A DNA stretch of 64,000 bases from Arenicellales bacterium (GTDB taxonomy: Bacteria; Pseudomonadota; Gammaproteobacteria; Arenicellales; JAJDZL01), in the NCBI GenBank assembly GCA_951813075.1, contig OX638343.1, positions 924,149 through 988,148 on the forward strand. The letters run 5' to 3'. Below the pieces are notes generated by a model. It was not told where the DNA came from. It made no database searches and was given only the letters and a program-made list of their open reading frames with translations. Made by a program: the position numbers and the translations under genes. Below, piece by piece: positions 1-64,000 of the stretch. Positions within the stretch are counted from its first letter, which is position 1, and every line of letters starts with the position of its first letter.

Positions 1-3000
1 GTCCACATCTGTCCCCCAGTCGCTCCTGAGCGATGCCGAAAAGCCGCTTCCGCCAGTGTGTGGCATCAGTCGCATTTGCAAACTGGCCCCCCACTCGTCG
101 TAGCCGGTTGCGGAATGCACCAAAAGCTTGCGCACACGCACCTCGGCGACACTGCGATCTTTCTCGTAGCGGATGCCGCCTGTCACGTCCAGCCCTGAAC
201 CGGTTTCACCATCACCACCGTCGTGACGGCCGATGATTCCAGCATGCGGCACGACTTCGGCTCCGTTGGTCGTCTTGTACCGCTTCGATCCTTCCAGTCC
301 GGCACGGACTTGACTGGCAAAAGTGCGCAGATTGCCAAGATTACCGTCGCTTTCGCCGGTTTTCAGCATAATCCCGCTTGCTTCGATACGTGTCCCCAGC
401 TCCACACCTTTAACGGGTCGCATAGTCAGATGCAACCCCGTTGCCGCCATGGACATCTTCAAGGTACTCCTCTGGGTAATCGAATTCGGTTGCGAGCGCA
501 TGGCCTTACCGCTGCCGACACCCAGAATCGCCCATCCCTCAAGGTCGTCAGACAGCTTCCACTGGCCGTAGGGATGAACCGCGGTCAGACGCGTTTCAAG
601 CAACCCACCGTCCTGATTGAATTTCATCCGGCCTGAGGTTCCCCCAATTGCAACACCTTTCAGCCACTCATCGGTGTGTGCGTCAACACCCAGATAAAAC
701 GATTCCAAAGAGCCGTCATAAGTGGCCGGTTCCCCGGAATCTCTGCTGAAGTTTGTATAATCGCCCCGCCCCCAGATACTCCAACGATGCCCGGATGCGT
801 CTGCTGCATCGGCGTCAGACAGCGACAAGGTAAACGAGCTGCGAGCAAGGAGCTCACGATCGCCCAGACTCAGAATTCCGCTTTGTGAACCCGCATTGAA
901 TGGCGTACCTGCATGACAGCCGACACTAGACCTGGCCAGAGTGCTACCGCGGTGCGCGGCAACTGCCGGAGCGCACACCGTGCGTCGAACGACGCCACCA
1001 TTGAACGGATCGCTGTACCCGCCACCACTGAGTGGAACGCTTTGCCCTGCAATCTGCAGCTGCTTGCTGCCGGAACCTCTTCCCGAATCAAACTGCGTGC
1101 GAATATTCCCGATGGCGGAACTCATTATCTGACTTCCAATCGTTGCCATTGCGTGCTCCAACACCAATGAAGTCGCCGACAGGGAAAACTCGAATAACAT
1201 TGCAAACGGACTAAAACTCGCTACCACTGCACAAACACGGATACCATCATCCGTGGAGTCCAACGGATTCCACTTTCCATCCTCGTACCTGCCTATCTGT
1301 AGCGGTTTACCTACGCTTTCCGAGGCTCGCCTGATTTGTGAGTCAGCTGGCGCAAACAAGCATACGGCGGCGCTCTGACCTGCCAATCCCTGCACGTCAA
1401 TATCGATAGCACTGTCCCCGTCGACACGGTAAAGCGGGCTTTGACGCACCACCGAACTTGCCGCCTCGCCTATCGTGACATTCAGGTTTTCTGTCGGTTG
1501 TGCCGGCAATTCCAACGCAACCATCTCCGGTACAGTGCCGGAGCGATTGACTGTCACCGTATGCTCACCGAGATCGAAAATTTGTGTGCCGGGGGACGTC
1601 GGCGTAATTGACAGAATCAGCTTGTCATCGTTTGTTATCGTCCCTGTCGCTTCAATCGTAGCGAAATTCCTAAGTGATGCTCCGCTCCCGATAGTGCCGT
1701 CAATTGTAATAGTGAACTGCTCGTCAGCCTCCGGATTCGAATCCTCCGATGAACTAACGCTGATAGTCACCGAAATATCACCTGTTGGAATAGTAGCAGT
1801 TGCGCTCGGCGCGGTGTAGTCACTGCTATCGACCGGTTTCGTCCCTGAGGGGGTGACTGCTACGCTCAGCGAGGCTGCACCCGTCGGCATTGTCGACATT
1901 GTCACCGTAAACTCCAGGTCGTTGCCCTCGACTGCCGAAACATCCGACATTGTCAGCGTCGGAGTCGATTCATCATCGGAAATCTTTAAATTCACCGTTG
2001 ACGGGCCGGTGATGCCCTGAGAGTTCGAAGCCGACCCTGATACGTCCACCGACTTTTGAAGATTGTCAAATACAGTGTCGTCGACCGCTGTTATGGTTAC
2101 CGTCCCTGTGCTGGTCAATGCACCGGCCGCAATGCTCAGGCTGGTGTTCGCGCTCAATGAAAAGTGAGTGCTGAGGGTGTTCGATCCCGCCGCTGCCGAC
2201 ACCGCGATCGTGGTTGAATCGCTGGACGCATGATCCAGCGTTGCGGTCACCGTCGCCGAACCGCCGTTCTCATTGATGGCGCTTGCCGACAGATTCAGTG
2301 TCACGGTCGGCGCTGCCTCATCATCGTTGACCGTCACATCGACCGCATTGTTAGTGCCATGTACCGTATAGTCGGCACCCGTCGTCACCGTCACCGTCAC
2401 CGTACCGTCGGCCTCGTCAGTGCTGTCGTCGACCGTCGACACCGTATATGTCGCACTGGTCGCATCGGCCGAAATGCTCACAGTCTTTGGACCCTCGTCG
2501 CCGGAGGCCACATAGTCGCCCGACTCGGATACCGTCAGCTCCACCGTCAGCGCCTGATACGGTGCCGGGGAAATACTCAGTGTGAACGACGCAGCATCCC
2601 CCTCGGTCACCGCACTGTCGCCCGATATGCTGATCTCCGGCACATCGTCATCGTTGACCGTCACACTGTCTGTATTGTCGGTGCCATGCACCGTATAGTC
2701 GGTACCCGTCGCCAGCGTCACCGTCACCGTACCGTCGGCCTCATCCTGGCTGTCGCCGACCGTCGACACCGTATATGTCGCACTGGTCGCGTCCGCCGGA
2801 ATGGTCACAGTCTTTGAACCCTCGTCGCCGGACGCCACATAGTCGCCCGACTCGGATACCGTCAGCTCCACCATCAGCGCCTGATGCGGTGCCGGGGAAA
2901 TGCTCAGTGTGAACGACGCAGCGGTGCCCTCGGTCACCGCACTGCCGCCCGAAATGCTGATCTCCGGCACATCGTTATCGCTCACCGTCACATTGACTGC

Positions 3001-6000
3001 ATTGCTGGGGGCACGCACCGTATAGCCAGTACCCGGCGCCAGCGTCACCGTCACCGTACCGTCGGCCTCGTCAGTGCTGTCGCCGACCGTCGACACCGTA
3101 TATCTCGCACTGGTCGCATCGGCCGGAATGGTCACAGTCTTTGGACCCTCGTCGCCGGAGGCCACATAGTCACCCGACTCGGATACCGTCAGCTCCACCT
3201 TCAGCGCCTGATACGGTGCCGGGGAAATACTCAGTGTGAACGACGCAGCATCCCCCTCGGTCACCACCGCACTGTCGCCCGATATGCGGATCTCCGGCAC
3301 ATCGTCATCGTTGACCATCACACTGTCTGTATTGTCGGTGCCATGCACCGTATAGCCGGTACCCGTCGCCAGCGTCACCGTCACCGTACCGTCGGCCTCG
3401 TCAGTGCTGTCGCCGACCGTCGACACCGTATACGTCGCACTGGTCATGTCGGCCGGAATGGTCACAGTCTTTGGACCCTCGTCGCCGGACGCCACATAGT
3501 CACCCGACTCGGATACCGTCAGCTCCACCGTCAGGTCGGCCGCCGGTGCCGTCAGCGCCGACACCGTGAACGTCGCATCATCCCCCTCGGTCACCACCGC
3601 ACTGTCGCCCGATATGCTGATCTCCGGCGGGTCGTCATCGTTGACCGTCACACTGTCCGCATTGTCGGGTGAATCTGCCACCGTATAGTCGGTACCCGTC
3701 GCCAGCGTCACCGTCACCGTACCGTCGGCCTCATCCTGGCTGTCGCCGACCGTCGACACCGTATACGTCGCACTGGTCGCATCGGCCGAAATGCTCACAG
3801 TCTTTGGACCCTCGTCGCCGGAGGCCACATAGTCGCCCGACTCGGATACCGTCAGCTCCACCGTCAGCGCCTGATACGGTGCCGGGGAAATACTCAGTGT
3901 GAACGACGCAGCATCCCCCTCGGTCACCGCACTGCCGCCCGATATGCTGATCTCCGGCACATCGTCATCGTTGATCTGCACGTTGGCCGCATTGTCGGGT
4001 GAATCTGCCACCGTATAGTCGGTACCCGTCGCCAGCGTCACCGTCACCGTACCGTCGGCCTCATCCTGGCTGTCGCCGACCGTCGACACCGTATACGTCG
4101 CACTGGTCATGTCGGCCGGAATGATTACAGTCTTGCTCCCCTCGTCGCCGGAAGCCACATAGTCACCCGACTCGGATACCGTCAGCTCCACCGTCAGGTT
4201 GGCCGCCGGTGCCGTCAGCGCCGACACCGTGAACGTCGCATCATCCCCCTCGGTCACCACCGCACTGTCGCCCGATATGCTGATCTCCGGCACATCGTCA
4301 TCGTTGATCTGCACGTTGGCCACATTGTCGGGTGAATCTGCCACCGTATAGTCGGTACCCGTCGCCAGCGTCACCGTCACCGTACCGTCGGCCTCATCCT
4401 GGCTGTCGCCGACCGTCGACACCGTATACGTCGCACTGGTCGCATCGGCCGAAATGCTCACAGTCTTTGGACCCTCGTCGCCGGAGGCCACATAGTCGCC
4501 CGACTCGGATACCGTCAGCTCCACCGTCAGCGCCTGATACGGTGCCGGGGAAATACTCAGTGTGAACGACGCAGCATCCCCCTCGGTCACCACCGCACTG
4601 TCGCCCGATATGCTGATCTCCGGCACATCGTCATCGTTGATCTGCACGTTGGCCGCATTGTCGGGTGAATCTGCCACCGTATAGTCGGTACCCGTCGCCA
4701 GCGTCACCGTCACCGTACCGTCGGCCTCATCCTGGCTGTCGCCGACCGTCGACACCGTATACGTCGCACTGGTCGCATCGGCCGAAATGCTCACAGTCTT
4801 TGGACCCTCGTCGCCGGAGGCCACATAGTCGCCCGACTCGGATACCGTCAGCTCCACCGTCAGCGCCTGATACGGTGCCGGGGAAATACTCAGTGTGAAC
4901 GACGCAGCATCCCCCTCGGTCACCACCGCACTGTCGCCCGATATGCTGATCTCCGGCACATCGTCATCGTTGATCTGCACGTTGGCCGCATTGTCGGGTG
5001 AATCTGCCACCGTATAGTCGGTACCCGTCGCCAGCGTCACCGTCACCGTACCGTCGGCCTCATCCTGGCTGTCGCCGACCGTCGACACCGTATACGTCGC
5101 ACTGGTCGCATCGGCCGAAATGCTCACAGTCTTTGGACCCTCGTCGCCGGAGGCCACATAGTCGCCCGACTCGGATACCGTCAGCTCCACCGTCAGCGCC
5201 TGATACGGTGCCGGGGAAATACTCAGTGTGAACGACGCAGTATCCCCCTCGGTCACCACCGCACTGTCGCCCGATATGCGGATCTCCGGCACATCGTCAT
5301 CGTTGATCTGCACGTTGGCCGCATTGTCGGGTGAATCTGCCACCGTATAGTCGGTACCCGTCGCCAGCGTCACCGTCACCGTACCGTCGGCCTCATCCTG
5401 GCTGTCGCCGACCGTCGACACCGTATACGTCGCACTGGTCGCATCGGCCGAAATGCTCACAGTCTTTGGACCCTCGTCGCCGGAGGCCACATAGTCGCCC
5501 GACTCGGATACCGTCAGCTCCACCGTCAGCGCCTGATACGGTGCCGGGGAAATACTCAGTGTGAACGACGCAGTATCCCCCTCGGTCACCACCGCACTGT
5601 CGCCCGATATGCGGATCTCCGGCACATCGTCATCGTTGACCATCACACTGTCTGTATTGTCGGTGCCATGCACCGTATAGCCGGTACCCGTCGCCAGCGT
5701 CACCGTCACCGTACCGTCGGCCTCGTCAGTGCTGTCGCCGACCGTCGACACCGTATACGTCGCACTGGTCATGTCGGCCGGAATGGTCACAGTCTTTGGA
5801 CCCTCGTCGCCGGACGCCACATAGTCACCCGACTCGGATACCGTCAGCTCCACCGTCAGGTCGGCCGCCGGTGCCGTCAGCGCCGACACCGTGAACGTCG
5901 CATCATCCCCCTCGGTCACCACCGCACTGTCGCCCGATATGCTGATCTCCGGCGGGTCGTCATCGTTGACCGTCACACTGTCCGCATTGTCGGGTGAATC

Positions 6001-7074
6001 TGCCACCGTATAGTCGGTACCCGTCGCCAGCGTCACCGTCACCGTACCGTCGGCCTCATCCTGGCTGTCGCCCACTGTCGCCACTGTATACGTCGCGCTG
6101 GTCATGTCGGCCGGTATGATTACAGTCTTGCTCCCCTCGTCGCCGGAAGCCACATAGTCACCCGACTCGGATACCGTCAGCTCCACCGTCAGGTTGTCCG
6201 TCAGTACCGTAAGTGACGACACCGTGAACGTCGCATCATCCCCCTCGGTCACCACCGCACTGTCGCCCGAAACGCTGATCTCCGGCGGGTCGTCATCGTT
6301 GATATTCACGTTGGCCGCATGGTCGGGTGAATCTGCCACCGTATAGCCGGTAGCCGGCGACAAAACCACTGATATCACGCCATTGCCCTCGTCCTGGCTG
6401 TCGCCCACCGTCGCCACCGTATACGTCGCACTGGTCATGTCGGCCGGAATGATTACAGTCTTGCCCCCCTCGTTGCTTGAGTCCACATGATCGCCAAACG
6501 AGGTGGACTCAATTACCCATAACTCCACCGTCAGGTTGTCCGTCAGTACCGTAAGTGACGACACCGTGAACGTCGCATCATCCCCCTCGGTCACCACCGC
6601 ACTGTCGCCCGAAACGCTGATCTCCGGCGGGTCGTCATCGTTGATATTCACGTTGGCCGCATGGTCGGGTGAATCTGCCACCGTATAGCCGGTAGCCGGC
6701 GACAAAACCACTGATATCACGCCATTGCCCTCGTCCTGGCTGTCGCCCACCGTCGCCACCGTATACGTCGCACTGGTCATGTCGGCCGGAATGATTACAG
6801 TCTTTTCCCCCTCGTTGCTTGAGTCCACATGATCGCCAAACGGGGTGGACTCAATTACCCATAACTCCACTGTCAGGTTGGCCGCCGGTGCCGGACTCGC
6901 AGACACCGTGAACGACGCAGCACCTCCCTCGGTCACCACCGCACTGTCGCCCGAAATGCTGATCTCCGGCGTTTGTGCGTTCGCCAACGGTGTAACTGCT
7001 GGCAGTGCTGCGACTGCAATGAAAAGCGTAACAAGAAACTGTACCAGTTGCGCGTGCGAGAGCGAAATATCCAT
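1..7074 (-). CDS. Giant exported Calx-beta repeat protein with C-terminal barrel (3' end outside window)
   Basis: One minus-strand frame stays open from an ATG at 7074 to the window edge (2,358 codons seen, no stop). I checked the frame at the start, through 600-1380 and at the edge. Residues 1-33 form a signal peptide: a hydrophobic stretch ending in an A-N-A cleavage site. From about residue 35 come 14 well-conserved units of roughly 109-114 residues, each opening with a D-D-D-x-P-E-I motif and the phrase SGDSAVVTEG. These resemble calcium-binding Calx-beta domains. Two or three divergent units follow (about 1600-2320). The last part (below about 800) has an aromatic/glycine pattern such as WGRGDYTNF and alternating beta strands, as in outer-membrane barrels of autotransporter-like proteins. 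A GGAGG lies 3 nt before the ATG. Likely a cell-surface adhesin or matrix protein; function and export route are inferred. Confidence 0.85.
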   Translation of the reverse strand, partial: MDISLSHAQLVQFLVTLFIAVAALPAVTPLANAQTPEISISGDSAVVTEGGAASFTVSASPAPAANLTVELWVIESTPFGDHVDSSNEGEKTVIIPADMTSATYTVATVGDSQDEGNGVISVVLSPATGYTVADSPDHAANVNINDDDPPEISVSGDSAVVTEGDDATFTVSSLTVLTDNLTVELWVIESTSFGDHVDSSNEGGKTVIIPADMTSATYTVATVGDSQDEGNGVISVVLSPATGYTVADSPDHAANVNINDDDPPEISVSGDSAVVTEGDDATFTVSSLTVLTDNLTVELTVSESGDYVASGDEGSKTVIIPADMTSATYTVATVGDSQDEADGTVTVTLATGTDYTVADSPDNADSVTVNDDDPPEISISGDSAVVTEGDDATFTVSALTAPAADLTVELTVSESGDYVASGDEGPKTVTIPADMTSATYTVSTVGDSTDEADGTVTVTLATGTGYTVHGTDNTDSVMVNDDDVPEIRISGDSAVVTEGDTASFTLSISPAPYQALTVELTVSESGDYVASGDEGPKTVSISADATSATYTVSTVGDSQDEADGTVTVTLATGTDYTVADSPDNAANVQINDDDVPEIRISGDSAVVTEGDTASFTLSISPAPYQALTVELTVSESGDYVASGDEGPKTVSISADATSATYTVSTVGDSQDEADGTVTVTLATGTDYTVADSPDNAANVQINDDDVPEISISGDSAVVTEGDAASFTLSISPAPYQALTVELTVSESGDYVASGDEGPKTVSISADATSATYTVSTVGDSQDEADGTVTVTLATGTDYTVADSPDNAANVQINDDDVPEISISGDSAVVTEGDAASFTLSISPAPYQALTVELTVSESGDYVASGDEGPKTVSISADATSATYTVSTVGDSQDEADGTVTVTLATGTDYTVADSPDNVANVQINDDDVPEISISGDSAVVTEGDDATFTVSALTAPAANLTVELTVSESGDYVASGDEGSKTVIIPADMTSATYTVSTVGDSQDEADGTVTVTLATGTDYTVADSPDNAANVQINDDDVPEISISGGSAVTEGDAASFTLSISPAPYQALTVELTVSESGDYVASGDEGPKTVSISADATSATYTVSTVGDSQDEADGTVTVTLATGTDYTVADSPDNADSVTVNDDDPPEISISGDSAVVTEGDDATFTVSALTAPAADLTVELTVSESGDYVASGDEGPKTVTIPADMTSATYTVSTVGDSTDEADGTVTVTLATGTGYTVHGTDNTDSVMVNDDDVPEIRISGDSAVVTEGDAASFTLSISPAPYQALKVELTVSESGDYVASGDEGPKTVTIPADATSARYTVSTVGDSTDEADGTVTVTLAPGTGYTVRAPSNAVNVTVSDNDVPEISISGGSAVTEGTAASFTLSISPAPHQALMVELTVSESGDYVASGDEGSKTVTIPADATSATYTVSTVGDSQDEADGTVTVTLATGTDYTVHGTDNTDSVTVNDDDVPEISISGDSAVTEGDAASFTLSISPAPYQALTVELTVSESGDYVASGDEGPKTVSISADATSATYTVSTVDDSTDEADGTVTVTVTTGADYTVHGTNNAVDVTVNDDEAAPTVTLNLSASAINENGGSATVTATLDHASSDSTTIAVSAAAGSNTLSTHFSLSANTSLSIAAGALTSTGTVTITAVDDTVFDNLQKSVDVSGSASNSQGITGPSTVNLKISDDESTPTLTMSDVSAVEGNDLEFTVTMSTMPTGAASLSVAVTPSGTKPVDSSDYTAPSATATIPTGDISVTISVSSSEDSNPEADEQFTITIDGTIGSGASLRNFATIEATGTITNDDKLILSITPTSPGTQIFDLGEHTVTVNRSGTVPEMVALELPAQPTENLNVTIGEAASSVVRQSPLYRVDGDSAIDIDVQGLAGQSAAVCLFAPADSQIRRASESVGKPLQIGRYEDGKWNPLDSTDDGIRVCAVVASFSPFAMLFEFSLSATSLVLEHAMATIGSQIMSSAIGNIRTQFDSGRGSGSKQLQIAGQSVPLSGGGYSDPFNGGVVRRTVCAPAVAAHRGSTLARSSVGCHAGTPFNAGSQSGILSLGDRELLARSSFTLSLSDADAADASGHRWSIWGRGDYTNFSRDSGEPATYDGSLESFYLGVDAHTDEWLKGVAIGGTSGRMKFNQDGGLLETRLTAVHPYGQWKLSDDLEGWAILGVGSGKAMRSQPNSITQRSTLKMSMAATGLHLTMRPVKGVELGTRIEASGIMLKTGESDGNLGNLRTFASQVRAGLEGSKRYKTTNGAEVVPHAGIIGRHDGGDGETGSGLDVTGGIRYEKDRSVAEVRVRKLLVHSATGYDEWGASLQMRLMPHTGGSGFSASLRSDWGTDVD
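2300..6990 (-). repeat. Tandem array of about 14 Calx-beta-coding units (about 327-342 bp each)
   Basis: The coding motif for P-E-I (gatctccgg on the plus strand) recurs near 2632, 2959, 3289, 3619, 3949, 4282, 4615, 4948, 5281, 5613, 5944, 6277, 6619 and 6961. Four central units are spaced exactly 333 bp and are nearly identical in DNA. Unit length is always a multiple of 3, so copy-number changes keep the frame. This is a coding tandem repeat, not a CRISPR array. Confidence 0.9.
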
Positions 7075-7231
7075 TTGCCTCCGTTGCCGCAACGTTAAAT
7101 TACCTTGCAATCTGGTCACACCGCTCCGGCGATTGGACACAATTGTGTTTGCTATCATCCAGCGATTCTCATTATGGGAATTTTAGGGATTATAAACTTC
7201 ACTTATCCATTGGAATTATTTTCTAATTCCA

Positions 7232-7438
7232 CTAATCTCGAAGATCGTTCTGTTTTGCCTTGATGTCGCGGTTATTGATGCGCGGTGTGCTCATCAATCG
7301 CTGAGCAATTCGTTGTGCCCGCCGGTGAACTTCTTCGGATATCGCCCGACCGCGTACTTTCAATTTTGACTCGGCTGCCTGCTTCATCTGTTCAGCACCT
7401 GAATATGACCACTCAATGCAACCTTCCATCAACACCAC
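7232..7438 (-). CDS. Short basic ORF inside the IS, possible passenger
   Basis: A 67-residue minus-strand ORF overlaps the last codons of the transposase and ends before the left inverted repeat. It is rich in Lys, Arg and Ala in its C-terminal half (for example KLKVRGRAISEEVHRRAQR), suggesting a helical basic protein. I do not recognise it. It lies wholly within the element and on the same strand, so it could be a passenger gene or simply a chance frame. No strong ribosome-binding site is visible. Confidence 0.3.
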   Translation of the reverse strand: MVLMEGCIEWSYSGAEQMKQAAESKLKVRGRAISEEVHRRAQRIAQRLMSTPRINNRDIKAKQNDLRD

Positions 7439-8377
7439 AGACCAGATCCTTGTTCAACAGCCGCTTGCCGATAAATCCAGCTGCGATGAACTCCATTTGC
7501 CTGACCGTATCCAGCTCCCGAAGGTTATGCCGCCCGGCAAATTCACTTACATAACGACCCGGATGTTTCTTGCTCATCTTGTGGTACGTGCCCTTATGGG
7601 CTCGCTTGAGCATCGACCAGAAACTTTCGATGCCGTTGATATGAATGTCTCCATCAACATATTCACCACTTGAATGCTTGACATAGTGATGCCTGAAGTC
7701 GTCCAGTTCCTGATAACTGACAAAGTCATCACAATGCACCGTTGAGCCTGGCGCCGCACCTTCGCAGATGAATCCATGCAGCGTCGAACGCTTTGTGTCC
7801 TCAATCACTTTTGCCTTGATCCGCCTGGTTTGTCGTTGTTTCATGCCAACACAGCCGTTTTGCCAACCGCACCACGACCGGCTTTGAGCTTGTTCGATTC
7901 ATGCTTGTTCTTCTCAATGCCACCAACGCAAGTCTCATCGACTTCCACTGTCCCAGTGTAGACAGCACTGTCGTCGGCCAATGCAGATCTGATCTTGAGC
8001 AGCATCCGCCAGGCCGATGGCTGCGATATGCCAAGGTCGCGGTGCAGCTTCATTGATGAGACACCCTTGCGACTGGTTGCCACCAGGTATACCGCAATCG
8101 CCCACTGGCGAAGGGATATATGCGAACCTTCCAGAATCGTTCCATGACGGGCAGAGAAGTGCTTCCGGCAAGTTCTGCACTTGTGAGGCAGAGGCTTGCC
8201 ATTGGCCACCTCGTAGGTGTTGGTGCCGCCACAGCGATGACAGACCGCCACGCCGTCTTTCCAAATAATCGACTCAAACCACTTTCTTGCTGTTGTCTCG
8301 TCTGGAAACATCTCAAATAACTCAAGCAGTGTGATGCCCTTGCTGTGCGATTTTCCAGGTGAATTGCGTTGCGGCAT
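7413..8377 (-). pseudogene. IS1595/ISXO2-type transposase, frameshifted
   Basis: Two abutting minus-strand frames make one transposase. The upstream frame (open from 8467, outside the element; I prefer the internal ATG at 8377) carries a zinc-ribbon C-x2-C...C-x2-C (CHRCGG and CRTCRK) and the first catalytic Asp in VDETCVGG. It stops at 7841 after GKTAVLA. The downstream frame (ATG 7844 to 7413) carries the second Asp in HCDDFVSY and the H-I-N-G-I-E-S-F-W motif typical of this family. The junction overlaps as ATGA. Family members usually have one uninterrupted frame with G-M-K here, so one base appears to be missing. Inactivation is likely; programmed frameshifting or a sequencing error cannot be excluded. 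Confidence 0.8.
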
Positions 8378-8585
8378 AATTTGATCTACTCGTGCGGAAT
8401 AATTTTCTGAATTCTTCTCTCGAATTGTAGAATATTCCGTTGGGTTAGTTACGTTTATAACCCCCATTTTTTACCTGGTGAAGAATGCTCTGATTTCACC
8501 TTGATATCAATCAAGAGATAAAAAGCATATAAAACAATGAGTTGGAACTTGTACTTTAGGGCGGTTTATGTTGTAACTGAAGTCC

Positions 8586-9608
8586 ATGGATTTCACGGTC
8601 GACAATCTGATCAACAAACTGCGGGCCATCCTAGAAACATTGCCCGACTCGCGCACCGGTAATAATTTCAGTTTCAATTCACCGACATCGCGATGTCGGC
8701 GTTTTCCGCATTCTTCATGCGGTATCCCTCATTTCTGGATCACCAGCGCCGCTTCCAGCAAGCACATAACCGTCATGCCGGTCAGTCGCTGTTCGGCATC
8801 GCACGCATTCCCACGGACAACCACATTCGTGAAAAACTCGATCACATCGACTGCCAGCTGCTGTATCCGGCGTTCGACATGGCGCTTGAACAATTGGTTG
8901 AGAATCAGGCCCTTGGCGAGTTTTCCAGACTCGATGACAAAATCCTGATCGCCATCGACGGCTCGCAGTTCCATCACTCGGAAAAGATTCAATGTCCCCA
9001 GTGCAGCACCCGATATCACAAAAAGTCCAACACAGTCTCCTATGCCCACAGCGTGCTGTGTGCCACCGTGGTGGCCGACGGCCACAACCGGGCAATACCA
9101 CTGCGTCCGGAGTTCATCACACCGCAGGACGGTGACCGTAAACAGGACTGTGAGACCAAAGCCGCCCACCGCTGGATTCAACGCCATCTGCGACACTATC
9201 GACACCTTCGACCGGTCATTCTCGGCGATGATCTTTTCGCCCACCACCCGATCTGCCACAGCATTGTCGAGGCCGGATATGATTTTATGTTCACCGCCCT
9301 GCCCGGTTCCCACAAAACCCTCTACAGCTACCTTGATGGATTGCAACTGAATCGCAAAGTCACCCGTCCGGGGCGAAAAAAGGGTCCGGGTCGGGAAACC
9401 CGGACCTATCGGTGGTCCAAGTGGCCATTGCCGATCCGCGACACCAATGATGCGCTGCAGGTGTATTGGTTCTCGATGCACATCCAGTATCGAGGCAAAA
9501 CCACCTATGAAAACCATTTCATCACCTCCATCGAACCCACCGAAGACAAATTCGTGGGGCTGGCCAACGGTGCCCGGGCACGTTGAAAAATCGAAAATGA
9601 GTCGTAAT
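8586..9608 (+). pseudogene. DDE transposase, frameshifted and interrupted by a stop
   Basis: The N-terminal frame (8586 on; MDFTVDNLINKLRAIL, then LPDSRTGNN) changes to the frame at about 8660-8690 that reads FTDIAMSAFSAFFM and continues to 9586. The body has features of DDE transposases that carry a paired-cysteine motif: LIAIDGSQFHHSEK (first Asp), CPQC, PEFITPQDGDRKQDCE and LGDDLFAHHPIC (second Asp). The C-terminus reads GARAR, TGA, KIENES. A Trp codon is expected in place of TGA, followed by more sequence, so the gene has a frameshift, a nonsense change and a lost end. I recognise the family only loosely (ISNCY-like). Confidence 0.65.
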
Positions 9609-9629
9609 GTGCGCCGCACATTACGACTC
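9599..9629. repeat. Perfect 15-bp inverted repeat with 1-base centre
   Basis: GAGTCGTAATGTGCG at 9599-9613 is followed by one C and then its exact reverse complement at 9615-9629. It starts where the transposase remnant loses its expected sequence. It could be a deletion scar, a terminator-like hairpin (no T-run follows) or the end of another small element. Confidence 0.85.
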
Positions 9630-9882
9630 TAATGTTGACAGAAAAATAATGTTACAAGTTGTCGCCTGAACCTTTCAGCAGCTGAGGACTCCCTTTTCAG
9701 CGAGAAAACACCTGTTCAATCGGTTGGGACTGGTTCAATTTCCACCATCAGGTGAGCCTGATAGTTGTTTTCCGGTGCGAAAACGTGGCAGGGCAAACGA
9801 ATCGGCTATTTCCCGAACCTGGCCATGTGCTGGCGTGCTGCAATCGGCATGGTTGCCGGATTGCTGTGGTTCAGTGCTGATT

Positions 9883-10128
9883 TCAATCCGAAATTGACCC
9901 ACCTCTGAAGCCCAATACCAACATCAGCAAGCCATTGCGACCCAGTTCTATGAGAAAATCAGACACACTTCGGTGCTGCAACACCTTCATGGCGTAAAAC
10001 GCATTGACCATCGCCTCAATCGGACAGTCCGTTCGTCCACTGTTGTTGCGATGCAGACGAATCTGTCGGATAATTTCATGATTCTCAGTCCGTCGCTGAA
10101 GTTGGGACAGCAGGTTTCTGAGTGGTTA
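9883..10128 (-). pseudogene. Transposase N-terminal fragment
   Basis: On the minus strand, a frame from about 10128 down to a TGA at 9883-9885 reads with the pattern LRNLLSQLQRR...EIIRQIRL...PIEAMVNAFYAMKVLQHRSV...LIELGRNG...LGF. This resembles the N-terminal region of certain IS4/IS5-like transposases (consensus with a Trp/Phe-rich helix, F-Q-H-x-S, R-E-L-x-R-N-G-Q, C-G-F). There is no upstream start and the catalytic part is missing, so it is a remnant. Family is uncertain. Confidence 0.45.
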
Positions 10129-10129
10129 A

Positions 10130-10850
10130 AGAGTGCCGCCGTGTCGCAGGTCCAACCAGAATAGTTCATGATTGACGAACGATGTCATGAGTCGTCTCCC
10201 TGTGTGGTTTTCTGGTTTTATATTGTGTGGGACAACAGCCAGTTCATGGCACCTTTTATCAATAGTAACAATAGGATAAGCCGGCAATTGAGGATGCAGC
10301 GAGGCCATGCAGTTGGCGTGGAAATTTCGGTTTCCGCCCTCGATATGGCTGAACAGACCCGTATGTCGGGGCAAAAATATTTTACGGCCGCTGATGCCCA
10401 CACCGAATCAAACAGTTAGTTTTATCGAAAATGTCTCTTGTAAATACATGAAATCTCAATGACGTTACTTGATCTCGAACCACAGGACAACTATGGAAAC
10501 ATTGAATTCGGCAAGTTCGCGTTTTGTCCGGGTGGACAATTTCCCTCAGCCCAGTTGAGCACCTCTGATTGCAGAAAATTCATGGCAAATCGGATAGTAA
10601 CCTCTTACGATGTTCACAATTCCAGAGTTGCACACATGGAATTCCCGTAATTTCATCATTCATTCGCCCAAGTTTGAACGAAAAGGTGCTGCGCAGCGGC
10701 TCACTTAAAAGTAACTTCTGCGTCTCTGGCAATAAAACGAGGAATCCTGCTTGTTTTTGGTTAATATTCAAGGTTAAATGATTGTAGTTACGCAAGTGCT
10801 ATTGACAAAGTTTCTATTGCGGTACTGCAGACCTCAAACTGACGGTTTAA
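10130..10850. other. Gene-poor stretch between IS remnants and the catabolic operon
   Basis: Several short overlapping frames of 60-90 codons exist on both strands but none carries a motif I recognise. The first half continues the composition of the IS remnants. The last 100 bases become AT-richer and probably hold the promoter of the nitronate monooxygenase gene. I cannot point to a convincing -35/-10 pair. Confidence 0.4.
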
Positions 10851-11930
10851 ATGACAACAAAGCAACAACTTATTCGACGGGCTGAAAGTTTCTGCGAGCG
10901 ACTTGGGATTAAGTTGCCCATTGTGCTTGCGCCTATGGCCGGAGCATGTCCCACGGAGCTCTCGATCAAAGTGGCCGAAAGCGGTGGTCTCGGTGCTTGC
11001 GGAGTTCTTCTGATGAGTCCTGAACAGATTATTGAATGGAGCAGAACCTTCAAGTCGGCAAGTGACGGTCAGTTCCAGCTCAACAACTGGATTCCGGATC
11101 CCGAATCGGCTCGTGACATTCACAAGGAACAGCTGGTCCGAGACTTTCTGAGTCAATTCAGTGACCAGGATCAACCCGATGTCGTCGATACTGCCACTCC
11201 TGAATTTGATGCGCAGTGTGAAGCCATGCTTGAATCAAGCCCGCGTGTGATTTCAAGCATTATGGGTGTCTATCCGGATGAATTCATCACGCGAATGAAA
11301 TCACGGGGAATTATCTGGTTTGCCACCGCAACGACAGTGCGGGAAGCTATTGAAGCAGAAGAAAAAGGTGCCGATGTGATTGTCGCCCAGGGTATTGAGG
11401 CTGGTGGTCATCGGGGTACGTTCAACGCCGACGAAGCAGAACAGTCGATGGCCGGGCTATTTTCACTTATACCTGCTATTGCGGATGTGGTTAGATTACC
11501 GGTTGTTGCTACCGGTGGTATTGCGGACGCCCGAGGCATTGCATCGGCAATTGTTCTAGGCGCGTCAGCAGTTCAGATCGGCACTGGTTTCCTGCGATGC
11601 CCTGAGTCCGGTATACCGACAGCATGGGCTGACGCGATCGGAAATTCCGCTCCCGATTCGACGATGCTCACTCGCGCGTTTACCGGAAGATTGGGACGAT
11701 CGATCGCAACTGCCTACGCTCAAGCTGCGGCCTCATCCGATGCGCCGATTCCCCGGCCGTACCCCATACAGCGAGCGCTCACCAAACAAATGACAGCCGC
11801 TGGACGTCGTAACAACGATCTGGACAGAATTCAGGCTTGGGCTGGCCAATCTGCGTCACTGGCAAAAGCTGTTGCCGCAGACAAACTGGTTCGTAAACTA
11901 TGGGATGAGGCATTGAGCCTGCTGTCCTGA
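10851..11930 (+). CDS. Nitronate monooxygenase family flavoprotein
   Basis: This 359-residue protein matches the FMN-dependent nitronate monooxygenase / 2-nitropropane dioxygenase family. The N-terminal PIVLAPMAGA lines the flavin site. GIEAGGHRG near residue 188 carries the His characteristic of class I enzymes. ATGGIADARG and GASAVQIGTGFL bind the FMN phosphate in the TIM barrel. Such enzymes oxidise nitronates (for example propionate 3-nitronate). Members annotated this way in catabolic clusters may act on other substrates. It precedes the liu operon by about 170 bp on the same strand and may be co-transcribed with the thioesterase. The start ATG directly follows an in-frame TAA; the ribosome-binding site is weak. 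Confidence 0.85.
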   Translation: MTTKQQLIRRAESFCERLGIKLPIVLAPMAGACPTELSIKVAESGGLGACGVLLMSPEQIIEWSRTFKSASDGQFQLNNWIPDPESARDIHKEQLVRDFLSQFSDQDQPDVVDTATPEFDAQCEAMLESSPRVISSIMGVYPDEFITRMKSRGIIWFATATTVREAIEAEEKGADVIVAQGIEAGGHRGTFNADEAEQSMAGLFSLIPAIADVVRLPVVATGGIADARGIASAIVLGASAVQIGTGFLRCPESGIPTAWADAIGNSAPDSTMLTRAFTGRLGRSIATAYAQAAASSDAPIPRPYPIQRALTKQMTAAGRRNNDLDRIQAWAGQSASLAKAVAADKLVRKLWDEALSLLS

Positions 11931-12101
11931 ATCATACTGAAAATTTGTCGATTCTATAACTACCGAATTTCCCGCTAGTATCTGTTCAACAAAACAAAGC
12001 ACGTGATGCTGACAAATGAACTCTGAAAATTATCCGATGCGGGCGATTAGGGTATATTGATTGATTTTAATTTCCGCAAATTCCATTCAATATCAGGCAC
12101 A

Positions 12102-12548
12102 ATGACGAATTCATTCAAAGTTTTGGACCCGGATTACGAGACAAAAGCCAGAGCGAGTTTTACCAGTCAGGGAATCATGCGTCTGTTGGGGGCGACGATG
12201 CGTAACGTGGTGCCCGGACGCTGTATAATCGACTTGCCTTTCAACGAGAACCTGACGCAGCAAGACGGGTTCTTTCACGCGGGGGCAACCAGTACAATCG
12301 CCGACTCTGCAGGAGGATACGCAGCTCTGACGCTGATGCCCGCCGGTAGTCGAATCTTGACCGTGGAATTCAAAATCAATCTGGTTGCACCAGCGTTGGG
12401 CGATAGGCTTTCTGCACAAGCAACAGTAGTCAAACCTGGAAAAACCTTGACCGTATCTACCATTGATGTGTTCGCGTATTCTGGTGATAATCGAAAATTG
12501 TGCGCAATCATGCAGCAAACCGCAATTTGTATTCCGCAATCAGGATAA
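12102..12548 (+). CDS. PaaI-like hotdog-fold acyl-CoA thioesterase
   Basis: This is a 148-residue protein from the ATG at 12102, where the sequence begins with MTNSF. An earlier in-frame TTG at 12057 would add an unlikely extension. The hotdog motif DGFFHAGATSTIADSAGGYAA is typical of PaaI-type thioesterases, followed by TVEFKINLVAPALG. It probably hydrolyses small or aromatic acyl-CoAs in the cytoplasm, relieving CoA sequestration. It ends 6 bp before the isovaleryl-CoA dehydrogenase start, so it is very likely the first or second gene of the liu operon. Substrate is unknown. Confidence 0.85.
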   Translation: MTNSFKVLDPDYETKARASFTSQGIMRLLGATMRNVVPGRCIIDLPFNENLTQQDGFFHAGATSTIADSAGGYAALTLMPAGSRILTVEFKINLVAPALGDRLSAQATVVKPGKTLTVSTIDVFAYSGDNRKLCAIMQQTAICIPQSG

Positions 12549-12554
12549 TTGGTG

Positions 12555-13724
12555 ATGGGTAACGAATATTCGACACTGAATTTTGGATTGGGTGAGATCG
12601 CCGACATGCTTCGGGAAAGCGTTCGCGAGTTCGCCACGAATGAGATCCAACCGAGAGCAGCCGAAATTGATCAATCAAATGAGTTCCCGTCTGACATGTG
12701 GAAGAAGATGGGTGATGTGGGACTGCTCGGCATAACGGTTGAGGAAGAATTTGGCGGTTCGGGTATGGGCTACCTTGAACATGTAATTGCGATGGAGGAA
12801 ATAAGCCGGGCTTCAGCATCTGTTGGTCTTTCCTATGGAGCACACTCAAACCTGGCGGTCAACCAGATTCGTAGAAACGGTACAGACGAGCAAAAGCGAA
12901 AATATCTGCCTCGATTGATCAGTGGTGACCATGTCGGGGCACTGGCGATGTCGGAACCGAACGCAGGGTCCGATGTCGTCAATATGAAACTACGGGCAGA
13001 AGCCAAAAACAGCCACTACGTTCTCAACGGCAGCAAAATGTGGATTACCAATGGGCCTGATGCCGACGTACTTGTGGTATACGCCAAAACATCGCCGGAA
13101 ACTGGATCAAGAGGCATCACAGCCTTCATTATCGAAAGGCAATTCAAAGGATTTTCTACTGGACAGAAGCTGGACAAATTGGGTATGCGCGGTTCGAATA
13201 CCGGTGAATTGATCTTTGAGAACTGCTCGGTTCCAGCAGAAAACGTACTGGGCAAGGTTGGCAGCGGTGTTGAGGTGCTGATGAGTGGTCTGGACTACGA
13301 ACGGGTTGTACTCGCCGGCGGCCCGCTTGGCATTATGCAGGCATGTCTGGACGTGGTCGTTCCCTATATTCATGAACGCAGGCAGTTCGGAAAAGCTATT
13401 GGCGAATTTCAGCTCATACAAGGTAAACTGGCAGATATGTACTCTACGTTGAATGCTTCACGCGCCTACGCTTACGCGGTTGCAAAAGCTTGCGACAGAC
13501 GCGAGACCACACGCAAGGATGCCGCTGCTGTCATCCTCTTTACCGCAGAAAAGGCAACCTGGTGCGCGCTTGAGGCAATACAAGCCATGGGTGGCATGGG
13601 ATACGTCAATGAAACGCCGACCGGACGTCTGCTCAGGGATGCCAAACTCTATGAAATTGGTGCCGGTACCAGCGAAATCCGTCGTATGCTGATCGGACGG
13701 GAACTTTTTACGGAATCGCAATAG
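12555..13724 (+). CDS. liuA: Isovaleryl-CoA dehydrogenase
   Basis: Acyl-CoA dehydrogenase of 389 residues. It oxidises isovaleryl-CoA to 3-methylcrotonyl-CoA with FAD, passing electrons to ETF. The signature [11 protein letters not shown] lies near residues 131-141 and the flavin contact [10 protein letters not shown] near 162-171. The catalytic Glu sits at residue 249 in [11 protein letters not shown], the position used by isovaleryl-CoA dehydrogenases. The usual C-terminal Glu position is replaced in [12 protein letters not shown], which also fits this subfamily. In-frame TTG and GTG precede the chosen ATG; AGGA at 12542-12545 favours the ATG at 12555. First dedicated enzyme of leucine degradation in the operon. 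Confidence 0.92.
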
Positions 13725-13751
13725 ATGCGAAATCAAAAGGAGACAGACAAA

Positions 13752-14936
13752 ATGCAAGCTTCCTCAGTAGTGTTAACCGGGATGGCCCGAACTCCGATCG
13801 GAGGATTTCAGGGTCGCCTCGCCACTAAATCTGCGCCCGAACTGGGTAGCAGTTCGATTAAGGCGGCTCTCGACGATGCTGACATCCAAGGCGCTGATGT
13901 CGATGAAGTACTCATGGGCTGTGTGCTGCCAGCCGGAATGGGACAAGCCCCTGCCCGTCAGGCGGCGCTTGCCGCAGGTATACCAAAATCCGTTGGTTGT
14001 ACGACAGTTAATAAAATGTGCGGGTCCGGAATGAAGACTGTGATGCTAGGCTACGATTCGATTGTAGCGGGAACCAACTCAGTCGTGGCCGCAGGTGGGA
14101 TGGAAAGCATGACCAACGCACCTTATCTGCTGCCGAAAGCCAGGGGCGGATTGAAAATGGGACATGGACAATTGATGGACCACATGTTCACGGATGGACT
14201 GGAAGATGCTTATGAAAAAGGTTCATTGATGGGAGCGTTTGCGGAAGACTGCGCGCAAGCATATCAATTCGGTCGCGAGGCGCAGGATAATTTCGCCATT
14301 GAGTCCCTCACTCGGGCACAGAAAGCAACCGAGAACGGTACCTTCGAGCGGGAAGTCACTGCGGTTGAGGTAACAACCCGCAAGGATCAGTATGTCGTTT
14401 CAACAGATGAGCAACCTGAAACAACCAACACAGAGAAAATCCCTTTCTTAAGACCTGCATTTCGTAAAGATGGAACGGTAACTGCCGCCAATTCAAGCTC
14501 AATTTCTGATGGTGGCGCCAGTGTGATTCTCATGTCTCTGGCAGAAGCGGAAAGACGTGGAACGAGAGTGATTGCAAATCTGGTCGGCCACTCTACCTAT
14601 GCGGCAGAGCCAAATCTTTTCCCAACTGCACCCATCGGCGCTATCAAGCGACTGCTTGAAAAACTCAACTGGTCGGTCGATGACATAGAGCTTTTTGAAA
14701 TCAATGAAGCGTTCGCCGTCGTAACTATGGCAGCAATGCAAAGTCTGGGTCTGCCACACGACCGTGTAAATATCCACGGTGGTGCCTGTGCGCTTGGGCA
14801 TCCAGTCGGCGCTTCCGGCGCTCGCATACTGGTAACACTCATAGCAGCAATGGAAAAATATGACCTTAAGCGCGGTGTTGCGTCCTTGTGCATCGGAGGT
14901 GGGGAAGCCACCGCAATTGGCGTGGTTCGTGCATAA
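13752..14936 (+). CDS. Acetyl-CoA C-acyltransferase (thiolase)
   Basis: Thiolase of 394 residues from the ATG at 13752, preceded by aaaggag. An upstream in-frame ATG at 13725 is less likely. The acyl-enzyme Cys is residue 90 in NKMCGSGMK. The His is in GGACALGHPVGASG and the second Cys in CIGGGEA. In a leucine-degradation operon it would split acetoacetyl-CoA made from the HMG-CoA lyase product, or act in general short-chain beta-oxidation. It follows liuA by 27 bp. The separate DUF35 protein at the operon end could be an accessory partner, as DUF35 proteins often are for thiolase-fold enzymes. Confidence 0.9.
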   Translation: MQASSVVLTGMARTPIGGFQGRLATKSAPELGSSSIKAALDDADIQGADVDEVLMGCVLPAGMGQAPARQAALAAGIPKSVGCTTVNKMCGSGMKTVMLGYDSIVAGTNSVVAAGGMESMTNAPYLLPKARGGLKMGHGQLMDHMFTDGLEDAYEKGSLMGAFAEDCAQAYQFGREAQDNFAIESLTRAQKATENGTFEREVTAVEVTTRKDQYVVSTDEQPETTNTEKIPFLRPAFRKDGTVTAANSSSISDGGASVILMSLAEAERRGTRVIANLVGHSTYAAEPNLFPTAPIGAIKRLLEKLNWSVDDIELFEINEAFAVVTMAAMQSLGLPHDRVNIHGGACALGHPVGASGARILVTLIAAMEKYDLKRGVASLCIGGGEATAIGVVRA

Positions 14937-14971
14937 ATGAGTAATCAACAAACCACCGGATGGAATTCAAG

Positions 14972-15574
14972 ATGAGTAAGACTGTAGACTTTTATTTCGA
15001 TTTTTCCTCTCCCTACGGATACCTCTCCAGTGAGAAAATCGAAGATCTGGCCGATCGTTGCGATTGCACAGTTGTGTGGCGCCCCTACCTGATGGGTGTT
15101 GTTATGAAAATCACCGAACGCAAGCCTCTGGTGCACATTCCAATGCTCAGTGATTACAGTAAAAAGGATTTGAACCGATTCGCACGCTTTGAGGGCATAG
15201 AATTCAATCAGCCCTCAACCTTCCCAATCGCTACTGTCGTCGCCTGCAGAGCCTATTACTGGCTGGAACGAATCGACAAGGAAAAAGCCAAGGAGTTGGC
15301 GCGTGCTTTGTTTCGCGCATATTTCATTCAAGATGAAATGATTTCACAACGGGATGTTGTGATCTCAATCGCCGCCGGTTTGGGGATAGATTCAAATGAC
15401 TTGAGGGCGGCACTTGAAGATGTATCGATCAAACAAGCAGTTCGAGATGCGACAGATGGAGCTGTAAAACAAGAAATCTTTGGATCCCCATTTTTTGTTG
15501 TTGACGACGAACAATTCTGGGGCCATGATCGTATGGGACTGCTTGAAGCGTGGATCAAGACGGGCGGTTGGTAA
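14972..15574 (+). CDS. 2-hydroxychromene-2-carboxylate isomerase-like DsbA-fold protein
   Basis: About 200 residues with the kappa-GST / HCCA isomerase pattern. The N-terminal VDFYFDFSSPYGYL holds the Ser that contacts glutathione in this family. RPYLMGVVMK follows, and the C-terminal end reads GSPFFVVDDEQFWGHDRM. The family carries out glutathione-dependent isomerisation or related thiol chemistry. A naphthalene pathway is not evident here, so the substrate is probably a CoA-pathway intermediate or unsaturated acid (inference). ATG 14972 is preferred over 14960. It sits between the thiolase and liuB on the same strand with gaps of about 30 bp, so it is part of the operon. Confidence 0.85.
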   Translation: MSKTVDFYFDFSSPYGYLSSEKIEDLADRCDCTVVWRPYLMGVVMKITERKPLVHIPMLSDYSKKDLNRFARFEGIEFNQPSTFPIATVVACRAYYWLERIDKEKAKELARALFRAYFIQDEMISQRDVVISIAAGLGIDSNDLRAALEDVSIKQAVRDATDGAVKQEIFGSPFFVVDDEQFWGHDRMGLLEAWIKTGGW

Positions 15575-15603
15575 TCAGTTTGTAAGGAACGCACTGCTTA
15601 GTC

Positions 15604-17205
15604 ATGGCTGTCATTGAGTCGCAAATCAACACCGATAGTTCCGACTTTCAAGACCGAAAAAAGACGATGACGCGTCTTGTCGAGGAGCTTGATGCCATAC
15701 TGAATGCAATCAAGTCAGGTGGCAGCGAAACCGCTCGGAAAAAACACACTGCCCGAGGCAAACTGCTTGTCAGAGACCGAATCCAGTTGCTTCTGGACAA
15801 AGGTTCACCATTTCTAGAAATCGCACCCTATGCTGCCTTTGAAATGTACGGTGGAGATGTCCCATCAGCAGGCATCGTAACTGGAATTGGTTCGGTCTGC
15901 GGACAGGAAGTGATGATCTTCGCGAACGATGCAACAGTAAAAGGCGGGACCTACTACCCGACTACTGTCAAGAAACACCTGCGAGCGCAGGAGATTGCGT
16001 CGGAGAATCACCTGCCCTGCATATATTTGGTCGACTCCGGCGGTGCCTTTCTTCCTTTGCAGGACGATGTCTTTCCCGATCGGGAACATTTCGGACGTAT
16101 TTTCTACAATCAAGCCAATATGTCGGCTGCAGGTATTCCTCAGATCGCTTCCGTTATGGGCTCGTGTACCGCAGGTGGCGCCTATGTGCCTTCCATGTGT
16201 GATGAATCCGTAATCGTTCGTGAGCAGGGAACCATTTTTCTGGGCGGACCTCCGTTGGTCAAGGCTGCAACCGGTGAAACAGTTTCCGCTGAAGATCTAG
16301 GTGGGGCGGATGTGCATTCACGCCGATCCGGAATCACCGATCACTATGCAAGCGATGATCAGCATGCTCTTTCAATCGTTCGCGATATTGTGCGCAATCT
16401 CAATCGAACAAAATCCACTTCAGTACGTCTTCAGAAACCCGAAGACCCCTTGTATGATGCAAGCGAAATTTATGGAATCATTCCAACCGATCTGCGTCAA
16501 GGTTACGATGTGCGAGAAATCATCGCACGCTTGGTGGACGGCAGTGAGTTTCACGAATTCAAACAGCTGTATGGCGACACTCTGGTCTGTGGATTTGCGC
16601 ATCTGATGGGGTATCCTGTCGGTATAGTCGCAAACAACGGTATCCTCTATTCGGAATCCGCACTCAAAGCTACTCACTTCATCGAGCTTTGCTGCCAGCG
16701 CAATATTCCTTTGATCTTTCTGCAGAACATCGCAGGATTCATGGTTGGTCAGAAGTACGAAGCAGGTGGAATAGCGAAGGATGGTGCCAAAATGGTGACC
16801 GCGGTAGCCTGTGCGAAAGTACCTAAATTCACTGTGATTATTGGCGGTAGTTTCGGCGCTGGAAACTACGCCATGTGTGGCCGCGCCTACAGTCCCAGAT
16901 TTCTTTGGATCTGGCCAAACGCACGAATTTCAGTCATGGGAGGCGAACAGGCTGGGAATGTTCTGACGCAGGTCAGAATTGACAGCATGAAAAATGATTC
17001 TTGGACCGAAGAAGAACAGCAAAAATTCAAGAATTCCATTCTGGAACAATATGAATCCCAGGGACGACCGTACTATTCGAGTGCTCGGCTTTGGGATGAT
17101 GGCATCATCGATCCAGCAGATACCAGAATGGTTCTGGCACTCGGAATTTCGGCCGCTTACAACGCACCTGACCAAGATACACAATTTGGTATCTTCAGAA
17201 TGTGA
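15604..17205 (+). CDS. liuB: Methylcrotonyl-CoA carboxylase beta subunit
   Basis: This 533-residue biotin-dependent carboxyltransferase transfers the carboxyl group from biotin to 3-methylcrotonyl-CoA, giving 3-methylglutaconyl-CoA. Both crotonase-fold halves are present. The N-terminal half has [30 protein letters not shown] and the oxyanion region [14 protein letters not shown]. The C-terminal half has [27 protein letters not shown] and the end motif [26 protein letters not shown] and the Q-Y-E end distinguish it from propionyl-CoA carboxylase. Length is normal. It is followed after 1 bp by liuC and pairs with the alpha subunit LiuD downstream. Confidence 0.93.
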
Positions 17206-17206
17206 G

Positions 17207-18031
17207 ATGGATGGAATGAATGACGCCATGCATATTGATAAGAATCAAACCATCAGCCAAATAATTGATGACGACGGCGTCTGTTCGGTGACACTGAATC
17301 GACCGGAGGTTCGAAACGCATTCAACGACACAATGATCGAGGAAATTACCGAAGAACTTGTGATGTTGGAATCCAATCCTCAGGTGCGGATTCTTGTATT
17401 GCGAGGTGCAGGTAAGAGTTTCTGCGCCGGCGCGGATATCAATTGGATGCGTCGAATGGCCGACTATGATGAAGACCAAAATTACAAGGACGCCAGCCTG
17501 ATGTCAGACATGATGGACAGACTGTATCGCTTTCCAAAGCCTACACTCGCTCACGTTCATGGTGCGGTATTTGGTGGAGGTGTGGGTTTGGTAGCCTGCT
17601 GTGATATCGCAATTGCCTCCCAAAACACAGTCTTCAGTCTATCTGAAGTCAAGATTGGATTGATTCCATCGGTCATTAGTCCGTATGTTGTAGAAGCCAT
17701 CGGTGTCCGCAATGCCAGAAGGTATTTTCTGTCGGGTGAGCGGTTCGACGCTCCTATCGCCAAACATCTGGGATTAATTCACGAATGTTGTGAAGATAAC
17801 GATCTACCCGCACTCGAGCAGACAATCCTGAATGAACTCCTTCATAGTGCGCCTGGCGCACAGGAAATTGCCAAGTCACAATTGCAGAATGTTGTAGCGA
17901 ACAACATAGATCCTGAAATTCGCAGACGGACGGCCCGAATGATTGCACAGGTTAGAGCTTCGGATGAAGGCCGCGAAGGAACATCCGCATTCCTCGAAAA
18001 ACGCCCGCCATCCTGGCGCCGTGAGCACTGA
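17207..18031 (+). CDS. liuC: 3-methylglutaconyl-CoA hydratase (enoyl-CoA hydratase family)
   Basis: Crotonase-family protein of about 270 residues. It hydrates methylglutaconyl-CoA to HMG-CoA. The CoA and oxyanion motifs are LRGAGKSFCAGADINWMR and HGAVFGGGVGLVACCD. FSLSEVKIGLIPSVISPYVV matches the LiuC subgroup with its Glu. In-frame ATGs exist at 17207, 17216 and 17228. 17207 begins 1 bp after the liuB stop, and any of the three is possible. The last 11 bases overlap the GTG start of liuD, indicating tight translational coupling. Confidence 0.9.
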   Translation: MDGMNDAMHIDKNQTISQIIDDDGVCSVTLNRPEVRNAFNDTMIEEITEELVMLESNPQVRILVLRGAGKSFCAGADINWMRRMADYDEDQNYKDASLMSDMMDRLYRFPKPTLAHVHGAVFGGGVGLVACCDIAIASQNTVFSLSEVKIGLIPSVISPYVVEAIGVRNARRYFLSGERFDAPIAKHLGLIHECCEDNDLPALEQTILNELLHSAPGAQEIAKSQLQNVVANNIDPEIRRRTARMIAQVRASDEGREGTSAFLEKRPPSWRREH

Positions 18032-20063
18032 TCACTTGTTTCATAAACTTCTCATCGCAAATCGCGGCGAGATTGCGTGTCGAATCACTCATACTGCACG
18101 CAAACTCGGAATCCAGGTTGTAGCCGTTCATTCTGATGTTGACCGTAATGCCCTGCATGTGGCGCTTGCGGACGAGGCTGTTGAAATCGGTGGCGCAAGA
18201 CTATCGGAGAGTTACCTGAATGCGGAACGAATTGTTGAAACAGCGCGCCACGTCGGAGCAGATGCAATTCACCCCGGATATGGATTCCTCTCGGAAAACA
18301 GCGTGCTTGCAGAACTTTGTGAGAACGAATCTATCGAATTCATAGGCCCTTCTTCCAGCGCCATCGGTGTCATGTCTTCGAAATCTACCGCGGCTGCAAT
18401 TGCAATAGAGGCTGGTGTACCCGTAATTACGGGCTATCGGGATTCGAGTCAGCATCTCGACAGCATGATTGAAGCCGCTCGCAACATAGGGTTTCCGGTA
18501 TTGCTCAAGTCCTCAGCCGGCGGTGGCGGCAGAGGTATGCGCATTGTCCACAGTGAGGATCAGATTGATGAATTACTCAGATCCGCGAAATCAGAGGCCA
18601 AAGAAGCGTTTGATGATGACTTGATGATCATCGAAAAGTACGTTGAAAACGCACGGCACATCGAGGTGCAGATCGCCGGAGACAAATATGGAAATGTCGT
18701 GCATGTTTTTGACCGAGAGTGCTCAGCGCAACGACGATATCAGAAAATAATCGAGGAAGCCCCAGCCCCCAACATCTCGTCCGATACCCGATCAGACATG
18801 TATGAGGCTGCGATTGCCATATCAAGATCACTCCAATATCACAATGTTGGCACAGTTGAGTTTTTGCTGGATGGAAATCAGTTTTACTTCATGGAAATGA
18901 ATACCCGCCTTCAGGTGGAACATCCCGTCACAGAACAAGTCACCAAGACCGACTTGGTCGAATGGCAGTTGCGAATCGCAGCGGGTGAATCATTATCATC
19001 GTTCACAATACCGGAGCAACCGATCGGTCATGCTGTCGAAGTTCGTCTGTACGCGGAAAACCCATCGAATAATTTTCTACCGTCACCGGGAAAAATAAAG
19101 TATCTGTCCATGCCTGAGACGTCCGATGATCTGCAGATTCACACCGGCGTGCGTCAAGGCGATGATGTTGACAGGCACTACGACCCACTGATTGCCAAAA
19201 TTGTCTGTTACAGGCCGGACCGGAGCAGTGCGATAGAACGGATGACCGCTGCGCTGAACGAAGTACAGATTGTCGGATTGGATACGAACGTGGAATTTCT
19301 TTCCAATCTGTTGCGGCACGAAACATTCAGCAACGGAATGATTGATGTCAGATTCGTCGAAAACAACTTGGATGACCTGATACCAGCGAATGAGGGATTT
19401 CCAGTTGAAATTCCAGTTCTGACCGCGCTGTATCTGGATGCTTCGCCGAGTAGCGTTGATCGATCCTCGGGGTCAGAAATAAGTCAGAATTCCTCATCAC
19501 CGTGGCATCTAACTGGTGGTTGGCGGTTGAATTCAGCACGCGAAACAACTTGGAATTTTGAACATGATGATGGAATCACCAATGTCACAATCCGAAACCA
19601 AAAAAACGCCATTTACGCTGATTGCGGATTGCACAAAATTGCCTGTCGCAAGGTCGTTATTGACGGTAAAGTAATCCGCGCCAATCTAAACGGAGTTGAT
19701 TGGAGTATCACCGTTGTCAAATTTGATAATTTATTGGTTGCCTTCAACAACGCTTCGCGATACGAATTACTAACCACCGATAAGATTTCAGTGGGCAATG
19801 CACCCGCTGAACGCGACGGTTCACTGACTGCTCCACTGCCCGGACGTGTTGTCAGAGTGTTGGTCGAAAAAGGGGAAAACGTCAAACCAGGGCAAAACCT
19901 GATCGTTATTGAAGCGATGAAAATGGAGCACCATATTTCGAGCCCTGTCGAAGGTATTGTGTCAGCGGTCAACTTTGAAGAAAATGATCAGGTGGACGAA
20001 GGAGCCGTGTGCGTTGTGGTGGAGTCTGTAGAATCACTGTCGACAGTTTCGGATGTGAGTTAG
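18021..20063 (+). CDS. liuD: Methylcrotonyl-CoA carboxylase biotin-containing alpha subunit
   Basis: Acetyl/propionyl-type carboxylase alpha chain of 680 residues from GTG 18021, which overlaps the liuC end by 11 bases. The frame is open further upstream, but the family's N-terminus (LFHKLLIANRGEIACR) starts just after this GTG. Biotin carboxylase domain: ATP-grasp with KSSAGGGGRGMR, HIEVQIAGDKYG, FYFMEMNTRLQVEHPVTE. A linker of low conservation follows. The C-terminal biotinyl domain carries EAMKMEHH with the biotinylated Lys near residue 634. It carboxylates biotin with ATP and bicarbonate for LiuB. Confidence 0.93.
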   Translation: MSTDHLFHKLLIANRGEIACRITHTARKLGIQVVAVHSDVDRNALHVALADEAVEIGGARLSESYLNAERIVETARHVGADAIHPGYGFLSENSVLAELCENESIEFIGPSSSAIGVMSSKSTAAAIAIEAGVPVITGYRDSSQHLDSMIEAARNIGFPVLLKSSAGGGGRGMRIVHSEDQIDELLRSAKSEAKEAFDDDLMIIEKYVENARHIEVQIAGDKYGNVVHVFDRECSAQRRYQKIIEEAPAPNISSDTRSDMYEAAIAISRSLQYHNVGTVEFLLDGNQFYFMEMNTRLQVEHPVTEQVTKTDLVEWQLRIAAGESLSSFTIPEQPIGHAVEVRLYAENPSNNFLPSPGKIKYLSMPETSDDLQIHTGVRQGDDVDRHYDPLIAKIVCYRPDRSSAIERMTAALNEVQIVGLDTNVEFLSNLLRHETFSNGMIDVRFVENNLDDLIPANEGFPVEIPVLTALYLDASPSSVDRSSGSEISQNSSSPWHLTGGWRLNSARETTWNFEHDDGITNVTIRNQKNAIYADCGLHKIACRKVVIDGKVIRANLNGVDWSITVVKFDNLLVAFNNASRYELLTTDKISVGNAPAERDGSLTAPLPGRVVRVLVEKGENVKPGQNLIVIEAMKMEHHISSPVEGIVSAVNFEENDQVDEGAVCVVVESVESLSTVSDVS

Positions 20064-20065
20064 GC

Positions 20066-20965
20066 ATGAACACACCTGCCGAAGTTAGTCTGGTCGAGGT
20101 TGGCCCTCGTGATGGATTGCAGAACGAGCCTGTTCCGACATCTGTGGACTTTCGAGTTGACTTGGTCGAACGACTTGCTGATTGTGGATTCAGTGCCTTG
20201 GAGGTGGGAAGCTTTGTATCGCCGAAGTGGGTACCACAAATGGCCGACACCCGACAAGTACTGGATAAGGTTCGAAGGTCGAATGACACCCCGCTCATAG
20301 CACTGGTGCCAAATATGGTCGGCATGAATGCGGCAATCGAAGCGAACGTCGATCGAATTGCGATTTTCTCAGCAGCTTCTGAATCCTTCTCCCAAAAGAA
20401 CACCAATTGTTCGATCAAAGAATCATTCGAACGCTTCAAGCCCGTTGTCGAATGCGCAAAAAACAACAGTATTCCTGTTCGCGGCTACGTGTCATGTGTA
20501 TTGGGTTGTCCATACGAGGGGGGCATTTCAGCGGATAAAGTAATAGCGGTTGTAGAAGGATTGTTTGAACTGGGCTGTTACGAAGTGTCGTTGGGTGACA
20601 CCATCGGAGTCGGTACAGTAACAGGTACGAAAAAATTGCTATTGGAGTTGGCAAAGTCAGTATCACTCGAATCGACAGCCGTCCATTTCCACGATACCTA
20701 TGGGCAGGCATTACCTAACATTCTCACCGCACTTGAATGCGGTGTGTCCATCGTTGATAGTTCAATTGGTGGATTGGGCGGTTGCCCCTATGCGAAAGGC
20801 GCAAGTGGCAATGTTGCTACGGAGGATGTTGTTTATATGCTAGACGGAATGGGCGTTCAAACGGGTGTCGAGCTTGAAAAGCTTGTTGATATTTCGAAAT
20901 TCGTATTCGCAAATCTGAAAAGATCGCCCGCGTCAAGAGTTGCGAACGCTTGTCTGTCTGGTTGA
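20066..20965 (+). CDS. liuE: Hydroxymethylglutaryl-CoA lyase
   Basis: This 299-residue TIM-barrel enzyme cleaves HMG-CoA to acetyl-CoA and acetoacetate, the last liu step. The N-terminal EVGPRDGLQNE holds the Arg-Asp of the active site. VGSFVSPKWVPQMAD and RGYVSCVLGCPYEG follow. The metal ligands are in HFHDTYGQA, and the flexible loop GGLGGCPYAKGASGNVATED has the catalytic Cys. The ATG at 20066 lies 2 bp after the liuD stop and has an AGG just upstream; an in-frame ATG at 20009 would overlap liuD and is rejected. Length is normal. Confidence 0.93.
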   Translation: MNTPAEVSLVEVGPRDGLQNEPVPTSVDFRVDLVERLADCGFSALEVGSFVSPKWVPQMADTRQVLDKVRRSNDTPLIALVPNMVGMNAAIEANVDRIAIFSAASESFSQKNTNCSIKESFERFKPVVECAKNNSIPVRGYVSCVLGCPYEGGISADKVIAVVEGLFELGCYEVSLGDTIGVGTVTGTKKLLLELAKSVSLESTAVHFHDTYGQALPNILTALECGVSIVDSSIGGLGGCPYAKGASGNVATEDVVYMLDGMGVQTGVELEKLVDISKFVFANLKRSPASRVANACLSG

Positions 20966-20987
20966 AATCTGAGGAATTCTTCCAAAG

Positions 20988-21398
20988 ATGTCGAATGCTT
21001 CCAATTACTTTCCGCTCAAAGTGGAACTGGAATACTCTTATTCGCTGGGTGCATTAAAACCATATTTCGATGCATTGGTGGAATCTCGCGCACTGGCATC
21101 AAGGTGCTCCAAGTGCGGGAAGGTGAGCTTCCCTCCTAGAATAGTCTGTGACAATGACCAGACGAAAACCGAATGGATTGAACTTGCCGGTTCGGGGGAA
21201 ATAATTGAGTTCAGCACAGGGAAAGATGCAAATGGAGAAAGAGCGGCGTTTGCTTTGATTCAGATGAGTGGGGCGAGCAACTATTGCCTGGGCCGACTTG
21301 AAGAGCTCGATCTCGATGTTGGAGATAATGTGCGAATCCATGCGTTGGATATGGAAAATACACATCCCGCGCAGCGGATTGTGTTCAAACGAATGTAA
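20988..21398 (+). CDS. DUF35 zinc-ribbon / OB-fold protein, probable thiolase partner
   Basis: A 136-residue protein with an N-terminal helix (ALKPYFDALVESRAL), a rubredoxin-like zinc ribbon beginning CSKCGKVSFPPR whose second pair is reduced to one Cys (VCDND), and a C-terminal OB-fold strand region. DUF35 proteins are usually encoded beside thiolases or HMG-CoA-synthase-like enzymes and form complexes with them. Here a thiolase is five genes upstream in the same operon. GAGGA lies 12 bases before the start. Function in this operon is inferred from context only. It is the last operon gene; the next gene is convergent. Confidence 0.8.
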   Translation: MSNASNYFPLKVELEYSYSLGALKPYFDALVESRALASRCSKCGKVSFPPRIVCDNDQTKTEWIELAGSGEIIEFSTGKDANGERAAFALIQMSGASNYCLGRLEELDLDVGDNVRIHALDMENTHPAQRIVFKRM

Positions 21399-21436
21399 AA
21401 CCATGACCTCCAGTGCGATGGCCCACTGATCTTGCA

Positions 21437-22756
21437 CTAATCAGATAACGACGCGGAAAATTCTCGTTCCATCTCATTTCTGAGTTGGTGGATGTCACTC
21501 AACTCGCCCATCCTCACATCGTTCCACGTCACCACACTTCCTTGAGTTATCGGATTGCGCAAAGCAAGACCGGACGCAAACCCGATCGGCAAAGCCTTGA
21601 GATTCAATGAAGACGCTGCCGGCAAAATTTTTCCCCAGACTGTACTTCCTCCTTCGCCGTCCAACAATTCGCCAACACCTAAATCACGTTTGGCAACTGA
21701 GACGACATCTGCAGAAAATGTCATCGGGCGACCAGTCGATTCACGGCGCAATGCCACTGATGCAACGCTTACACCCAGTTCCAGACCGATAAGATGGTAG
21801 GGACGATAAAGCGCGGAGTATTTGCCCGTAGAATCTGTCAACAAACCATATTCTCGAAAGCACCGCTTGACATACTCGGTTCCAGCTTCAAATACTACAT
21901 ACACACCCCACCGCAGATCGCGTTCCACTTCGGAACCATCACGATTCAGCGACGAAATCACTTCCACCATTCCTTTTTGGGCCAATATCCCCCCATCGGC
22001 CTGCGGTCTGAGAATCGAACCCAGTTCGTCAACCGAACACGGAGGAAAAGCCAGACCGTCGCTCGGCGGCTTTAGTCCGGTCGCGTTTGCCACAGCTGTC
22101 ATTTCTATAGCTGATTTCGTTCCATCCAGAAATGAATTGAACATCTTGCTGTTCATTCCGCCTTCTTCAGCATCTTCTTTGGTGAGGCCGTAGTAGTCCC
22201 ACACAGTGTCCGGTGTCGATTGATGGTACGATGGAAGATACTTGGTGCCTTTGCCGGCGCAAACAACCTCCAGCCCCATGGACCGCACAGTATCTACCTG
22301 CTCCACGATGAGTGCTGGCTGATCTCCGTAGGCGAGAGAATATATGACATTATTTGCCTTTGCCTTTTTCGACAGTGCGGCACCGACGAGAACGTCTGCT
22401 TCCACATTGACCATGACAATATCGATTCCGCGCTCTATACACATCAGCGCGTGTCGTGCGCCGACAATTGGATCTCCGGTAGATTCAACAACAACATTGA
22501 CGTTTGCGTGTTCAAGCAGTTTCGTTACATCTTCCGTTATCAACGTCTTGATAACATCCTGCTCGGAAAAACCGACAGCATGAAGATTATTCCGGGCGCG
22601 TTCCAGGTTTAGATCACATACTGCAACCAGGTTCATACCGGGTGTTCGCATGATTTGCGACATGAACATTGTGGCAAATTTCCCCGCACCAATTATTCCG
22701 ATACGAATGGGGTCGCTTGAACGTTCCCGATTTTGCAATTGTGAATATAGATTCAT
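21437..22756 (-). CDS. NAD(P)-dependent oxidoreductase with homoserine-dehydrogenase-like fold and C-terminal SAF domain
   Basis: A 439-residue protein. The Rossmann motif GIIGAGKFATMF is at residues 19-30, then VAVCDLNLERA and VVVESTGDP. The middle part resembles homoserine dehydrogenase-like catalytic domains (KGTKYLPSYHQSTPD, GLKPPSDGL). The last 80 or so residues (LPAASSLNLKALPIGFASGLAL) look like a SAF domain. Family members are found in carbohydrate and polyol catabolic clusters, but the substrate here is unknown. It is transcribed toward the liu operon end and away from a LysR gene, which may regulate it. The leader of about 290 bp contains a terminator hairpin. Confidence 0.8.
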   Translation of the reverse strand: MNLYSQLQNRERSSDPIRIGIIGAGKFATMFMSQIMRTPGMNLVAVCDLNLERARNNLHAVGFSEQDVIKTLITEDVTKLLEHANVNVVVESTGDPIVGARHALMCIERGIDIVMVNVEADVLVGAALSKKAKANNVIYSLAYGDQPALIVEQVDTVRSMGLEVVCAGKGTKYLPSYHQSTPDTVWDYYGLTKEDAEEGGMNSKMFNSFLDGTKSAIEMTAVANATGLKPPSDGLAFPPCSVDELGSILRPQADGGILAQKGMVEVISSLNRDGSEVERDLRWGVYVVFEAGTEYVKRCFREYGLLTDSTGKYSALYRPYHLIGLELGVSVASVALRRESTGRPMTFSADVVSVAKRDLGVGELLDGEGGSTVWGKILPAASSLNLKALPIGFASGLALRNPITQGSVVTWNDVRMGELSDIHQLRNEMEREFSASLSD

Positions 22757-22870
22757 TACGTAATATCCAACAACTCATTCAACTGCTCAGAATACAGGAT
22801 TATTGCACAATCAGAAGGCGCGATTCGCCAATCGACAAGTTGTATGGAGTATTGGGGAAACTTTGAATGG

Positions 22871-22913
22871 AAAAAAAATAGTGTTTGGCGAATTGTAGAG
22901 TCTCGCCAAACAC
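22871..22913 (-). terminator. Rho-independent terminator in the leader of the SAF oxidoreductase
   Basis: Perfect 11-bp arms GTGTTTGGCGA (22881-22891) and TCGCCAAACAC (22903-22913), loop of 11. On the minus strand the hairpin is followed after two bases (TA) by a run of eight T (22871-22878). No T-run follows on the plus strand. No annotated gene ends here: the nearest minus-strand coding start is downstream at 22756. Confidence 0.8.
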
Positions 22914-23067
22914 ATTGAAAGAGGATTCACGCAGCGATCGTGTGCAAAAGAGCGTCCTTGCTCACAAGTTCATCCATGTGGTTCAACATCACATGCACAG
23001 TACGGAAACCAAAACTGTACGTAACTAGAACTATTGTAAGATTCTAAACTAGTTTGACAACTGTCAA
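22914..23067 (-). promoter_or_regulatory. Possible small transcript or attenuator leader with overlapping LysR-type site
   Basis: On the minus strand TTGACA / TTGTCA at about 23065-23054 and a TAGAAT or TACAAT at about 23045-23034 form a plausible promoter. The strong terminator lies about 120-150 bp downstream, at 22913-22871. Between them the only start-to-stop frame is short (ATG 22989 to TGA near 22930; MLNHMDELVSKDALLHTIAA) with no visible ribosome-binding site. The inverted repeat TTGACA-AC-TGTCAA (23054-23067) overlaps the -35 and could bind the divergent LysR protein. This may be a small RNA, a leader peptide attenuator or a riboswitch-like leader. Confidence 0.45.
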
Positions 23068-23217
23068 CAATATAATTATTCATATATGCATGAATAAAAG
23101 CTCATATAATAATTTTCTATTATATTATGTATAATACTGAAAATAAATAGTTATTTCAATAAATTTCTACATAATATATTTCTTATATATCAATTTCATA
23201 CATGAATAGAAAAAGAA

Positions 23218-24165
23218 ATGATTAATCACCTCCCCCCGATCGCGGCAATTCGAGCGTTTGAAGCTTCATCCCGACACCTCAGTTTTACCAAAGCAGCCGA
23301 GGAGTTGAATATTACCCAAAGTGCGGTGAGTCATCAGATCAGACACATTGAAGATCTTTGGGAATTCAAACTGTTCGAACGGCAAGGAAGACGACTCATC
23401 ATTACCAAAGAAGGTCAGCTTATCGTGCCTGTCGTACGTGATTTCCTTGACAATATGAAGCGTGTCCTGAACGAAATTACCAATACTGAAACCCGCTCTT
23501 CCATTCGTGTCAGTCTTTTGCAGTCATTTGCAGTGAAATGGCTGGTACCCAAACTCGGGAAATTCAAGGAACTCTACCCTGATATCAGCATCTGGATTTC
23601 GACGACGGACGACATTGTGAATTTTGCCACTGATGAGGTCGATGTTGCAATTCGCCTGGGGTACGGTGACTGGCCGGACCTGCATGTTGACTCATTGCTT
23701 CACGAGTATGTATTTCCAGTGTGCAGTCCTGATTTCTTCAAGCGCATTACACCGCCTCAACGTCCTGCTGACCTGATTCACTATCCGTTACTCTATCGAC
23801 ATTCATTCGATATCTGTCCTCGTTGGAGAGACTGGTTCAGGGATGCCGGGCTCATCGTCAAGTCACTACCAAGTGGGTCCAGATTTCCCGACACCAGCAT
23901 GTCGATACAGGCTGCAATCGACAACCAAGGCATTGCATTGGCCCGCAGTGCTCACGTCGACGACGATCTAAAATCCAATCGCCTGGTCAAACTCTTCGAT
24001 GTGTATAGCAAATCTCCTGTGTCATACTACTTTGTATGCCCGCACAAAATCATGGCACAACCAAGAATTGCTGCATTTCGAAAATGGCTGTTGGCAGAGG
24101 CGGCTGAGTCACAAATTTCATTCGACAGAGTCATTAGAGGAGACGTCGATTCGTCGGTTACTTGA
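23218..24165 (+). CDS. LysR-family transcriptional regulator (GcvA-like)
   Basis: A 315-residue regulator. An N-terminal winged helix-turn-helix (residues 4-63: LPPIAAIRAFEASSRHLSFTKAAEEL then NITQSAVSHQI) and a type 2 periplasmic-binding-like effector domain. The pattern LLQSFAVKWLVPKLGKF, DEVDVAIRLGYGDWPDL and GIALARSAHV is that of the GcvA / TrpI branch. It is divergent from the SAF oxidoreductase, with a very AT-rich upstream region (23070-23215) and a TTGACA/TGTCAA inverted repeat at 23054. By LysR convention it probably controls that gene and itself. Inducer unknown. It lies 80 bp upstream of the copper genes, which may be separately transcribed. Confidence 0.9.
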   Translation: MINHLPPIAAIRAFEASSRHLSFTKAAEELNITQSAVSHQIRHIEDLWEFKLFERQGRRLIITKEGQLIVPVVRDFLDNMKRVLNEITNTETRSSIRVSLLQSFAVKWLVPKLGKFKELYPDISIWISTTDDIVNFATDEVDVAIRLGYGDWPDLHVDSLLHEYVFPVCSPDFFKRITPPQRPADLIHYPLLYRHSFDICPRWRDWFRDAGLIVKSLPSGSRFPDTSMSIQAAIDNQGIALARSAHVDDDLKSNRLVKLFDVYSKSPVSYYFVCPHKIMAQPRIAAFRKWLLAEAAESQISFDRVIRGDVDSSVT

Positions 24166-24254
24166 TTTTCGGAAATTTGAAGCCTACGACGAATTTGTGT
24201 AGAAAATTTATGTATATTAATTACTACTTGATATTACGACACTGATTGTTAGCA

Positions 24255-24740
24255 ATGAAGAGATGGTTGTGGGGAGCCTTTGTGGGTTTGTTGGTCGGTA
24301 CTGCGGCAGGATTCGTAATAGGCGTTTACACCCTCCCAATTCTTGTCGAAATTCTCGGTGAGAGACAGCAGACCGAAACGGTACAAATCTTTGCCGAAAC
24401 AGATCCAACCGGTGAATTCGACAAAGATAGTCCTGGTTCCGACGCACTTCACTGGGGTGAAGGCAGAATCCGTTTGTCTTCGGGAAATCTGGTATTTGAA
24501 GACGACGTGCGGCTTGCACCCGGACCCGATTATCGGATTTACATGACCACGAAGTTTGTTGACAATCGGGACGATTTCAGGAGAATCAAGTCCAATGCCG
24601 TTGAAATTTCGAAATTGAAAATTTTTTCTGGACCCCAGAATTTCGAACTGCCTCCTGATTTGAACACGGACATCTACGACAATGTGGTCGTGTGGTGCGA
24701 AGCTTTCTCAATGTATATTGCGAGCGCGCGCCTCGATTGA
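24255..24740 (+). CDS. Membrane-anchored DM13-domain protein
   Basis: 161 residues. Residues 3-30 are a hydrophobic signal-anchor (GAFVGLLVGTAAGFVIGVYTLP). The rest is a DM13-like domain: DALHWGEGRIRL, VFEDDVRLAPGPDYRIYMT, FSGPQNFELPP and a terminal VVVWCEAFSMYIASARL with the conserved Trp-Cys. DM13 domains are proposed redox or haem/copper-associated modules. The ATG at 24255 is chosen over an in-frame TTG at 24246. It heads a cluster with a PCu(A)C protein and a SCO1 homologue, so a role in copper delivery or electron transfer at the cytoplasmic membrane is likely (inference). Confidence 0.8.
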   Translation: MKRWLWGAFVGLLVGTAAGFVIGVYTLPILVEILGERQQTETVQIFAETDPTGEFDKDSPGSDALHWGEGRIRLSSGNLVFEDDVRLAPGPDYRIYMTTKFVDNRDDFRRIKSNAVEISKLKIFSGPQNFELPPDLNTDIYDNVVVWCEAFSMYIASARLD

Positions 24741-24772
24741 AAATAACGCAAGAACGTGAACCAATTTTCTGG

Positions 24773-25264
24773 TTGAAATGGTTCGCGACGTCTTTCATTT
24801 TGAATCTGCAATTCGCACATGCTGTCGAATTCAGTTCTAACGAAAGCGCACTCGATACGTATAGTAACGAATCGATTTGTGTCACGTCTGCTTGGACTTA
24901 TGAGTCTCTTGGAAAACTCGTCGGCGCTGCTTACATGGTGATCTCAGCACGCGACGACATTACAGATACGTTGATCGATGCATCATCGACAGCAGCCGGC
25001 AATGTGAAAGTTCATGACATTGTTTTGGTAGATGGCAATATGACTATGACACCGGCAAAGAATCTTACATTCAATCAAGATTCACCACTCCAAATGAAAC
25101 CTCACGGATTGCACATCATGCTGATGGGATTGAACCAGCCATTGGAATCTGGAATGTCGATTCCGCTAACGCTGGAATTCATGTATTCGGGAGTGATGGA
25201 AATTGAGGTGTCAGTTCGAAAATTCGGTGATAATCCGCCAGCCCAAGCGATGATCTGCGAATAA
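24773..25264 (+). CDS. Periplasmic copper chaperone PCu(A)C
   Basis: About 163 residues if started at TTG 24773. The frame is open from 24692, but the upstream ATG would overlap the DM13 gene and place a long non-signal stretch before the signal peptide. Residues 1-20 (LKWFATSFILNLQFAHA) form a signal peptide. The mature part has the copper-binding set of His and Met: VHDIVLVDGNMTMTP and MKPHGLHIMLMGL, matching the H(M)x10Mx21HxM pattern. The family carries Cu(I) to the CuA site of cytochrome oxidase, usually with a SCO protein, which follows 46 bp downstream. Start codon uncertain. Confidence 0.82.
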   Translation: MKWFATSFILNLQFAHAVEFSSNESALDTYSNESICVTSAWTYESLGKLVGAAYMVISARDDITDTLIDASSTAAGNVKVHDIVLVDGNMTMTPAKNLTFNQDSPLQMKPHGLHIMLMGLNQPLESGMSIPLTLEFMYSGVMEIEVSVRKFGDNPPAQAMICE

Positions 25265-25310
25265 GAACTTGTATGGTACATTGGAATAATACACAGCTTC
25301 GATTTGAAAC

Positions 25311-25901
25311 ATGAGTAGGAAAATTAGATTATTTGGTTTGTTTTCAGTTTTGGCGATCGCTTTCGTGATTATTGGATATGGCGTCAATCACTTTGTGGTC
25401 GCAGAAGAAGAAATTGAAATAGGGAGTCCGTTTGAATTGACTCGACATACCGGCGAAACGATCTCCAGTGAGAATTTTCGCGGGCGCTACATGTTTATCT
25501 ACTTCGGGTTTACGCACTGTCCGGCAACTTGTCCTGTAACGCTCAACGACATGACTGTAGTTTTGAGAAAGCTGGCAAAAACCAACCCGGATTTCGCGGA
25601 AAAAATTACGCCAATCTTCATTTCGCTTGACCCGCATCGAGATACTCCCGAAATTATCGGCAAATACATCTCACACTTTCACGAAAGGTTTGAGGGCATG
25701 ACGGGAACATACGACGATCTGATCGATATCGTAAATGCCTACGGAAGTTATTTCAGTTATGATCCAGCCGATGCTTACGGGAACTACAATGTTAACCACA
25801 GTTCATACATTTATCTCATGGGACCCAAAGGAAAATACTTGACACATTTCACCCCTGATGAGAGTGTCGATCAAATTCTTGAACGCCTGTTGAATGTATG
25901 A
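25311..25901 (+). CDS. SCO1/SenC family copper-delivery protein
   Basis: 196 residues. An N-terminal membrane anchor (residues 7-25) is followed by a thioredoxin-like domain. The copper ligands are the Cys pair in FTHCPATCPVTL (Cys70 and Cys74) and His163 in NHSSYIYLM. SLDPHRDTPEII is also typical. It delivers copper to, or reduces the Cys of, the CuA centre in cytochrome c oxidase subunit II. Third gene of the DM13 - PCu(A)C - SCO cluster. No oxidase subunits are in the window. Confidence 0.92.
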   Translation: MSRKIRLFGLFSVLAIAFVIIGYGVNHFVVAEEEIEIGSPFELTRHTGETISSENFRGRYMFIYFGFTHCPATCPVTLNDMTVVLRKLAKTNPDFAEKITPIFISLDPHRDTPEIIGKYISHFHERFEGMTGTYDDLIDIVNAYGSYFSYDPADAYGNYNVNHSSYIYLMGPKGKYLTHFTPDESVDQILERLLNV

Positions 25902-26003
25902 TCAATGATTCTCGTAGCAGTTCAAACTTCGTCACATTATTGACCAAATATCTGGTACCGGTACGTCGGGTTACCGCAATTGCGACGGTTTCAATCTACT
26001 CCC

Positions 26004-26034
26004 AGAAGTTGTAATTTTTAATTTGGCAACTTCT
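26004..26034 (+). terminator. Weak hairpin after the SCO gene
   Basis: Arms AGAAGTTG (26004-26011) and CAACTTCT (26027-26034) are separated by a T-rich 15-base loop. It lies about 100 bp after the SCO stop. There is no long T-run, so it is a poor terminator candidate. Confidence 0.3.
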
Positions 26035-26068
26035 TGACTTCCCACAAATTAAACTTCAAGTATTTGAT

Positions 26069-26505
26069 TTAATTGACGCCAATTTCCAATGAGGCACTAC
26101 ATCGCCTTTGACTCAACACCTTGTACCGTGCAACACCGCCCTGCCTCGCAACACTCTCCCCCCAAGTCTTGAAATCATCGGCTCTCAAAACCTGGTTCTG
26201 AAAGCCCTCACTGTGTGACCTGAGTCTGGCACCCATGACATAGGCAATGCCATTGTCCTCCAGCCACTTCTGGTTGTCCTTGCTGATCATGCGGCATCCG
26301 CCTCCAGCGTGAACCGCGCTGATGCAAATCGTTTACTCAGCTGTCCGAACGCCTTACTCAATGTATGCCCCTCATACATGCTGCCCGGAAACACCTGGTA
26401 ACACGCCGGCATACCACCCGGTGTCGTCAGCAGCGGTTGAAGAGAAACTCGGCGCAACCCGATGGGAAGCACGAAAAGGTCGAATAAACAACGACTTGCA
26501 GTCAC
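26069..26505 (-). pseudogene. IS1634-like transposase fragment, frameshifted
   Basis: Two overlapping minus-strand frames read together as the central part of a DDE transposase. The first (26505-26287) has GMPACYQVFPGSMYEGHTL and ends FTLEADAA. The second (26290-26069) starts MISKDNQKWLEDNGIAYVMGARLRS. In intact relatives D-A-x-M-I-S-K-D-N is continuous, so one base is missing at the ATGA junction. Both ends of the gene are absent. It lies upstream of tRNA-Thr on the plus coordinate. Confidence 0.6.
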
Positions 26506-26613
26506 AATGAAAAAAATCAGCTGGTACGGCTGTGCTTGAATATTGCGCTATTTGACTTGAATTTGTGGGAATCCATCGTCACGCTTACCACGCCTGCCGA
26601 CAATGTTATATGC

Positions 26614-26689
26614 TGGTGCCGGTGAGAGGATTTGAACCTCCGACCTGCTGATTACGAATCAGCTGCTCTGCCGTCTGAGCTACACCGGC
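26614..26689 (-). tRNA. tRNA-Thr (anticodon CGT)
   Basis: Minus-strand cloverleaf of 76 nt. The acceptor stem is GCCGGTG paired with CACCGGC, followed by A and an encoded CCA. The D-loop region has AGCTCAGACGGCAGAGC, the anticodon arm GCTGA-TTCGTAA-TCAGC, the variable region and GGTTCAAATCC T-loop are all present. Anticodon CGT reads ACG (Thr). Confidence 0.95.
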
Positions 26690-26989
26690 GTTGAATATTG
26701 GATGATCTGCCTGATTCTCGAAAGATCAATTAGCGAGGCTGATGATAACCGAAACTTTAATGTGGTTGTATGTGGAGAATCAAGTCAAAGAAGACGAACG
26801 TTATTATACCAAACGAGTGCACCGAGAGGCTTTCGCCTCGCTCACAGCAAAACTACGAAACTAATTGATCGCTAGAACGTATCAACTAATTACACGTATA
26901 CTGAAAACCAGGTAAAAAGATTCGCGGAATCCAAATAAAATTAGGAAAATCTGCGTACTCACGAGTAGAGTTTTGCATCACGGTTGACC
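26690..26989. other. Intergenic region between tRNA-Thr and the permease genes
   Basis: 300 bp without a credible gene. A small hairpin with arms GAGGC / GCCTC (about 26830) is present without a T-run. The region must hold the tRNA promoter (minus) and the permease promoter (plus), but I cannot define either. Confidence 0.4.
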
Positions 26990-27952
26990 ATGACTCAGTT
27001 CCTTTTTTCCAGGTTGATTCAGACAGCAGCAGTCGTTCTCCTGATGTCTTTCGTCTGCTACATGCTTCTTGGATTGATGCCTGGTGATCCAGTTGACTTG
27101 CTGATCAGTGCCGACCCTCGCCTCACGGCCGCTGACGCTGCTCGGATCAAGGCGTCCTATGGACTGGATCAGCCACTTCACCAGCGCTATGCGAATTGGT
27201 TGATTGCTGCACTGCAAGGCGATTTCGGTTACAGCCGATTGTACGCAAAACCAGTTCTGATAGTACTGTGGAACGCGCTTCAATACACACTCGTGTTGAT
27301 GGGGCTTGCGCTATTAGTGTCAATCTCAATAGCCATACCCGCAGGGCTTCTGGCTGCAAGACGCATTCACAGTATCACAGACTACTCAATCAACATGATC
27401 TGTTTCGCCGGAATTTCTGTACCGCCTTTCTGGCTGGCTCTGATGCTGATTTTACTATTCTCAGTAATTCTTGGTTGGTTGCCTGCCAATGCCCTACCAT
27501 TGGGTGAGGTTGGCTTTGTTGAGCGAGCAAAAGGTCTTATTCTCCCTGTAATTACGCTTGCAATGGTCAGTATCGGTGGCGTGACTCGATACGTCAGAGC
27601 GTCTTTACACGATTCGATGCAACAGGATTACATTCGAACCGCGTTCTCGAAAGGATTGACGGAAAGACAGGTCATCAAGAATCACGCTCTGCGCAATTCC
27701 ATGATTCCCGTTGTAACCATCATCTCTTTGGATGTTGGTGCATTTTTCTCGGGTGCACTGATAACCGAGTACATGTTCGGTTATCCGGGTATGGGCAAAC
27801 TTCTATTTGATGCAGTACTCGGCAGTGACTATAACCTTGCGCTTGTCGGCCTGCTGATGGTAACCTGCATCACGCTGACGGCGAACTTTCTCGCTGATAT
27901 TGCCTACGCTGCATTGGATCCGCGGATTTCGTACCGCACAGAAAACCAATGA
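26990..27952 (+). CDS. ABC transporter permease, DppB/OppB type
   Basis: 320 residues from ATG 26990 (an in-frame TTG two codons upstream is less likely). The N-terminal [28 protein letters not shown] is the classic DppB start. Six membrane segments follow. The EAA loop is near [25 protein letters not shown], which contacts the ATPase. It would form the membrane channel for peptides, nickel or other small solutes together with the next gene. No binding protein or ATPase is in the window, so the substrate is open. Confidence 0.9.
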
Positions 27953-28842
27953 ACATCCAATCTCGGTTTATTCGAAATCTATTGCGTCACCGACTGGCGA
28001 TGATCAGTTTCGTAATTCTGATCATACTAATTGGATTTACTTTATCTGCTCCATTATTCGAACTGCTTCTCAATACCCAAATGTCGGCAATTAATCTGTT
28101 TACCCGCTTCGAGCCGTTTTCCCTCGAACATCCACTCGGCACTGACGATTTGGGACGCGATCAGCTTGTAAGGCTTGCATACGGCGGCAGGATTTCGTTG
28201 ATTGTTGGATTCACTGCTGCAATTTTCAGCGCGGTAATTGGAACTACAATCGGTTTGATAGCAGGATACCGAGGTGGGTGGGTCGATAACTTTCTGATGC
28301 GCGCTACGGACAGTGTAATTGCACTGCCCCTGCTACCCCTACTCATCGTTCTTGCCGCAATCGATCTCGAAAAACTGGGTATTCCCGCACAGATTGCATA
28401 TCACAGTGATATCGGTCTATATAAAATCATCGTAATTGTCAGCTTGGTGGGATGGACCGGAGTGGCAAGACTGGTAAGAGGATCTGTTCTCACACTTCGA
28501 GAACAACCCTATGTGCAGGCTGCCACCGCTATGGGGGTTCGAGGCCTTCGGATTGTACTGGTGCACATTCTTCCCGGTCTGGCATCGCCGATAATCGTAG
28601 CGACAACACTGTCGGTTGGCAATATCATTCTATTTGAATCAATCCTTAGCTTTCTCGGTCTCGGAATAAATCCACCTACACCAAGCTGGGGGAATATGCT
28701 GACTAATGCACAGGAATTGATTTGGCAGGCACCAACTTTGGCATTTTTCCCCGGAGTGTTGATTTTCCTGACAGTAATTTCATTTAATTTTCTCGGCGAC
28801 GGGCTTCAGGACGCACTGGCTCCCAAGTCGAGAAGCCGATAA
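27949..28842 (+). CDS. ABC transporter permease, DppC/OppC type
   Basis: 297 residues, overlapping the preceding gene by ATGA. The N-terminal [27 protein letters not shown] anchor is followed by [24 protein letters not shown], a hallmark of DppC. The EAA loop [23 protein letters not shown] and the terminal [18 protein letters not shown], then [16 protein letters not shown], are all present. It forms a heterodimer with the upstream permease. The neighbouring gene is convergent, so the ATPase and binding protein must be elsewhere or lost. Confidence 0.92.
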
Positions 28843-28913
28843 GCTGAATTGGGTTTGGTATCGACAACCTCTGGATTCTACCGACCTGCCCTGCGTTGAC
28901 CGGCGAATATTGG

Positions 28914-29603
28914 TTAACACAGAATATCGACGACATCCGCCATAGATGTGACTGTGAAATCGGGCTCGTAATCCTTCTCCCACTTCTCACAGTTTCTACG
29001 CATCCACATAGTCCGCAATCCTGCATTCTTTGCGCCATCGATGTCTGATTCAGGATGATCTCCGATGTGCAAGGTTTCTCCGGGCTGGGAATTGGCGATC
29101 TCGCAGGCTCTGAGAAAACCTGCCTGATGCGGCTTCAGGAATCCGATATCTGCTGCGTATACACAACCCACAAAATAGTCGCGGATGCCTACTTGCTCCA
29201 AGTCTGAATTCCCGTCGGACAGGGAAACCAACGGATATTTGCTGTAAAGACTCTTCAGGGCAGGCAACGAATCCGGATAGAGGGTCAACTGATTTCTGTC
29301 ATGCAGAAACTGCCCCATCAGATTGTCCACTCCTTCAAGGTTATAGTCGCATGCCTGCAGCATGTGTACATAGACCTGTCGGCGGAGTTCCGTGAAATCA
29401 TGCCGAATATGAGGCATGCTGTCGAACAAATCCTCGCGCAAATTTCGCACATCCTCAATCGAGAACCGTTCGGTAACTTTCGGATAGGTCTGTTTGAGCA
29501 ACTCGTGACTGTTTGCTTCGGCCCGCTCAATTGCCGGAAATACGTTCCAAAGCGTATTGTCCAAATCAAGTGTTATCGCGCGAATTTCAACCACACCATT
29601 CAT
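28914..29603 (-). CDS. HAD-superfamily hydrolase (YigB/YjjG-like)
   Basis: 229 residues. HAD motif I is TLDLDNTLW (nucleophile Asp). Motif II Ser/Asp is in VSLSDGNSD, and the motif III Lys is in FLKPHQAGF. Motif IV is HIGDHPESDIDGAKNAGLRTMWM. A helical cap lies between. The YigB/YjjG group acts on small phosphorylated metabolites such as FMN or nucleotides. Specificity is not readable here. Its ATG overlaps the last codon of the decayed hdrB frame (ATGA), so it was translationally coupled to the C1 cluster. Confidence 0.87.
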   Translation of the reverse strand: MNGVVEIRAITLDLDNTLWNVFPAIERAEANSHELLKQTYPKVTERFSIEDVRNLREDLFDSMPHIRHDFTELRRQVYVHMLQACDYNLEGVDNLMGQFLHDRNQLTLYPDSLPALKSLYSKYPLVSLSDGNSDLEQVGIRDYFVGCVYAADIGFLKPHQAGFLRACEIANSQPGETLHIGDHPESDIDGAKNAGLRTMWMRRNCEKWEKDYEPDFTVTSMADVVDILC

Positions 29604-30158
29604 CGCTCACACAAAGAAATTTCAAAATGATTCAGCGCTTGGTGATGTCTTCCGGTTCCCTCGCGCGGAATGATCTGCCCATCGAAATCTGTTTGTTTGG
29701 CCATTGCGGCATATTCAACAGTCATCAACTGAATGTAGCAGGCAGTAGGCATTATTAAATCTGATTTGAATCTCATATTGATCTGTTCCTGATAGCCCTC
29801 AAAATCATCTGAAAAACGGGGTAAGGTGTGACAATCAATTCAGCATCATGGTCGAAGGCAGACTCAACAATTTCCTTGATTTGATTCTGACTTGTTTCCG
29901 GTTCAGAAAATGCCGAAGTACCACAGCAATACCTCACCATCTGATCACATTCTTCGATTGATTCGCCATCCGTCGCATCAAACTTCTAATCGATGTACAA
30001 CGGATTCTCATAATACTTTGCATCAATCCGGCGATTTTCACACAGTCCAGTGGTTTCACTGGTTTCAATTGCTGAAGAATGAGAGAGATTGCTTGATTCC
30101 GAATTCCATTTCGGAATTCTTGGAAATCCAGCACATTATTGTACTGATCAGAAACAAA
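29600..30158 (-). pseudogene. HdrB-like CCG-domain protein, decayed
   Basis: No complete ORF exists, but minus-strand fragments read in order as the C-terminal half of a heterodisulfide-reductase subunit B-like protein. First comes KYYENPLYID, then a TAG. The same frame goes on through VRYCCGTSAFSEPE and IVESAFDHDAELIVTPYPVF. After a frameshift come EGYQEQINMRFKSD, LIMPTACYIQLMTVEYAAM and GQIIPREGTG. The pattern C-C-G, then I-V-T-x-C-P-x-C-Q-x-x-L, then Y-F-T-Q-L-M is that of HdrB. The second Cys pair is lost here. The last frame ends in a TGA overlapping the HAD start. It follows the ATP-grasp gene directly. Assignment is from pattern memory, not from a search. Confidence 0.55.
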
Positions 30159-31052
30159 TTAGGTTAATTTATTGCTTTGTACGACTATTTCAGCAAACGA
30201 TCGCGCAATATCTGTATCAGAGACTTCTTGCAAACCCTGCCAGGCAGGAACACCGTTAATCTCAATCACCTGCCAACCAGCACGATTCGTATGAATCAGG
30301 TCGACTCCCGCGTAGTCTGCTTCGACTGCAACTGCTGCCTGCGCAGCCAGTTTTAGTGCTTCATTCGGTAAATTTGCTGGCAGGCATTGCGCCCCTCTTG
30401 CTCGATTCGTCACCCAATTATCCGAACGGCGTTCCATCGCACAGATCGCATGACCGTCGACTACCATAACCCGCCAATCCCGCCAGTAGTTTTTGTCACT
30501 CGGAACAAACTCTTGTAAGTAATAGACCCCGTTAACTGCCTCTTCATCAGGAACATCTGATTCTGTCTCGATGATTTGCAACCCACGGCCGCGTGAACCA
30601 AACAGCGGTTTGAGAACAAGTCTACGCTTCAATCTGACCGAGTCCCTTACCAGTTCAATAACACCCGCTTTACTTTCACGAGTCCATGCCGGTACAGTCG
30701 CGACGCCATTGCGATTCAGCAGATGACTTGTCATCGACTTGTCAACAGTTCTCTCGATCACCTTGGCTGAATTGACGACACGGACTGACATTTGCTCCAG
30801 CGCATGCAGAAAACCCAGTCGTAGTGTGACCTGCTCGAAGCTTCCCGCTGCAATCCCCCTGACAAATGCAGCAGACGGCAACTCACCTTGAAATCCGGGT
30901 ATCAGAAGACCACCAAACTCAGCCGAAGTCGTAAACGCGCAATCAGCGAGCGAGGCTAGAGTTGGCTCAGCACCAAAGTTGAGAAAGGCATCGATCAGTT
31001 TTCTTTCGTGCCAACCATTGGAGTTGGTAAAGATGACGACTCTTGCACTCAA
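30159..31052 (-). CDS. RimK/MptN-like ATP-grasp ligase of the H4MPT cluster
   Basis: About 297 residues from a TTG at 31052 that overlaps the mch stop by two bases. An upstream in-frame start at 31112 would overlap more. ATP-grasp features: LVLKPLFGSRGRGLQIIE (P-loop-like Lys and glycine loop), YLQEFVPSDKNYWRDWRVMVVDGH and a metal-binding AGVDLIHTNRAGWQVIEINGVPAW. RimK-type enzymes add Glu to an acceptor; the archaeal MptN adds Glu to tetrahydromethanopterin. Methylotroph H4MPT clusters carry such a gene, so a pterin-modifying role is likely here. Confidence 0.82.
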   Translation of the reverse strand: MSARVVIFTNSNGWHERKLIDAFLNFGAEPTLASLADCAFTTSAEFGGLLIPGFQGELPSAAFVRGIAAGSFEQVTLRLGFLHALEQMSVRVVNSAKVIERTVDKSMTSHLLNRNGVATVPAWTRESKAGVIELVRDSVRLKRRLVLKPLFGSRGRGLQIIETESDVPDEEAVNGVYYLQEFVPSDKNYWRDWRVMVVDGHAICAMERRSDNWVTNRARGAQCLPANLPNEALKLAAQAAVAVEADYAGVDLIHTNRAGWQVIEINGVPAWQGLQEVSDTDIARSFAEIVVQSNKLT

Positions 31053-32029
31053 GGAACTATTCGAAATGACTGTTCCAGCAATTCCCAATTGATACTTCCG
31101 CAGTACAACCATTCATCTGTGGCAATATTGTGAACAGAGACTTTGGCTGGACTGAACAACATGGGATCAATCTGATAGAAGTCATAGTTGTATTTTTTGA
31201 AAGTTTCGGAAAACGGAATGCCGTAATCTGATGAATTGCAGCTTGGCAGATTGTTGGCAAGGAAGTCTGCGCTCGCAGAGTCACAGTTCACTACAAGCGT
31301 AACTTCACCGCCGTACAATATGCTATCGTTCGTCCTTCCCATTGCGGTCATAAAATCCGCACTTGGCGATGCGACAATTGCGGTGCCTTCTCCGCTCACG
31401 ATGGAATGGATATCGAATTTGATTTCACGTGCCTTGTGCATCGCAACTTCAACCACTCTTGCCGCAATTTGCGCAACCCCGGCGAGACTGCCTGTTGGTG
31501 TCAGTATCACTGTAAGGTTTTCGCAAACGATTCCGCACTTACTCGCTATATATTCGATCATCCCGTCCGGCGGAAACTCAGATGTTTCGATCACAATGCA
31601 GGCTTGGTCGAAGTTATCGCTATAACCGAGGTCTTGGTAAAGAGTCTCAACCGTCGCGAGTGCCCGTGCCGGACCTGACCCCAGCGCCCGAAATTTTGGT
31701 TTTTTATAGTCGAGGCTCCACCCGGCATACTGGCTTCCCAGACAGCTCAAAACCGGAGAATTGGTATGAACACGAACGTCCGGGCAGTCGTTCAATACAG
31801 TTCGCGGTAAACAGAATGAAACCACGCCAAGACCTGCCATACAAATTTCCGCGATTCGCCTGCCTGCCTCATAACTTCCAGGACAATTTATCCCAGCATC
31901 AACAACAGTTCCTCCGTTCGGTCGCCTGTCAACCGAAAGTTTCAGAGAATCCGCTTCCTCGACGAGAGCTTGCACCCGAGGGGCAGCTAGTTCGTTGACA
32001 CTCGGCCAATCTTTAAGAGAATCGATCAT
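31049..32029 (-). CDS. mch: Methenyl-tetrahydromethanopterin cyclohydrolase
   Basis: 326 residues. It interconverts 5,10-methenyl-H4MPT and formyl-H4MPT in the cytoplasm. Typical motifs are GGTVVDAGINCPGSYEAGRRIAEICMAGLG, VHTNSPVLSCLGSQYAGW, RALGSGPARALA, GIVCENLTVILTPTGSLAG and LYGGEVTLVV. Length matches bacterial Mch. It is in an operon-like run between two ATP-grasp genes with a 9-bp gap upstream and an overlap downstream. Confidence 0.93.
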   Translation of the reverse strand: MIDSLKDWPSVNELAAPRVQALVEEADSLKLSVDRRPNGGTVVDAGINCPGSYEAGRRIAEICMAGLGVVSFCLPRTVLNDCPDVRVHTNSPVLSCLGSQYAGWSLDYKKPKFRALGSGPARALATVETLYQDLGYSDNFDQACIVIETSEFPPDGMIEYIASKCGIVCENLTVILTPTGSLAGVAQIAARVVEVAMHKAREIKFDIHSIVSGEGTAIVASPSADFMTAMGRTNDSILYGGEVTLVVNCDSASADFLANNLPSCNSSDYGIPFSETFKKYNYDFYQIDPMLFSPAKVSVHNIATDEWLYCGSINWELLEQSFRIVP

Positions 32030-32037
32030 TGTCTCAA

Positions 32038-33162
32038 TTATTCAATCCAGTCGCTGGTAATATCAGTCATTGCCCGGTGGCGCTCCAACACCATCTGCTT
32101 CGCTGATTCTGAAGTCGAATTTTCCGCATTCACTGTACATAGCGGCTCGAATTTCGAAATGCTCACTTCAGCTCTGTTCTGATCGGTTACCCAGTGCGGC
32201 CACTCCCAGTCTATAGGAACACGGATATTGTCGGATGCATAAACGATGTAATGCGCACGAAAAATTCCATCAAGCGAAATCGATCGCAGTTCTGAATGCT
32301 TAGCGTCAAACACATCCCAGTGCGCACCAATGAAAGAGTCGTCTCCTTCGTGAAGTTCAAAGGTGAAGCCCGGACGCGGATTCACTTCCAGAAGATACCA
32401 GCTATCGCCATCTATAATCATATCAAAGGACAACAAACCTCTTAGTCTGAAAAACGATATTACGTCGTTAATATGTTGTTTTATCGATATTAGCAGACTC
32501 TTAGAAATCTGTTGACAATCAATCGACACCGCACCCCCATAAGTAAAGGGCCTATCTTCATCGACTTCACTACACCACTGTTCAGAAAATCCCACAATCT
32601 GATTGTCATATTCGCTGGCGAGAACTGTTGCGGTGATTGTTTTGCCCTGTAGACAACATTGAAAATAATTTCCGCTGGTATTCTTCTGGTTCAAGTAACG
32701 TTCGATGTGTATCCCTCCACTACCGCCGATCGTCTTGATCAGCCAAGTCTTGTCGTCAACAGGAGTACTTAACTGAGTGGCTGGATGTGGAACACCGAGC
32801 TTTGTGAGCGCAGCAAAAAATATTTTCGGTTCGCAGACTTTCCTGATTGTCTCTGCTGAGTTCCCAAGTAGACGTCGATGCTGTGAAATCTGGTCGAGAA
32901 CACTCGGTGTATGTTCCAACCCACCGCCAAAAATGACCGGAAGCTGTGTCTGTGGGTCACACTTCTCAATTGCCTTGAGCAACGATTCGGAATCGATTCC
33001 GATCTCATCCCAATCAGCAATCTTAGATCTGATCGAGTTGGCATCGACATCCAGATCAGCAAAACAATCTATCGCATAAACACCGATTCCTGCTTTCGCC
33101 GCCGACACCGCCAATGACCTGACAGACAAACCAACGATGATACAGAGACGATCATCCGACAT
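32038..33162 (-). CDS. ATP-grasp protein of H4MPT clusters (Orf5-like)
   Basis: 374 residues with a diverged N-terminal pre-ATP-grasp domain (CIIVGLSVRSLAVSAAKAG, AIDCFADLDVD). An ATP-grasp core follows with WLIKTIGGSGGIHIERY, YFQCCLQGKTITATVLAS, FTYGGAVSI and a metal site in LLSFDMIIDGDSWYLLEVNPRPGFTFEL. Genes of this kind, such as orf5 of methylotrophs, sit in H4MPT gene clusters and are needed for the pathway or pterin synthesis, with an unknown reaction. It overlaps the mtdB end by 11 bases. Confidence 0.83.
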   Translation of the reverse strand: MSDDRLCIIVGLSVRSLAVSAAKAGIGVYAIDCFADLDVDANSIRSKIADWDEIGIDSESLLKAIEKCDPQTQLPVIFGGGLEHTPSVLDQISQHRRLLGNSAETIRKVCEPKIFFAALTKLGVPHPATQLSTPVDDKTWLIKTIGGSGGIHIERYLNQKNTSGNYFQCCLQGKTITATVLASEYDNQIVGFSEQWCSEVDEDRPFTYGGAVSIDCQQISKSLLISIKQHINDVISFFRLRGLLSFDMIIDGDSWYLLEVNPRPGFTFELHEGDDSFIGAHWDVFDAKHSELRSISLDGIFRAHYIVYASDNIRVPIDWEWPHWVTDQNRAEVSISKFEPLCTVNAENSTSESAKQMVLERHRAMTDITSDWIE

Positions 33163-34048
33163 GCTTCATGGCTTCATCAAATGCTTCTGGCAAATCAATC
33201 GCCACCGCGTCCTCTGATGTCAACATACGTTTGAGCAGTTGGCTTTGAACTTTGTACTTCACGCCGCCAATCCCCAATGCGCCGATGGCAGCGAAAGCCC
33301 CCCGCGTGGTCTCAATCTGGGTACCATTGTCTGTGACACCAACACCCTCGATTCCCGCCGGAGGTACGGCGTTTACGTCAGCCGCTACCAACAGGTTTTT
33401 CGCTTGATCGAGCATGGATTTGTCCAATACCTGAATTCCGGCTTTTGCCGTACAAATTATCACCTCGGCGTCTGACACGGCAGCTTGACGCTCGTTATCG
33501 TCAATGGCTGATTCGGATGGAATGTCTTTATCGTAGCGTGCAGTAAAAGTCGAGACAGTATCGGATCTGGCATTTGGTGTAAGTCGCACGAGACTTGTAA
33601 TCGCACCACGATCCGAAGCCAGTATGGCGGCACACAAACCAACCGGTCCGCCACCAAGAATCTTTACCATCCGATTCTCAAGACCCTTTCCGTCTGCTTC
33701 ACGAAGATAATTTTCAATGATCGCAATCAACGCTCCGGAAGTTGTAAATGCACCGTTCGGATCTGAAAATACGGATAACTCGAAAGGCGGAACGGTTGAA
33801 TTCTTGGCGATTTTCAGCATATCCGCAGCCACATTCACGTCATAACCCCCAATAAACAAGCCAGTTGCTGCCGCATGCTTGGGTGGCCTTGAAAATATTG
33901 CGTCCTGTACCAGGTCAGATACATCATCGACCGTTACTTCGGTGTGTGGAATGATGATTTCATATCCAGCATCAATCGCCATATTTGCGTCGAATGCACT
34001 GACATTGCGAGCTGGGGTGATCATATGCAGTATTTTCCTTCTGGTCAT
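33152..34048 (-). CDS. mtdB: NAD(P)-dependent methylene-tetrahydromethanopterin dehydrogenase
   Basis: About 298 residues from ATG 34048 (GTG 34063 also in frame). It oxidises methylene-H4MPT to methenyl-H4MPT with NAD(P). The N-terminal KILHMITPARNVSAFDANMAIDAGYE, the FIGGYD motif and the Rossmann region MVKILGGGPVGLCAAILAS are typical of MtdB, as is AADVNAVPPAGIEGVGV. The Rossmann segment has lower similarity to MtdA-type enzymes that use tetrahydrofolate. It lies in the cluster before the Orf5-like and mch genes, which fits the reaction order. Confidence 0.92.
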   Translation of the reverse strand: MTRRKILHMITPARNVSAFDANMAIDAGYEIIIPHTEVTVDDVSDLVQDAIFSRPPKHAAATGLFIGGYDVNVAADMLKIAKNSTVPPFELSVFSDPNGAFTTSGALIAIIENYLREADGKGLENRMVKILGGGPVGLCAAILASDRGAITSLVRLTPNARSDTVSTFTARYDKDIPSESAIDDNERQAAVSDAEVIICTAKAGIQVLDKSMLDQAKNLLVAADVNAVPPAGIEGVGVTDNGTQIETTRGAFAAIGALGIGGVKYKVQSQLLKRMLTSEDAVAIDLPEAFDEAMKHVG

Positions 34049-34093
34049 GGCTCTCTTACCCACTTCACGTTGTTGGTATCCTGCGCTGTTATT

Positions 34094-35041
34094 TCATTCA
34101 ATCTGAATCTGTGCACCTTCATTGCGAGCTTTACAGATTTCGAGTCGAATACTTCGGTCTGACCGGGATTCGAGCACACGATTGCGCAGTTCCACGGCGC
34201 TTTTCTCATTCTCCAATATAACAAATCCAGTCGGGCCCCATGAACTCTGACCAACCCCAGTGGCACCGGATTTTTCAGCTTCTTCGAGCACTTCGGTGAC
34301 CTCTGAACTCAGAAATCTACCACCCTGAAACGGACTGAAAAAATCCCCGACATCATTTTGGATAGTCGTAATTCCTGCGCCAAATCCGACGAGGTCCCGG
34401 CACTCCAAAGCTGGCAATACCTGCTCAAGCAGCGTTCGCTGCAATTTATCCGCCAATGATTCTGAAAAACCTCCCAGTTTCCGGAAAGCATCAGACTCAA
34501 AGTCACCATGCGCTCCCTGATTACCGGTATCAATAACCAGCAATATGCACCAACTCTCCGGAAATTCCAGTCTTCTTGCGATGATCCGCGCTTCATCCTT
34601 CGTCGACGCTTCCCTGTCAACAAGAAATCCGCCATGGGTAAACGCTGCTGTTCCAATTCCGGATCGCCCACCGCGTCGCAGTAGATGGGAAAGTCTGCTA
34701 GTTGCAATGCAGGTGTCATTCAGCCGGATGCAGGCGGTACCGACCGCCAACGCCAGCTGTGTTCCGGAGCCCAGTCCAATATGTGCAGGAATGGTGCGGA
34801 TAACATCAATATGGAGTGGTTGCTCTAAATCAAATTCTGCGATGAGTTTATCAACATAACGCCGTACTTTACCCTGCATGGGACCCGATACCGTCCACTC
34901 TGACGCTTTCTCAGCCTTGACTGTGACCGCAGGACGCTCGATCGCCACACCCAGTGCTCCAAACTCTGACGCGGCGTTACCATTCAGTTCGACAAATCCC
35001 AAGTGCAGGCGAGCCGGTGCGGTTATGGTAATTTTTTGCAT
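34094..35041 (-). CDS. mptG: Beta-ribofuranosylaminobenzene 5'-phosphate synthase
   Basis: 315 residues of the GHMP kinase-like fold. The N-terminal TAPARLHLGFVEL, the ATP/phosphate loop IPAHIGLGSGTQLALAVG, GGRSGIGTAAFTHGGFLVD, and GATGVGQSSWGPTGFVI are characteristic. It joins 4-hydroxybenzoate or 4-aminobenzoate to PRPP with loss of CO2 and PPi, the first dedicated step of methanopterin side-chain synthesis. First gene of the minus-strand C1 operon, divergent from fhcBADC. Confidence 0.92.
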   Translation of the reverse strand: MQKITITAPARLHLGFVELNGNAASEFGALGVAIERPAVTVKAEKASEWTVSGPMQGKVRRYVDKLIAEFDLEQPLHIDVIRTIPAHIGLGSGTQLALAVGTACIRLNDTCIATSRLSHLLRRGGRSGIGTAAFTHGGFLVDREASTKDEARIIARRLEFPESWCILLVIDTGNQGAHGDFESDAFRKLGGFSESLADKLQRTLLEQVLPALECRDLVGFGAGITTIQNDVGDFFSPFQGGRFLSSEVTEVLEEAEKSGATGVGQSSWGPTGFVILENEKSAVELRNRVLESRSDRSIRLEICKARNEGAQIQIE

Positions 35042-35356
35042 TTCAGTTGATCACTGATCAATAGTCAAACGCTGAACTTTTTGAGTCCGAGAACAAACAG
35101 GTGTCGTTCCAAATCCACCAATTTCTGTCATCCAAGACTTCCCGAAACTCATAACAGATTGATAATATATAGATAATTTGCACATCCCGCATATAATCCC
35201 GTTGATCGGTTCAACCAGATTGCTTGTTGGAGTGATTCGATATTCTTAGTTCAATACGGTGCAACAAGACATCGGTTATTCGTTTCAACTCAGTGCTTTT
35301 AGGATTTGCATTTCCCGGTTGGACAATGGTATTTCAATTGTATTATTCAATTTAAG
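35042..35356. promoter_or_regulatory. Divergent promoter region between mptG and fhcB
   Basis: This 315-bp gap separates the two halves of the C1 cluster and must contain both promoters. On the plus strand TTGGAC (35319-35324) and TATTAT (35341-35346), 16 bp apart, are a candidate, which would leave only a very short fhcB leader. I see no clear candidate on the minus strand and no known riboswitch. Confidence 0.45.
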
Positions 35357-36622
35357 ATGTCTACCGCTGTTTCAAAAAACAAATTCGAAGCGATCTGTCC
35401 ATTCTGTGCGTTGCTGTGCGATGACATCACTGTCAGACTGGATTCGGCCGATTGCTCTGTTGAGGCGAACGGCTGTCATCTCGCTCAATCCAGATATTCC
35501 ACGATTGGCAAACCGAAGCACGACAAATGTTACCTGCACGGTACTCCAATTGATCATACAAAAGCAATTCAGATTGCTACCGAAATGATTTCCAAATCGA
35601 AAGCGCTGGTGATCGCTGGAATGCTCACTGATGTTGCAGGTGCCCGAGCTGCTTTGAAACTTGCTGAACGCAAGCGCGCAGTCATCATGCAATCTGATGG
35701 TAAACGCAATAGCTTGCAAACATCTCGCATCCAACGTTCCGGCGGTTATTTCACGACTTTAGCCGAAATTCAAAATCGCGCGGACCTGATCATAATGTTC
35801 GGTCGCGAACCCGTATGCGCGTGTCCGCGAATACTGGAAACGCTTTGTCCTCAACGCTCAAAACCTGATAGTTCTGACGGAAGAGTTTCGTTCGTGGCGA
35901 TCGGCACCCCAGAGGACAACGATAGTGTGTTCGAGGGCTTGAAGTCATTTGAATGCAGCCCCGAACAGTACGGAATGCTGACCGACGCGATCAGGCTTCG
36001 GGTTGAGAACAAACGACACAATAGCAATCTTGGTTTTATCTCGGATGAGCAAATTGACAGGTTGACCGCAATGATAACCAAAGCAAACTACCCGATCTTG
36101 GTCTGGGCCGAATCGGACTTCCAATTTTCTCTTGGTGACCTTGCGATAGATTCCATAAATCAATTGATAGAGACTCTGAATATCAAAAAGCGCAGCGCTG
36201 GACTGGTAGTTTCCGGGTCAGCATCCTCCCCGACCGTCAATCAGGTAGCAACCTGGCAGTTTGGCAAACCTACTCCGCTAAGTTTCCGTAGCAGGAAACC
36301 AAGTTATTTTCCAGAATTTCATTCGTTGGATTCGATTGAAAAAAGAAGCGATGTCGATATTGTTCTGTGGGTTGGCGGACTCGATGAAGACCCGCAGATT
36401 CCAGAGACGACGGCAGACATAATTGCGATCTCTCATTCAATGCCGACAAATTCACAACTGTTCATCCCGATTGGGATACCCGGTATCCACCATGATGCAC
36501 ATCTTTTCAGAACCGACCAGGTTGTTGCGATGCATGTCCGTCACATAACTCCCTCGTTACATCCATCCGGTGCTGAAGTTCTGACCTCAATCCTGAACCA
36601 ACTGGAACCAGACCAATGCTGA
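35357..36622 (+). CDS. fhcB: Formyltransferase/hydrolase complex subunit B
   Basis: 421 residues from ATG 35357; an in-frame ATG at 35306 would add an extension unlike the family. The N-terminal ICPFCALLCDDI recalls the iron-sulfur motif of formylmethanofuran dehydrogenase subunit B. The molybdopterin-type scaffold follows (MLTDVAGARAALKLAERKRA, CACPRILETLCP, FIPIGIPGIHHDAHLFRTDQV). No Cys occurs between residue 58 and about 152, the region where the archaeal catalytic (seleno)Cys lies. This fits the bacterial complex acting as a hydrolase, not a dehydrogenase. Overlaps fhcA by 7 bases. Confidence 0.9.
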   Translation: MSTAVSKNKFEAICPFCALLCDDITVRLDSADCSVEANGCHLAQSRYSTIGKPKHDKCYLHGTPIDHTKAIQIATEMISKSKALVIAGMLTDVAGARAALKLAERKRAVIMQSDGKRNSLQTSRIQRSGGYFTTLAEIQNRADLIIMFGREPVCACPRILETLCPQRSKPDSSDGRVSFVAIGTPEDNDSVFEGLKSFECSPEQYGMLTDAIRLRVENKRHNSNLGFISDEQIDRLTAMITKANYPILVWAESDFQFSLGDLAIDSINQLIETLNIKKRSAGLVVSGSASSPTVNQVATWQFGKPTPLSFRSRKPSYFPEFHSLDSIEKRSDVDIVLWVGGLDEDPQIPETTADIIAISHSMPTNSQLFIPIGIPGIHHDAHLFRTDQVVAMHVRHITPSLHPSGAEVLTSILNQLEPDQC

Positions 36623-38271
36623 CTCGAATCAAAGGTGGAAAAATCTACGATCCGATCAATGGGATTGATGGAGTTGTGCAGGATCTTTATATCGACGAAG
36701 ACAAGATCATAGACAAACCACTTAATGGTAGGAAGATCAATGAAACCATTGATGCCGATGGCTTGTTTGTTATGTCCGGCGGTATTGACATTCACACACA
36801 CATAGGCGGTGGCAAAGTGAACATCGCCCGTATGATGATGACTGAAGAATCTGATCCCCACCAAGTCGCGCCTTGTGGATTGCTCAGGTCTGGGTCGGGT
36901 CGCATCGTACCATCAACTTTCCTGACCGGATACGAATACGCCAAACTTGGTTACACCATGTGTTATGAACCAGCTATAGTCCCCTCAAACGCTAGACAGG
37001 CTCACATGGAAATGGCAGATACGCCACTGCTCGATACTGGTGGTTATCTGGTATTGGGTAACGATGAGTATTTCCTCAGGCTGATGGCAACTGGAGCCGA
37101 AGCTGCAACAATCCGCGACTACATTGCATTCATGGTCGACGCCACGCAATGCATAGGAGTTAAAGTGGTCAATCCTGGCGGGATTAGCGCATTCAAGTTC
37201 AACCAACGGGCGCTAGATGTGGACGAACCCCACAAACACTATGGAGTGACACCCGGAGAAATTGTCAGAACGCTTTCAGAAGCTTTGCATGACATCAAAC
37301 TTTCACACCCGCTTCATGTACATACGAGCAATCTGGGTGTTCCGGGCAATTTCGCATCGACAATCAATACAGTCAAGGCTGCCGATGGGTTGCCACTACA
37401 CCTCGCGCATGTGCAGTTTCACAGCTACGGGACCGAAGGTAAACACAAATTTTCGTCTGCAGCGATGGAAATTGCAAATCTCGTAAAGCAAAACCCGCAA
37501 ATATCGGTTGATGTCGGGCATGTGATGTTTAATCAAACCATTACGATCTCCGCCGATACCATGCATCAGTTTGCAAACCGGAATCATGCACACCCGAGAA
37601 AATCCATGTTTCTCGACATTGAATGCGAGGCCGGCTGTGGCGTAGTACCGTTCCGCTACCGCTCAAAAAGCTATGTCAATGCGCTTCAATGGGCAATTGG
37701 CTTGGAACTGTTTCTGGCGATTGACAATCCCTGGCAGGTATTTCTGACAACCGATCATCCTAACGGCGCGTCATTTACGACTTACCCCCACCTGATACGG
37801 TTGTTGATGGACAAAAGTTGCCGCGATCATGCTCTTTCAACCATCAATCAATCGGCTGCCCGCATGAGCTGCGTATCTCAAATGACCCGTGAGTACTCAC
37901 TCTATGAAATCGCAATTGTCACCCGCGCGGGTCCGGCACGTTCACTCGGTTTGAAAGACCGCGGGCACCTGGGAGCAGGAGCAAACGCAGACATAGTACT
38001 ATACCGTCCGAACGACAATTGGGAAACCGTATTCGCAAATCCCGTAAGAGTCATGAAGGATGGAAGAACTGTCGTGCTTGATGGCGAAATCAAGCATGTG
38101 ATTTCGGGTCGTTCACATCGAGCCATTCTTGAATATGACACAAACATCAAGCGAGAACTGGGCAAATATTTTGAACAAAGTGGCAGTATGCGATTATCAA
38201 ATTTCAGCATCAGCGATGACGAAATGGCAAACGCTATCGGTTCACAGGTCGTGAAACATACATGGAACTGA
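36616..38271 (+). CDS. fhcA: Formyltransferase/hydrolase complex subunit A (amidohydrolase)
   Basis: 551 residues of the amidohydrolase superfamily. It hydrolyses formyl-methanofuran (or its analogue) to formate. Metal ligands are in GGIDIHTHIGGGKVN (H-x-H), DVGHVMFN and TTDHPNG. TEESDPHQVAPCG and LHLAHVQFHSYGTEG are also characteristic. The C-terminal GHLGAGANADIVLYRP is the usual amidohydrolase end. The start overlaps fhcB and the end overlaps fhcD by 10 bases, so the four subunits are made as one coupled unit. Confidence 0.93.
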   Translation: MLTRIKGGKIYDPINGIDGVVQDLYIDEDKIIDKPLNGRKINETIDADGLFVMSGGIDIHTHIGGGKVNIARMMMTEESDPHQVAPCGLLRSGSGRIVPSTFLTGYEYAKLGYTMCYEPAIVPSNARQAHMEMADTPLLDTGGYLVLGNDEYFLRLMATGAEAATIRDYIAFMVDATQCIGVKVVNPGGISAFKFNQRALDVDEPHKHYGVTPGEIVRTLSEALHDIKLSHPLHVHTSNLGVPGNFASTINTVKAADGLPLHLAHVQFHSYGTEGKHKFSSAAMEIANLVKQNPQISVDVGHVMFNQTITISADTMHQFANRNHAHPRKSMFLDIECEAGCGVVPFRYRSKSYVNALQWAIGLELFLAIDNPWQVFLTTDHPNGASFTTYPHLIRLLMDKSCRDHALSTINQSAARMSCVSQMTREYSLYEIAIVTRAGPARSLGLKDRGHLGAGANADIVLYRPNDNWETVFANPVRVMKDGRTVVLDGEIKHVISGRSHRAILEYDTNIKRELGKYFEQSGSMRLSNFSISDDEMANAIGSQVVKHTWN

Positions 38272-39158
38272 ACGGCGTAACCATCAAGGACACCTTTGCT
38301 GAGGCTTTCCCTATCAAGGCCGCCAGGTTAATCGTCACGGCTCGTGACGAGAAGTGGGCGATGCACGCAGCAACCGCAGCAACTGGCTTTGCTACGTCGG
38401 TTATTGCATGCAAGATAGAAGCCGGAATTGAAAGGAATCTAACAGCTTCGGAAACACCAGATGGGCGATTTGGTGTTTCACTGTTGTTTTTTGCTGTGTC
38501 CGGTACTGAACTCGAAAATCAGCTTCAGAACAGGATCGGACAATGCATTCTTACATCACCGACCAGTGCAGTTTTTTCTGGCATTGATGAAGGGAAAGTC
38601 GTCGGAATTGGCAAGGCGATTCGCTACTTTGGCGATGGTTATCAAATTTCAAAAAAATTCGGCACACGTCGATATTGGCGCATTCCGGTAATGGATGGAG
38701 AGTTTGTCTGCGAAGACGTTACTCACCGAGTCGATGCAGTAGCGGGCGGCAATTTTTTAATAGTCGCCACAAATGTAGAGGCTGCGCTGTTTGCCGCTGA
38801 ACGTGCAGTTGCAGCAATTGCATCGCTGCCAGATGTGATCACACCATTTCCTGGTGGTGTTGTGCGGTCTGGTTCCAAAGTGGGGTCCAAGTACAAATTC
38901 ATGACAGCATCAACGAACGACGCCTACTGCCCTACTCTGCGCGGGCTTGTCGAGTCGGACTTGCCGAGTGAATCGCAGGCGGTTCTTGAAATAGTTATCG
39001 ACGGTTTGACGGAAGAAGCGGTTGCCAACGCAATGCGAGAAGGGATCTTAGCCGCTTGCACTCACGGTCGCAAGGAAGGTGTGATCGAAATTACGGCTTC
39101 GAATTTTGGAGGCAAACTAGGAAAGCATCATTTTCATTTGTACAAACTGTTGCCATGA
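38262..39158 (+). CDS. fhcD: Formylmethanofuran:H4MPT formyltransferase (subunit D)
   Basis: 298 residues. It transfers the formyl group from formyl-H4MPT to the methanofuran analogue. The N-terminal NGVTIKDTFAEAFP, RLIVTARDEKWAMHAATAATGFATSVIACK, GRFGVSLLFFAVS and FPGGVVRSGSKVGSKYKFM, and the C-terminal EGVIEITASNFGGKLGKHHF, are family landmarks. Length is normal. It overlaps fhcA (10 bases) and fhcC (4 bases). Confidence 0.93.
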   Translation: MELNGVTIKDTFAEAFPIKAARLIVTARDEKWAMHAATAATGFATSVIACKIEAGIERNLTASETPDGRFGVSLLFFAVSGTELENQLQNRIGQCILTSPTSAVFSGIDEGKVVGIGKAIRYFGDGYQISKKFGTRRYWRIPVMDGEFVCEDVTHRVDAVAGGNFLIVATNVEAALFAAERAVAAIASLPDVITPFPGGVVRSGSKVGSKYKFMTASTNDAYCPTLRGLVESDLPSESQAVLEIVIDGLTEEAVANAMREGILAACTHGRKEGVIEITASNFGGKLGKHHFHLYKLLP

Positions 39159-39973
39159 AACCGCTTACATTTACGCCGACAGCTGAAATAACCAAACCGG
39201 TCGATCTGACCGCACTGCGACCCGACAACCTCACTGGAATGAAGATTACTGACATCGAGCGGATCAAGATCCGCAACGGAAGCGCATCAGAATTGGTTGG
39301 TGATCTATTCGCAGTTTCCGGCGACAACCCCCGAGATATCGTGTTTGACGGTGCTCGTTCCTCTCTCGAATGCATCGGAAGTGGGATGAAGTACGGGTCC
39401 ATTCAAGTCATGGGTGATGCTGGAGCACTGACGGGTTGTCAGATGTCAGGAGGTGTCATCACGATAACGGGTGACGCCGGAAATTTTTGCGCGAATTCGA
39501 TGCGTGGCGGATTGATAAGAATTCGCGGAAGTTGTGGGGACTATTTGGCTTCCGGATTACCTGGAAGTAAATTCGCCATGAATAACGGTTGTGTAATCGT
39601 GAATGGAAATGCCGGCAAACGATTGGCTGATCGCATGCGACGGGGATTGATCATTGTCCACGGAGACGTCGGACCAGGCACTTGTTCGGCAATGATTGCC
39701 GGAACCGTAATGTTACTGGGAAATTCAGGCGGAAATCTAGGTGTTCACATGAAACGAGGATCAATAATCTGTTCAGAAAGTTGCGATTTGCCGGACGATA
39801 GATTTCTCGGACAACCGTTTGAAGGCAAAGGATTTCTGGCGCTGATCCAAAGATACTTGGAAGAGATCGGAGAACCATTAAATTTATGTGAAAAACTGGG
39901 GAGTCCTCGATATCGGTTCATTGGAGACCTGAGCCATGGTGGAATGGGTGAAGTCATTTCCTATCGTTTCTAA
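39155..39973 (+). CDS. fhcC: Formyltransferase/hydrolase complex subunit C
   Basis: 272 residues with the right-handed beta-helix made of repeated glycine turns seen in FwdC/GltB C-terminal domains: VMGDAGALTGCQMSGGVITITGDA, MRGGLIRIRGSCGDYLASG, MNNGCVIVNGNAGKRLADRM, RRGLIIVHGDVGPG. It is a structural subunit binding A and B. The start ATG overlaps the fhcD stop. Last gene of the plus-strand C1 operon. A frame begun at 39056 is rejected because it overlaps fhcD by about 100 bases. Confidence 0.92.
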   Translation: MKPLTFTPTAEITKPVDLTALRPDNLTGMKITDIERIKIRNGSASELVGDLFAVSGDNPRDIVFDGARSSLECIGSGMKYGSIQVMGDAGALTGCQMSGGVITITGDAGNFCANSMRGGLIRIRGSCGDYLASGLPGSKFAMNNGCVIVNGNAGKRLADRMRRGLIIVHGDVGPGTCSAMIAGTVMLLGNSGGNLGVHMKRGSIICSESCDLPDDRFLGQPFEGKGFLALIQRYLEEIGEPLNLCEKLGSPRYRFIGDLSHGGMGEVISYRF

Positions 39974-40104
39974 TCGCCGATTCTAACTGCTTATCTGAAA
40001 ATATTCTTGTCGATTGGTCGTCGGGCTGAACAATAGTTCGCCAAAATCAGGTTGCAGTATCGGCGCCGTTCTCAATCCAAAATCGAAATTGCAATTGATG
40101 ATGA

Positions 40105-40151
40105 TTGCATAATTCTTTTTGCATATAATTCTTGCATATTTAAAAATGCAA
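40105..40151 (+). promoter_or_regulatory. TTGCATA repeats upstream of the XRE regulator, candidate operator
   Basis: TTGCATAA (40105), TTGCATAT (40119) and TTGCATAT (40132) are spaced 14 and 13 bp apart. An inverted ATGCAA at 40146 completes the set. They end 20 bp before the GTG start. This arrangement suits autorepression by the XRE protein. Confidence 0.55.
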
Positions 40152-40170
40152 TCTAAATGGAATTGAAATC

Positions 40171-41256
40171 GTGAGTTCACAATTGATTAGCAAGAGAATT
40201 AAAGCATTGCGTATTGAACGCAATCTCACTCAGGGTGATCTGGCACGAATTCTCGGATTCAATGACCGACAGACAATTTCGGCCATTGAAACTGGAAGCC
40301 GACGCGTGACAGCAGATGAGTTGATAAATTTAGCCGAAAAGCTGAGCGTTCCTATGGAATATTTTATCGATCCATTCATGCTTGCCGGTGAAGGCCAATT
40401 CTCATGGCGCCACACCTATATGAAATCAACACAACTTCAAGCTTATGAACGAGATGCAAGTCGACTGATCGCTACATTCCGGACTCTCGCACCGCAAGTT
40501 CAGCACAAACTACCACTATTTCGTTTTGAACTTCCACTCCACCGAAACTCAAGTTATGAAGAAGCCGCAATCGCTGGCGAAAGGTTTGCCGAATATTTTG
40601 AACTTGGTGAGGTGCCCGCGAAGCGCCTCATGCAAGTTATGGAAAATAAACTTGGCGTTCTGATTCTTCTGGTGGACTTGGGGACATTTGTTTCAGGTGT
40701 GGTATGTCGACTTCCAGAGTTGGATTCCGTACTAATCAATCGTCATGAAGTTTCAGGCCGGCGTAATTTCACTCTCGCCCATGAACTCTTTCACATTCTG
40801 ACATGGAATATGTTGCCTCCCAATGTTAGAAATAAACGTGTTGAACAACTCTCAGACAATTTTGCGGGGGCAATGTTGATGCCTGAAGCATCTCTCGCGA
40901 GGTTTGGGAATTGGTCTGAACTTGCTGGCCAATCGTTGATTCGGCGATTGAACGAGGTAGCAAACGAAATGCACGTCACAGCGATAGCGCTCAAGTGGCG
41001 TCTGGCTTCGCTCGGTAAAATCAGTTTTAAGATAGCACAGGAGCTACCCGATGAGGCGCTACGAAATAACGGGCGCCGTCGCTCTCTGAATGATCCGGCT
41101 CCTCTATTCTCTAAAAGATTTTTGGAAGTGATTGCGCTCGCACTCGAAATGGGCATCATCTCGCTAAGACGCATTGCGACAACGCTCGAACTGAGCATTG
41201 ATGATCTGGAAAATGCGTTCGCGGAGCATGACATCGTAAACCCCTCACCTCTTTAG
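40171..41256 (+). CDS. XRE helix-turn-helix protein with ImmA/IrrE metallopeptidase domain
   Basis: 361 residues from GTG 40171 (GGA 9 bases upstream). An N-terminal HTH_3 domain spans residues 5-60 (RIKALRIERNLTQGDLARIL then GFNDRQTISAIETGSRRVT). A COG2856-type zinc peptidase domain carries AHELFHIL (His204, Glu205, His208) followed by EQLSDNFAGAMLMP. A helical tail ends the protein. Such proteins act as antitoxins or stress-activated repressors, cleaving a partner. The next gene starts 6 bp downstream and encodes a PIN-domain protein, suggesting a type II-like toxin-antitoxin unit. Confidence 0.9.
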   Translation: MSSQLISKRIKALRIERNLTQGDLARILGFNDRQTISAIETGSRRVTADELINLAEKLSVPMEYFIDPFMLAGEGQFSWRHTYMKSTQLQAYERDASRLIATFRTLAPQVQHKLPLFRFELPLHRNSSYEEAAIAGERFAEYFELGEVPAKRLMQVMENKLGVLILLVDLGTFVSGVVCRLPELDSVLINRHEVSGRRNFTLAHELFHILTWNMLPPNVRNKRVEQLSDNFAGAMLMPEASLARFGNWSELAGQSLIRRLNEVANEMHVTAIALKWRLASLGKISFKIAQELPDEALRNNGRRRSLNDPAPLFSKRFLEVIALALEMGIISLRRIATTLELSIDDLENAFAEHDIVNPSPL

Positions 41257-41262
41257 ACTGAA

Positions 41263-41775
41263 GTGATTAGACACTCCGGCCCGGTATTGGTGGATACAAA
41301 TATCATAATTGAGGCATATCGAACAGGAAGTTGGCGATCACTGACTAGCCAATATAAAGTTGAAACTGTAGAAGACTGCGTGATTGAAACGCAGACGGGA
41401 TTCCAGAAACGCAATCCGGAACAATTAATCGATGATCGTGAGTTAAGACAGAGTTTGAGTGCTGCCCACACGGTGAGCAATGCTCAACAAGTGGACCTAG
41501 AAATGCGCATCGCCCCAATCAAGTTGGACAAAGGCGAACTTTCGCTCTGGGCACATGCATTAAGCCGAGATGACAACTGGGTTTTGTGTGGGCCGGATCG
41601 AGCCTCCCTGCGTTGCGGTGTTAAATTGAAATTGTTTGAGCGACTTGTGTCGTTGGAAGAGTTGCTCATTAATATCGGTTATCGGCCGAAAACTACCCTA
41701 CGCGACGCTTATACGAGAACGTGGCATAAAAACGCAATCAATGATTACTTTTTCGTGGAATTTTGGGGAAATTGA
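41263..41775 (+). CDS. PIN-domain protein, probable toxin (VapC-like)
   Basis: 170 residues from GTG 41263. The N-terminal GPVLVDTNIIIEAYRTG is a PIN motif with Asp11 and a nearby Glu. LDKGELSLWAHAL and WVLCGPDRASLRCGV supply the later acidic residues of the four-carboxylate RNase site. It is paired with the upstream XRE/ImmA gene. I see no strong ribosome-binding site, and translation may be coupled. Family members cut RNA in toxin-antitoxin modules. That role is inferred from fold and context, and no activity is shown. It is longer than a minimal VapC (about 130 residues). Confidence 0.8.
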   Translation: MIRHSGPVLVDTNIIIEAYRTGSWRSLTSQYKVETVEDCVIETQTGFQKRNPEQLIDDRELRQSLSAAHTVSNAQQVDLEMRIAPIKLDKGELSLWAHALSRDDNWVLCGPDRASLRCGVKLKLFERLVSLEELLINIGYRPKTTLRDAYTRTWHKNAINDYFFVEFWGN

Positions 41776-42113
41776 CGGCAGAAATGATGCTGGGTATAGT
41801 TGTCTAATTGCGGTTCACTACTTGCAAGATAAAGAGCAACTCACACACATTTGAAACCTTCTAATGCAATATACCTGTCTGCAAATGTCTTAGCTTTAAC
41901 CGCGAGAATAGTGAGTTATTGCATGGGATTTTATTAGGCCTGGGCCTCAATTTCATTACGCACAGGCTAATTTGACAGCTATATGCTTGACGTGGTGCTA
42001 AAATTGCTCGAAATTCGAGTCCCGCGGCTTGGTGCGAAATTTATTCAGTCGAGCCCACCTAGTCCACTACCGATCTCGATCACATCGCCGATCAACAAAA
42101 CAATTTAATCTTG
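41776..42113. other. Intergenic region upstream of ilvE
   Basis: 338 bp without a credible gene. It contains TTGACAGCTATATGCTTGACG around 41972-41992 and TAAAAT downstream, a possible ilvE promoter with imperfect spacing. No T-box, leader peptide rich in branched-chain codons or riboswitch is apparent. Confidence 0.35.
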
Positions 42114-43175
42114 ATGGAAATTCGCAAAGTCAAGCAGAGTCGAATCAACCAAGTTGATTTCAATAACATCCAGTTCGGTTCTCTTTTCAGCGACCATATG
42201 TTCGCGATGGAGTATATCGATGGTGAGTGGCAAAACCATCGAATCGAACCCTTTGGAATGATTGAAGTCAACCCGGTCTCGGCTTCGTTGCACTATGGAC
42301 AGGCGATCTTTGAGGGGATGAAGGCTTACCGGGGCATAGATGGTGAAATCAGAATATTCAGACCCGAAATGAATCATCGTCGCTTGAGTGCTTCCTGCGA
42401 ACGAATGTGCATGCCTCTCGTCGATGAGGATACATTCATCAACTCCATCAAAGAACTCATTCGCCTGGATCACCAATGGGTACCGCCTGGTGAAAAACAG
42501 GCGCTGTATATTCGTCCGATAATGTTTGCAGATGAGCCACAGTTGGACGTAAGGCCAGCAGACCGATACCGTTACCTTGTCATTCTCTCTCCAGTTAGTG
42601 GGTATTTCGGCGGAGATTTCCCAGCGGTGTCGCTCAAAGCCGAGGAAAAGTACACGCGTGCGATTCAGGGCGGAACCGGATTCGCGAAAGCCGGAGGCAA
42701 CTACGCTGCGACATTTCTCGCATCAAAAGAAGGTCGAGAAAACGGATATGCTCAGATTCTATGGCTCGATGGTGTTGAGCACAAATATATCGAAGAAGTC
42801 GGCCAGATGAACATCTGTTTCTATTTGAATAACAAACTGGTAACCCCGGAACTGCGAGGTACGATTCTGCCGGGCGTGACGCGAGATAGTGTGTTGCGAT
42901 TGGTCAGCGACATGGGCATCAAATGCGAGCAAAGACTAGTCGATATTGATGAGATTATCGAGGGAGTCCGACTCAATACGCTTCACGAAGCATTCGGATG
43001 CGGGACTGCAGCGGTCATCACCTCGGTCGGTAGTATCGGCTATCGAGGAACACTCCATGAAATCAACAACGGCCAATCAGGTCAACTGAGTCGTGACCTT
43101 TACAGCTCGATCGTCGGAATTCAGCGCGGAGAAGTCAAAGATAGTTACGGCTGGACTCAGGTGATACCGGTTTGA
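42114..43175 (+). CDS. ilvE: Branched-chain amino acid aminotransferase
   Basis: 353 residues (ATG 42114; TTG 42111 less likely) of the larger BCAT class. It is a PLP enzyme that transfers the amino group of Leu, Ile and Val to 2-oxoglutarate. SASLHYGQAIFEGMKAYRG, GGTGFAKAGGNYAATFLA with the PLP-binding Lys, EEVGQMNICFY and ELRGTILPGVTRDSVL are landmarks. It could supply 2-ketoisocaproate that becomes isovaleryl-CoA for the liu operon upstream in the window, although the ketoacid dehydrogenase is not seen here. Confidence 0.92.
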   Translation: MEIRKVKQSRINQVDFNNIQFGSLFSDHMFAMEYIDGEWQNHRIEPFGMIEVNPVSASLHYGQAIFEGMKAYRGIDGEIRIFRPEMNHRRLSASCERMCMPLVDEDTFINSIKELIRLDHQWVPPGEKQALYIRPIMFADEPQLDVRPADRYRYLVILSPVSGYFGGDFPAVSLKAEEKYTRAIQGGTGFAKAGGNYAATFLASKEGRENGYAQILWLDGVEHKYIEEVGQMNICFYLNNKLVTPELRGTILPGVTRDSVLRLVSDMGIKCEQRLVDIDEIIEGVRLNTLHEAFGCGTAAVITSVGSIGYRGTLHEINNGQSGQLSRDLYSSIVGIQRGEVKDSYGWTQVIPV

Positions 43176-43221
43176 CCGGCACAAATTGGATTTGCTTGAA
43201 GATCAATAACGATGCAGTTTA

Positions 43222-44016
43222 CTATTCACAAACAACACCGTCGCCATCACGATCATTCATGAATCGATAAGCTGGGTGTCCCACTGAAACAGGCGCAATT
43301 CCGTGCCTTCTGGCTTCTTTGCAGGTTATCCTTCCATTTCGGTTGTCGTCCCACCTCGCTAATGCGTCATCAATTTCGACCGCGCTGGCAGAGGAATTCG
43401 ATGACTGTGTGGAGGATTCTATGGACCGGCATGCACCCACGATCAATTTAGTCGAATCACAGTTGGAAAGAATATCTTCCAATGCCACAGCTTCCCTTCT
43501 GTCGACTGTGAGGTTGTATTTTCGCTTGACTGCAACAACCCTTGCCGCGAACCAGCACTGATTCAATTCTGGCACCCAATCTGCAGCATCCTTCGCTCTT
43601 TTTAGCGTTCGATTGACTTGTGGACTCGCCAGAGTGAGGTTAAGCAGGTCCGCAGCGAACCGTGACTTTATCGCTCTACTAGCTGAACACATCCCACTAT
43701 CATGTGCTTCCGAACGGGCAACGATATGTTCAATATCTGTTTGCCGACGGTTTGAAAAACAAGACCCGGTATAGGGACCGTAGATCTTACCTATTGATTG
43801 AATTATTTTTTGTTCGACTGATTGTGAATAGTGATAATCCTTTGAATTGTAGGGGGTACATCTAAACTCTGGAGCGACAATCAATCCCCGCCAAGATTCC
43901 GCCTTGACATCCGCAACTAAAAACAGCATCAGCGCACACGAGGCTATGCCCAATACATATAGAATTCGAATCTGTCTCACGAACTTATTGGATTTCTTTT
44001 TATTGAAGCAATACAC
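43222..44016 (-). CDS. Secreted HNH/DUF1524-like nuclease with excalibur domain
   Basis: 264 residues. A signal peptide or anchor lies at residues 18-39 (YVLGIASCALMLFLVADVKA). The nuclease core is DIEHIVARSEAHDSG ... FAADLLNLTLASPQVNRTLK ... DAADWVPE, as in GmrSD_C/DUF1524 and related secreted endonucleases. A Ser-rich linker is followed by an excalibur-type calcium-binding end: WDDNRNGRITCKEAR and FMNDRDGDGVVCE. Cysteines are numerous and could pair in the periplasm or outside. Possible roles are nutrient DNA degradation or defence; none is proven. Confidence 0.82.
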   Translation of the reverse strand: MYCFNKKKSNKFVRQIRILYVLGIASCALMLFLVADVKAESWRGLIVAPEFRCTPYNSKDYHYSQSVEQKIIQSIGKIYGPYTGSCFSNRRQTDIEHIVARSEAHDSGMCSASRAIKSRFAADLLNLTLASPQVNRTLKRAKDAADWVPELNQCWFAARVVAVKRKYNLTVDRREAVALEDILSNCDSTKLIVGACRSIESSTQSSNSSASAVEIDDALARWDDNRNGRITCKEARRHGIAPVSVGHPAYRFMNDRDGDGVVCE

Positions 44017-44125
44017 TACTTGAATTTTCTGTTAATTTGTATTCAGTGAATAGCGTTGGATGGGAATTGACAGAAAATGATTTCTTCATTCAAAATATTA
44101 CTCGGAGTTGAGAAATAGTTTACAG

Positions 44126-44640
44126 TTATCGCACTCTCAGATGATTCACCTCACACCTGTTACGCCAGAACCTCATGGCGGTTGTCGGCTCGGTAGCCGC
44201 TTCAACCAATTCAGATGAAATATTACGGCGAATGCAATACAAGTTCAGGATATGGTCAAGATTCAAGGCGCTGAGGCCCCGCTGGGAATTTGCCGAATGG
44301 GAACTGACTCTAAAACTTCTGTAGTTGATTCGATTGGACGCAGCCGCACTCACGGAAACCTGTTCATCATAAGAGTAAACGCAAATTCTGATATCGTCCA
44401 CAGTAAATCCAACCCTTACGATTGTCTCGTAAACTCTTTGCATCACCCTTTAAAATTTTGCTTGAGTCGACTGAATCCAGCGAAGCACGATTCCAAACAG
44501 ATTTTGTTGTTTTCTGCCAATATCCTCTACGCTAATTTCTACCGGTCGAAACCACATTTTGCCACGATTCTGATTACAACAGGATATCTCAATTTTCACT
44601 GGTTTGGAATTGGTTTCGTGGTTAAACTACTTGCATCCGT
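44126..44640 (-). other. Possible unrecognised coding region with one internal stop
   Basis: On the minus strand a single frame runs from about 44640 to 44126 with only one stop (TAA at 44450-44452). The upstream piece reads MWFRPVEISVEDIGRKQQNL. The downstream piece begins VMQRVYETIVRVGFTVDDIR just after AAAGG and ends RCEVNHLRVR. I recognise no family. It could be two small genes, a pseudogene with a nonsense codon, or chance. The rest of the 44017-44740 gap shows nothing. Confidence 0.3.
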
Positions 44641-44740
44641 AATATATAATTTGATGAAAATAGATAGTCATATTGCAAGTTTCGCATAACGATTTCACAT
44701 TCATCCAATTTAGACATGGAACCAAAAACCGGGGCTGCAA

Positions 44741-45055
44741 ATGAGTGACATGATTCCGATAAAGGAAATCAGTCATGTACAGGACGCCAAACCCAAGCTT
44801 AAAAAACCGCGTCTTTACAAAGTGGTTATTCTAAATGATGACTACACGCCGATGGAATTTGTAGTATATGTTCTGCAGAGTTTCTTTAGCATGGAAGAAG
44901 ATTTGGCAGTAACAATTATGCTCAATATCCACAACAATGGACGTGGCATCTGTGGTGTATTTACACGAGAGGTTGCGGAGATAAAGGTTCGCGATGTGCT
45001 TGAATGTGCTCGTCGATACCAGCATCCCCTGCAATGTACGATGGAACCGGAATAA
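44741..45055 (+). CDS. clpS: ClpS adaptor protein
   Basis: 104 residues. ClpS brings N-degron substrates to Clp[22 protein letters not shown] forms the substrate pocket, and [20 protein letters not shown] is the family motif. The ATG precedes [10 protein letters not shown], a flexible N-terminal tail. The stop codon is directly followed by the clpA ATG, so the pair is a coupled operon as in most gammaproteobacteria. Confidence 0.93.
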
Positions 45056-47314
45056 ATGTTCTCGGACGACCTTGAAAATTCCCTGAATATAGCGCTCTCC
45101 CTCGCGAGTCAGAGCAATCACGAATTCGTTACAGTCGAACATCTTTTGCTGTCTATTATCCGAGACGACACAGTAAAGGAAATTCTAAAGGCTTGCGGTG
45201 CCAACCTGGACGAGTTACGCACTGACCTTGAAAATTTCGTAGAAAACAATATTCCCAAGGTTGAAGAAGCGGAGAATCACGAACCCAGAGCAACGCATGG
45301 TTTTAAACGTGTATTCCAGCGCGCGATGATTCACGTGCAAAGCGCTGGCCACAAGGAAGTGAGCTGCAAGAATGTATTGATCGCGATTTACGGGGAAAAC
45401 GAATCCCACGCAGTCTTCTTCCTGCACTCACAGGAAGTCCACCGTTACGATGTCGTCCGCTATGTATCGCATGGAATCAGCAAGTCTAACCTGGACAATG
45501 ACGAAGACCCGTTGAGCCAGGAATTTGCAGATTCCGAAGAGTCAAAACGTAACCCTCTTTCGCTGTTCACTCGTAATCTGAACAACGCGGCGCTGAACGG
45601 AAAGATCGATCCTCTGATCGGACGTGTAACGGAAATCGAACGTACGGTTCAAATACTCTGTCGTCGTAGAAAGAACAATCCGCTGCTGGTGGGTGATGCA
45701 GGTGTTGGTAAGACAGCGATCGCGGAAGGATTGGCTAAAAGAATAGTTGAGGGCGAAATCCCAAGTGTTCTTGAAGACTGCACAATCTATACCCTTGACA
45801 TGGGGTCTTTATTGGCAGGGACCAAGTATCGCGGTGATTTTGAGCAAAGATTAAAATCTGTCATCAAGGAGTTGCACAAGAATTCCGGATCAATATTATT
45901 CATCGACGAAATTCACACGGTGATAGGAGCTGGAGCAGCCTCAGGGGGCACAATGGATGCCTCGAATATTCTCAAGCCCCTCTTGGTATCCGGCGAACTT
46001 CGATGCATGGGCTCGACAACCTATCAGGAATACCGGGGGATTTTTGAGAAAGATCGAGCACTGTCAAGACGATTTCAAAAGATCGACGTCAATGAACCGA
46101 CCACCGAAGAGACGGTCAAGATACTGCGGGGATTGAAAAAACAGTTCGAAAAATATCATAACGTAAGATTTACCAATCCAGCAATCCGCGCAGCAGCAGA
46201 ACTCGCGCAACGATATATCACAGATCGTAAACTTCCTGACAAGGCAATCGATGTCATCGACGAAGCCGGTGCCCGCGCCCGTCTGCTGCCTCCATCGAAA
46301 CGAAAAAATTCAATTGGCGTAAAAGAGATAGAAAGAATCGTGTCAAGTATCGCTCGCGTTCCACCCAGATCGGTGTCAACCAATGATGTGAAATCTCTGA
46401 AAAATATCGAACGTGATCTGAAACTTGTCGTCTTTGGTCAGGACGAGGCAATTGATGCCTTGACCAGCGCAATTAAACTTTCCCGATCTGGATTGAGCGA
46501 CCCGAATCGCCCGATCTCTTCTTTCCTGTTCAGCGGACCAACCGGGGTGGGCAAAACCGAGGTGACGCGTCAACTCGCCCTTGCGATGGGAATCGAGTTG
46601 ATTCGCTATGACATGTCAGAATATATGGAAAGACATACGGTATCCCGGCTTGTTGGCGCACCACCCGGATACGTTGGATTCGACCAGGGAGGGCTTCTCA
46701 CGGAAGCGATCAACAAAACACCGCATGCCGTTTTGCTGTTGGATGAAATCGAAAAAGCTCATCCAGATGTATTCAACATCCTATTGCAGGTGATGGACTA
46801 CGGGACACTCACCGACAACAACGGACGAAAGTCGGATTTCAGGAATGTGATCATTGTCATGACGACCAACGCCGGAGCTGCCGAGATCTCCCGCTCGTCA
46901 TTGGGATTCCGAACGCAAGACCATTCGCATGACGACGTAGAAGTCATCAAACGTCTGTTTACTCCGGAATTTCGAAACCGGCTTGATTCAATTATTCGTT
47001 TCAACTCACTGGACAAAAAAACCATTTTGCTTGTCGTAGATAAATTTCTGATGGAGTTGGAGGAGCAGCTTAAAGAAAAGAATGTCTCACTGCATATCGA
47101 CGACAAAGCCAGACAATGGTTGGGGGAAAACGGATTTGACACTGCAATGGGTGCCCGACCCATGGCTCGGTTAATTCAGGAAAAGATCAAGAAACCACTG
47201 GCAAACGAATTGCTGTTCGGAGCCCTATCCAGTGGAGGAGATTTGTTTGTATCCGTCAAACGCGGTCAATTGAACTTGCAGTTCGACCGAGTGGGAGAAA
47301 GCACAGTCTCCTAA
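45056..47314 (+). CDS. clpA: ClpA ATP-dependent protease ATPase subunit
   Basis: 752 residues, the usual ClpA length. An N-domain with two Clp_N repeats (residues 1-140) is followed by AAA+ D1 with Walker [12 protein letters not shown] and Walker [14 protein letters not shown]2 has [14 protein letters not shown] and [15 protein letters not shown]. The ClpP-docking loop is SLGF near residue 615. A sensor-2 GARPMAR lies near the C-terminus. It unfolds proteins and feeds ClpP; clpP itself is not in the window. Confidence 0.94.
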
Positions 47315-47653
47315 CATCAAGTCAGTCCGCAAAGACTGATGCATATTTCAGAAATCTGACCCGATAGGTACCGGTAACGGATGTCAGTTTACCATTTTAT
47401 AGAAAAGTCCAATTAGGTGGTAAGATTGCGTACGAACTTTCGCAGAAGTACGCAGTTTAAAATTAATTCAACTCGATATGAACTTTTAAACTAGAAATTT
47501 TGCGCCAATCAATTGTTCCCCTAAAACTGTAATATACTGTTGTCGATCGCTATATTTGAGAGTATTATTGGCGGTCAATTTATTATTCGGAAGATGGGAT
47601 GGAAAGGGGTTCCAGATTAGTTCCATTAAACACCACTAAAGGAGGTGACTGGT
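47315..47653. other. Intergenic region between clpA and the stress-protein gene
   Basis: 339 bp. A short hairpin TCAGTC / GACTGA (47322-47339) follows clpA without a T-run. The rest is AT-rich and likely holds the promoter of the universal stress protein gene. A strong AGGAGG lies at 47640-47645. Confidence 0.45.
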
Positions 47654-48088
47654 ATGTCAAAATTGATCATGGTCGGTGTGGACGGCAGTGAACCGGGAGT
47701 TCGAGCGGCCGAGTTAGCCGCTGAAGAAGCAAATGCAAACGGAGCGAAATTATCTATTGTTTATGTTATTGAGTGGTCGCCATATAGTTTCAATACACCG
47801 GAAGAAAATGAGCAGAGGCACAAAAGACGAGAAGAAGAGATTGATGCCGCTAACACAATGATACTTAAACCATTGGTCGAAAAATTGAGCACTACTGGAA
47901 TTGAGGTAGAAGGATTGGTTTTTCACGGACATCCCGCCAAAACACTCAACAGCGTCGCAAACGAAAATCACGCTTCCCGAATTTTTATCGGTCGAACGGG
48001 TGGTTCGGGAATATCACAACTCCTATTTGGAAGTGTTGCGGGCAATCTCGTTCAAACGGCAAAGGTTCCTGTAACCGTTGTTCCCTGA
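47654..48088 (+). CDS. Universal stress protein (UspA family)
   Basis: 144 residues from the ATG at 47654, preceded by AGGAGG at 8 bases. LIMVGVDGSEPGVRAAELAAEEA is the N-terminal strand and Asp. GRTGGSGISQLLFGSVAGNLVQ supplies the ATP-binding G-2x-G-9x-G(S) motif, and PVTVVP ends the protein. The nucleotide-binding type is likely. It lies 42 bp upstream of a sodium:amino-acid symporter and is probably co-transcribed. Usp genes beside transporters often modulate them, which here is only inference. Confidence 0.9.
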   Translation: MSKLIMVGVDGSEPGVRAAELAAEEANANGAKLSIVYVIEWSPYSFNTPEENEQRHKRREEEIDAANTMILKPLVEKLSTTGIEVEGLVFHGHPAKTLNSVANENHASRIFIGRTGGSGISQLLFGSVAGNLVQTAKVPVTVVP

Positions 48089-48130
48089 GCTAACGAAAAT
48101 CAGTAGACAAAAAAATATAGGGAAATATAG

Positions 48131-49810
48131 ATGAAAACTCAAATTTCAAAAAAATTATTCGTGATATTAAGCATCGCGTTTACCCTTTCACTGAGTGCAC
48201 TACCTGTACATTCACAGAGTGAAGAACGAACTTTATCTGCAGCCCAAGAATGGGTAAAAGGCATTGAAGTTCCCGGTTTAGGTTACCGTTCCTGGGTAAC
48301 CGGCATTCAACCTCCTGTGGAAGAAGAAGTTGAAGAAGCGAAAGGTATTGATGCCTTCGTTGACAAAATCATGACACCGATCAATGCAGTGATTTACAAC
48401 GCTGTATTTTTCTCAGTACCGTTTTTCGGGTCTGATTTGAAACTGGTTGTAGCTTGGTTGGTTGTCGGTGCTGTATTTTGCACCATATATTTCGGGCTGG
48501 TCAATTTCAGAGGATTTTTGCAGGCACTAAGACTCGTCCGGGGAGATTATTCCAATCCCAATGATCATGGTGAGGTATCGCATTTTCAAGCGCTGGCGAC
48601 AGCACTCTCCGGTACAGTCGGTGTTGGTAATATCGGTGCCGTACCTGTATTGATTGTTCTCGGAGGCCCCGGGGCGGTATTTTGGATGATCGTAGCGGGA
48701 TTCTTGGGAATGTCCAGTAAATTCTGTGAATGCACCCTAGGTGTTAAATACCGTAATGAAAATCCAGATGGATCGGTATCTGGCGGGCCGATGTATTCAT
48801 TGAAGAAAGGATTAGCAGAACTTGGAAAACCCGGATTGGGGAAAATCCTTGCTATTTTCTTTTCGATTACGGTGGTGTTTGGTTGCTTGGGTGGCGGCAA
48901 TATGTTTCAAGCAAATCAGGCCTATGTTCAATTCGTGAACATCACCGGTGGAGCTGACAGTTTTCTGGCTGGCAAAGGATGGCTTTTTGGCTTGGTTTTT
49001 GCTATTTTAGTCGGGGTGGTGATCGTCGGTGGAATCAAGAGTATCGCAAAAGTTACCGAAAAAGTCGTACCGTTCATGGCGATACTTTATCTGATAGGTG
49101 CATTGATTGTGCTTTTTATCAATATGGATCGGATTCCAGCTGCAGTCGGAGCCATCTTCGCCAACGCATTCACCCCCGGTGGTGTTACCGGCGGTTTTGT
49201 AGGAGTTTTGATTCTCGGATTCCAACGCGCCGCATTCTCGAACGAAGCCGGTATCGGTTCTGCAGCTATTGCACATTCTGCGGTAAGGACAAAAGAACCC
49301 GTTACAGAAGGACTAGTTTCGTTGCTTGAACCGTTCATTGACACCGTGGTAATTTGTACGATTACAGCATTGGTGATTCTGACTACGGTATATGGGGATC
49401 CATCAATTGCACACCTTTCCGGCGTAGGTCTCACTTCGGAAGCGATGATGAGAACCGTTGCCTGGTTCCCGACTCCGTTGAGTATTGCTGTCGTACTGTT
49501 TGCATTTTCCACGATGATATCTTGGTCTTACTACGGTTTGAAGGGATGGACGTACTGTTTCGGCGAGTCAAAGGCAGCAGACATCAGTTTCAAATTGATT
49601 TTCTGTCTCTTCGTCATTATCGGTTGTTCAATCCCGCTGGCGTCGGTGCTGGACTTCTCGGATGCCATGATCTTCGCGATGGCAATCCCAAATATCTTGG
49701 GGATTTATTTCCTTGCTCCGCTCGTCAAGAAGGAAATGAAATCGTATTTTGCACGGGTGAAGAGTGGTGAAATTGTAAACTACCGAAAATTGAATGCTTC
49801 AAAGAATTAA
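48131..49810 (+). CDS. Sodium:alanine/glycine symporter (AGCS family) with N-terminal signal
   Basis: 559 residues, longer than usual because of an N-terminal extension. Residues 1-29 are a signal peptide (LFVILSIAFTLSLSALPVHS), followed by an acidic, probably periplasmic stretch. The AGCS core has ALSGTVGVGNIGAVPVLIVLGGPGAVFWM, MSSKFCECTLGVKYR, GGGNMFQANQAY and AAFSNEAGIGSAAIAHSAV, with about 11 membrane segments. Transport of small amino acids coupled to Na+ is expected. A perfect hairpin terminator follows. Confidence 0.9.
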   Translation: MKTQISKKLFVILSIAFTLSLSALPVHSQSEERTLSAAQEWVKGIEVPGLGYRSWVTGIQPPVEEEVEEAKGIDAFVDKIMTPINAVIYNAVFFSVPFFGSDLKLVVAWLVVGAVFCTIYFGLVNFRGFLQALRLVRGDYSNPNDHGEVSHFQALATALSGTVGVGNIGAVPVLIVLGGPGAVFWMIVAGFLGMSSKFCECTLGVKYRNENPDGSVSGGPMYSLKKGLAELGKPGLGKILAIFFSITVVFGCLGGGNMFQANQAYVQFVNITGGADSFLAGKGWLFGLVFAILVGVVIVGGIKSIAKVTEKVVPFMAILYLIGALIVLFINMDRIPAAVGAIFANAFTPGGVTGGFVGVLILGFQRAAFSNEAGIGSAAIAHSAVRTKEPVTEGLVSLLEPFIDTVVICTITALVILTTVYGDPSIAHLSGVGLTSEAMMRTVAWFPTPLSIAVVLFAFSTMISWSYYGLKGWTYCFGESKAADISFKLIFCLFVIIGCSIPLASVLDFSDAMIFAMAIPNILGIYFLAPLVKKEMKSYFARVKSGEIVNYRKLNASKN

Positions 49811-49842
49811 ATAAATAATCGATCGAAGCTATCGACATTCTG

Positions 49843-49889
49843 CCCCTGAGTTCATGAATTTGATTCATGACTCAGGGGTAAATTTTTTT
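49843..49889 (+). terminator. Strong Rho-independent terminator after the symporter gene
   Basis: Arms CCCCTGAGTTCATGAAT (49843-49859) and ATTCATGACTCAGGGG (49863-49878) pair with one bulged base, and a TTTTTTT run follows at 49883-49889. The loop is three bases. Confidence 0.92.
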
Positions 49890-50013
49890 GTAACGCTATA
49901 CACCTTTAGGCACTTGCGTCGTCGAAATGACTCAGACTATATTGATCGACAAAATGAATTAAATTCACTCGTCGAATTTCCAATTTCACCAAGCCATTGA
50001 ACAGCATTCCGAC

Positions 50014-50706
50014 ATGAATTCAGAAAACATTAATCAAAATTGGAAAACCGCCTATCGTTCATTCTACTATGCAGGGGCCGAGGAGCCCGACGATATTGTT
50101 CTGAATCCGGCGACAACCGCACTGCTTGTCATAGACATTCAAAATACGTATATGGCCGAGAAGGATTCGGTTGAGGAAACCATGCGTTGGAACCCATTTT
50201 ATCGTCGCATGAATGATGTCGTCATTCCAAATACTGCAGATCTCATCTCAGAGTGCCGCGAAAAAGGTGTGGAAGTCATTTTTGCCAGAATCGCCTGCCA
50301 AAAACAAGATGGAAGAGATCGATCGCTGAGTCAGAAAAAGCCCGGATTCAACTACTTGCTGATACCCAAAGATTCGGACGAAGGACAAGTCGTTCCCGAA
50401 TTATCTCCAAACGATGAGGATATCGTAGTAGTCAAGACCACGGACAGCGCACTTACTGGAACAAACTTACGCCTCACTCTGCGCAACATGGGAATAACTG
50501 ACATCATCGCAACCGGAATTTTTACAGATCAGTGTGTCTCATCAACTGTCAGAAGCCTCGCCGATGAAAGTTTCAATGTCGTTGTTGTCGATGATTGCTG
50601 TGCCGCGGCAACCGATGAATTGCACAGATCTGAACTTGAGATCATCAACATGATTTACTGTCATGTTGTGTCAAAAGAAGAAGTTCTGTCATTTTTTAAG
50701 GATTGA
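50014..50706 (+). CDS. Cysteine hydrolase, isochorismatase superfamily
   Basis: 230 residues. The catalytic triad is visible: Asp41 in LLVIDIQNTYM, Lys141 in DIVVVKTTDSAL and Cys174 in ATGIFTDQCVSSTVRSLAD. The family includes N-carbamoylsarcosine amidase, nicotinamidase, biuret and ureidoacrylate hydrolases, so it breaks an amide or carbamoyl bond. The N-terminal 25 residues (YRSFYYAGAEEPDDI) are longer than in minimal members. It lies in a region with genes for methylated-amine oxidation, which makes a nitrogen-containing substrate plausible. It is divergent to nothing and convergent with the aminotransferase gene. Confidence 0.87.
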   Translation: MNSENINQNWKTAYRSFYYAGAEEPDDIVLNPATTALLVIDIQNTYMAEKDSVEETMRWNPFYRRMNDVVIPNTADLISECREKGVEVIFARIACQKQDGRDRSLSQKKPGFNYLLIPKDSDEGQVVPELSPNDEDIVVVKTTDSALTGTNLRLTLRNMGITDIIATGIFTDQCVSSTVRSLADESFNVVVVDDCCAAATDELHRSELEIINMIYCHVVSKEEVLSFFKD

Positions 50707-50738
50707 ATCAGACTGGATCTTGATTCGCTACGACGGAT

Positions 50739-52019
50739 TCAGGTTTGCGCTATGGATCTGGCTGCAGTCTCAATTGCGGATTCAGTCGCATCGAAATCAT
50801 GTTGTGTCAGCGCCAGACTGATATAGAATTTCCCCGCTAACCGAAGAATCCCATTCTCAATCAATTGAGAGTGGAATTCGGACGCGCACAACTTATCCTC
50901 CACAAGCAGATCACGATAATCACCAACATCCGAATCAACGAATACAACATTGAATACAGTCGGGTGACCAACAACTCGGTGGGGTACACCAACATTGTGC
51001 AAGTGTCTCGTAAGCATCCCCATGACTGTTTCTCCATTTTTACGGAGTTTGTCATAAGTACCCTCACGGCGTAGAATTTCCAAAGTTTTCAATCCGGCAA
51101 CTGAAGCGACGGGGTTACCCGATAGAGTACCGACCATCATGAGCCAATTGCCCGCACCGATAATATTTTTATCAAAGTGCCGCATAATCTCTTCTCGTCC
51201 CGCGATCGCGGCGAGTGGGAAACCCCCACCGATCGTTTTCCCCAACGTGCAAAGATCCGAAACAACCCCTGTTGTTTCCTGTGCTCCTCCATATGCAAAT
51301 CGAAATCCCGTGACAACTTCATCAAAGATCAAAACAATGCCATGTTCATCACTTATAGCTCTCAGTGTCTCCAGAAATCCAGGAACTGCCGGTATCGTAC
51401 GTTGTTGCGGCTCAACGATAATGGCAGCGATCTGATTTCGGTACTCTTCTATTAGTGAAGCTGCAAATTGTGAATCGTTATACGGAGCGATCAGCATTTC
51501 AGCATGTACCGATTCGGGAATTCCGGCGCTGTCTGGTTGAGCGCGCGGAAAGTCGGCTTTAGTTGTGGGAGCCAGACTCATCTGCGCTTCTGAAGACATC
51601 CCGTGATATCCGCCTTCAAATTTCACAATTTTGTCACGTCCAGTGAATGCACGAGCCAGACGCATAGCATACATATCCGCTTCACCACCAGTTGAAACAA
51701 ACCTGACTTGTTCAGCGCATGCAACCGCTTTGCAAATCTCTTCCGCGAGTTGAATGCCATAAACGTTGCTGGTAAAGAATGTGGTTCCAAGTGAAATTTG
51801 TTCTTGGACCACTTCGACCACTTCGGGATGCGCGTGACCGAGCAACATGGGGCCGGAGCCAATCAGGTAGTCGATATATTCGCGACCTTCAATGTCCCAT
51901 ACTCGACTCCCCTTGCCTTTTTTTACGAAGAGAGGCGCACCAAAATTACCATAATCTCCGGCAGGCAACACCTTGTTAGCTCGTGCAACCCAGTCGCCAT
52001 TGTGACGTATATAACCCAT
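50739..52019 (-). CDS. Class III (PLP) aminotransferase, GSA-aminomutase-like
   Basis: 426 residues from ATG 52019 with AAAGGA 10 bases upstream. Fold type I, class III. YIDYLIGSGPMLLGHAHPEV is at the N-terminus and STGGEADMYAMRLARAFTGR contacts the phosphate. FEGGYHGMSSEAQM is typical of glutamate-1-semialdehyde aminomutase-like enzymes. FDEVVTGFR precedes the PLP Lys in TLGKTIGGGFPLAAIAG. Members in catabolic operons transaminate beta-amino acids or others. It faces the cysteine hydrolase gene and follows the MDR dehydrogenase on the same strand. Confidence 0.88.
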   Translation of the reverse strand: MGYIRHNGDWVARANKVLPAGDYGNFGAPLFVKKGKGSRVWDIEGREYIDYLIGSGPMLLGHAHPEVVEVVQEQISLGTTFFTSNVYGIQLAEEICKAVACAEQVRFVSTGGEADMYAMRLARAFTGRDKIVKFEGGYHGMSSEAQMSLAPTTKADFPRAQPDSAGIPESVHAEMLIAPYNDSQFAASLIEEYRNQIAAIIVEPQQRTIPAVPGFLETLRAISDEHGIVLIFDEVVTGFRFAYGGAQETTGVVSDLCTLGKTIGGGFPLAAIAGREEIMRHFDKNIIGAGNWLMMVGTLSGNPVASVAGLKTLEILRREGTYDKLRKNGETVMGMLTRHLHNVGVPHRVVGHPTVFNVVFVDSDVGDYRDLLVEDKLCASEFHSQLIENGILRLAGKFYISLALTQHDFDATESAIETAARSIAQT

Positions 52020-52197
52020 CTTGATTTTCCTTTATCCTAAGAATCCAACCCGAATAAATGGTGCTCGAACTGCCAAAGTCATATCCCACCGCGGACTACA
52101 CAACATTTAATGAGTAAAGCATTCCGTCCCGGGAAGCCACTCGAACAAGTATTACCATTGCGGAGGGTTGCTGAGTAGTCCATCGATTGTGCTGGAC

Positions 52198-53298
52198 CTA
52201 CATCGTAACCACGATATTACCGATATGCTCCTTTGAAATGAATGCTGTCTGAGCTTCGCGAAGCTCTTCAAGCGAGTATTCCGCAGCAAGAATCGGATTG
52301 ATTTCCTTGCGCTGAATATAACCGACAAGATCGGCAAACACTCCAGGTGGTGGAACAGTCATACCATGAAATGTCAAATCCTTCAGATACAAATCGCGCA
52401 GATCAAGCGGTACAACAGGTCCCGCAATCGCACCTGAGACGACATAACGTCCTCCTCTCTCCAACACACTGATCAGTTTCGGCCAGTTGTTCTCACCGCC
52501 TACGATATCCGCGACTACAGAAACAGTTTCAACTCCAGTAGCGAGTTTCACAGCGCCATTCAGATTCTTGCAATTTCTCGGTAGCAATACATCCGGTGCG
52601 ACAGTGCGACGCAAATCATCGTGTTTCTGCTCACTCGCGAGCGCAATCGTCTGTGCACCTCGTCGTTTGGCAAGCTGAATCAGTGCAGAGCCCACTCCGC
52701 CAGACGCTCCGGTTATCAAGATACAATCATTGGCACCCACATCGGCTCGATTAAGCATGCCCTCCGCAGTCATGCTGGATGTCGCAAATGTCGCGAGTTG
52801 AGCATGATTTAGATCACTCTCAATCGGATGTACATTTTTCCAATGCACTGCGACGTAATCAGCAAACCCACCGTTGCTCTCAGACCCAAAGTATCCGCAC
52901 TTGTTTCGATTGTAGGGGTCGTTCCAGTCGCGCAGCCATGAATCGATCAGAACACGCTTTCCAACCAATCCAGCATCAGCTTCACTACTAACCTGCTCGA
53001 CAATACCACACACATCCGCGCCTTGGATTCTGGGAAACTTCAACGACATGCCACCCCAAGTGGCATCTTCGGAATTTATCGAGTCATCCGAATGCTCTGT
53101 TGTTGCACCGGTGACTTCCTTCGAATACCAGCCGGTACGTGTATTGACATCGGTGTTATTCAATCCACAGGCCTTGACCTTGATCAGAACTTCGGAATTG
53201 GCAAACTCAGGAATTGGCCAGTCAGTTCGGAACGACAATTTGTCCAATCCGCCGTGACCCGTTAGAACAAATGCCCGCATGGTGTTCTTATTTTCCAT
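52198..53298 (-). CDS. Medium-chain (MDR) zinc-free alcohol dehydrogenase/quinone reductase-like
   Basis: 366 residues. The N-terminal catalytic domain has VKACGLNNTDVNTRTGWYSK and PRIQGADVCGIVEQVSS. The Rossmann domain has ILITGASGGVGSALIQLAKRRGA. VVADIVGGENNWPKLISVL and GGRYVVSGAIAGPVVPLDLRDLYLKDLTFHG follow. The classic zinc ligands are not obvious; an NNTDVNTRTG stretch replaces the C-x-x-D zinc site. It shares its start with the end of the flavoprotein gene (1-base overlap), so they are translationally coupled. Substrate unknown. Confidence 0.87.
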   Translation of the reverse strand: MENKNTMRAFVLTGHGGLDKLSFRTDWPIPEFANSEVLIKVKACGLNNTDVNTRTGWYSKEVTGATTEHSDDSINSEDATWGGMSLKFPRIQGADVCGIVEQVSSEADAGLVGKRVLIDSWLRDWNDPYNRNKCGYFGSESNGGFADYVAVHWKNVHPIESDLNHAQLATFATSSMTAEGMLNRADVGANDCILITGASGGVGSALIQLAKRRGAQTIALASEQKHDDLRRTVAPDVLLPRNCKNLNGAVKLATGVETVSVVADIVGGENNWPKLISVLERGGRYVVSGAIAGPVVPLDLRDLYLKDLTFHGMTVPPPGVFADLVGYIQRKEINPILAAEYSLEELREAQTAFISKEHIGNIVVTM

Positions 53299-55745
53299 CA
53301 GACTACCTGTATTTGAAGTTTGTTCCGCGCTGAATCATAAGCAGGTCCACTCAGCAATCGGGCATCTCTTCGCTTGTTTTGAATTAGCACAGTTAGCGGA
53401 GCGGGTGAATCAATTGCTTCGGGTTCAAGATAGGCGAAGGCTAGTATTGTCCGCGTAGTGTGACTGTATGCAATCGACGTGACAGATCCGATAGCCCGGT
53501 CGCCGCGTAACACGGCTTCACCACCATGTCCATCTGAATCACCATCCGCGTCAACCTCCAAATAGACACACTTCCACCGCAAATTATTGTCGAGACTGCT
53601 GACAGTCGCTTCTTTCCCGATGAACCTTCTATCAAAATCTACAAATTGCAGTACATTAGCTTCAGCAACAGTAACTTCATTTGTCAGTTCGGCTGCGCCT
53701 TTGAACGCTTTTTCCAATCGTAGGACATTCATTGCATATGAGCCATAATCGACTATCCCAAATTGACGACCTGATGCTGCTATAACATCATAAATCGGTA
53801 ACGCCGCTTGTTTTGGCATATGCAATTCCCAGCCGAGTTCGCCAGCGTAGGACATTCGCATCGCCAACGCATTATAACCGGCAATTTCGATCGGCTTGGT
53901 CGTGAACCAGGGAAATTCCGAGTTCTTCGAAGTCGCGGAAAGGCACCCTTTCAGAACATCTCGAGCTCGAGGCCCATTCAGCGCTAAAGCCGACCAGGTT
54001 TCAGTACGATTTTCCCAACGAACGCGTTCTGTTGTTCGATATCTGGCAAGATGATCAAGCAGTCTACGCTCGTAGAAGACTGCACAAATCAGATAATAGT
54101 TTTCGTGGTTCAATCTCGCAATGACTACTTCAAGTTCAATTCGCCCACCCCGATTCAAGAAATATGATAGCGTTATTCCACCATCGCGACGCGGCATGCG
54201 ATTGGTCGACAATCCATCAAGGAAGTCCGCAGCATCAACTCCAGTCACCAAGACTTTCGCAAATGCTGAAATATCCATGATACCTGCTCGATTACGGACA
54301 CCATACACTTCCTCACAGACAATCTCATGAACTGGTGTGCGTCGAAATGAATAATGGTCGCATTGGGAAACTCCGTTTCGTGAAAACCAACGTGGCCGTT
54401 CATGGCCGCTTACCTCTTCAAAGACGGCACCCTTTTCCTTTAGGCGGTCGTACAAAGGGGAACAGATGACCGGTCGCCCCGCCAGTCGATTGTAATGAGG
54501 AAATGGGATTTCGTGTCGCAACTCAAAGTCTTCTTTTGCCTTTACAATCTGCCAGTTTTTGACTGCATAGGCACCGAATCTTCGTGGATCAAATTCGCGC
54601 ATTGAGATATCTGCTGACCCATGCACGATCCACTGCGCCAATGCTCGCGTCAGTCCTGGTCCCCATCCAATTCCGATTTGCGTCCCGCAACAACACCAAT
54701 AGTTCGGCGTGCCAGCCACCGGACCGATAAGAGGATTGCCATCTGGCGGGTGGCTGATCGCGCCATGTACAACACGACGTATTCCCAGATTTGCTAAAAC
54801 CGGCATACGATCCATGGCTTGTTCCAGCCAAGGCATAATTCGATCATAATCCGGTGCAAATAGCTCATGCTCCGCTTCCCACGGACAATAATCTTCCCAA
54901 ACTGATCTCGAACTGGTCTTTTCGTAGATACCGATCAACCCCGCCTTCTGCTCCATTCGTATATAGCCAGACACACGTCGGTCGTCTCGTACAACGGGTA
55001 GTTCATCGTCAAGATCGAGAAACTGCTCAACTGGATCCGTAACGAAGTAATGGTGCGTCATCGATGTCATGGGTAGCTGCAAATTGTTCCATTCACCAAT
55101 CTGCCGCGCATATGTACCAGCCGCATTGACTACGTGCTCGCATGCGATCGATCCGAATTGTGTTTCTACGCGCCACTCACGATTGGCATTCGTCGAAATG
55201 TTGGTGACGCGACATCGTTGGACCACTCGGATACCCAAATTTCTGGCGCCGGTAGCCAATGCCTGTGTAACCCCGTAGGGGTCTACATGCCCATCGTCGG
55301 GCGTATGCAGAGCTCCAAGGACGCCATCTAGGTTGTAGAACGGATGGAGCTTTTTGATGTGATCTGGGTCAACCATCTCAATACGAAAACCTAGCGAGCG
55401 ACCAACCGACAAGCTATAGCGTAGCCAATCCATCTCATCTTCTGTATAGGCGATTCGCAACGACCCACAACCGTGCCAGCCGGTTGACACTCCTGTCTCA
55501 CTTTCTAGCTCGTCCGAATACAATCCGATGTTGTAGTCTACACATCGCCCGAGGCTTACTGAGCTGATTGACTGGGTAATCTGCCCTGCGGCGTGCCAGG
55601 TACTGCCAGAGGTCAATTCGGACTTCTCGAGAAGTATTACGTCATGCATCCCTTCGTGCGCCAGATGATAAGCAAGCCCACATCCCATGATTCCACCACC
55701 GATAATCACTGTCTGCGCATGCGTTGGTAGCATTTGCTCGTTCAT
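53298..55745 (-). CDS. FAD-dependent dimethylglycine/sarcosine dehydrogenase-like protein with GcvT domains
   Basis: 815 residues. The N-terminal DAO domain binds FAD (VIIGGGIMGCGLAYHLAHEG). The His51 in SGSTWHAAG matches the covalent flavin attachment of dimethylglycine and sarcosine dehydrogenases. A FAO-type linker follows. The aminomethyltransferase GCV_T domain begins near residue 430 (SFRRTPVHEIVCEEVYGVRNRAGIMD) and has MRMSYAGELGWELHMP and GSYAMNVLRLEKAF. A GCV_T_C tail ends the protein. The family demethylates N-methyl amino acids and passes the one-carbon unit to tetrahydrofolate. Substrate is not determined here. Confidence 0.9.
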   Translation of the reverse strand: MNEQMLPTHAQTVIIGGGIMGCGLAYHLAHEGMHDVILLEKSELTSGSTWHAAGQITQSISSVSLGRCVDYNIGLYSDELESETGVSTGWHGCGSLRIAYTEDEMDWLRYSLSVGRSLGFRIEMVDPDHIKKLHPFYNLDGVLGALHTPDDGHVDPYGVTQALATGARNLGIRVVQRCRVTNISTNANREWRVETQFGSIACEHVVNAAGTYARQIGEWNNLQLPMTSMTHHYFVTDPVEQFLDLDDELPVVRDDRRVSGYIRMEQKAGLIGIYEKTSSRSVWEDYCPWEAEHELFAPDYDRIMPWLEQAMDRMPVLANLGIRRVVHGAISHPPDGNPLIGPVAGTPNYWCCCGTQIGIGWGPGLTRALAQWIVHGSADISMREFDPRRFGAYAVKNWQIVKAKEDFELRHEIPFPHYNRLAGRPVICSPLYDRLKEKGAVFEEVSGHERPRWFSRNGVSQCDHYSFRRTPVHEIVCEEVYGVRNRAGIMDISAFAKVLVTGVDAADFLDGLSTNRMPRRDGGITLSYFLNRGGRIELEVVIARLNHENYYLICAVFYERRLLDHLARYRTTERVRWENRTETWSALALNGPRARDVLKGCLSATSKNSEFPWFTTKPIEIAGYNALAMRMSYAGELGWELHMPKQAALPIYDVIAASGRQFGIVDYGSYAMNVLRLEKAFKGAAELTNEVTVAEANVLQFVDFDRRFIGKEATVSSLDNNLRWKCVYLEVDADGDSDGHGGEAVLRGDRAIGSVTSIAYSHTTRTILAFAYLEPEAIDSPAPLTVLIQNKRRDARLLSGPAYDSARNKLQIQVV

Positions 55746-56133
55746 TAAACTCTCCCATCCCTACATAATTCAACGAAATATGATGGTACGTAACTTCTGA
55801 TTTTTGCAATGGATAATATAATTGTTTTGAACTTTGCTACCACACACTCTTACCAATGGAAATCGCCGCAACCGATGCGCTTGCCAAGATTGAATGGCTG
55901 TGTACAATTGGAATTCCAGACAGTCCGATATCACTCATACGTACCGACTCAAAATAGGGAATCTCAGCTGCTGTGAAAACACCGGTATCTGTCTTGTTTT
56001 CCATCCCAAAAGTTGAACAAATGGCAACGTCTCTATCGCTCGTGTTCGTCCAAGCCGAACCCGAATTTATCGGGCATGTTGAACAATTCCGTTCTCCACA
56101 TTCCAAGCGTCGCGAGTACGTGGAACTCCCAGT
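55746..56133. other. Divergent gap between flavoprotein and Rieske oxygenase genes
   Basis: 388 bp. Two short plus-strand frames (55856-55957, then one ending 56137) and a minus-strand frame overlapping the Rieske N-terminus are open. None is recognised, and none has a good start site. The region should contain promoters for both flanking genes. Confidence 0.4.
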
Positions 56134-57237
56134 ATGACTGATGCCCCGGTTTACGCGCTTGATCCAAGTTACTATTCGGATCCTAAAATTTTCGAGACGG
56201 AATTCAAACAACTCTTTACTTCAACCTGGCAATTTGCCGGGCATGCCAGCCAACTTGTGCAAACCGGGGATTACTTCGCATTCGAGCTTTTTGGGGAAGG
56301 CTTTTTCTGCGTAAAAGGAGAAGACGGGCAAATCCGTACGTTTTACAACGTCTGCCAGCATCGGGCGCATCCACTTGTCAACGGTTGTGGTTCAGCGAGC
56401 AAACTCACGTGCCCATATCACGCTTGGACTTACGACTTAAAAGGACAACTTGAATTTGGACCGAATTTGAAGTCGGTAGAAGCGATTGACTGCAGAAAGA
56501 TTCGGCTCACTGAGGTTAAAACCGAAGTTTTTCTCAATTTCATATTTATAAACATGGACCTGGAAAGCAATTCCATGGACCAGTGGTTTCCGGGTGTACG
56601 CGATGAGATTGAACAGTTTTTATCTGATTGGTCAAGTCTGGCACCGGTCGAGTGGATTGAAATCAACGAAAATTGTAATTGGAAAGTGTCGGTTGAGAAT
56701 TACTCCGAATGTTATCACTGTGCATTGAATCATCCGAGTTTCGCGACCGGCGTGATCAAACCAAACACCTACGATATTCGACCCCAAGGATACTGCTTGC
56801 GACATACTACGGAAGCAAGAACTGGTAAGTCGATGTCCTATCCAGTTAACAAATCTATACCCCATGCCAATGAATATTCCAGTTGGTACTTGTGGCCAAT
56901 GTTCTCCTTTCAGGTGTATCCTGGACAAGTGTTGAACACCTATCATTGGCGACCCGTCGATTCCGAAAAAGTCGTAGTCTGGCGCGGTTGGTATACGAAA
57001 GACGGCGAAAAAAATGAAACAATCCACCAACTCGCGATCCAAGATCGAAAAACGACGGTTGCAGAAGATATTCGATTGGTTGAATCAGTACACCGTGGAT
57101 TAAAATCCCGCGGCTACTCCCCGGGGCCACTGGTGATCGATCCAAAATTCGGTGTCAACTCTGAGCATTCGATTGCTACCCTTCACAGCTGGATGCGAGA
57201 GTTTTTCAAGGGTCAAGGCTACTCCGATCAGTACTGA
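56134..57237 (+). CDS. CntA-like Rieske non-haem iron oxygenase, alpha subunit
   Basis: 367 residues. The Rieske [2Fe-2S] site is C74-x-H76 ... C93-x2-H96 (NVCQHRAHP and LTCPYHAW). The mononuclear iron site is SECYHCALNH with His195 and His200, and Glu192 three residues before the first His. That spacing (E-x2-H-x4-H) matches carnitine and glycine-betaine monooxygenases such as CntA. An Asp in TVAEDIRLVES supplies the third ligand. It would hydroxylate or demethylate quaternary amines, using electrons from a reductase that is not encoded next door. Divergent to the dimethylglycine-type dehydrogenase. Confidence 0.88.
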   Translation: MTDAPVYALDPSYYSDPKIFETEFKQLFTSTWQFAGHASQLVQTGDYFAFELFGEGFFCVKGEDGQIRTFYNVCQHRAHPLVNGCGSASKLTCPYHAWTYDLKGQLEFGPNLKSVEAIDCRKIRLTEVKTEVFLNFIFINMDLESNSMDQWFPGVRDEIEQFLSDWSSLAPVEWIEINENCNWKVSVENYSECYHCALNHPSFATGVIKPNTYDIRPQGYCLRHTTEARTGKSMSYPVNKSIPHANEYSSWYLWPMFSFQVYPGQVLNTYHWRPVDSEKVVVWRGWYTKDGEKNETIHQLAIQDRKTTVAEDIRLVESVHRGLKSRGYSPGPLVIDPKFGVNSEHSIATLHSWMREFFKGQGYSDQY

Positions 57238-57316
57238 CTGCAGTCTACCCGGTCCTCTGATCAGTCACTCCTTTGCGGTCAGAGAAATCGGTCTTGATTC
57301 CGTGGCAATTGTTCAA

Positions 57317-58063
57317 TCACTCCGGATAAACAATATCAAATGACGTAGCGACAAAACTGACACCCTGATCTTTTTTGATTTTGTCAATTCGAATGGGGAT
57401 ATTATGCAGTTCAGGATAAACCCACACCACATACTTTCTATTATTACGATTGACATCCTGCATCGTGATTTTCACTGTGTCGACCGTATTACCCCTGAAA
57501 GTGATTTGCTCCGGCGCCGCATCCTGGAACACATATGATCTGAGTTTGCTTTGTTCGACGATTGTCATGTACTGATTCTCAAAACTTTCTGTTTGCTTAA
57601 GGGCCATCTGTACATACCACGCCTCCCAATCCAATGTCTGATGCGCTGGCATATCGAAAACTTTACCATTTCCAAAGAGAACTTTGCGATTGGTCCAATC
57701 GAATTCCGCACTGGCAACTTCATGATCGGAGTCATTCGTGATATTGAAGGAAATCGGAGTAACTTCATTACCCGAATACTGAAATGTTGAATTTTGGGTA
57801 TAGGAATCTTCGCCGAGCATTCTGAGCAAACCACCTGCTCTCACAACGTGTTCTGCATAGATATTTCCATCGTTGCCGCTGACAACCGTTCGAGTGCTGT
57901 TACCGATTTTTAGGTCGCCGAAATGGATCTTGTATTTGACTTGGAAGCCAATCGGTTGTGTTTCCGCTGAAATCAGACCAAATGGAAACGCGATCAGAAT
58001 CAGAAATGTTACAAATCGCGCAGTCAAACACTCTTTGATACAACGACAATTCTTATCGATCAT
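57317..58063 (-). CDS. DUF3108 domain protein
   Basis: About 248 residues from ATG 58063 (a TTG at 58084 is also in frame). An N-terminal hydrophobic segment (TARFVTFLILIAFPFGLISA) fits a signal peptide. The DUF3108 pattern shows AEFDWTNRKVLFGNGKVFDMPAHQTLDWEAWYVQMAL and LPSL-like strands later, ending HNIPIRIDKIKKDQG. It is the first gene downstream of purN on this strand, the usual order in gammaproteobacteria. Function unknown, predicted periplasmic or outer-membrane. A paralogue lies at the right window edge. Confidence 0.85.
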   Translation of the reverse strand: MIDKNCRCIKECLTARFVTFLILIAFPFGLISAETQPIGFQVKYKIHFGDLKIGNSTRTVVSGNDGNIYAEHVVRAGGLLRMLGEDSYTQNSTFQYSGNEVTPISFNITNDSDHEVASAEFDWTNRKVLFGNGKVFDMPAHQTLDWEAWYVQMALKQTESFENQYMTIVEQSKLRSYVFQDAAPEQITFRGNTVDTVKITMQDVNRNNRKYVVWVYPELHNIPIRIDKIKKDQGVSFVATSFDIVYPE

Positions 58064-58108
58064 CCGTTGTAATGCGAAGTTCAAACCAGTCTGCCTCTTT
58101 GTGTAGAA

Positions 58109-58717
58109 TCACTGTGCGTTCCCAGTACTTAAAATTCCATCAGCGAACCACTGAATGGCGCGAGGATAAATCTCATACTCACATTCATGTACCCGTTGTT
58201 GTAGCACCGCCGCAGAGTCGGTCGGCAAAACCGGTACTTTCTCTTGAATGATAATCGGACCGTCATCAAGTTCCGCCGTTACAAAGTGAACGGTTGCACC
58301 GTGATAAGTATCGCCCGCTGCCAAAACACGTTCATGTGTGTTCAAACCCTTATATTTAGGCAACAAGGATGGATGTATATTCATAATCTTGTTTTCAAAG
58401 TCGTCAACAAATTCCTTGGAAAGAATTCGCATGAATCCTGCCAACACAATCAAGTCTGGTTCCAGCACTTCGATTTCTCTTTTTAATGCATTATCGTACG
58501 AGACTCTGTCCGGATAGCATTCAGGGTTCACATAGATGGTTTTGATATTTTCTTTCCGCGCACGTTCCAGCGCATATGCATCCTCATTGTCGCTGACTAC
58601 AGCAACTATATCGACTGACAGATTTCCTTGTTTCGCCTGATCAGTGATAACTTGCAGGTTTGTTCCATTGCCTGAGGCAAATATGACAACGCGAATGGAA
58701 GTTTTGATCACCATCAT
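58109..58717 (-). CDS. purN: Phosphoribosylglycinamide formyltransferase
   Basis: 202 residues. It formylates GAR with 10-formyl-tetrahydrofolate in purine synthesis. IFASGNGTNLQVITDQAKQG binds the phosphate. LAGFMRILSKEFVDDFENKIMNIHPSLLPKYKGLNTH holds the catalytic Asn and His, and AELDDGPIIIQEKVPV the Asp. The start overlaps the purM stop (ATGA), so the pair is coupled. Uses the folate pool, not H4MPT. Confidence 0.94.
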   Translation of the reverse strand: MMVIKTSIRVVIFASGNGTNLQVITDQAKQGNLSVDIVAVVSDNEDAYALERARKENIKTIYVNPECYPDRVSYDNALKREIEVLEPDLIVLAGFMRILSKEFVDDFENKIMNIHPSLLPKYKGLNTHERVLAAGDTYHGATVHFVTAELDDGPIIIQEKVPVLPTDSAAVLQQRVHECEYEIYPRAIQWFADGILSTGNAQ

Positions 58718-59751
58718 TCGATCTGGGTTTTTGACTCATTCGATTCAGCGACCTCCCCAATACTGTGCGAGGGTACGTCCATTGCATCAAGCTCACCACG
58801 AATCTCCGCTTCCATCTGACGGGGAACAACAGCGATCATCCCAATTCCGCAATTGAACGTTTTCATCATCTCTTCATCGCTCAAGAGGCTTTGATTTTGA
58901 ATCCAATCAAAAATTGGCTGGGAAGGCCAGGATTGCTGTTTTAGCCTTGCGCACAAACCCGATGGCATTACCCTTTCGATGTTTCCAGAAATTCCACCGC
59001 CGGTAATATGGGCTAAAGCATGAATCGAACCCGACCGCACTATCTTGAGGACCGATTGAGCGTAAATTCTCGTCGGCTTCAGTAAAATCTCACCCAGTGA
59101 TAGTCCATCAATTTTGATGGTGAGTGGAATCTGATGATCTTCAATCAATTTACGCACAAGCGAAAATCCGTTTGAATGAATGCCGGTTGACTCGATTCCA
59201 ATCAATATATCACCGACTGTAACCCGATCTGCATTAAGAATATTTGATTTTTCCACGATACCCACTGCAAATCCGGCCAGATCATACTCACCGGAAGCAT
59301 ACATTCCTGGCATTTCCGCAGTCTCTCCACCAATTAGTGCTGCGCCGGCGATTTCACAGCCTTCAACAATACCGTGAATCACCCGTTTCATCACAAGCTC
59401 GTCGAGCTGACCAGTCGCAATGTAATCCAGAAAATATAAAGGTTGTGCACCGTAAACTATAATGTCATTGATACACATGGCGACCAGATCGATACCAACA
59501 GTATCGTGGCTGTTCAGTTCAAATGCGATTTTCAGCTTCGTTCCGACGCCATCGGTGCTACTGACGAGAACGGGAGAGTTATATCCACTTGGAATCTCAA
59601 AAAGTCCACCAAAACCAAAAGGTGATTCGATCTGCCCGGAATTTGAAGTGCGACTGATCTGAGGAGCCCAAGATCGGATCATTCTGTCGGCTAGTTCAAC
59701 GTCGACACCGGAGTCTTCGTATGTAATTTTCTTGTGGTCTGAATCTCTCAC
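58714..59751 (-). CDS. purM: Phosphoribosylformylglycinamidine cyclo-ligase (AIR synthetase)
   Basis: 345 residues from GTG 59751. YEDSGVDVELADRMI, VLVSSTDGVGTKLKIA, DLVAMCINDIIVYGAQPLYFLDY, GCEIAGAALIGGETAEMPGMY and AHITGGGISGNIERVMP are all PurM landmarks. It forms aminoimidazole ribotide with ATP. Divergent from the CDP-alcohol phosphatidyltransferase gene after 173 bp. Confidence 0.95.
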   Translation of the reverse strand: MRDSDHKKITYEDSGVDVELADRMIRSWAPQISRTSNSGQIESPFGFGGLFEIPSGYNSPVLVSSTDGVGTKLKIAFELNSHDTVGIDLVAMCINDIIVYGAQPLYFLDYIATGQLDELVMKRVIHGIVEGCEIAGAALIGGETAEMPGMYASGEYDLAGFAVGIVEKSNILNADRVTVGDILIGIESTGIHSNGFSLVRKLIEDHQIPLTIKIDGLSLGEILLKPTRIYAQSVLKIVRSGSIHALAHITGGGISGNIERVMPSGLCARLKQQSWPSQPIFDWIQNQSLLSDEEMMKTFNCGIGMIAVVPRQMEAEIRGELDAMDVPSHSIGEVAESNESKTQIE

Positions 59752-59924
59752 TGTTTCCGAACCCGAAGCGCAAGAACGTGGCTAATTTACCGAGGTGCAC
59801 CGTCTTCGTATGCATTCGCCATTTTACTTTGAAAATCCTTCAGCCTGGTAGGGTAACAAAGCCTAAATTACCGTAAAATAATCGACTTTGTCGACAAAAA
59901 TTTCAGAACCAGAAATCAAGCAAA

Positions 59925-60476
59925 ATGACATCTGTGACATCTCACATTCCCAACATTCTAACATTGTCGCGTATTGTGGCTGCACCACTGCTGATTGTGG
60001 TGCTGCGAAATGAGAATTATGAACTCGCCTTGATTCTGTTCATACTTGCAGGAATGACAGACGGGCTTGATGGTTGGATCGCCAAGCGCTTCAATTGTAC
60101 TTCCGAACTCGGCGCGAGCCTGGACCCGCTAGCCGACAAAATTATCATCATTGCAGCATATGGCATGTTGACGATACTCGGCGTGATCCCATTTTGGCTG
60201 ATGATGTTGGTGATATTTCGGGATCTTGTAATTGTCGGCGGCTACCTTGTATTGACAACATTGGATGGGAATATCCCTATGCAACCCACCTTTACTAGTA
60301 AAACCAACACGTTCCTGCAAATTACATTCGTGATCGCAGTTCTTTTGAATAATACATCATGGCTGTTTATCCCGTATTTGACCGAAACTCTAATGTTTGC
60401 TGTTGCAATTTCAACAATCGCTAGTGGAACGCAATACGTCTGGGTTTGGGGGATTCAAAGAAATTACAACAATTAA
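59925..60476 (+). CDS. CDP-alcohol phosphatidyltransferase (PgsA-like)
   Basis: 183 residues with about six membrane segments. The signature D-G-x2-A-K...G-x3-D-x3-D appears as DGLDGWIAKRF then LGASLDPLADK. The N-terminal NILTLSRIVAAPLLI is typical. Likely makes phosphatidylglycerophosphate or a related phospholipid head group. Located between purM and hda as in many gammaproteobacteria, where it is a second PgsA-like gene. Confidence 0.87.
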   Translation: MTSVTSHIPNILTLSRIVAAPLLIVVLRNENYELALILFILAGMTDGLDGWIAKRFNCTSELGASLDPLADKIIIIAAYGMLTILGVIPFWLMMLVIFRDLVIVGGYLVLTTLDGNIPMQPTFTSKTNTFLQITFVIAVLLNNTSWLFIPYLTETLMFAVAISTIASGTQYVWVWGIQRNYNN

Positions 60477-60491
60477 CTCACAACCAATCAA

Positions 60492-61190
60492 GTGAACACA
60501 GCCAAGCAGACGGTCCTGCCTGTCAAGCTCACCAACCGGTCTACATTCGACAATTTTCTGCCGGGTGAAAATCTTCAGACACTGTCAGTATTGCAGAATT
60601 TCCTAGAGAGTAAAATCGACACAAGGATATGTCATCTTTGGGGGGCGATAGGATCGGGGAAAACCCACCTACTCCTCGCAGTTGCAAATTTTTCAGATGA
60701 CAGTGTTTATATCCCGCTCATGGACTTGAATCTGGAACCTTCTTGTCTGGATGAAATTTATGAAAGTTCCTTCGTGTGTGTCGATGATATTCATTCGATT
60801 GCAGCACAACCGGCATGGGAAAATGCGCTGTTTAGCCTTTTTGAACGGATTGAAAGCAACAATCAACGACTGCTGGTCTCATCCAGATTCCGACCGGCAG
60901 AAATGGAATTTAGCCTGAAAGACCTGGTAAACAGGTTTCAAGGGTGTCAGGCTCTAAAATTAGATCCATTGTCCAACCAAAACTTAGCTAAGTTGCTTGA
61001 ACATCAAGCCACTGAGCGCGGACTGACAATAGAGAAGCCAGTCATTCAATTTATTTTGAACAGATACTCTCGGGATGTTCATTCTCTGATGAGACTACTG
61101 AACGAAATTGATATGGCAGTCGAAATTCGCCGAAAAGTCACAATCCCATTGCTAAAGCAGCTTGTTGAGTTCAAGTTTGAAACGACCTGA
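60492..61190 (+). CDS. hda: Hda-type DnaA-related regulatory ATPase
   Basis: 232 residues from GTG 60492. It has the AAA+ part of DnaA only. Walker A is LWGAIGSGKTHLLLAVAN near residue 50, with Walker B FVCVDDIHSIA. FSLKDLVNRFQGCQALKLDPLS holds the sensor region, and the C-terminal SRDVHSLMRLLNEID is box VII/VIII. It lacks DNA-binding domain IV, so it is Hda, which promotes hydrolysis of ATP-DnaA with the beta clamp. The clamp-binding motif at the extreme N-terminus (QTVLPVKL) fits. Confidence 0.9.
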   Translation: MNTAKQTVLPVKLTNRSTFDNFLPGENLQTLSVLQNFLESKIDTRICHLWGAIGSGKTHLLLAVANFSDDSVYIPLMDLNLEPSCLDEIYESSFVCVDDIHSIAAQPAWENALFSLFERIESNNQRLLVSSRFRPAEMEFSLKDLVNRFQGCQALKLDPLSNQNLAKLLEHQATERGLTIEKPVIQFILNRYSRDVHSLMRLLNEIDMAVEIRRKVTIPLLKQLVEFKFETT

Positions 61191-61433
61191 TCAATATAAA
61201 ATTTCGATGCCCAACTAAGCACTACGATCAAATTCAGATTCCGCCAAATATGCCGGCCACCGTTCCTCTATACATTACAATAATGCGTCACGTGCGCCAC
61301 AGTAAACACTCTCATATCGGATAGGCTCCAAATTTTATTTGAGCCGATTCAGCTATTCGAAATCTGGTCAGATCATATTATCGCTGATGATTTCCATATC
61401 CTATTGATTTAATTAGATTTTTAGATACTAAGT

Positions 61434-62756
61434 ATGAAAGTTTCAGTTATTGGGACGGGTTATGTTGGATTGGTTACCGGTGCGGGCTTGTCTGAGTTAG
61501 GAGTCGATGTTGTCTGCGTCGACAACGATGAAATAAAAATTGACCAGCTGAGCAATGGTGTTTGCCCGATTTACGAAGTGCAACTCCCGGAACTCTTGGA
61601 ACGCAATGCCAAAGTTGAGCGTTTGAAATTTACCACCGATCTGGAGACAGCCGTCGGTGAATCCCAAGTTGTAATGATCTGCGTAAACACCCCTTCGCTG
61701 GACAGTGATGGCAGCGCCGACCTCACAGATGTACTGGACGTAACGAAGCAAGTTGCCAAGTCTATTGCTGATACAACGGTGGTTGTCATCAAGTCAACAG
61801 TTCCGGTTGGCACAGGTCAGAAAATAAAGAATTTGATCGAGTCTGTGAATCCGGATGCGGACATCCATGTCGCTTCCAATCCCGAATTCCTGAGCGAAGG
61901 TACGAGCGTACATGATTTCATGAATCCATCAAGAATTGTGATCGGTGTCGAATCAAACGAGGCAAGAAAAATTCTGCGAGAACTCTATCTGCCTTTCATT
62001 CTTCAGGATGTTCCAATCGTGGATACGAATCTTGAAACGGCGGAGATGATCAAGTACGCCTCCAACGCTTTTCTCGCAACCAAAATTTCTTTCATCAACG
62101 AAATTGCCGATCTGTGTGAACTGACTGGTGTTGATGTTCGAGGTGTTGCACATGGAATTGGACTCGACAAACGCATTGGTAATGAACACTTGCGTGCGGG
62201 ACCTGGCTACGGAGGACTGTGCTTTCCGAAAGATACGATTGCACTAGTCCAGACAGCCAGAAATGCAGGTTCACCCATACGGATTGTGGAACAAGTGGTA
62301 GAAATCAACGATCAACGCAAGATTAAAATGGCCCTCAGAGTGCAATCTGAATTAGGCGGATCGGTACATGCCAAAGTCATAACCATCCTCGGACTGGCAT
62401 TCAAACCCGGGACGGATGATATCAGAGACAGTCCCAGCATAGCCATCATCCGAAAACTGATGGAACTCGGCGCTATCATTCATGCGCATGACCCACTTGC
62501 AAAGGCCAATGCTGAATCAGTTCTGGAGAACGTTACGTTCTTTGACGATGTTTACGAAGCGGTCCGTGGTGCGGATGCGATAGTATTTGCTACTGCTTGG
62601 GACGGCTACCGGCAGTTGGATTTTGACTTTCTGCTCGCTGACCTGACTGATCCGGTTGTCATAGATCTGCACAATCTATTTGATGCGCAAGATCTTCACA
62701 CCAAAAACGTCAAGTACGTCGGAGTCGGACAAGGGCAAATGACCTCCAATATCTGA
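61434..62756 (+). CDS. ugd: UDP-glucose 6-dehydrogenase
   Basis: 440 residues. It oxidises UDP-glucose to UDP-glucuronate with NAD. The N-terminal VSVIGTGYVGLVTGAGLSELG is the Rossmann site. STVPVGTGQKIK, FLSEGTSVHDFMNPSRIVIG and EMIKYASNAFLATKISFINEIADL follow. The catalytic Cys is near residue 262 in GPGYGGLCFPKD. The C-terminal domain has AFKPGTDDIRDSPS. The 243-bp gap from hda suggests its own promoter. It would supply precursors for exopolysaccharide or lipopolysaccharide. Confidence 0.94.
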   Translation: MKVSVIGTGYVGLVTGAGLSELGVDVVCVDNDEIKIDQLSNGVCPIYEVQLPELLERNAKVERLKFTTDLETAVGESQVVMICVNTPSLDSDGSADLTDVLDVTKQVAKSIADTTVVVIKSTVPVGTGQKIKNLIESVNPDADIHVASNPEFLSEGTSVHDFMNPSRIVIGVESNEARKILRELYLPFILQDVPIVDTNLETAEMIKYASNAFLATKISFINEIADLCELTGVDVRGVAHGIGLDKRIGNEHLRAGPGYGGLCFPKDTIALVQTARNAGSPIRIVEQVVEINDQRKIKMALRVQSELGGSVHAKVITILGLAFKPGTDDIRDSPSIAIIRKLMELGAIIHAHDPLAKANAESVLENVTFFDDVYEAVRGADAIVFATAWDGYRQLDFDFLLADLTDPVVIDLHNLFDAQDLHTKNVKYVGVGQGQMTSNI

Positions 62757-63446
62757 CATCGACATTGATGATGTTGGTATCGAGTAGAAAATCCACCTCA
62801 ATTTTTCCCCTTGCATAGGACATATCCGGGCTCTGTCACCCGTTGTCTTCTGTATCCTGACACGCTAAATTTAAAGTGCGTTCTGGATGGGGGGGAGTCT
62901 GTTGAAGCAAGACCAACAATTAGCATCAAAAGGCGCTTGCGATCACCGAGAAATCGGCAACTAAACATTCACTCTAGATCTACTGCGTGTGGGGAAATAT
63001 GATGAGTCATGGATTCAAGTTTCCACAAAAATCGAGTGATATCTGAGTCAGTGCCAAGTGACTAATCGAATTTCCGAATATCCGTCGGGAGACCAGATCA
63101 CCAGTACCATGACGATACCGACAGATTCGAAGTTTACGCTGTACCTCGTATAGCAATCATCGTACGCGAGAGGCCAGTAGATCACTAATCTGCTCCGCTT
63201 GTACTTAGGTTGCGATCTTTATCGAGTAGTAAGGGAGGAACGCGCAGCAAGCGTCTTTGAGCTGTTGACGAAAGTGATAGTAGAAACTCCGACGACGAAC
63301 TCCCAAGGTCCGGGCTAAAGTCGTCTTGATGTTCCCAATTAACTACTTGTCAAATTAACCGACTTCTGTGGAATAATCTCTCAGATTAAGCATCTAAGAT
63401 TTTTGTTTTCTCTCTTCAAACGATTGTAATGTAAGGATTTTAACTA
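62757..63446. other. Gene-poor gap with a possible transposase scrap
   Basis: 690 bp. On the minus strand 63342-63208 one frame reads LARTLGVRRRSFYYHFRQQL, which recalls the N-terminal helix-turn-helix of IS3-type transposases (A-x-x-L-G-V-S-R-x-S-Y-Y). It is too short to trust. No other motif, hairpin or promoter stands out. Confidence 0.3.
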
Positions 63447-64000
63447 TCACTTGAGGTCTAAAGATTTAAGCTCAATATTTACGGTTACACCTGACTTGTG
63501 ACGTTGTAAGTGCACCGGAAGGTTGTTGTGCTCCGGCGATAGCCACAAGGTGAAACCTTCCTTTTTCTTGTCAGTCTGCAACAATGTAATTCGCTTGGTA
63601 GTGAAGAGTTTTGACCCTAGTTCTATGACCTCCTCCTCAAGTGGCCCGTACTCGTATTCCAAAATGCCATGTCTAGAGACAATGGTTATTCGCGTTCCCG
63701 GCAATTCTGCCAGATCGGCACTCATCAGGTTCATATACCAGGAACCCCATTCCAGCACGTGATGTTCCGGCATCGGTATAACTTCACCGTCCAGTTGCGT
63801 GATTGATCTATTAGTCCAATCGAATTCCGCACCTTGTGATTTACCACGCTTGAATTCAATAATGTACTTTTCTGTTAGAACTTGGCCGGAACCGTCAATT
63901 TTGATCGAGGATTTCTGGGTGGATTTACGCTCACCGGTGAGTCTCAGCAAAAGTTTCGGTTCTAATTTTTGAATTGACTCATATCGATCAGTATCAACTT
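63447..64000 (-). CDS. DUF3108 domain protein, partial (5' end outside window)
   Basis: The minus-strand frame is open to the window edge (at least 184 codons), so the N-terminus and any signal peptide are not seen. It is a paralogue of the DUF3108 protein at 57317-58063. GAEFDWTNRSITQLDGEVIPMPEHHVLEWGSWYMNLM aligns with AEFDWTNRKVLFGNGKVFDM...LDWEAWYVQMAL there. The end HNNLPVHLQRHKSGVTVNIEL matches HNIPIRIDKIKKDQGVSFVA. A TTG at 63950 has been read as a start but the frame continues upstream. Confidence 0.8.
   Translation of the reverse strand, partial: VDTDRYESIQKLEPKLLLRLTGERKSTQKSSIKIDGSGQVLTEKYIIEFKRGKSQGAEFDWTNRSITQLDGEVIPMPEHHVLEWGSWYMNLMSADLAELPGTRITIVSRHGILEYEYGPLEEEVIELGSKLFTTKRITLLQTDKKKEGFTLWLSPEHNNLPVHLQRHKSGVTVNIELKSLDLK

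Follow-up and report, generated by a model that had tools for sequence, protein, structure and literature searches.

How might a giant protein built largely of Calx-beta domains reach the cell surface when no transporter genes lie adjacent to its own gene? This question is raised by the left end of the window, the 64,000-nucleotide stretch of DNA analysed here (bases 924149-988148 of a source genome that is a single contig of 3.14 Mb), and it arises against a background in which Calx-beta domains are listed among those enriched in Ircinia symbionts (PMC9531527), Calx-beta, cadherin and fn3 domains are reported to be enriched in sponge symbionts (PMC9531527, PMC8163846), and few lineages encode secretion systems able to deliver eukaryotic-like repeat proteins (PMC8163846). 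The original prediction had combined a Calx-beta rod with a C-terminal autotransporter-like anchor and had seen neither an export partner nor a type I system nearby; the combination is now supported by profiles and fold comparison, and the missing neighbours, also confirmed, are to be expected because an autotransporter is self-contained. We consider it likely that the gene encodes a giant monomeric autotransporter-like surface protein whose Calx-beta rod is exported by its own C-terminal barrel.

The gene and its predicted rod

The gene, like all of the protein features described below, lies on the minus strand, and its open frame exits the window at the left edge. When the flanking sequence was fetched, the stop codon (TGA) was located 293 nt past that edge, giving 2,483 codons from an ATG at 7158 or 2,455 aa from the in-frame ATG at 7074; the latter start, which places the coding sequence inside the window at 1..7074, is preceded by a strong Shine-Dalgarno sequence (CGGAGGCAA) and has a better ribosome site than the upstream ATG. 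Both the long stop-free frame and the signal peptide at its start had been anticipated (the strand had not been given), and the N-terminus indeed carries the hydrophobic signal stretch LVQFLVTLFIAVAAL, with a candidate Sec-type signal peptide assigned by hydrophobicity at 6976..7074 and a cleavage site placed by eye between MDISLSHAQLVQFLVTLFIAVAALPAVTPLANA and QTPEIS. The domain order is signal stretch, 14 repeats, two diverged repeats, pre-barrel region, helix, linker and C-terminal barrel. Whole-protein profile scans missed both the barrel and the Calx-beta domains while returning spurious families (NQRA_N, HflX_C), and the pieces were scanned separately.

Repeat analysis and profile comparison delineate 14 tandem Calx-beta-type repeats of 109-114 aa (residues 65-1617; 2308..6966), the last of which is also seen in the structural model, followed by two diverged Calx-beta/LapA-type domains (residues 1618-1846; 1621..2307) assigned by the model, by Foldseek and by matches to PF03160 and PF20579 below cut-off, and together these would form a rod of 16 Calx-beta domains. 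Individually the domains miss the Calx-beta (PF03160) cut-off of 27 bits, with a single repeat scoring 13.0 and the best diverged domain 19.1, and the diverged domains match the LapA family PF20579 weakly; when these repeats are combined with related ones into a profile, NCX1 CBD12 is hit at 7e-8 and CALX at 1e-4, and Foldseek with the rod part of the model retrieves NCX1 CBD12 (3us9) at 4e-9 as well as CALX CBD12. Tandem Repeats Finder (TRF) describes the array as 13.6 copies of a 333-nt period with 90% matches, and since the DNA of repeats 5 and 6, and likewise of repeats 4 and 11, is identical to two decimals, the length of the array has probably changed recently.

The TEG, GDY/H, DSxDE and terminal acidic signatures are kept in 14/14 repeats, and the array is composed of 18% acidic and 1% basic residues, leaving the rod with a net charge of about -258. 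Which of the acidic signature positions are calcium ligands is an assignment that we carried over from NCX CBD1 and take to hold here. Because these acidic, calcium-type positions are kept in each of the 14 repeats, we infer that the rod binds calcium and that calcium in seawater should neutralise and stiffen it. A motif search found no RTX GGxGxD motif in the protein. As separate observations, the repeat array is 28% identical to a "host specificity protein" of Xanthomonas phage vB_XciM_LucasX (MW825358.1, 209077-211005), and ARAGORN reports a tRNA-Leu(CAG) at 6902-6993 on the minus strand, inside the first repeat, which lacks Rfam support and is probably false.

A C-terminal barrel with 18 predicted strands

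Between rod and barrel, the model places a pre-barrel region ending in VCAVVASFSPFAML (residues 1847-1994; 1177..1620) with pLDDT below 50 and no confident fold, then an alpha-helix of ~30 residues (1995-2024; 1087..1176; pLDDT ~92 at its core), which is a candidate pore or linker helix and occupies the place that the conserved WLARFGRTVAEQ helix has in relatives, and finally a low-confidence linker (residues 2025-2124; 787..1086). No relatives of the pre-barrel region were found in 369 genomes of the class, and one weak relative occurs inside locus L169. ZU5/FIIND-like self-cleavage at the SFSPF motif of this region was considered and rejected: there is no ZU5 profile match, the region is without relatives in the class, the lone weak relative reads SLSPF there and lacks the F-S pair, and the model confidence there is below 50.

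The outer-membrane beta-barrel itself is assigned to residues 2125-2483 (1..786, with the last 97 residues outside the window) and ends in ...GIMFNLAVKF, with a terminal Phe. When the last 433 residues are scanned alone they match the Autotransporter family PF03797 at 9.4e-12 (45.6 bits against a cut-off of 26), a match that a scan of the full-length repetitive protein does not show, so that what had been described as barrel-like sequence goes beyond mere resemblance; the stop, reached by the leftward extension that had been proposed, lies outside the window, yet the sequence up to it matches an autotransporter profile and there is no type I signal. Two AlphaFold models, one built from 20 sequences and the other from 91 (the latter spanning residues 1508-2483), agree on 18 barrel strands. 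In the second model the helix (pLDDT ~92) precedes the barrel, and block-mean pLDDT is 89-98 for strands 2-11 and mostly 71-91 for strands 12-18. The in/out alternation of the predicted strands averages 1.13, compared with 0.55 when shuffled (maximum 0.90 in 2,000 shuffles), and the hydrophobicity alternation is strongest in the C-terminal half. Searched with Foldseek, the barrel retrieves other outer-membrane barrels; the beta domains of BrkA and EspP are among them (target TM ~0.52), as are larger receptors of the TonB-dependent type. Across the family, the last residue is W, F or Y in 85 of 91 members.

Where, then, do the additional strands lie? The PF03797 alignment covers profile positions 1-113 of 255 only, and at locus L003 the match stops ~140 residues short of the C-terminus; measured between the conserved Trp of the first strand and the C-terminus, the 91 members reach 355-418 aa (355 aa in the window protein), compared with the 255 positions of PF03797 and 253-262 aa in a set of short relatives. 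The simplest reading of these lengths and of the models is that about six extra strands are present in the C-terminal part of the barrel. Of the anticipated autotransporter-like anchor, the kinship therefore holds, by profile and fold comparison, while an ordinary 12-strand barrel does not, with 18 strands being predicted.

Characterized type V barrels possess 12 strands (Va, Vc), 16 (Vb, Vd) or 8 (Vf), and type Va passengers are mostly beta-helical (PMC9289746), while type Ve proteins display Ig-like rods from an N-terminal barrel (PMC3297439). The window protein resembles type Va autotransporters (BrkA, EspP, EstA) in its N-terminal signal and passenger, its helix, its aromatic-ending C-terminal barrel and its PF03797 match, but differs in barrel size (~255 aa and 12 strands in type Va, 355-418 aa and 18 predicted strands in the family described here) and in carrying Ig-like Calx-beta domains rather than a beta-helix or enzyme. 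With the inverse autotransporters intimin and invasin it shares a monomeric barrel, a helix and an Ig-like rod for adhesion, but not the order, since their barrel is N-terminal and their passenger C-terminal; with the patatin-like type Vd it shares a C-terminal barrel of more than 12 strands (16 in Vd, 18 predicted here), but neither a patatin nor a POTRA domain was found in the protein. Giant adhesins of the BapP, LapA and CabD type (PMC12153261) likewise extend through tandem calcium-dependent Calx-beta or cadherin-like domains; the window protein differs in the C-terminal outer-membrane barrel joined to its rod and in its lack of RTX repeats. It thus combines type Va order, a Ve-like rod and a barrel larger than either, and although probably autotransporter-like in its working, it would not be a classical type Va protein, given the predicted barrel size and the passenger type. 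That it represents a new type V subtype, with a monomeric barrel of ~18 strands that is kin to the 12-strand barrel, is longer by about six strands in its C-terminal part and acts in sponge symbionts of several phyla as the common means of exporting eukaryotic-like Calx-beta, fn3 and cadherin rods and anchoring them in the outer membrane, is a proposal that we regard as evenly balanced; if true, it would widen the range of type V translocators beyond 8, 12 or 16 strands (PMC9289746).

Proposed export route, genomic insertion and alternative explanations

In the proposed mechanism, Sec would carry the protein into the periplasm, the C-terminal barrel would be inserted by BAM, perhaps aided by TAM, by way of its aromatic C-terminal signal, and the N-terminal passenger would then traverse the outer membrane and fold outside into the rod, while the ~30-residue helix probably stays in or near the barrel pore. 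BamA and a TamA-like Omp85 are encoded elsewhere in the genome. Exposed in this way, the rod would likely attach the cell to the sponge matrix or to neighbouring cells, and export route, surface location and adhesion are all inferences. Known type Va barrels are much smaller, so it is assumed here that this one translocates its passenger in the same way.

Eighteen strands are porin-size rather than autotransporter-size, and together with the Foldseek matches to TonB-dependent receptors they might indicate a large porin- or receptor-size channel with its N-terminal Calx-beta rod kept in the periplasm. We consider this unlikely, since open frames of 1,500-5,900 aa would be too long for the periplasm as extended rods, the Calx-beta, fn3 and cadherin passengers are of adhesion types, and PF03797 homology coincides with a helix ahead of the barrel. 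The Sec-type signal stretch, the absence of RTX nonapeptides and of adjacent transporter genes, and an aromatic-ending barrel that matches PF03797 make it highly improbable that the protein is instead a type I secreted RTX/LapA-like adhesin with a merely barrel-resembling C-terminus, a reading for which the weak PF20579 match of the diverged domains would speak.

The surroundings of the gene allow for one more explanation. Comparison with congeners places it in an 11-12 kb insertion (window part 1..10850) flanked by an icmF-type mutase gene (left, outside the window) and a nitronate monooxygenase gene (10851-11930), which are 13.2 kb apart here compared with ~1.6 kb in three congeners; the insertion is absent at the same site in all three, where the gap holds other cargo (the cargo gene of G001 differs from that of G004 and G005). 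The GC content of the gene is 59.6%, compared with 48.8% for the window, and just upstream, within the inserted segment, lies an interrupted IS1595-family transposase in two overlapping frames (7413..8467, minus strand; ATGA overlap). The Calx-beta gene was recently inserted, and could be a non-functional newcomer that arrived with IS remnants and is not expressed, as its flanking remnants, its absence from congeners, its foreign GC and its single copy (no second barrel was found elsewhere in the genome) would allow; this is quite unlikely, however, for a 7.4 kb gene with a promoter-like site, a strong Shine-Dalgarno sequence and a frame intact across 2,483 codons. The split in the IS1595 transposase may be a frameshift or a programmed shift. 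Other transposase-like traces were noted at 8693-9619 (plus strand, 297 aa, no Pfam match, with an antisense open frame of 296 aa) and at 8300-9653 of L001, downstream of the gene, where remnants are IS21-like and ISKra4-like by eye and have no Pfam match.

A family of relatives, mostly in sponge microbiomes

The rod-and-barrel arrangement is no peculiarity of this protein: it is the usual one in a large family found mainly in sponge-microbiome MAGs. Relatives share so little identity (20-38%) that the first genome scan, made with a single sequence, came up empty and had to give way to one built on aligned close relatives. Of 109 genomes of the order, 15 contain relatives, and a profile search of 369 genomes of the class recovers them in 16, the strong matches (>100 bits) being well separated from a handful of partial ones (~40 bits or less). 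Scanning a collection of 84,980 species genomes with the alignment gave 122 relatives, of which 80 were kept, labelled Alpha- and Gammaproteobacteria, Acidobacteriota, Nitrospirota, Binatota, Gemmatimonadetes and Latescibacterota, i.e., five or six phyla going by bin label; none were found on plasmids or viral contigs. Calx-beta domains occur within 460 aa before the barrel in 56 of 81 relatives, while others have fn3, cadherin or Ig domains.

Eight of the 80 loci belong to SB06xx bins, a series that we take to be from an Ircinia ramosa project. Caribbean Ircinia sponges are the source of another 31, the jk18x bins (PMC9531527), and bins 65 and 129 of a sponge microbiome (PMC5649159) account for 4 more, so that 35 of 80 named loci trace to sponge papers, and sponge reads have been matched to a strain named SB0677 (PMC12203066). 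The other 37 were judged by name only (25 CAR/COS/RHO/APA, 7 p16x and 5 others); CAR and RHO serve as sponge codes (PMC12203066), and most of the loci outside the 35 look sponge-derived by bin name. The genus of the window genome also appears to include a sponge-derived bin. Studies of eukaryotic-like proteins in sponge symbionts (PMC9531527, PMC8163846) describe the same domain types in the same microbiomes, but they count domains, and the fusion to a barrel is the difference here; our literature search, which covered few subscription journals, found no paper that ties these domains to a C-terminal barrel, and the family, large and found mainly in sponge-microbiome genomes, is apparently undescribed. 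If the proposal is true, a fused self-exporting barrel across phyla would provide a display route for adhesion-type eukaryotic-like proteins without a separate secretion machine, and a domain-counting observation would become a concrete, testable protein family.

Cadherin and fn3 gene transfer has been noted previously (PMC8163846), and the barrel tree mixes classes, with 14 changes compared with a minimum of 4; since mis-binned contigs and paralogy can explain part of this mixing, the tree hints at transfer between phyla but does not establish it. Two pairs of near-identical barrel genes lie on contigs labelled Alphaproteobacteria and Vicinamibacteria (L097/L099) and Binatia and Gemmatimonadetes (L151/L155), reflecting either recent transfer or mis-binning. 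In the same order, a related family (G010/G020; L008, L009, L022, L039) combines a short, canonical-length barrel with small passengers, and its copies in G010/G020 are many, with up to 13 matches per genome.
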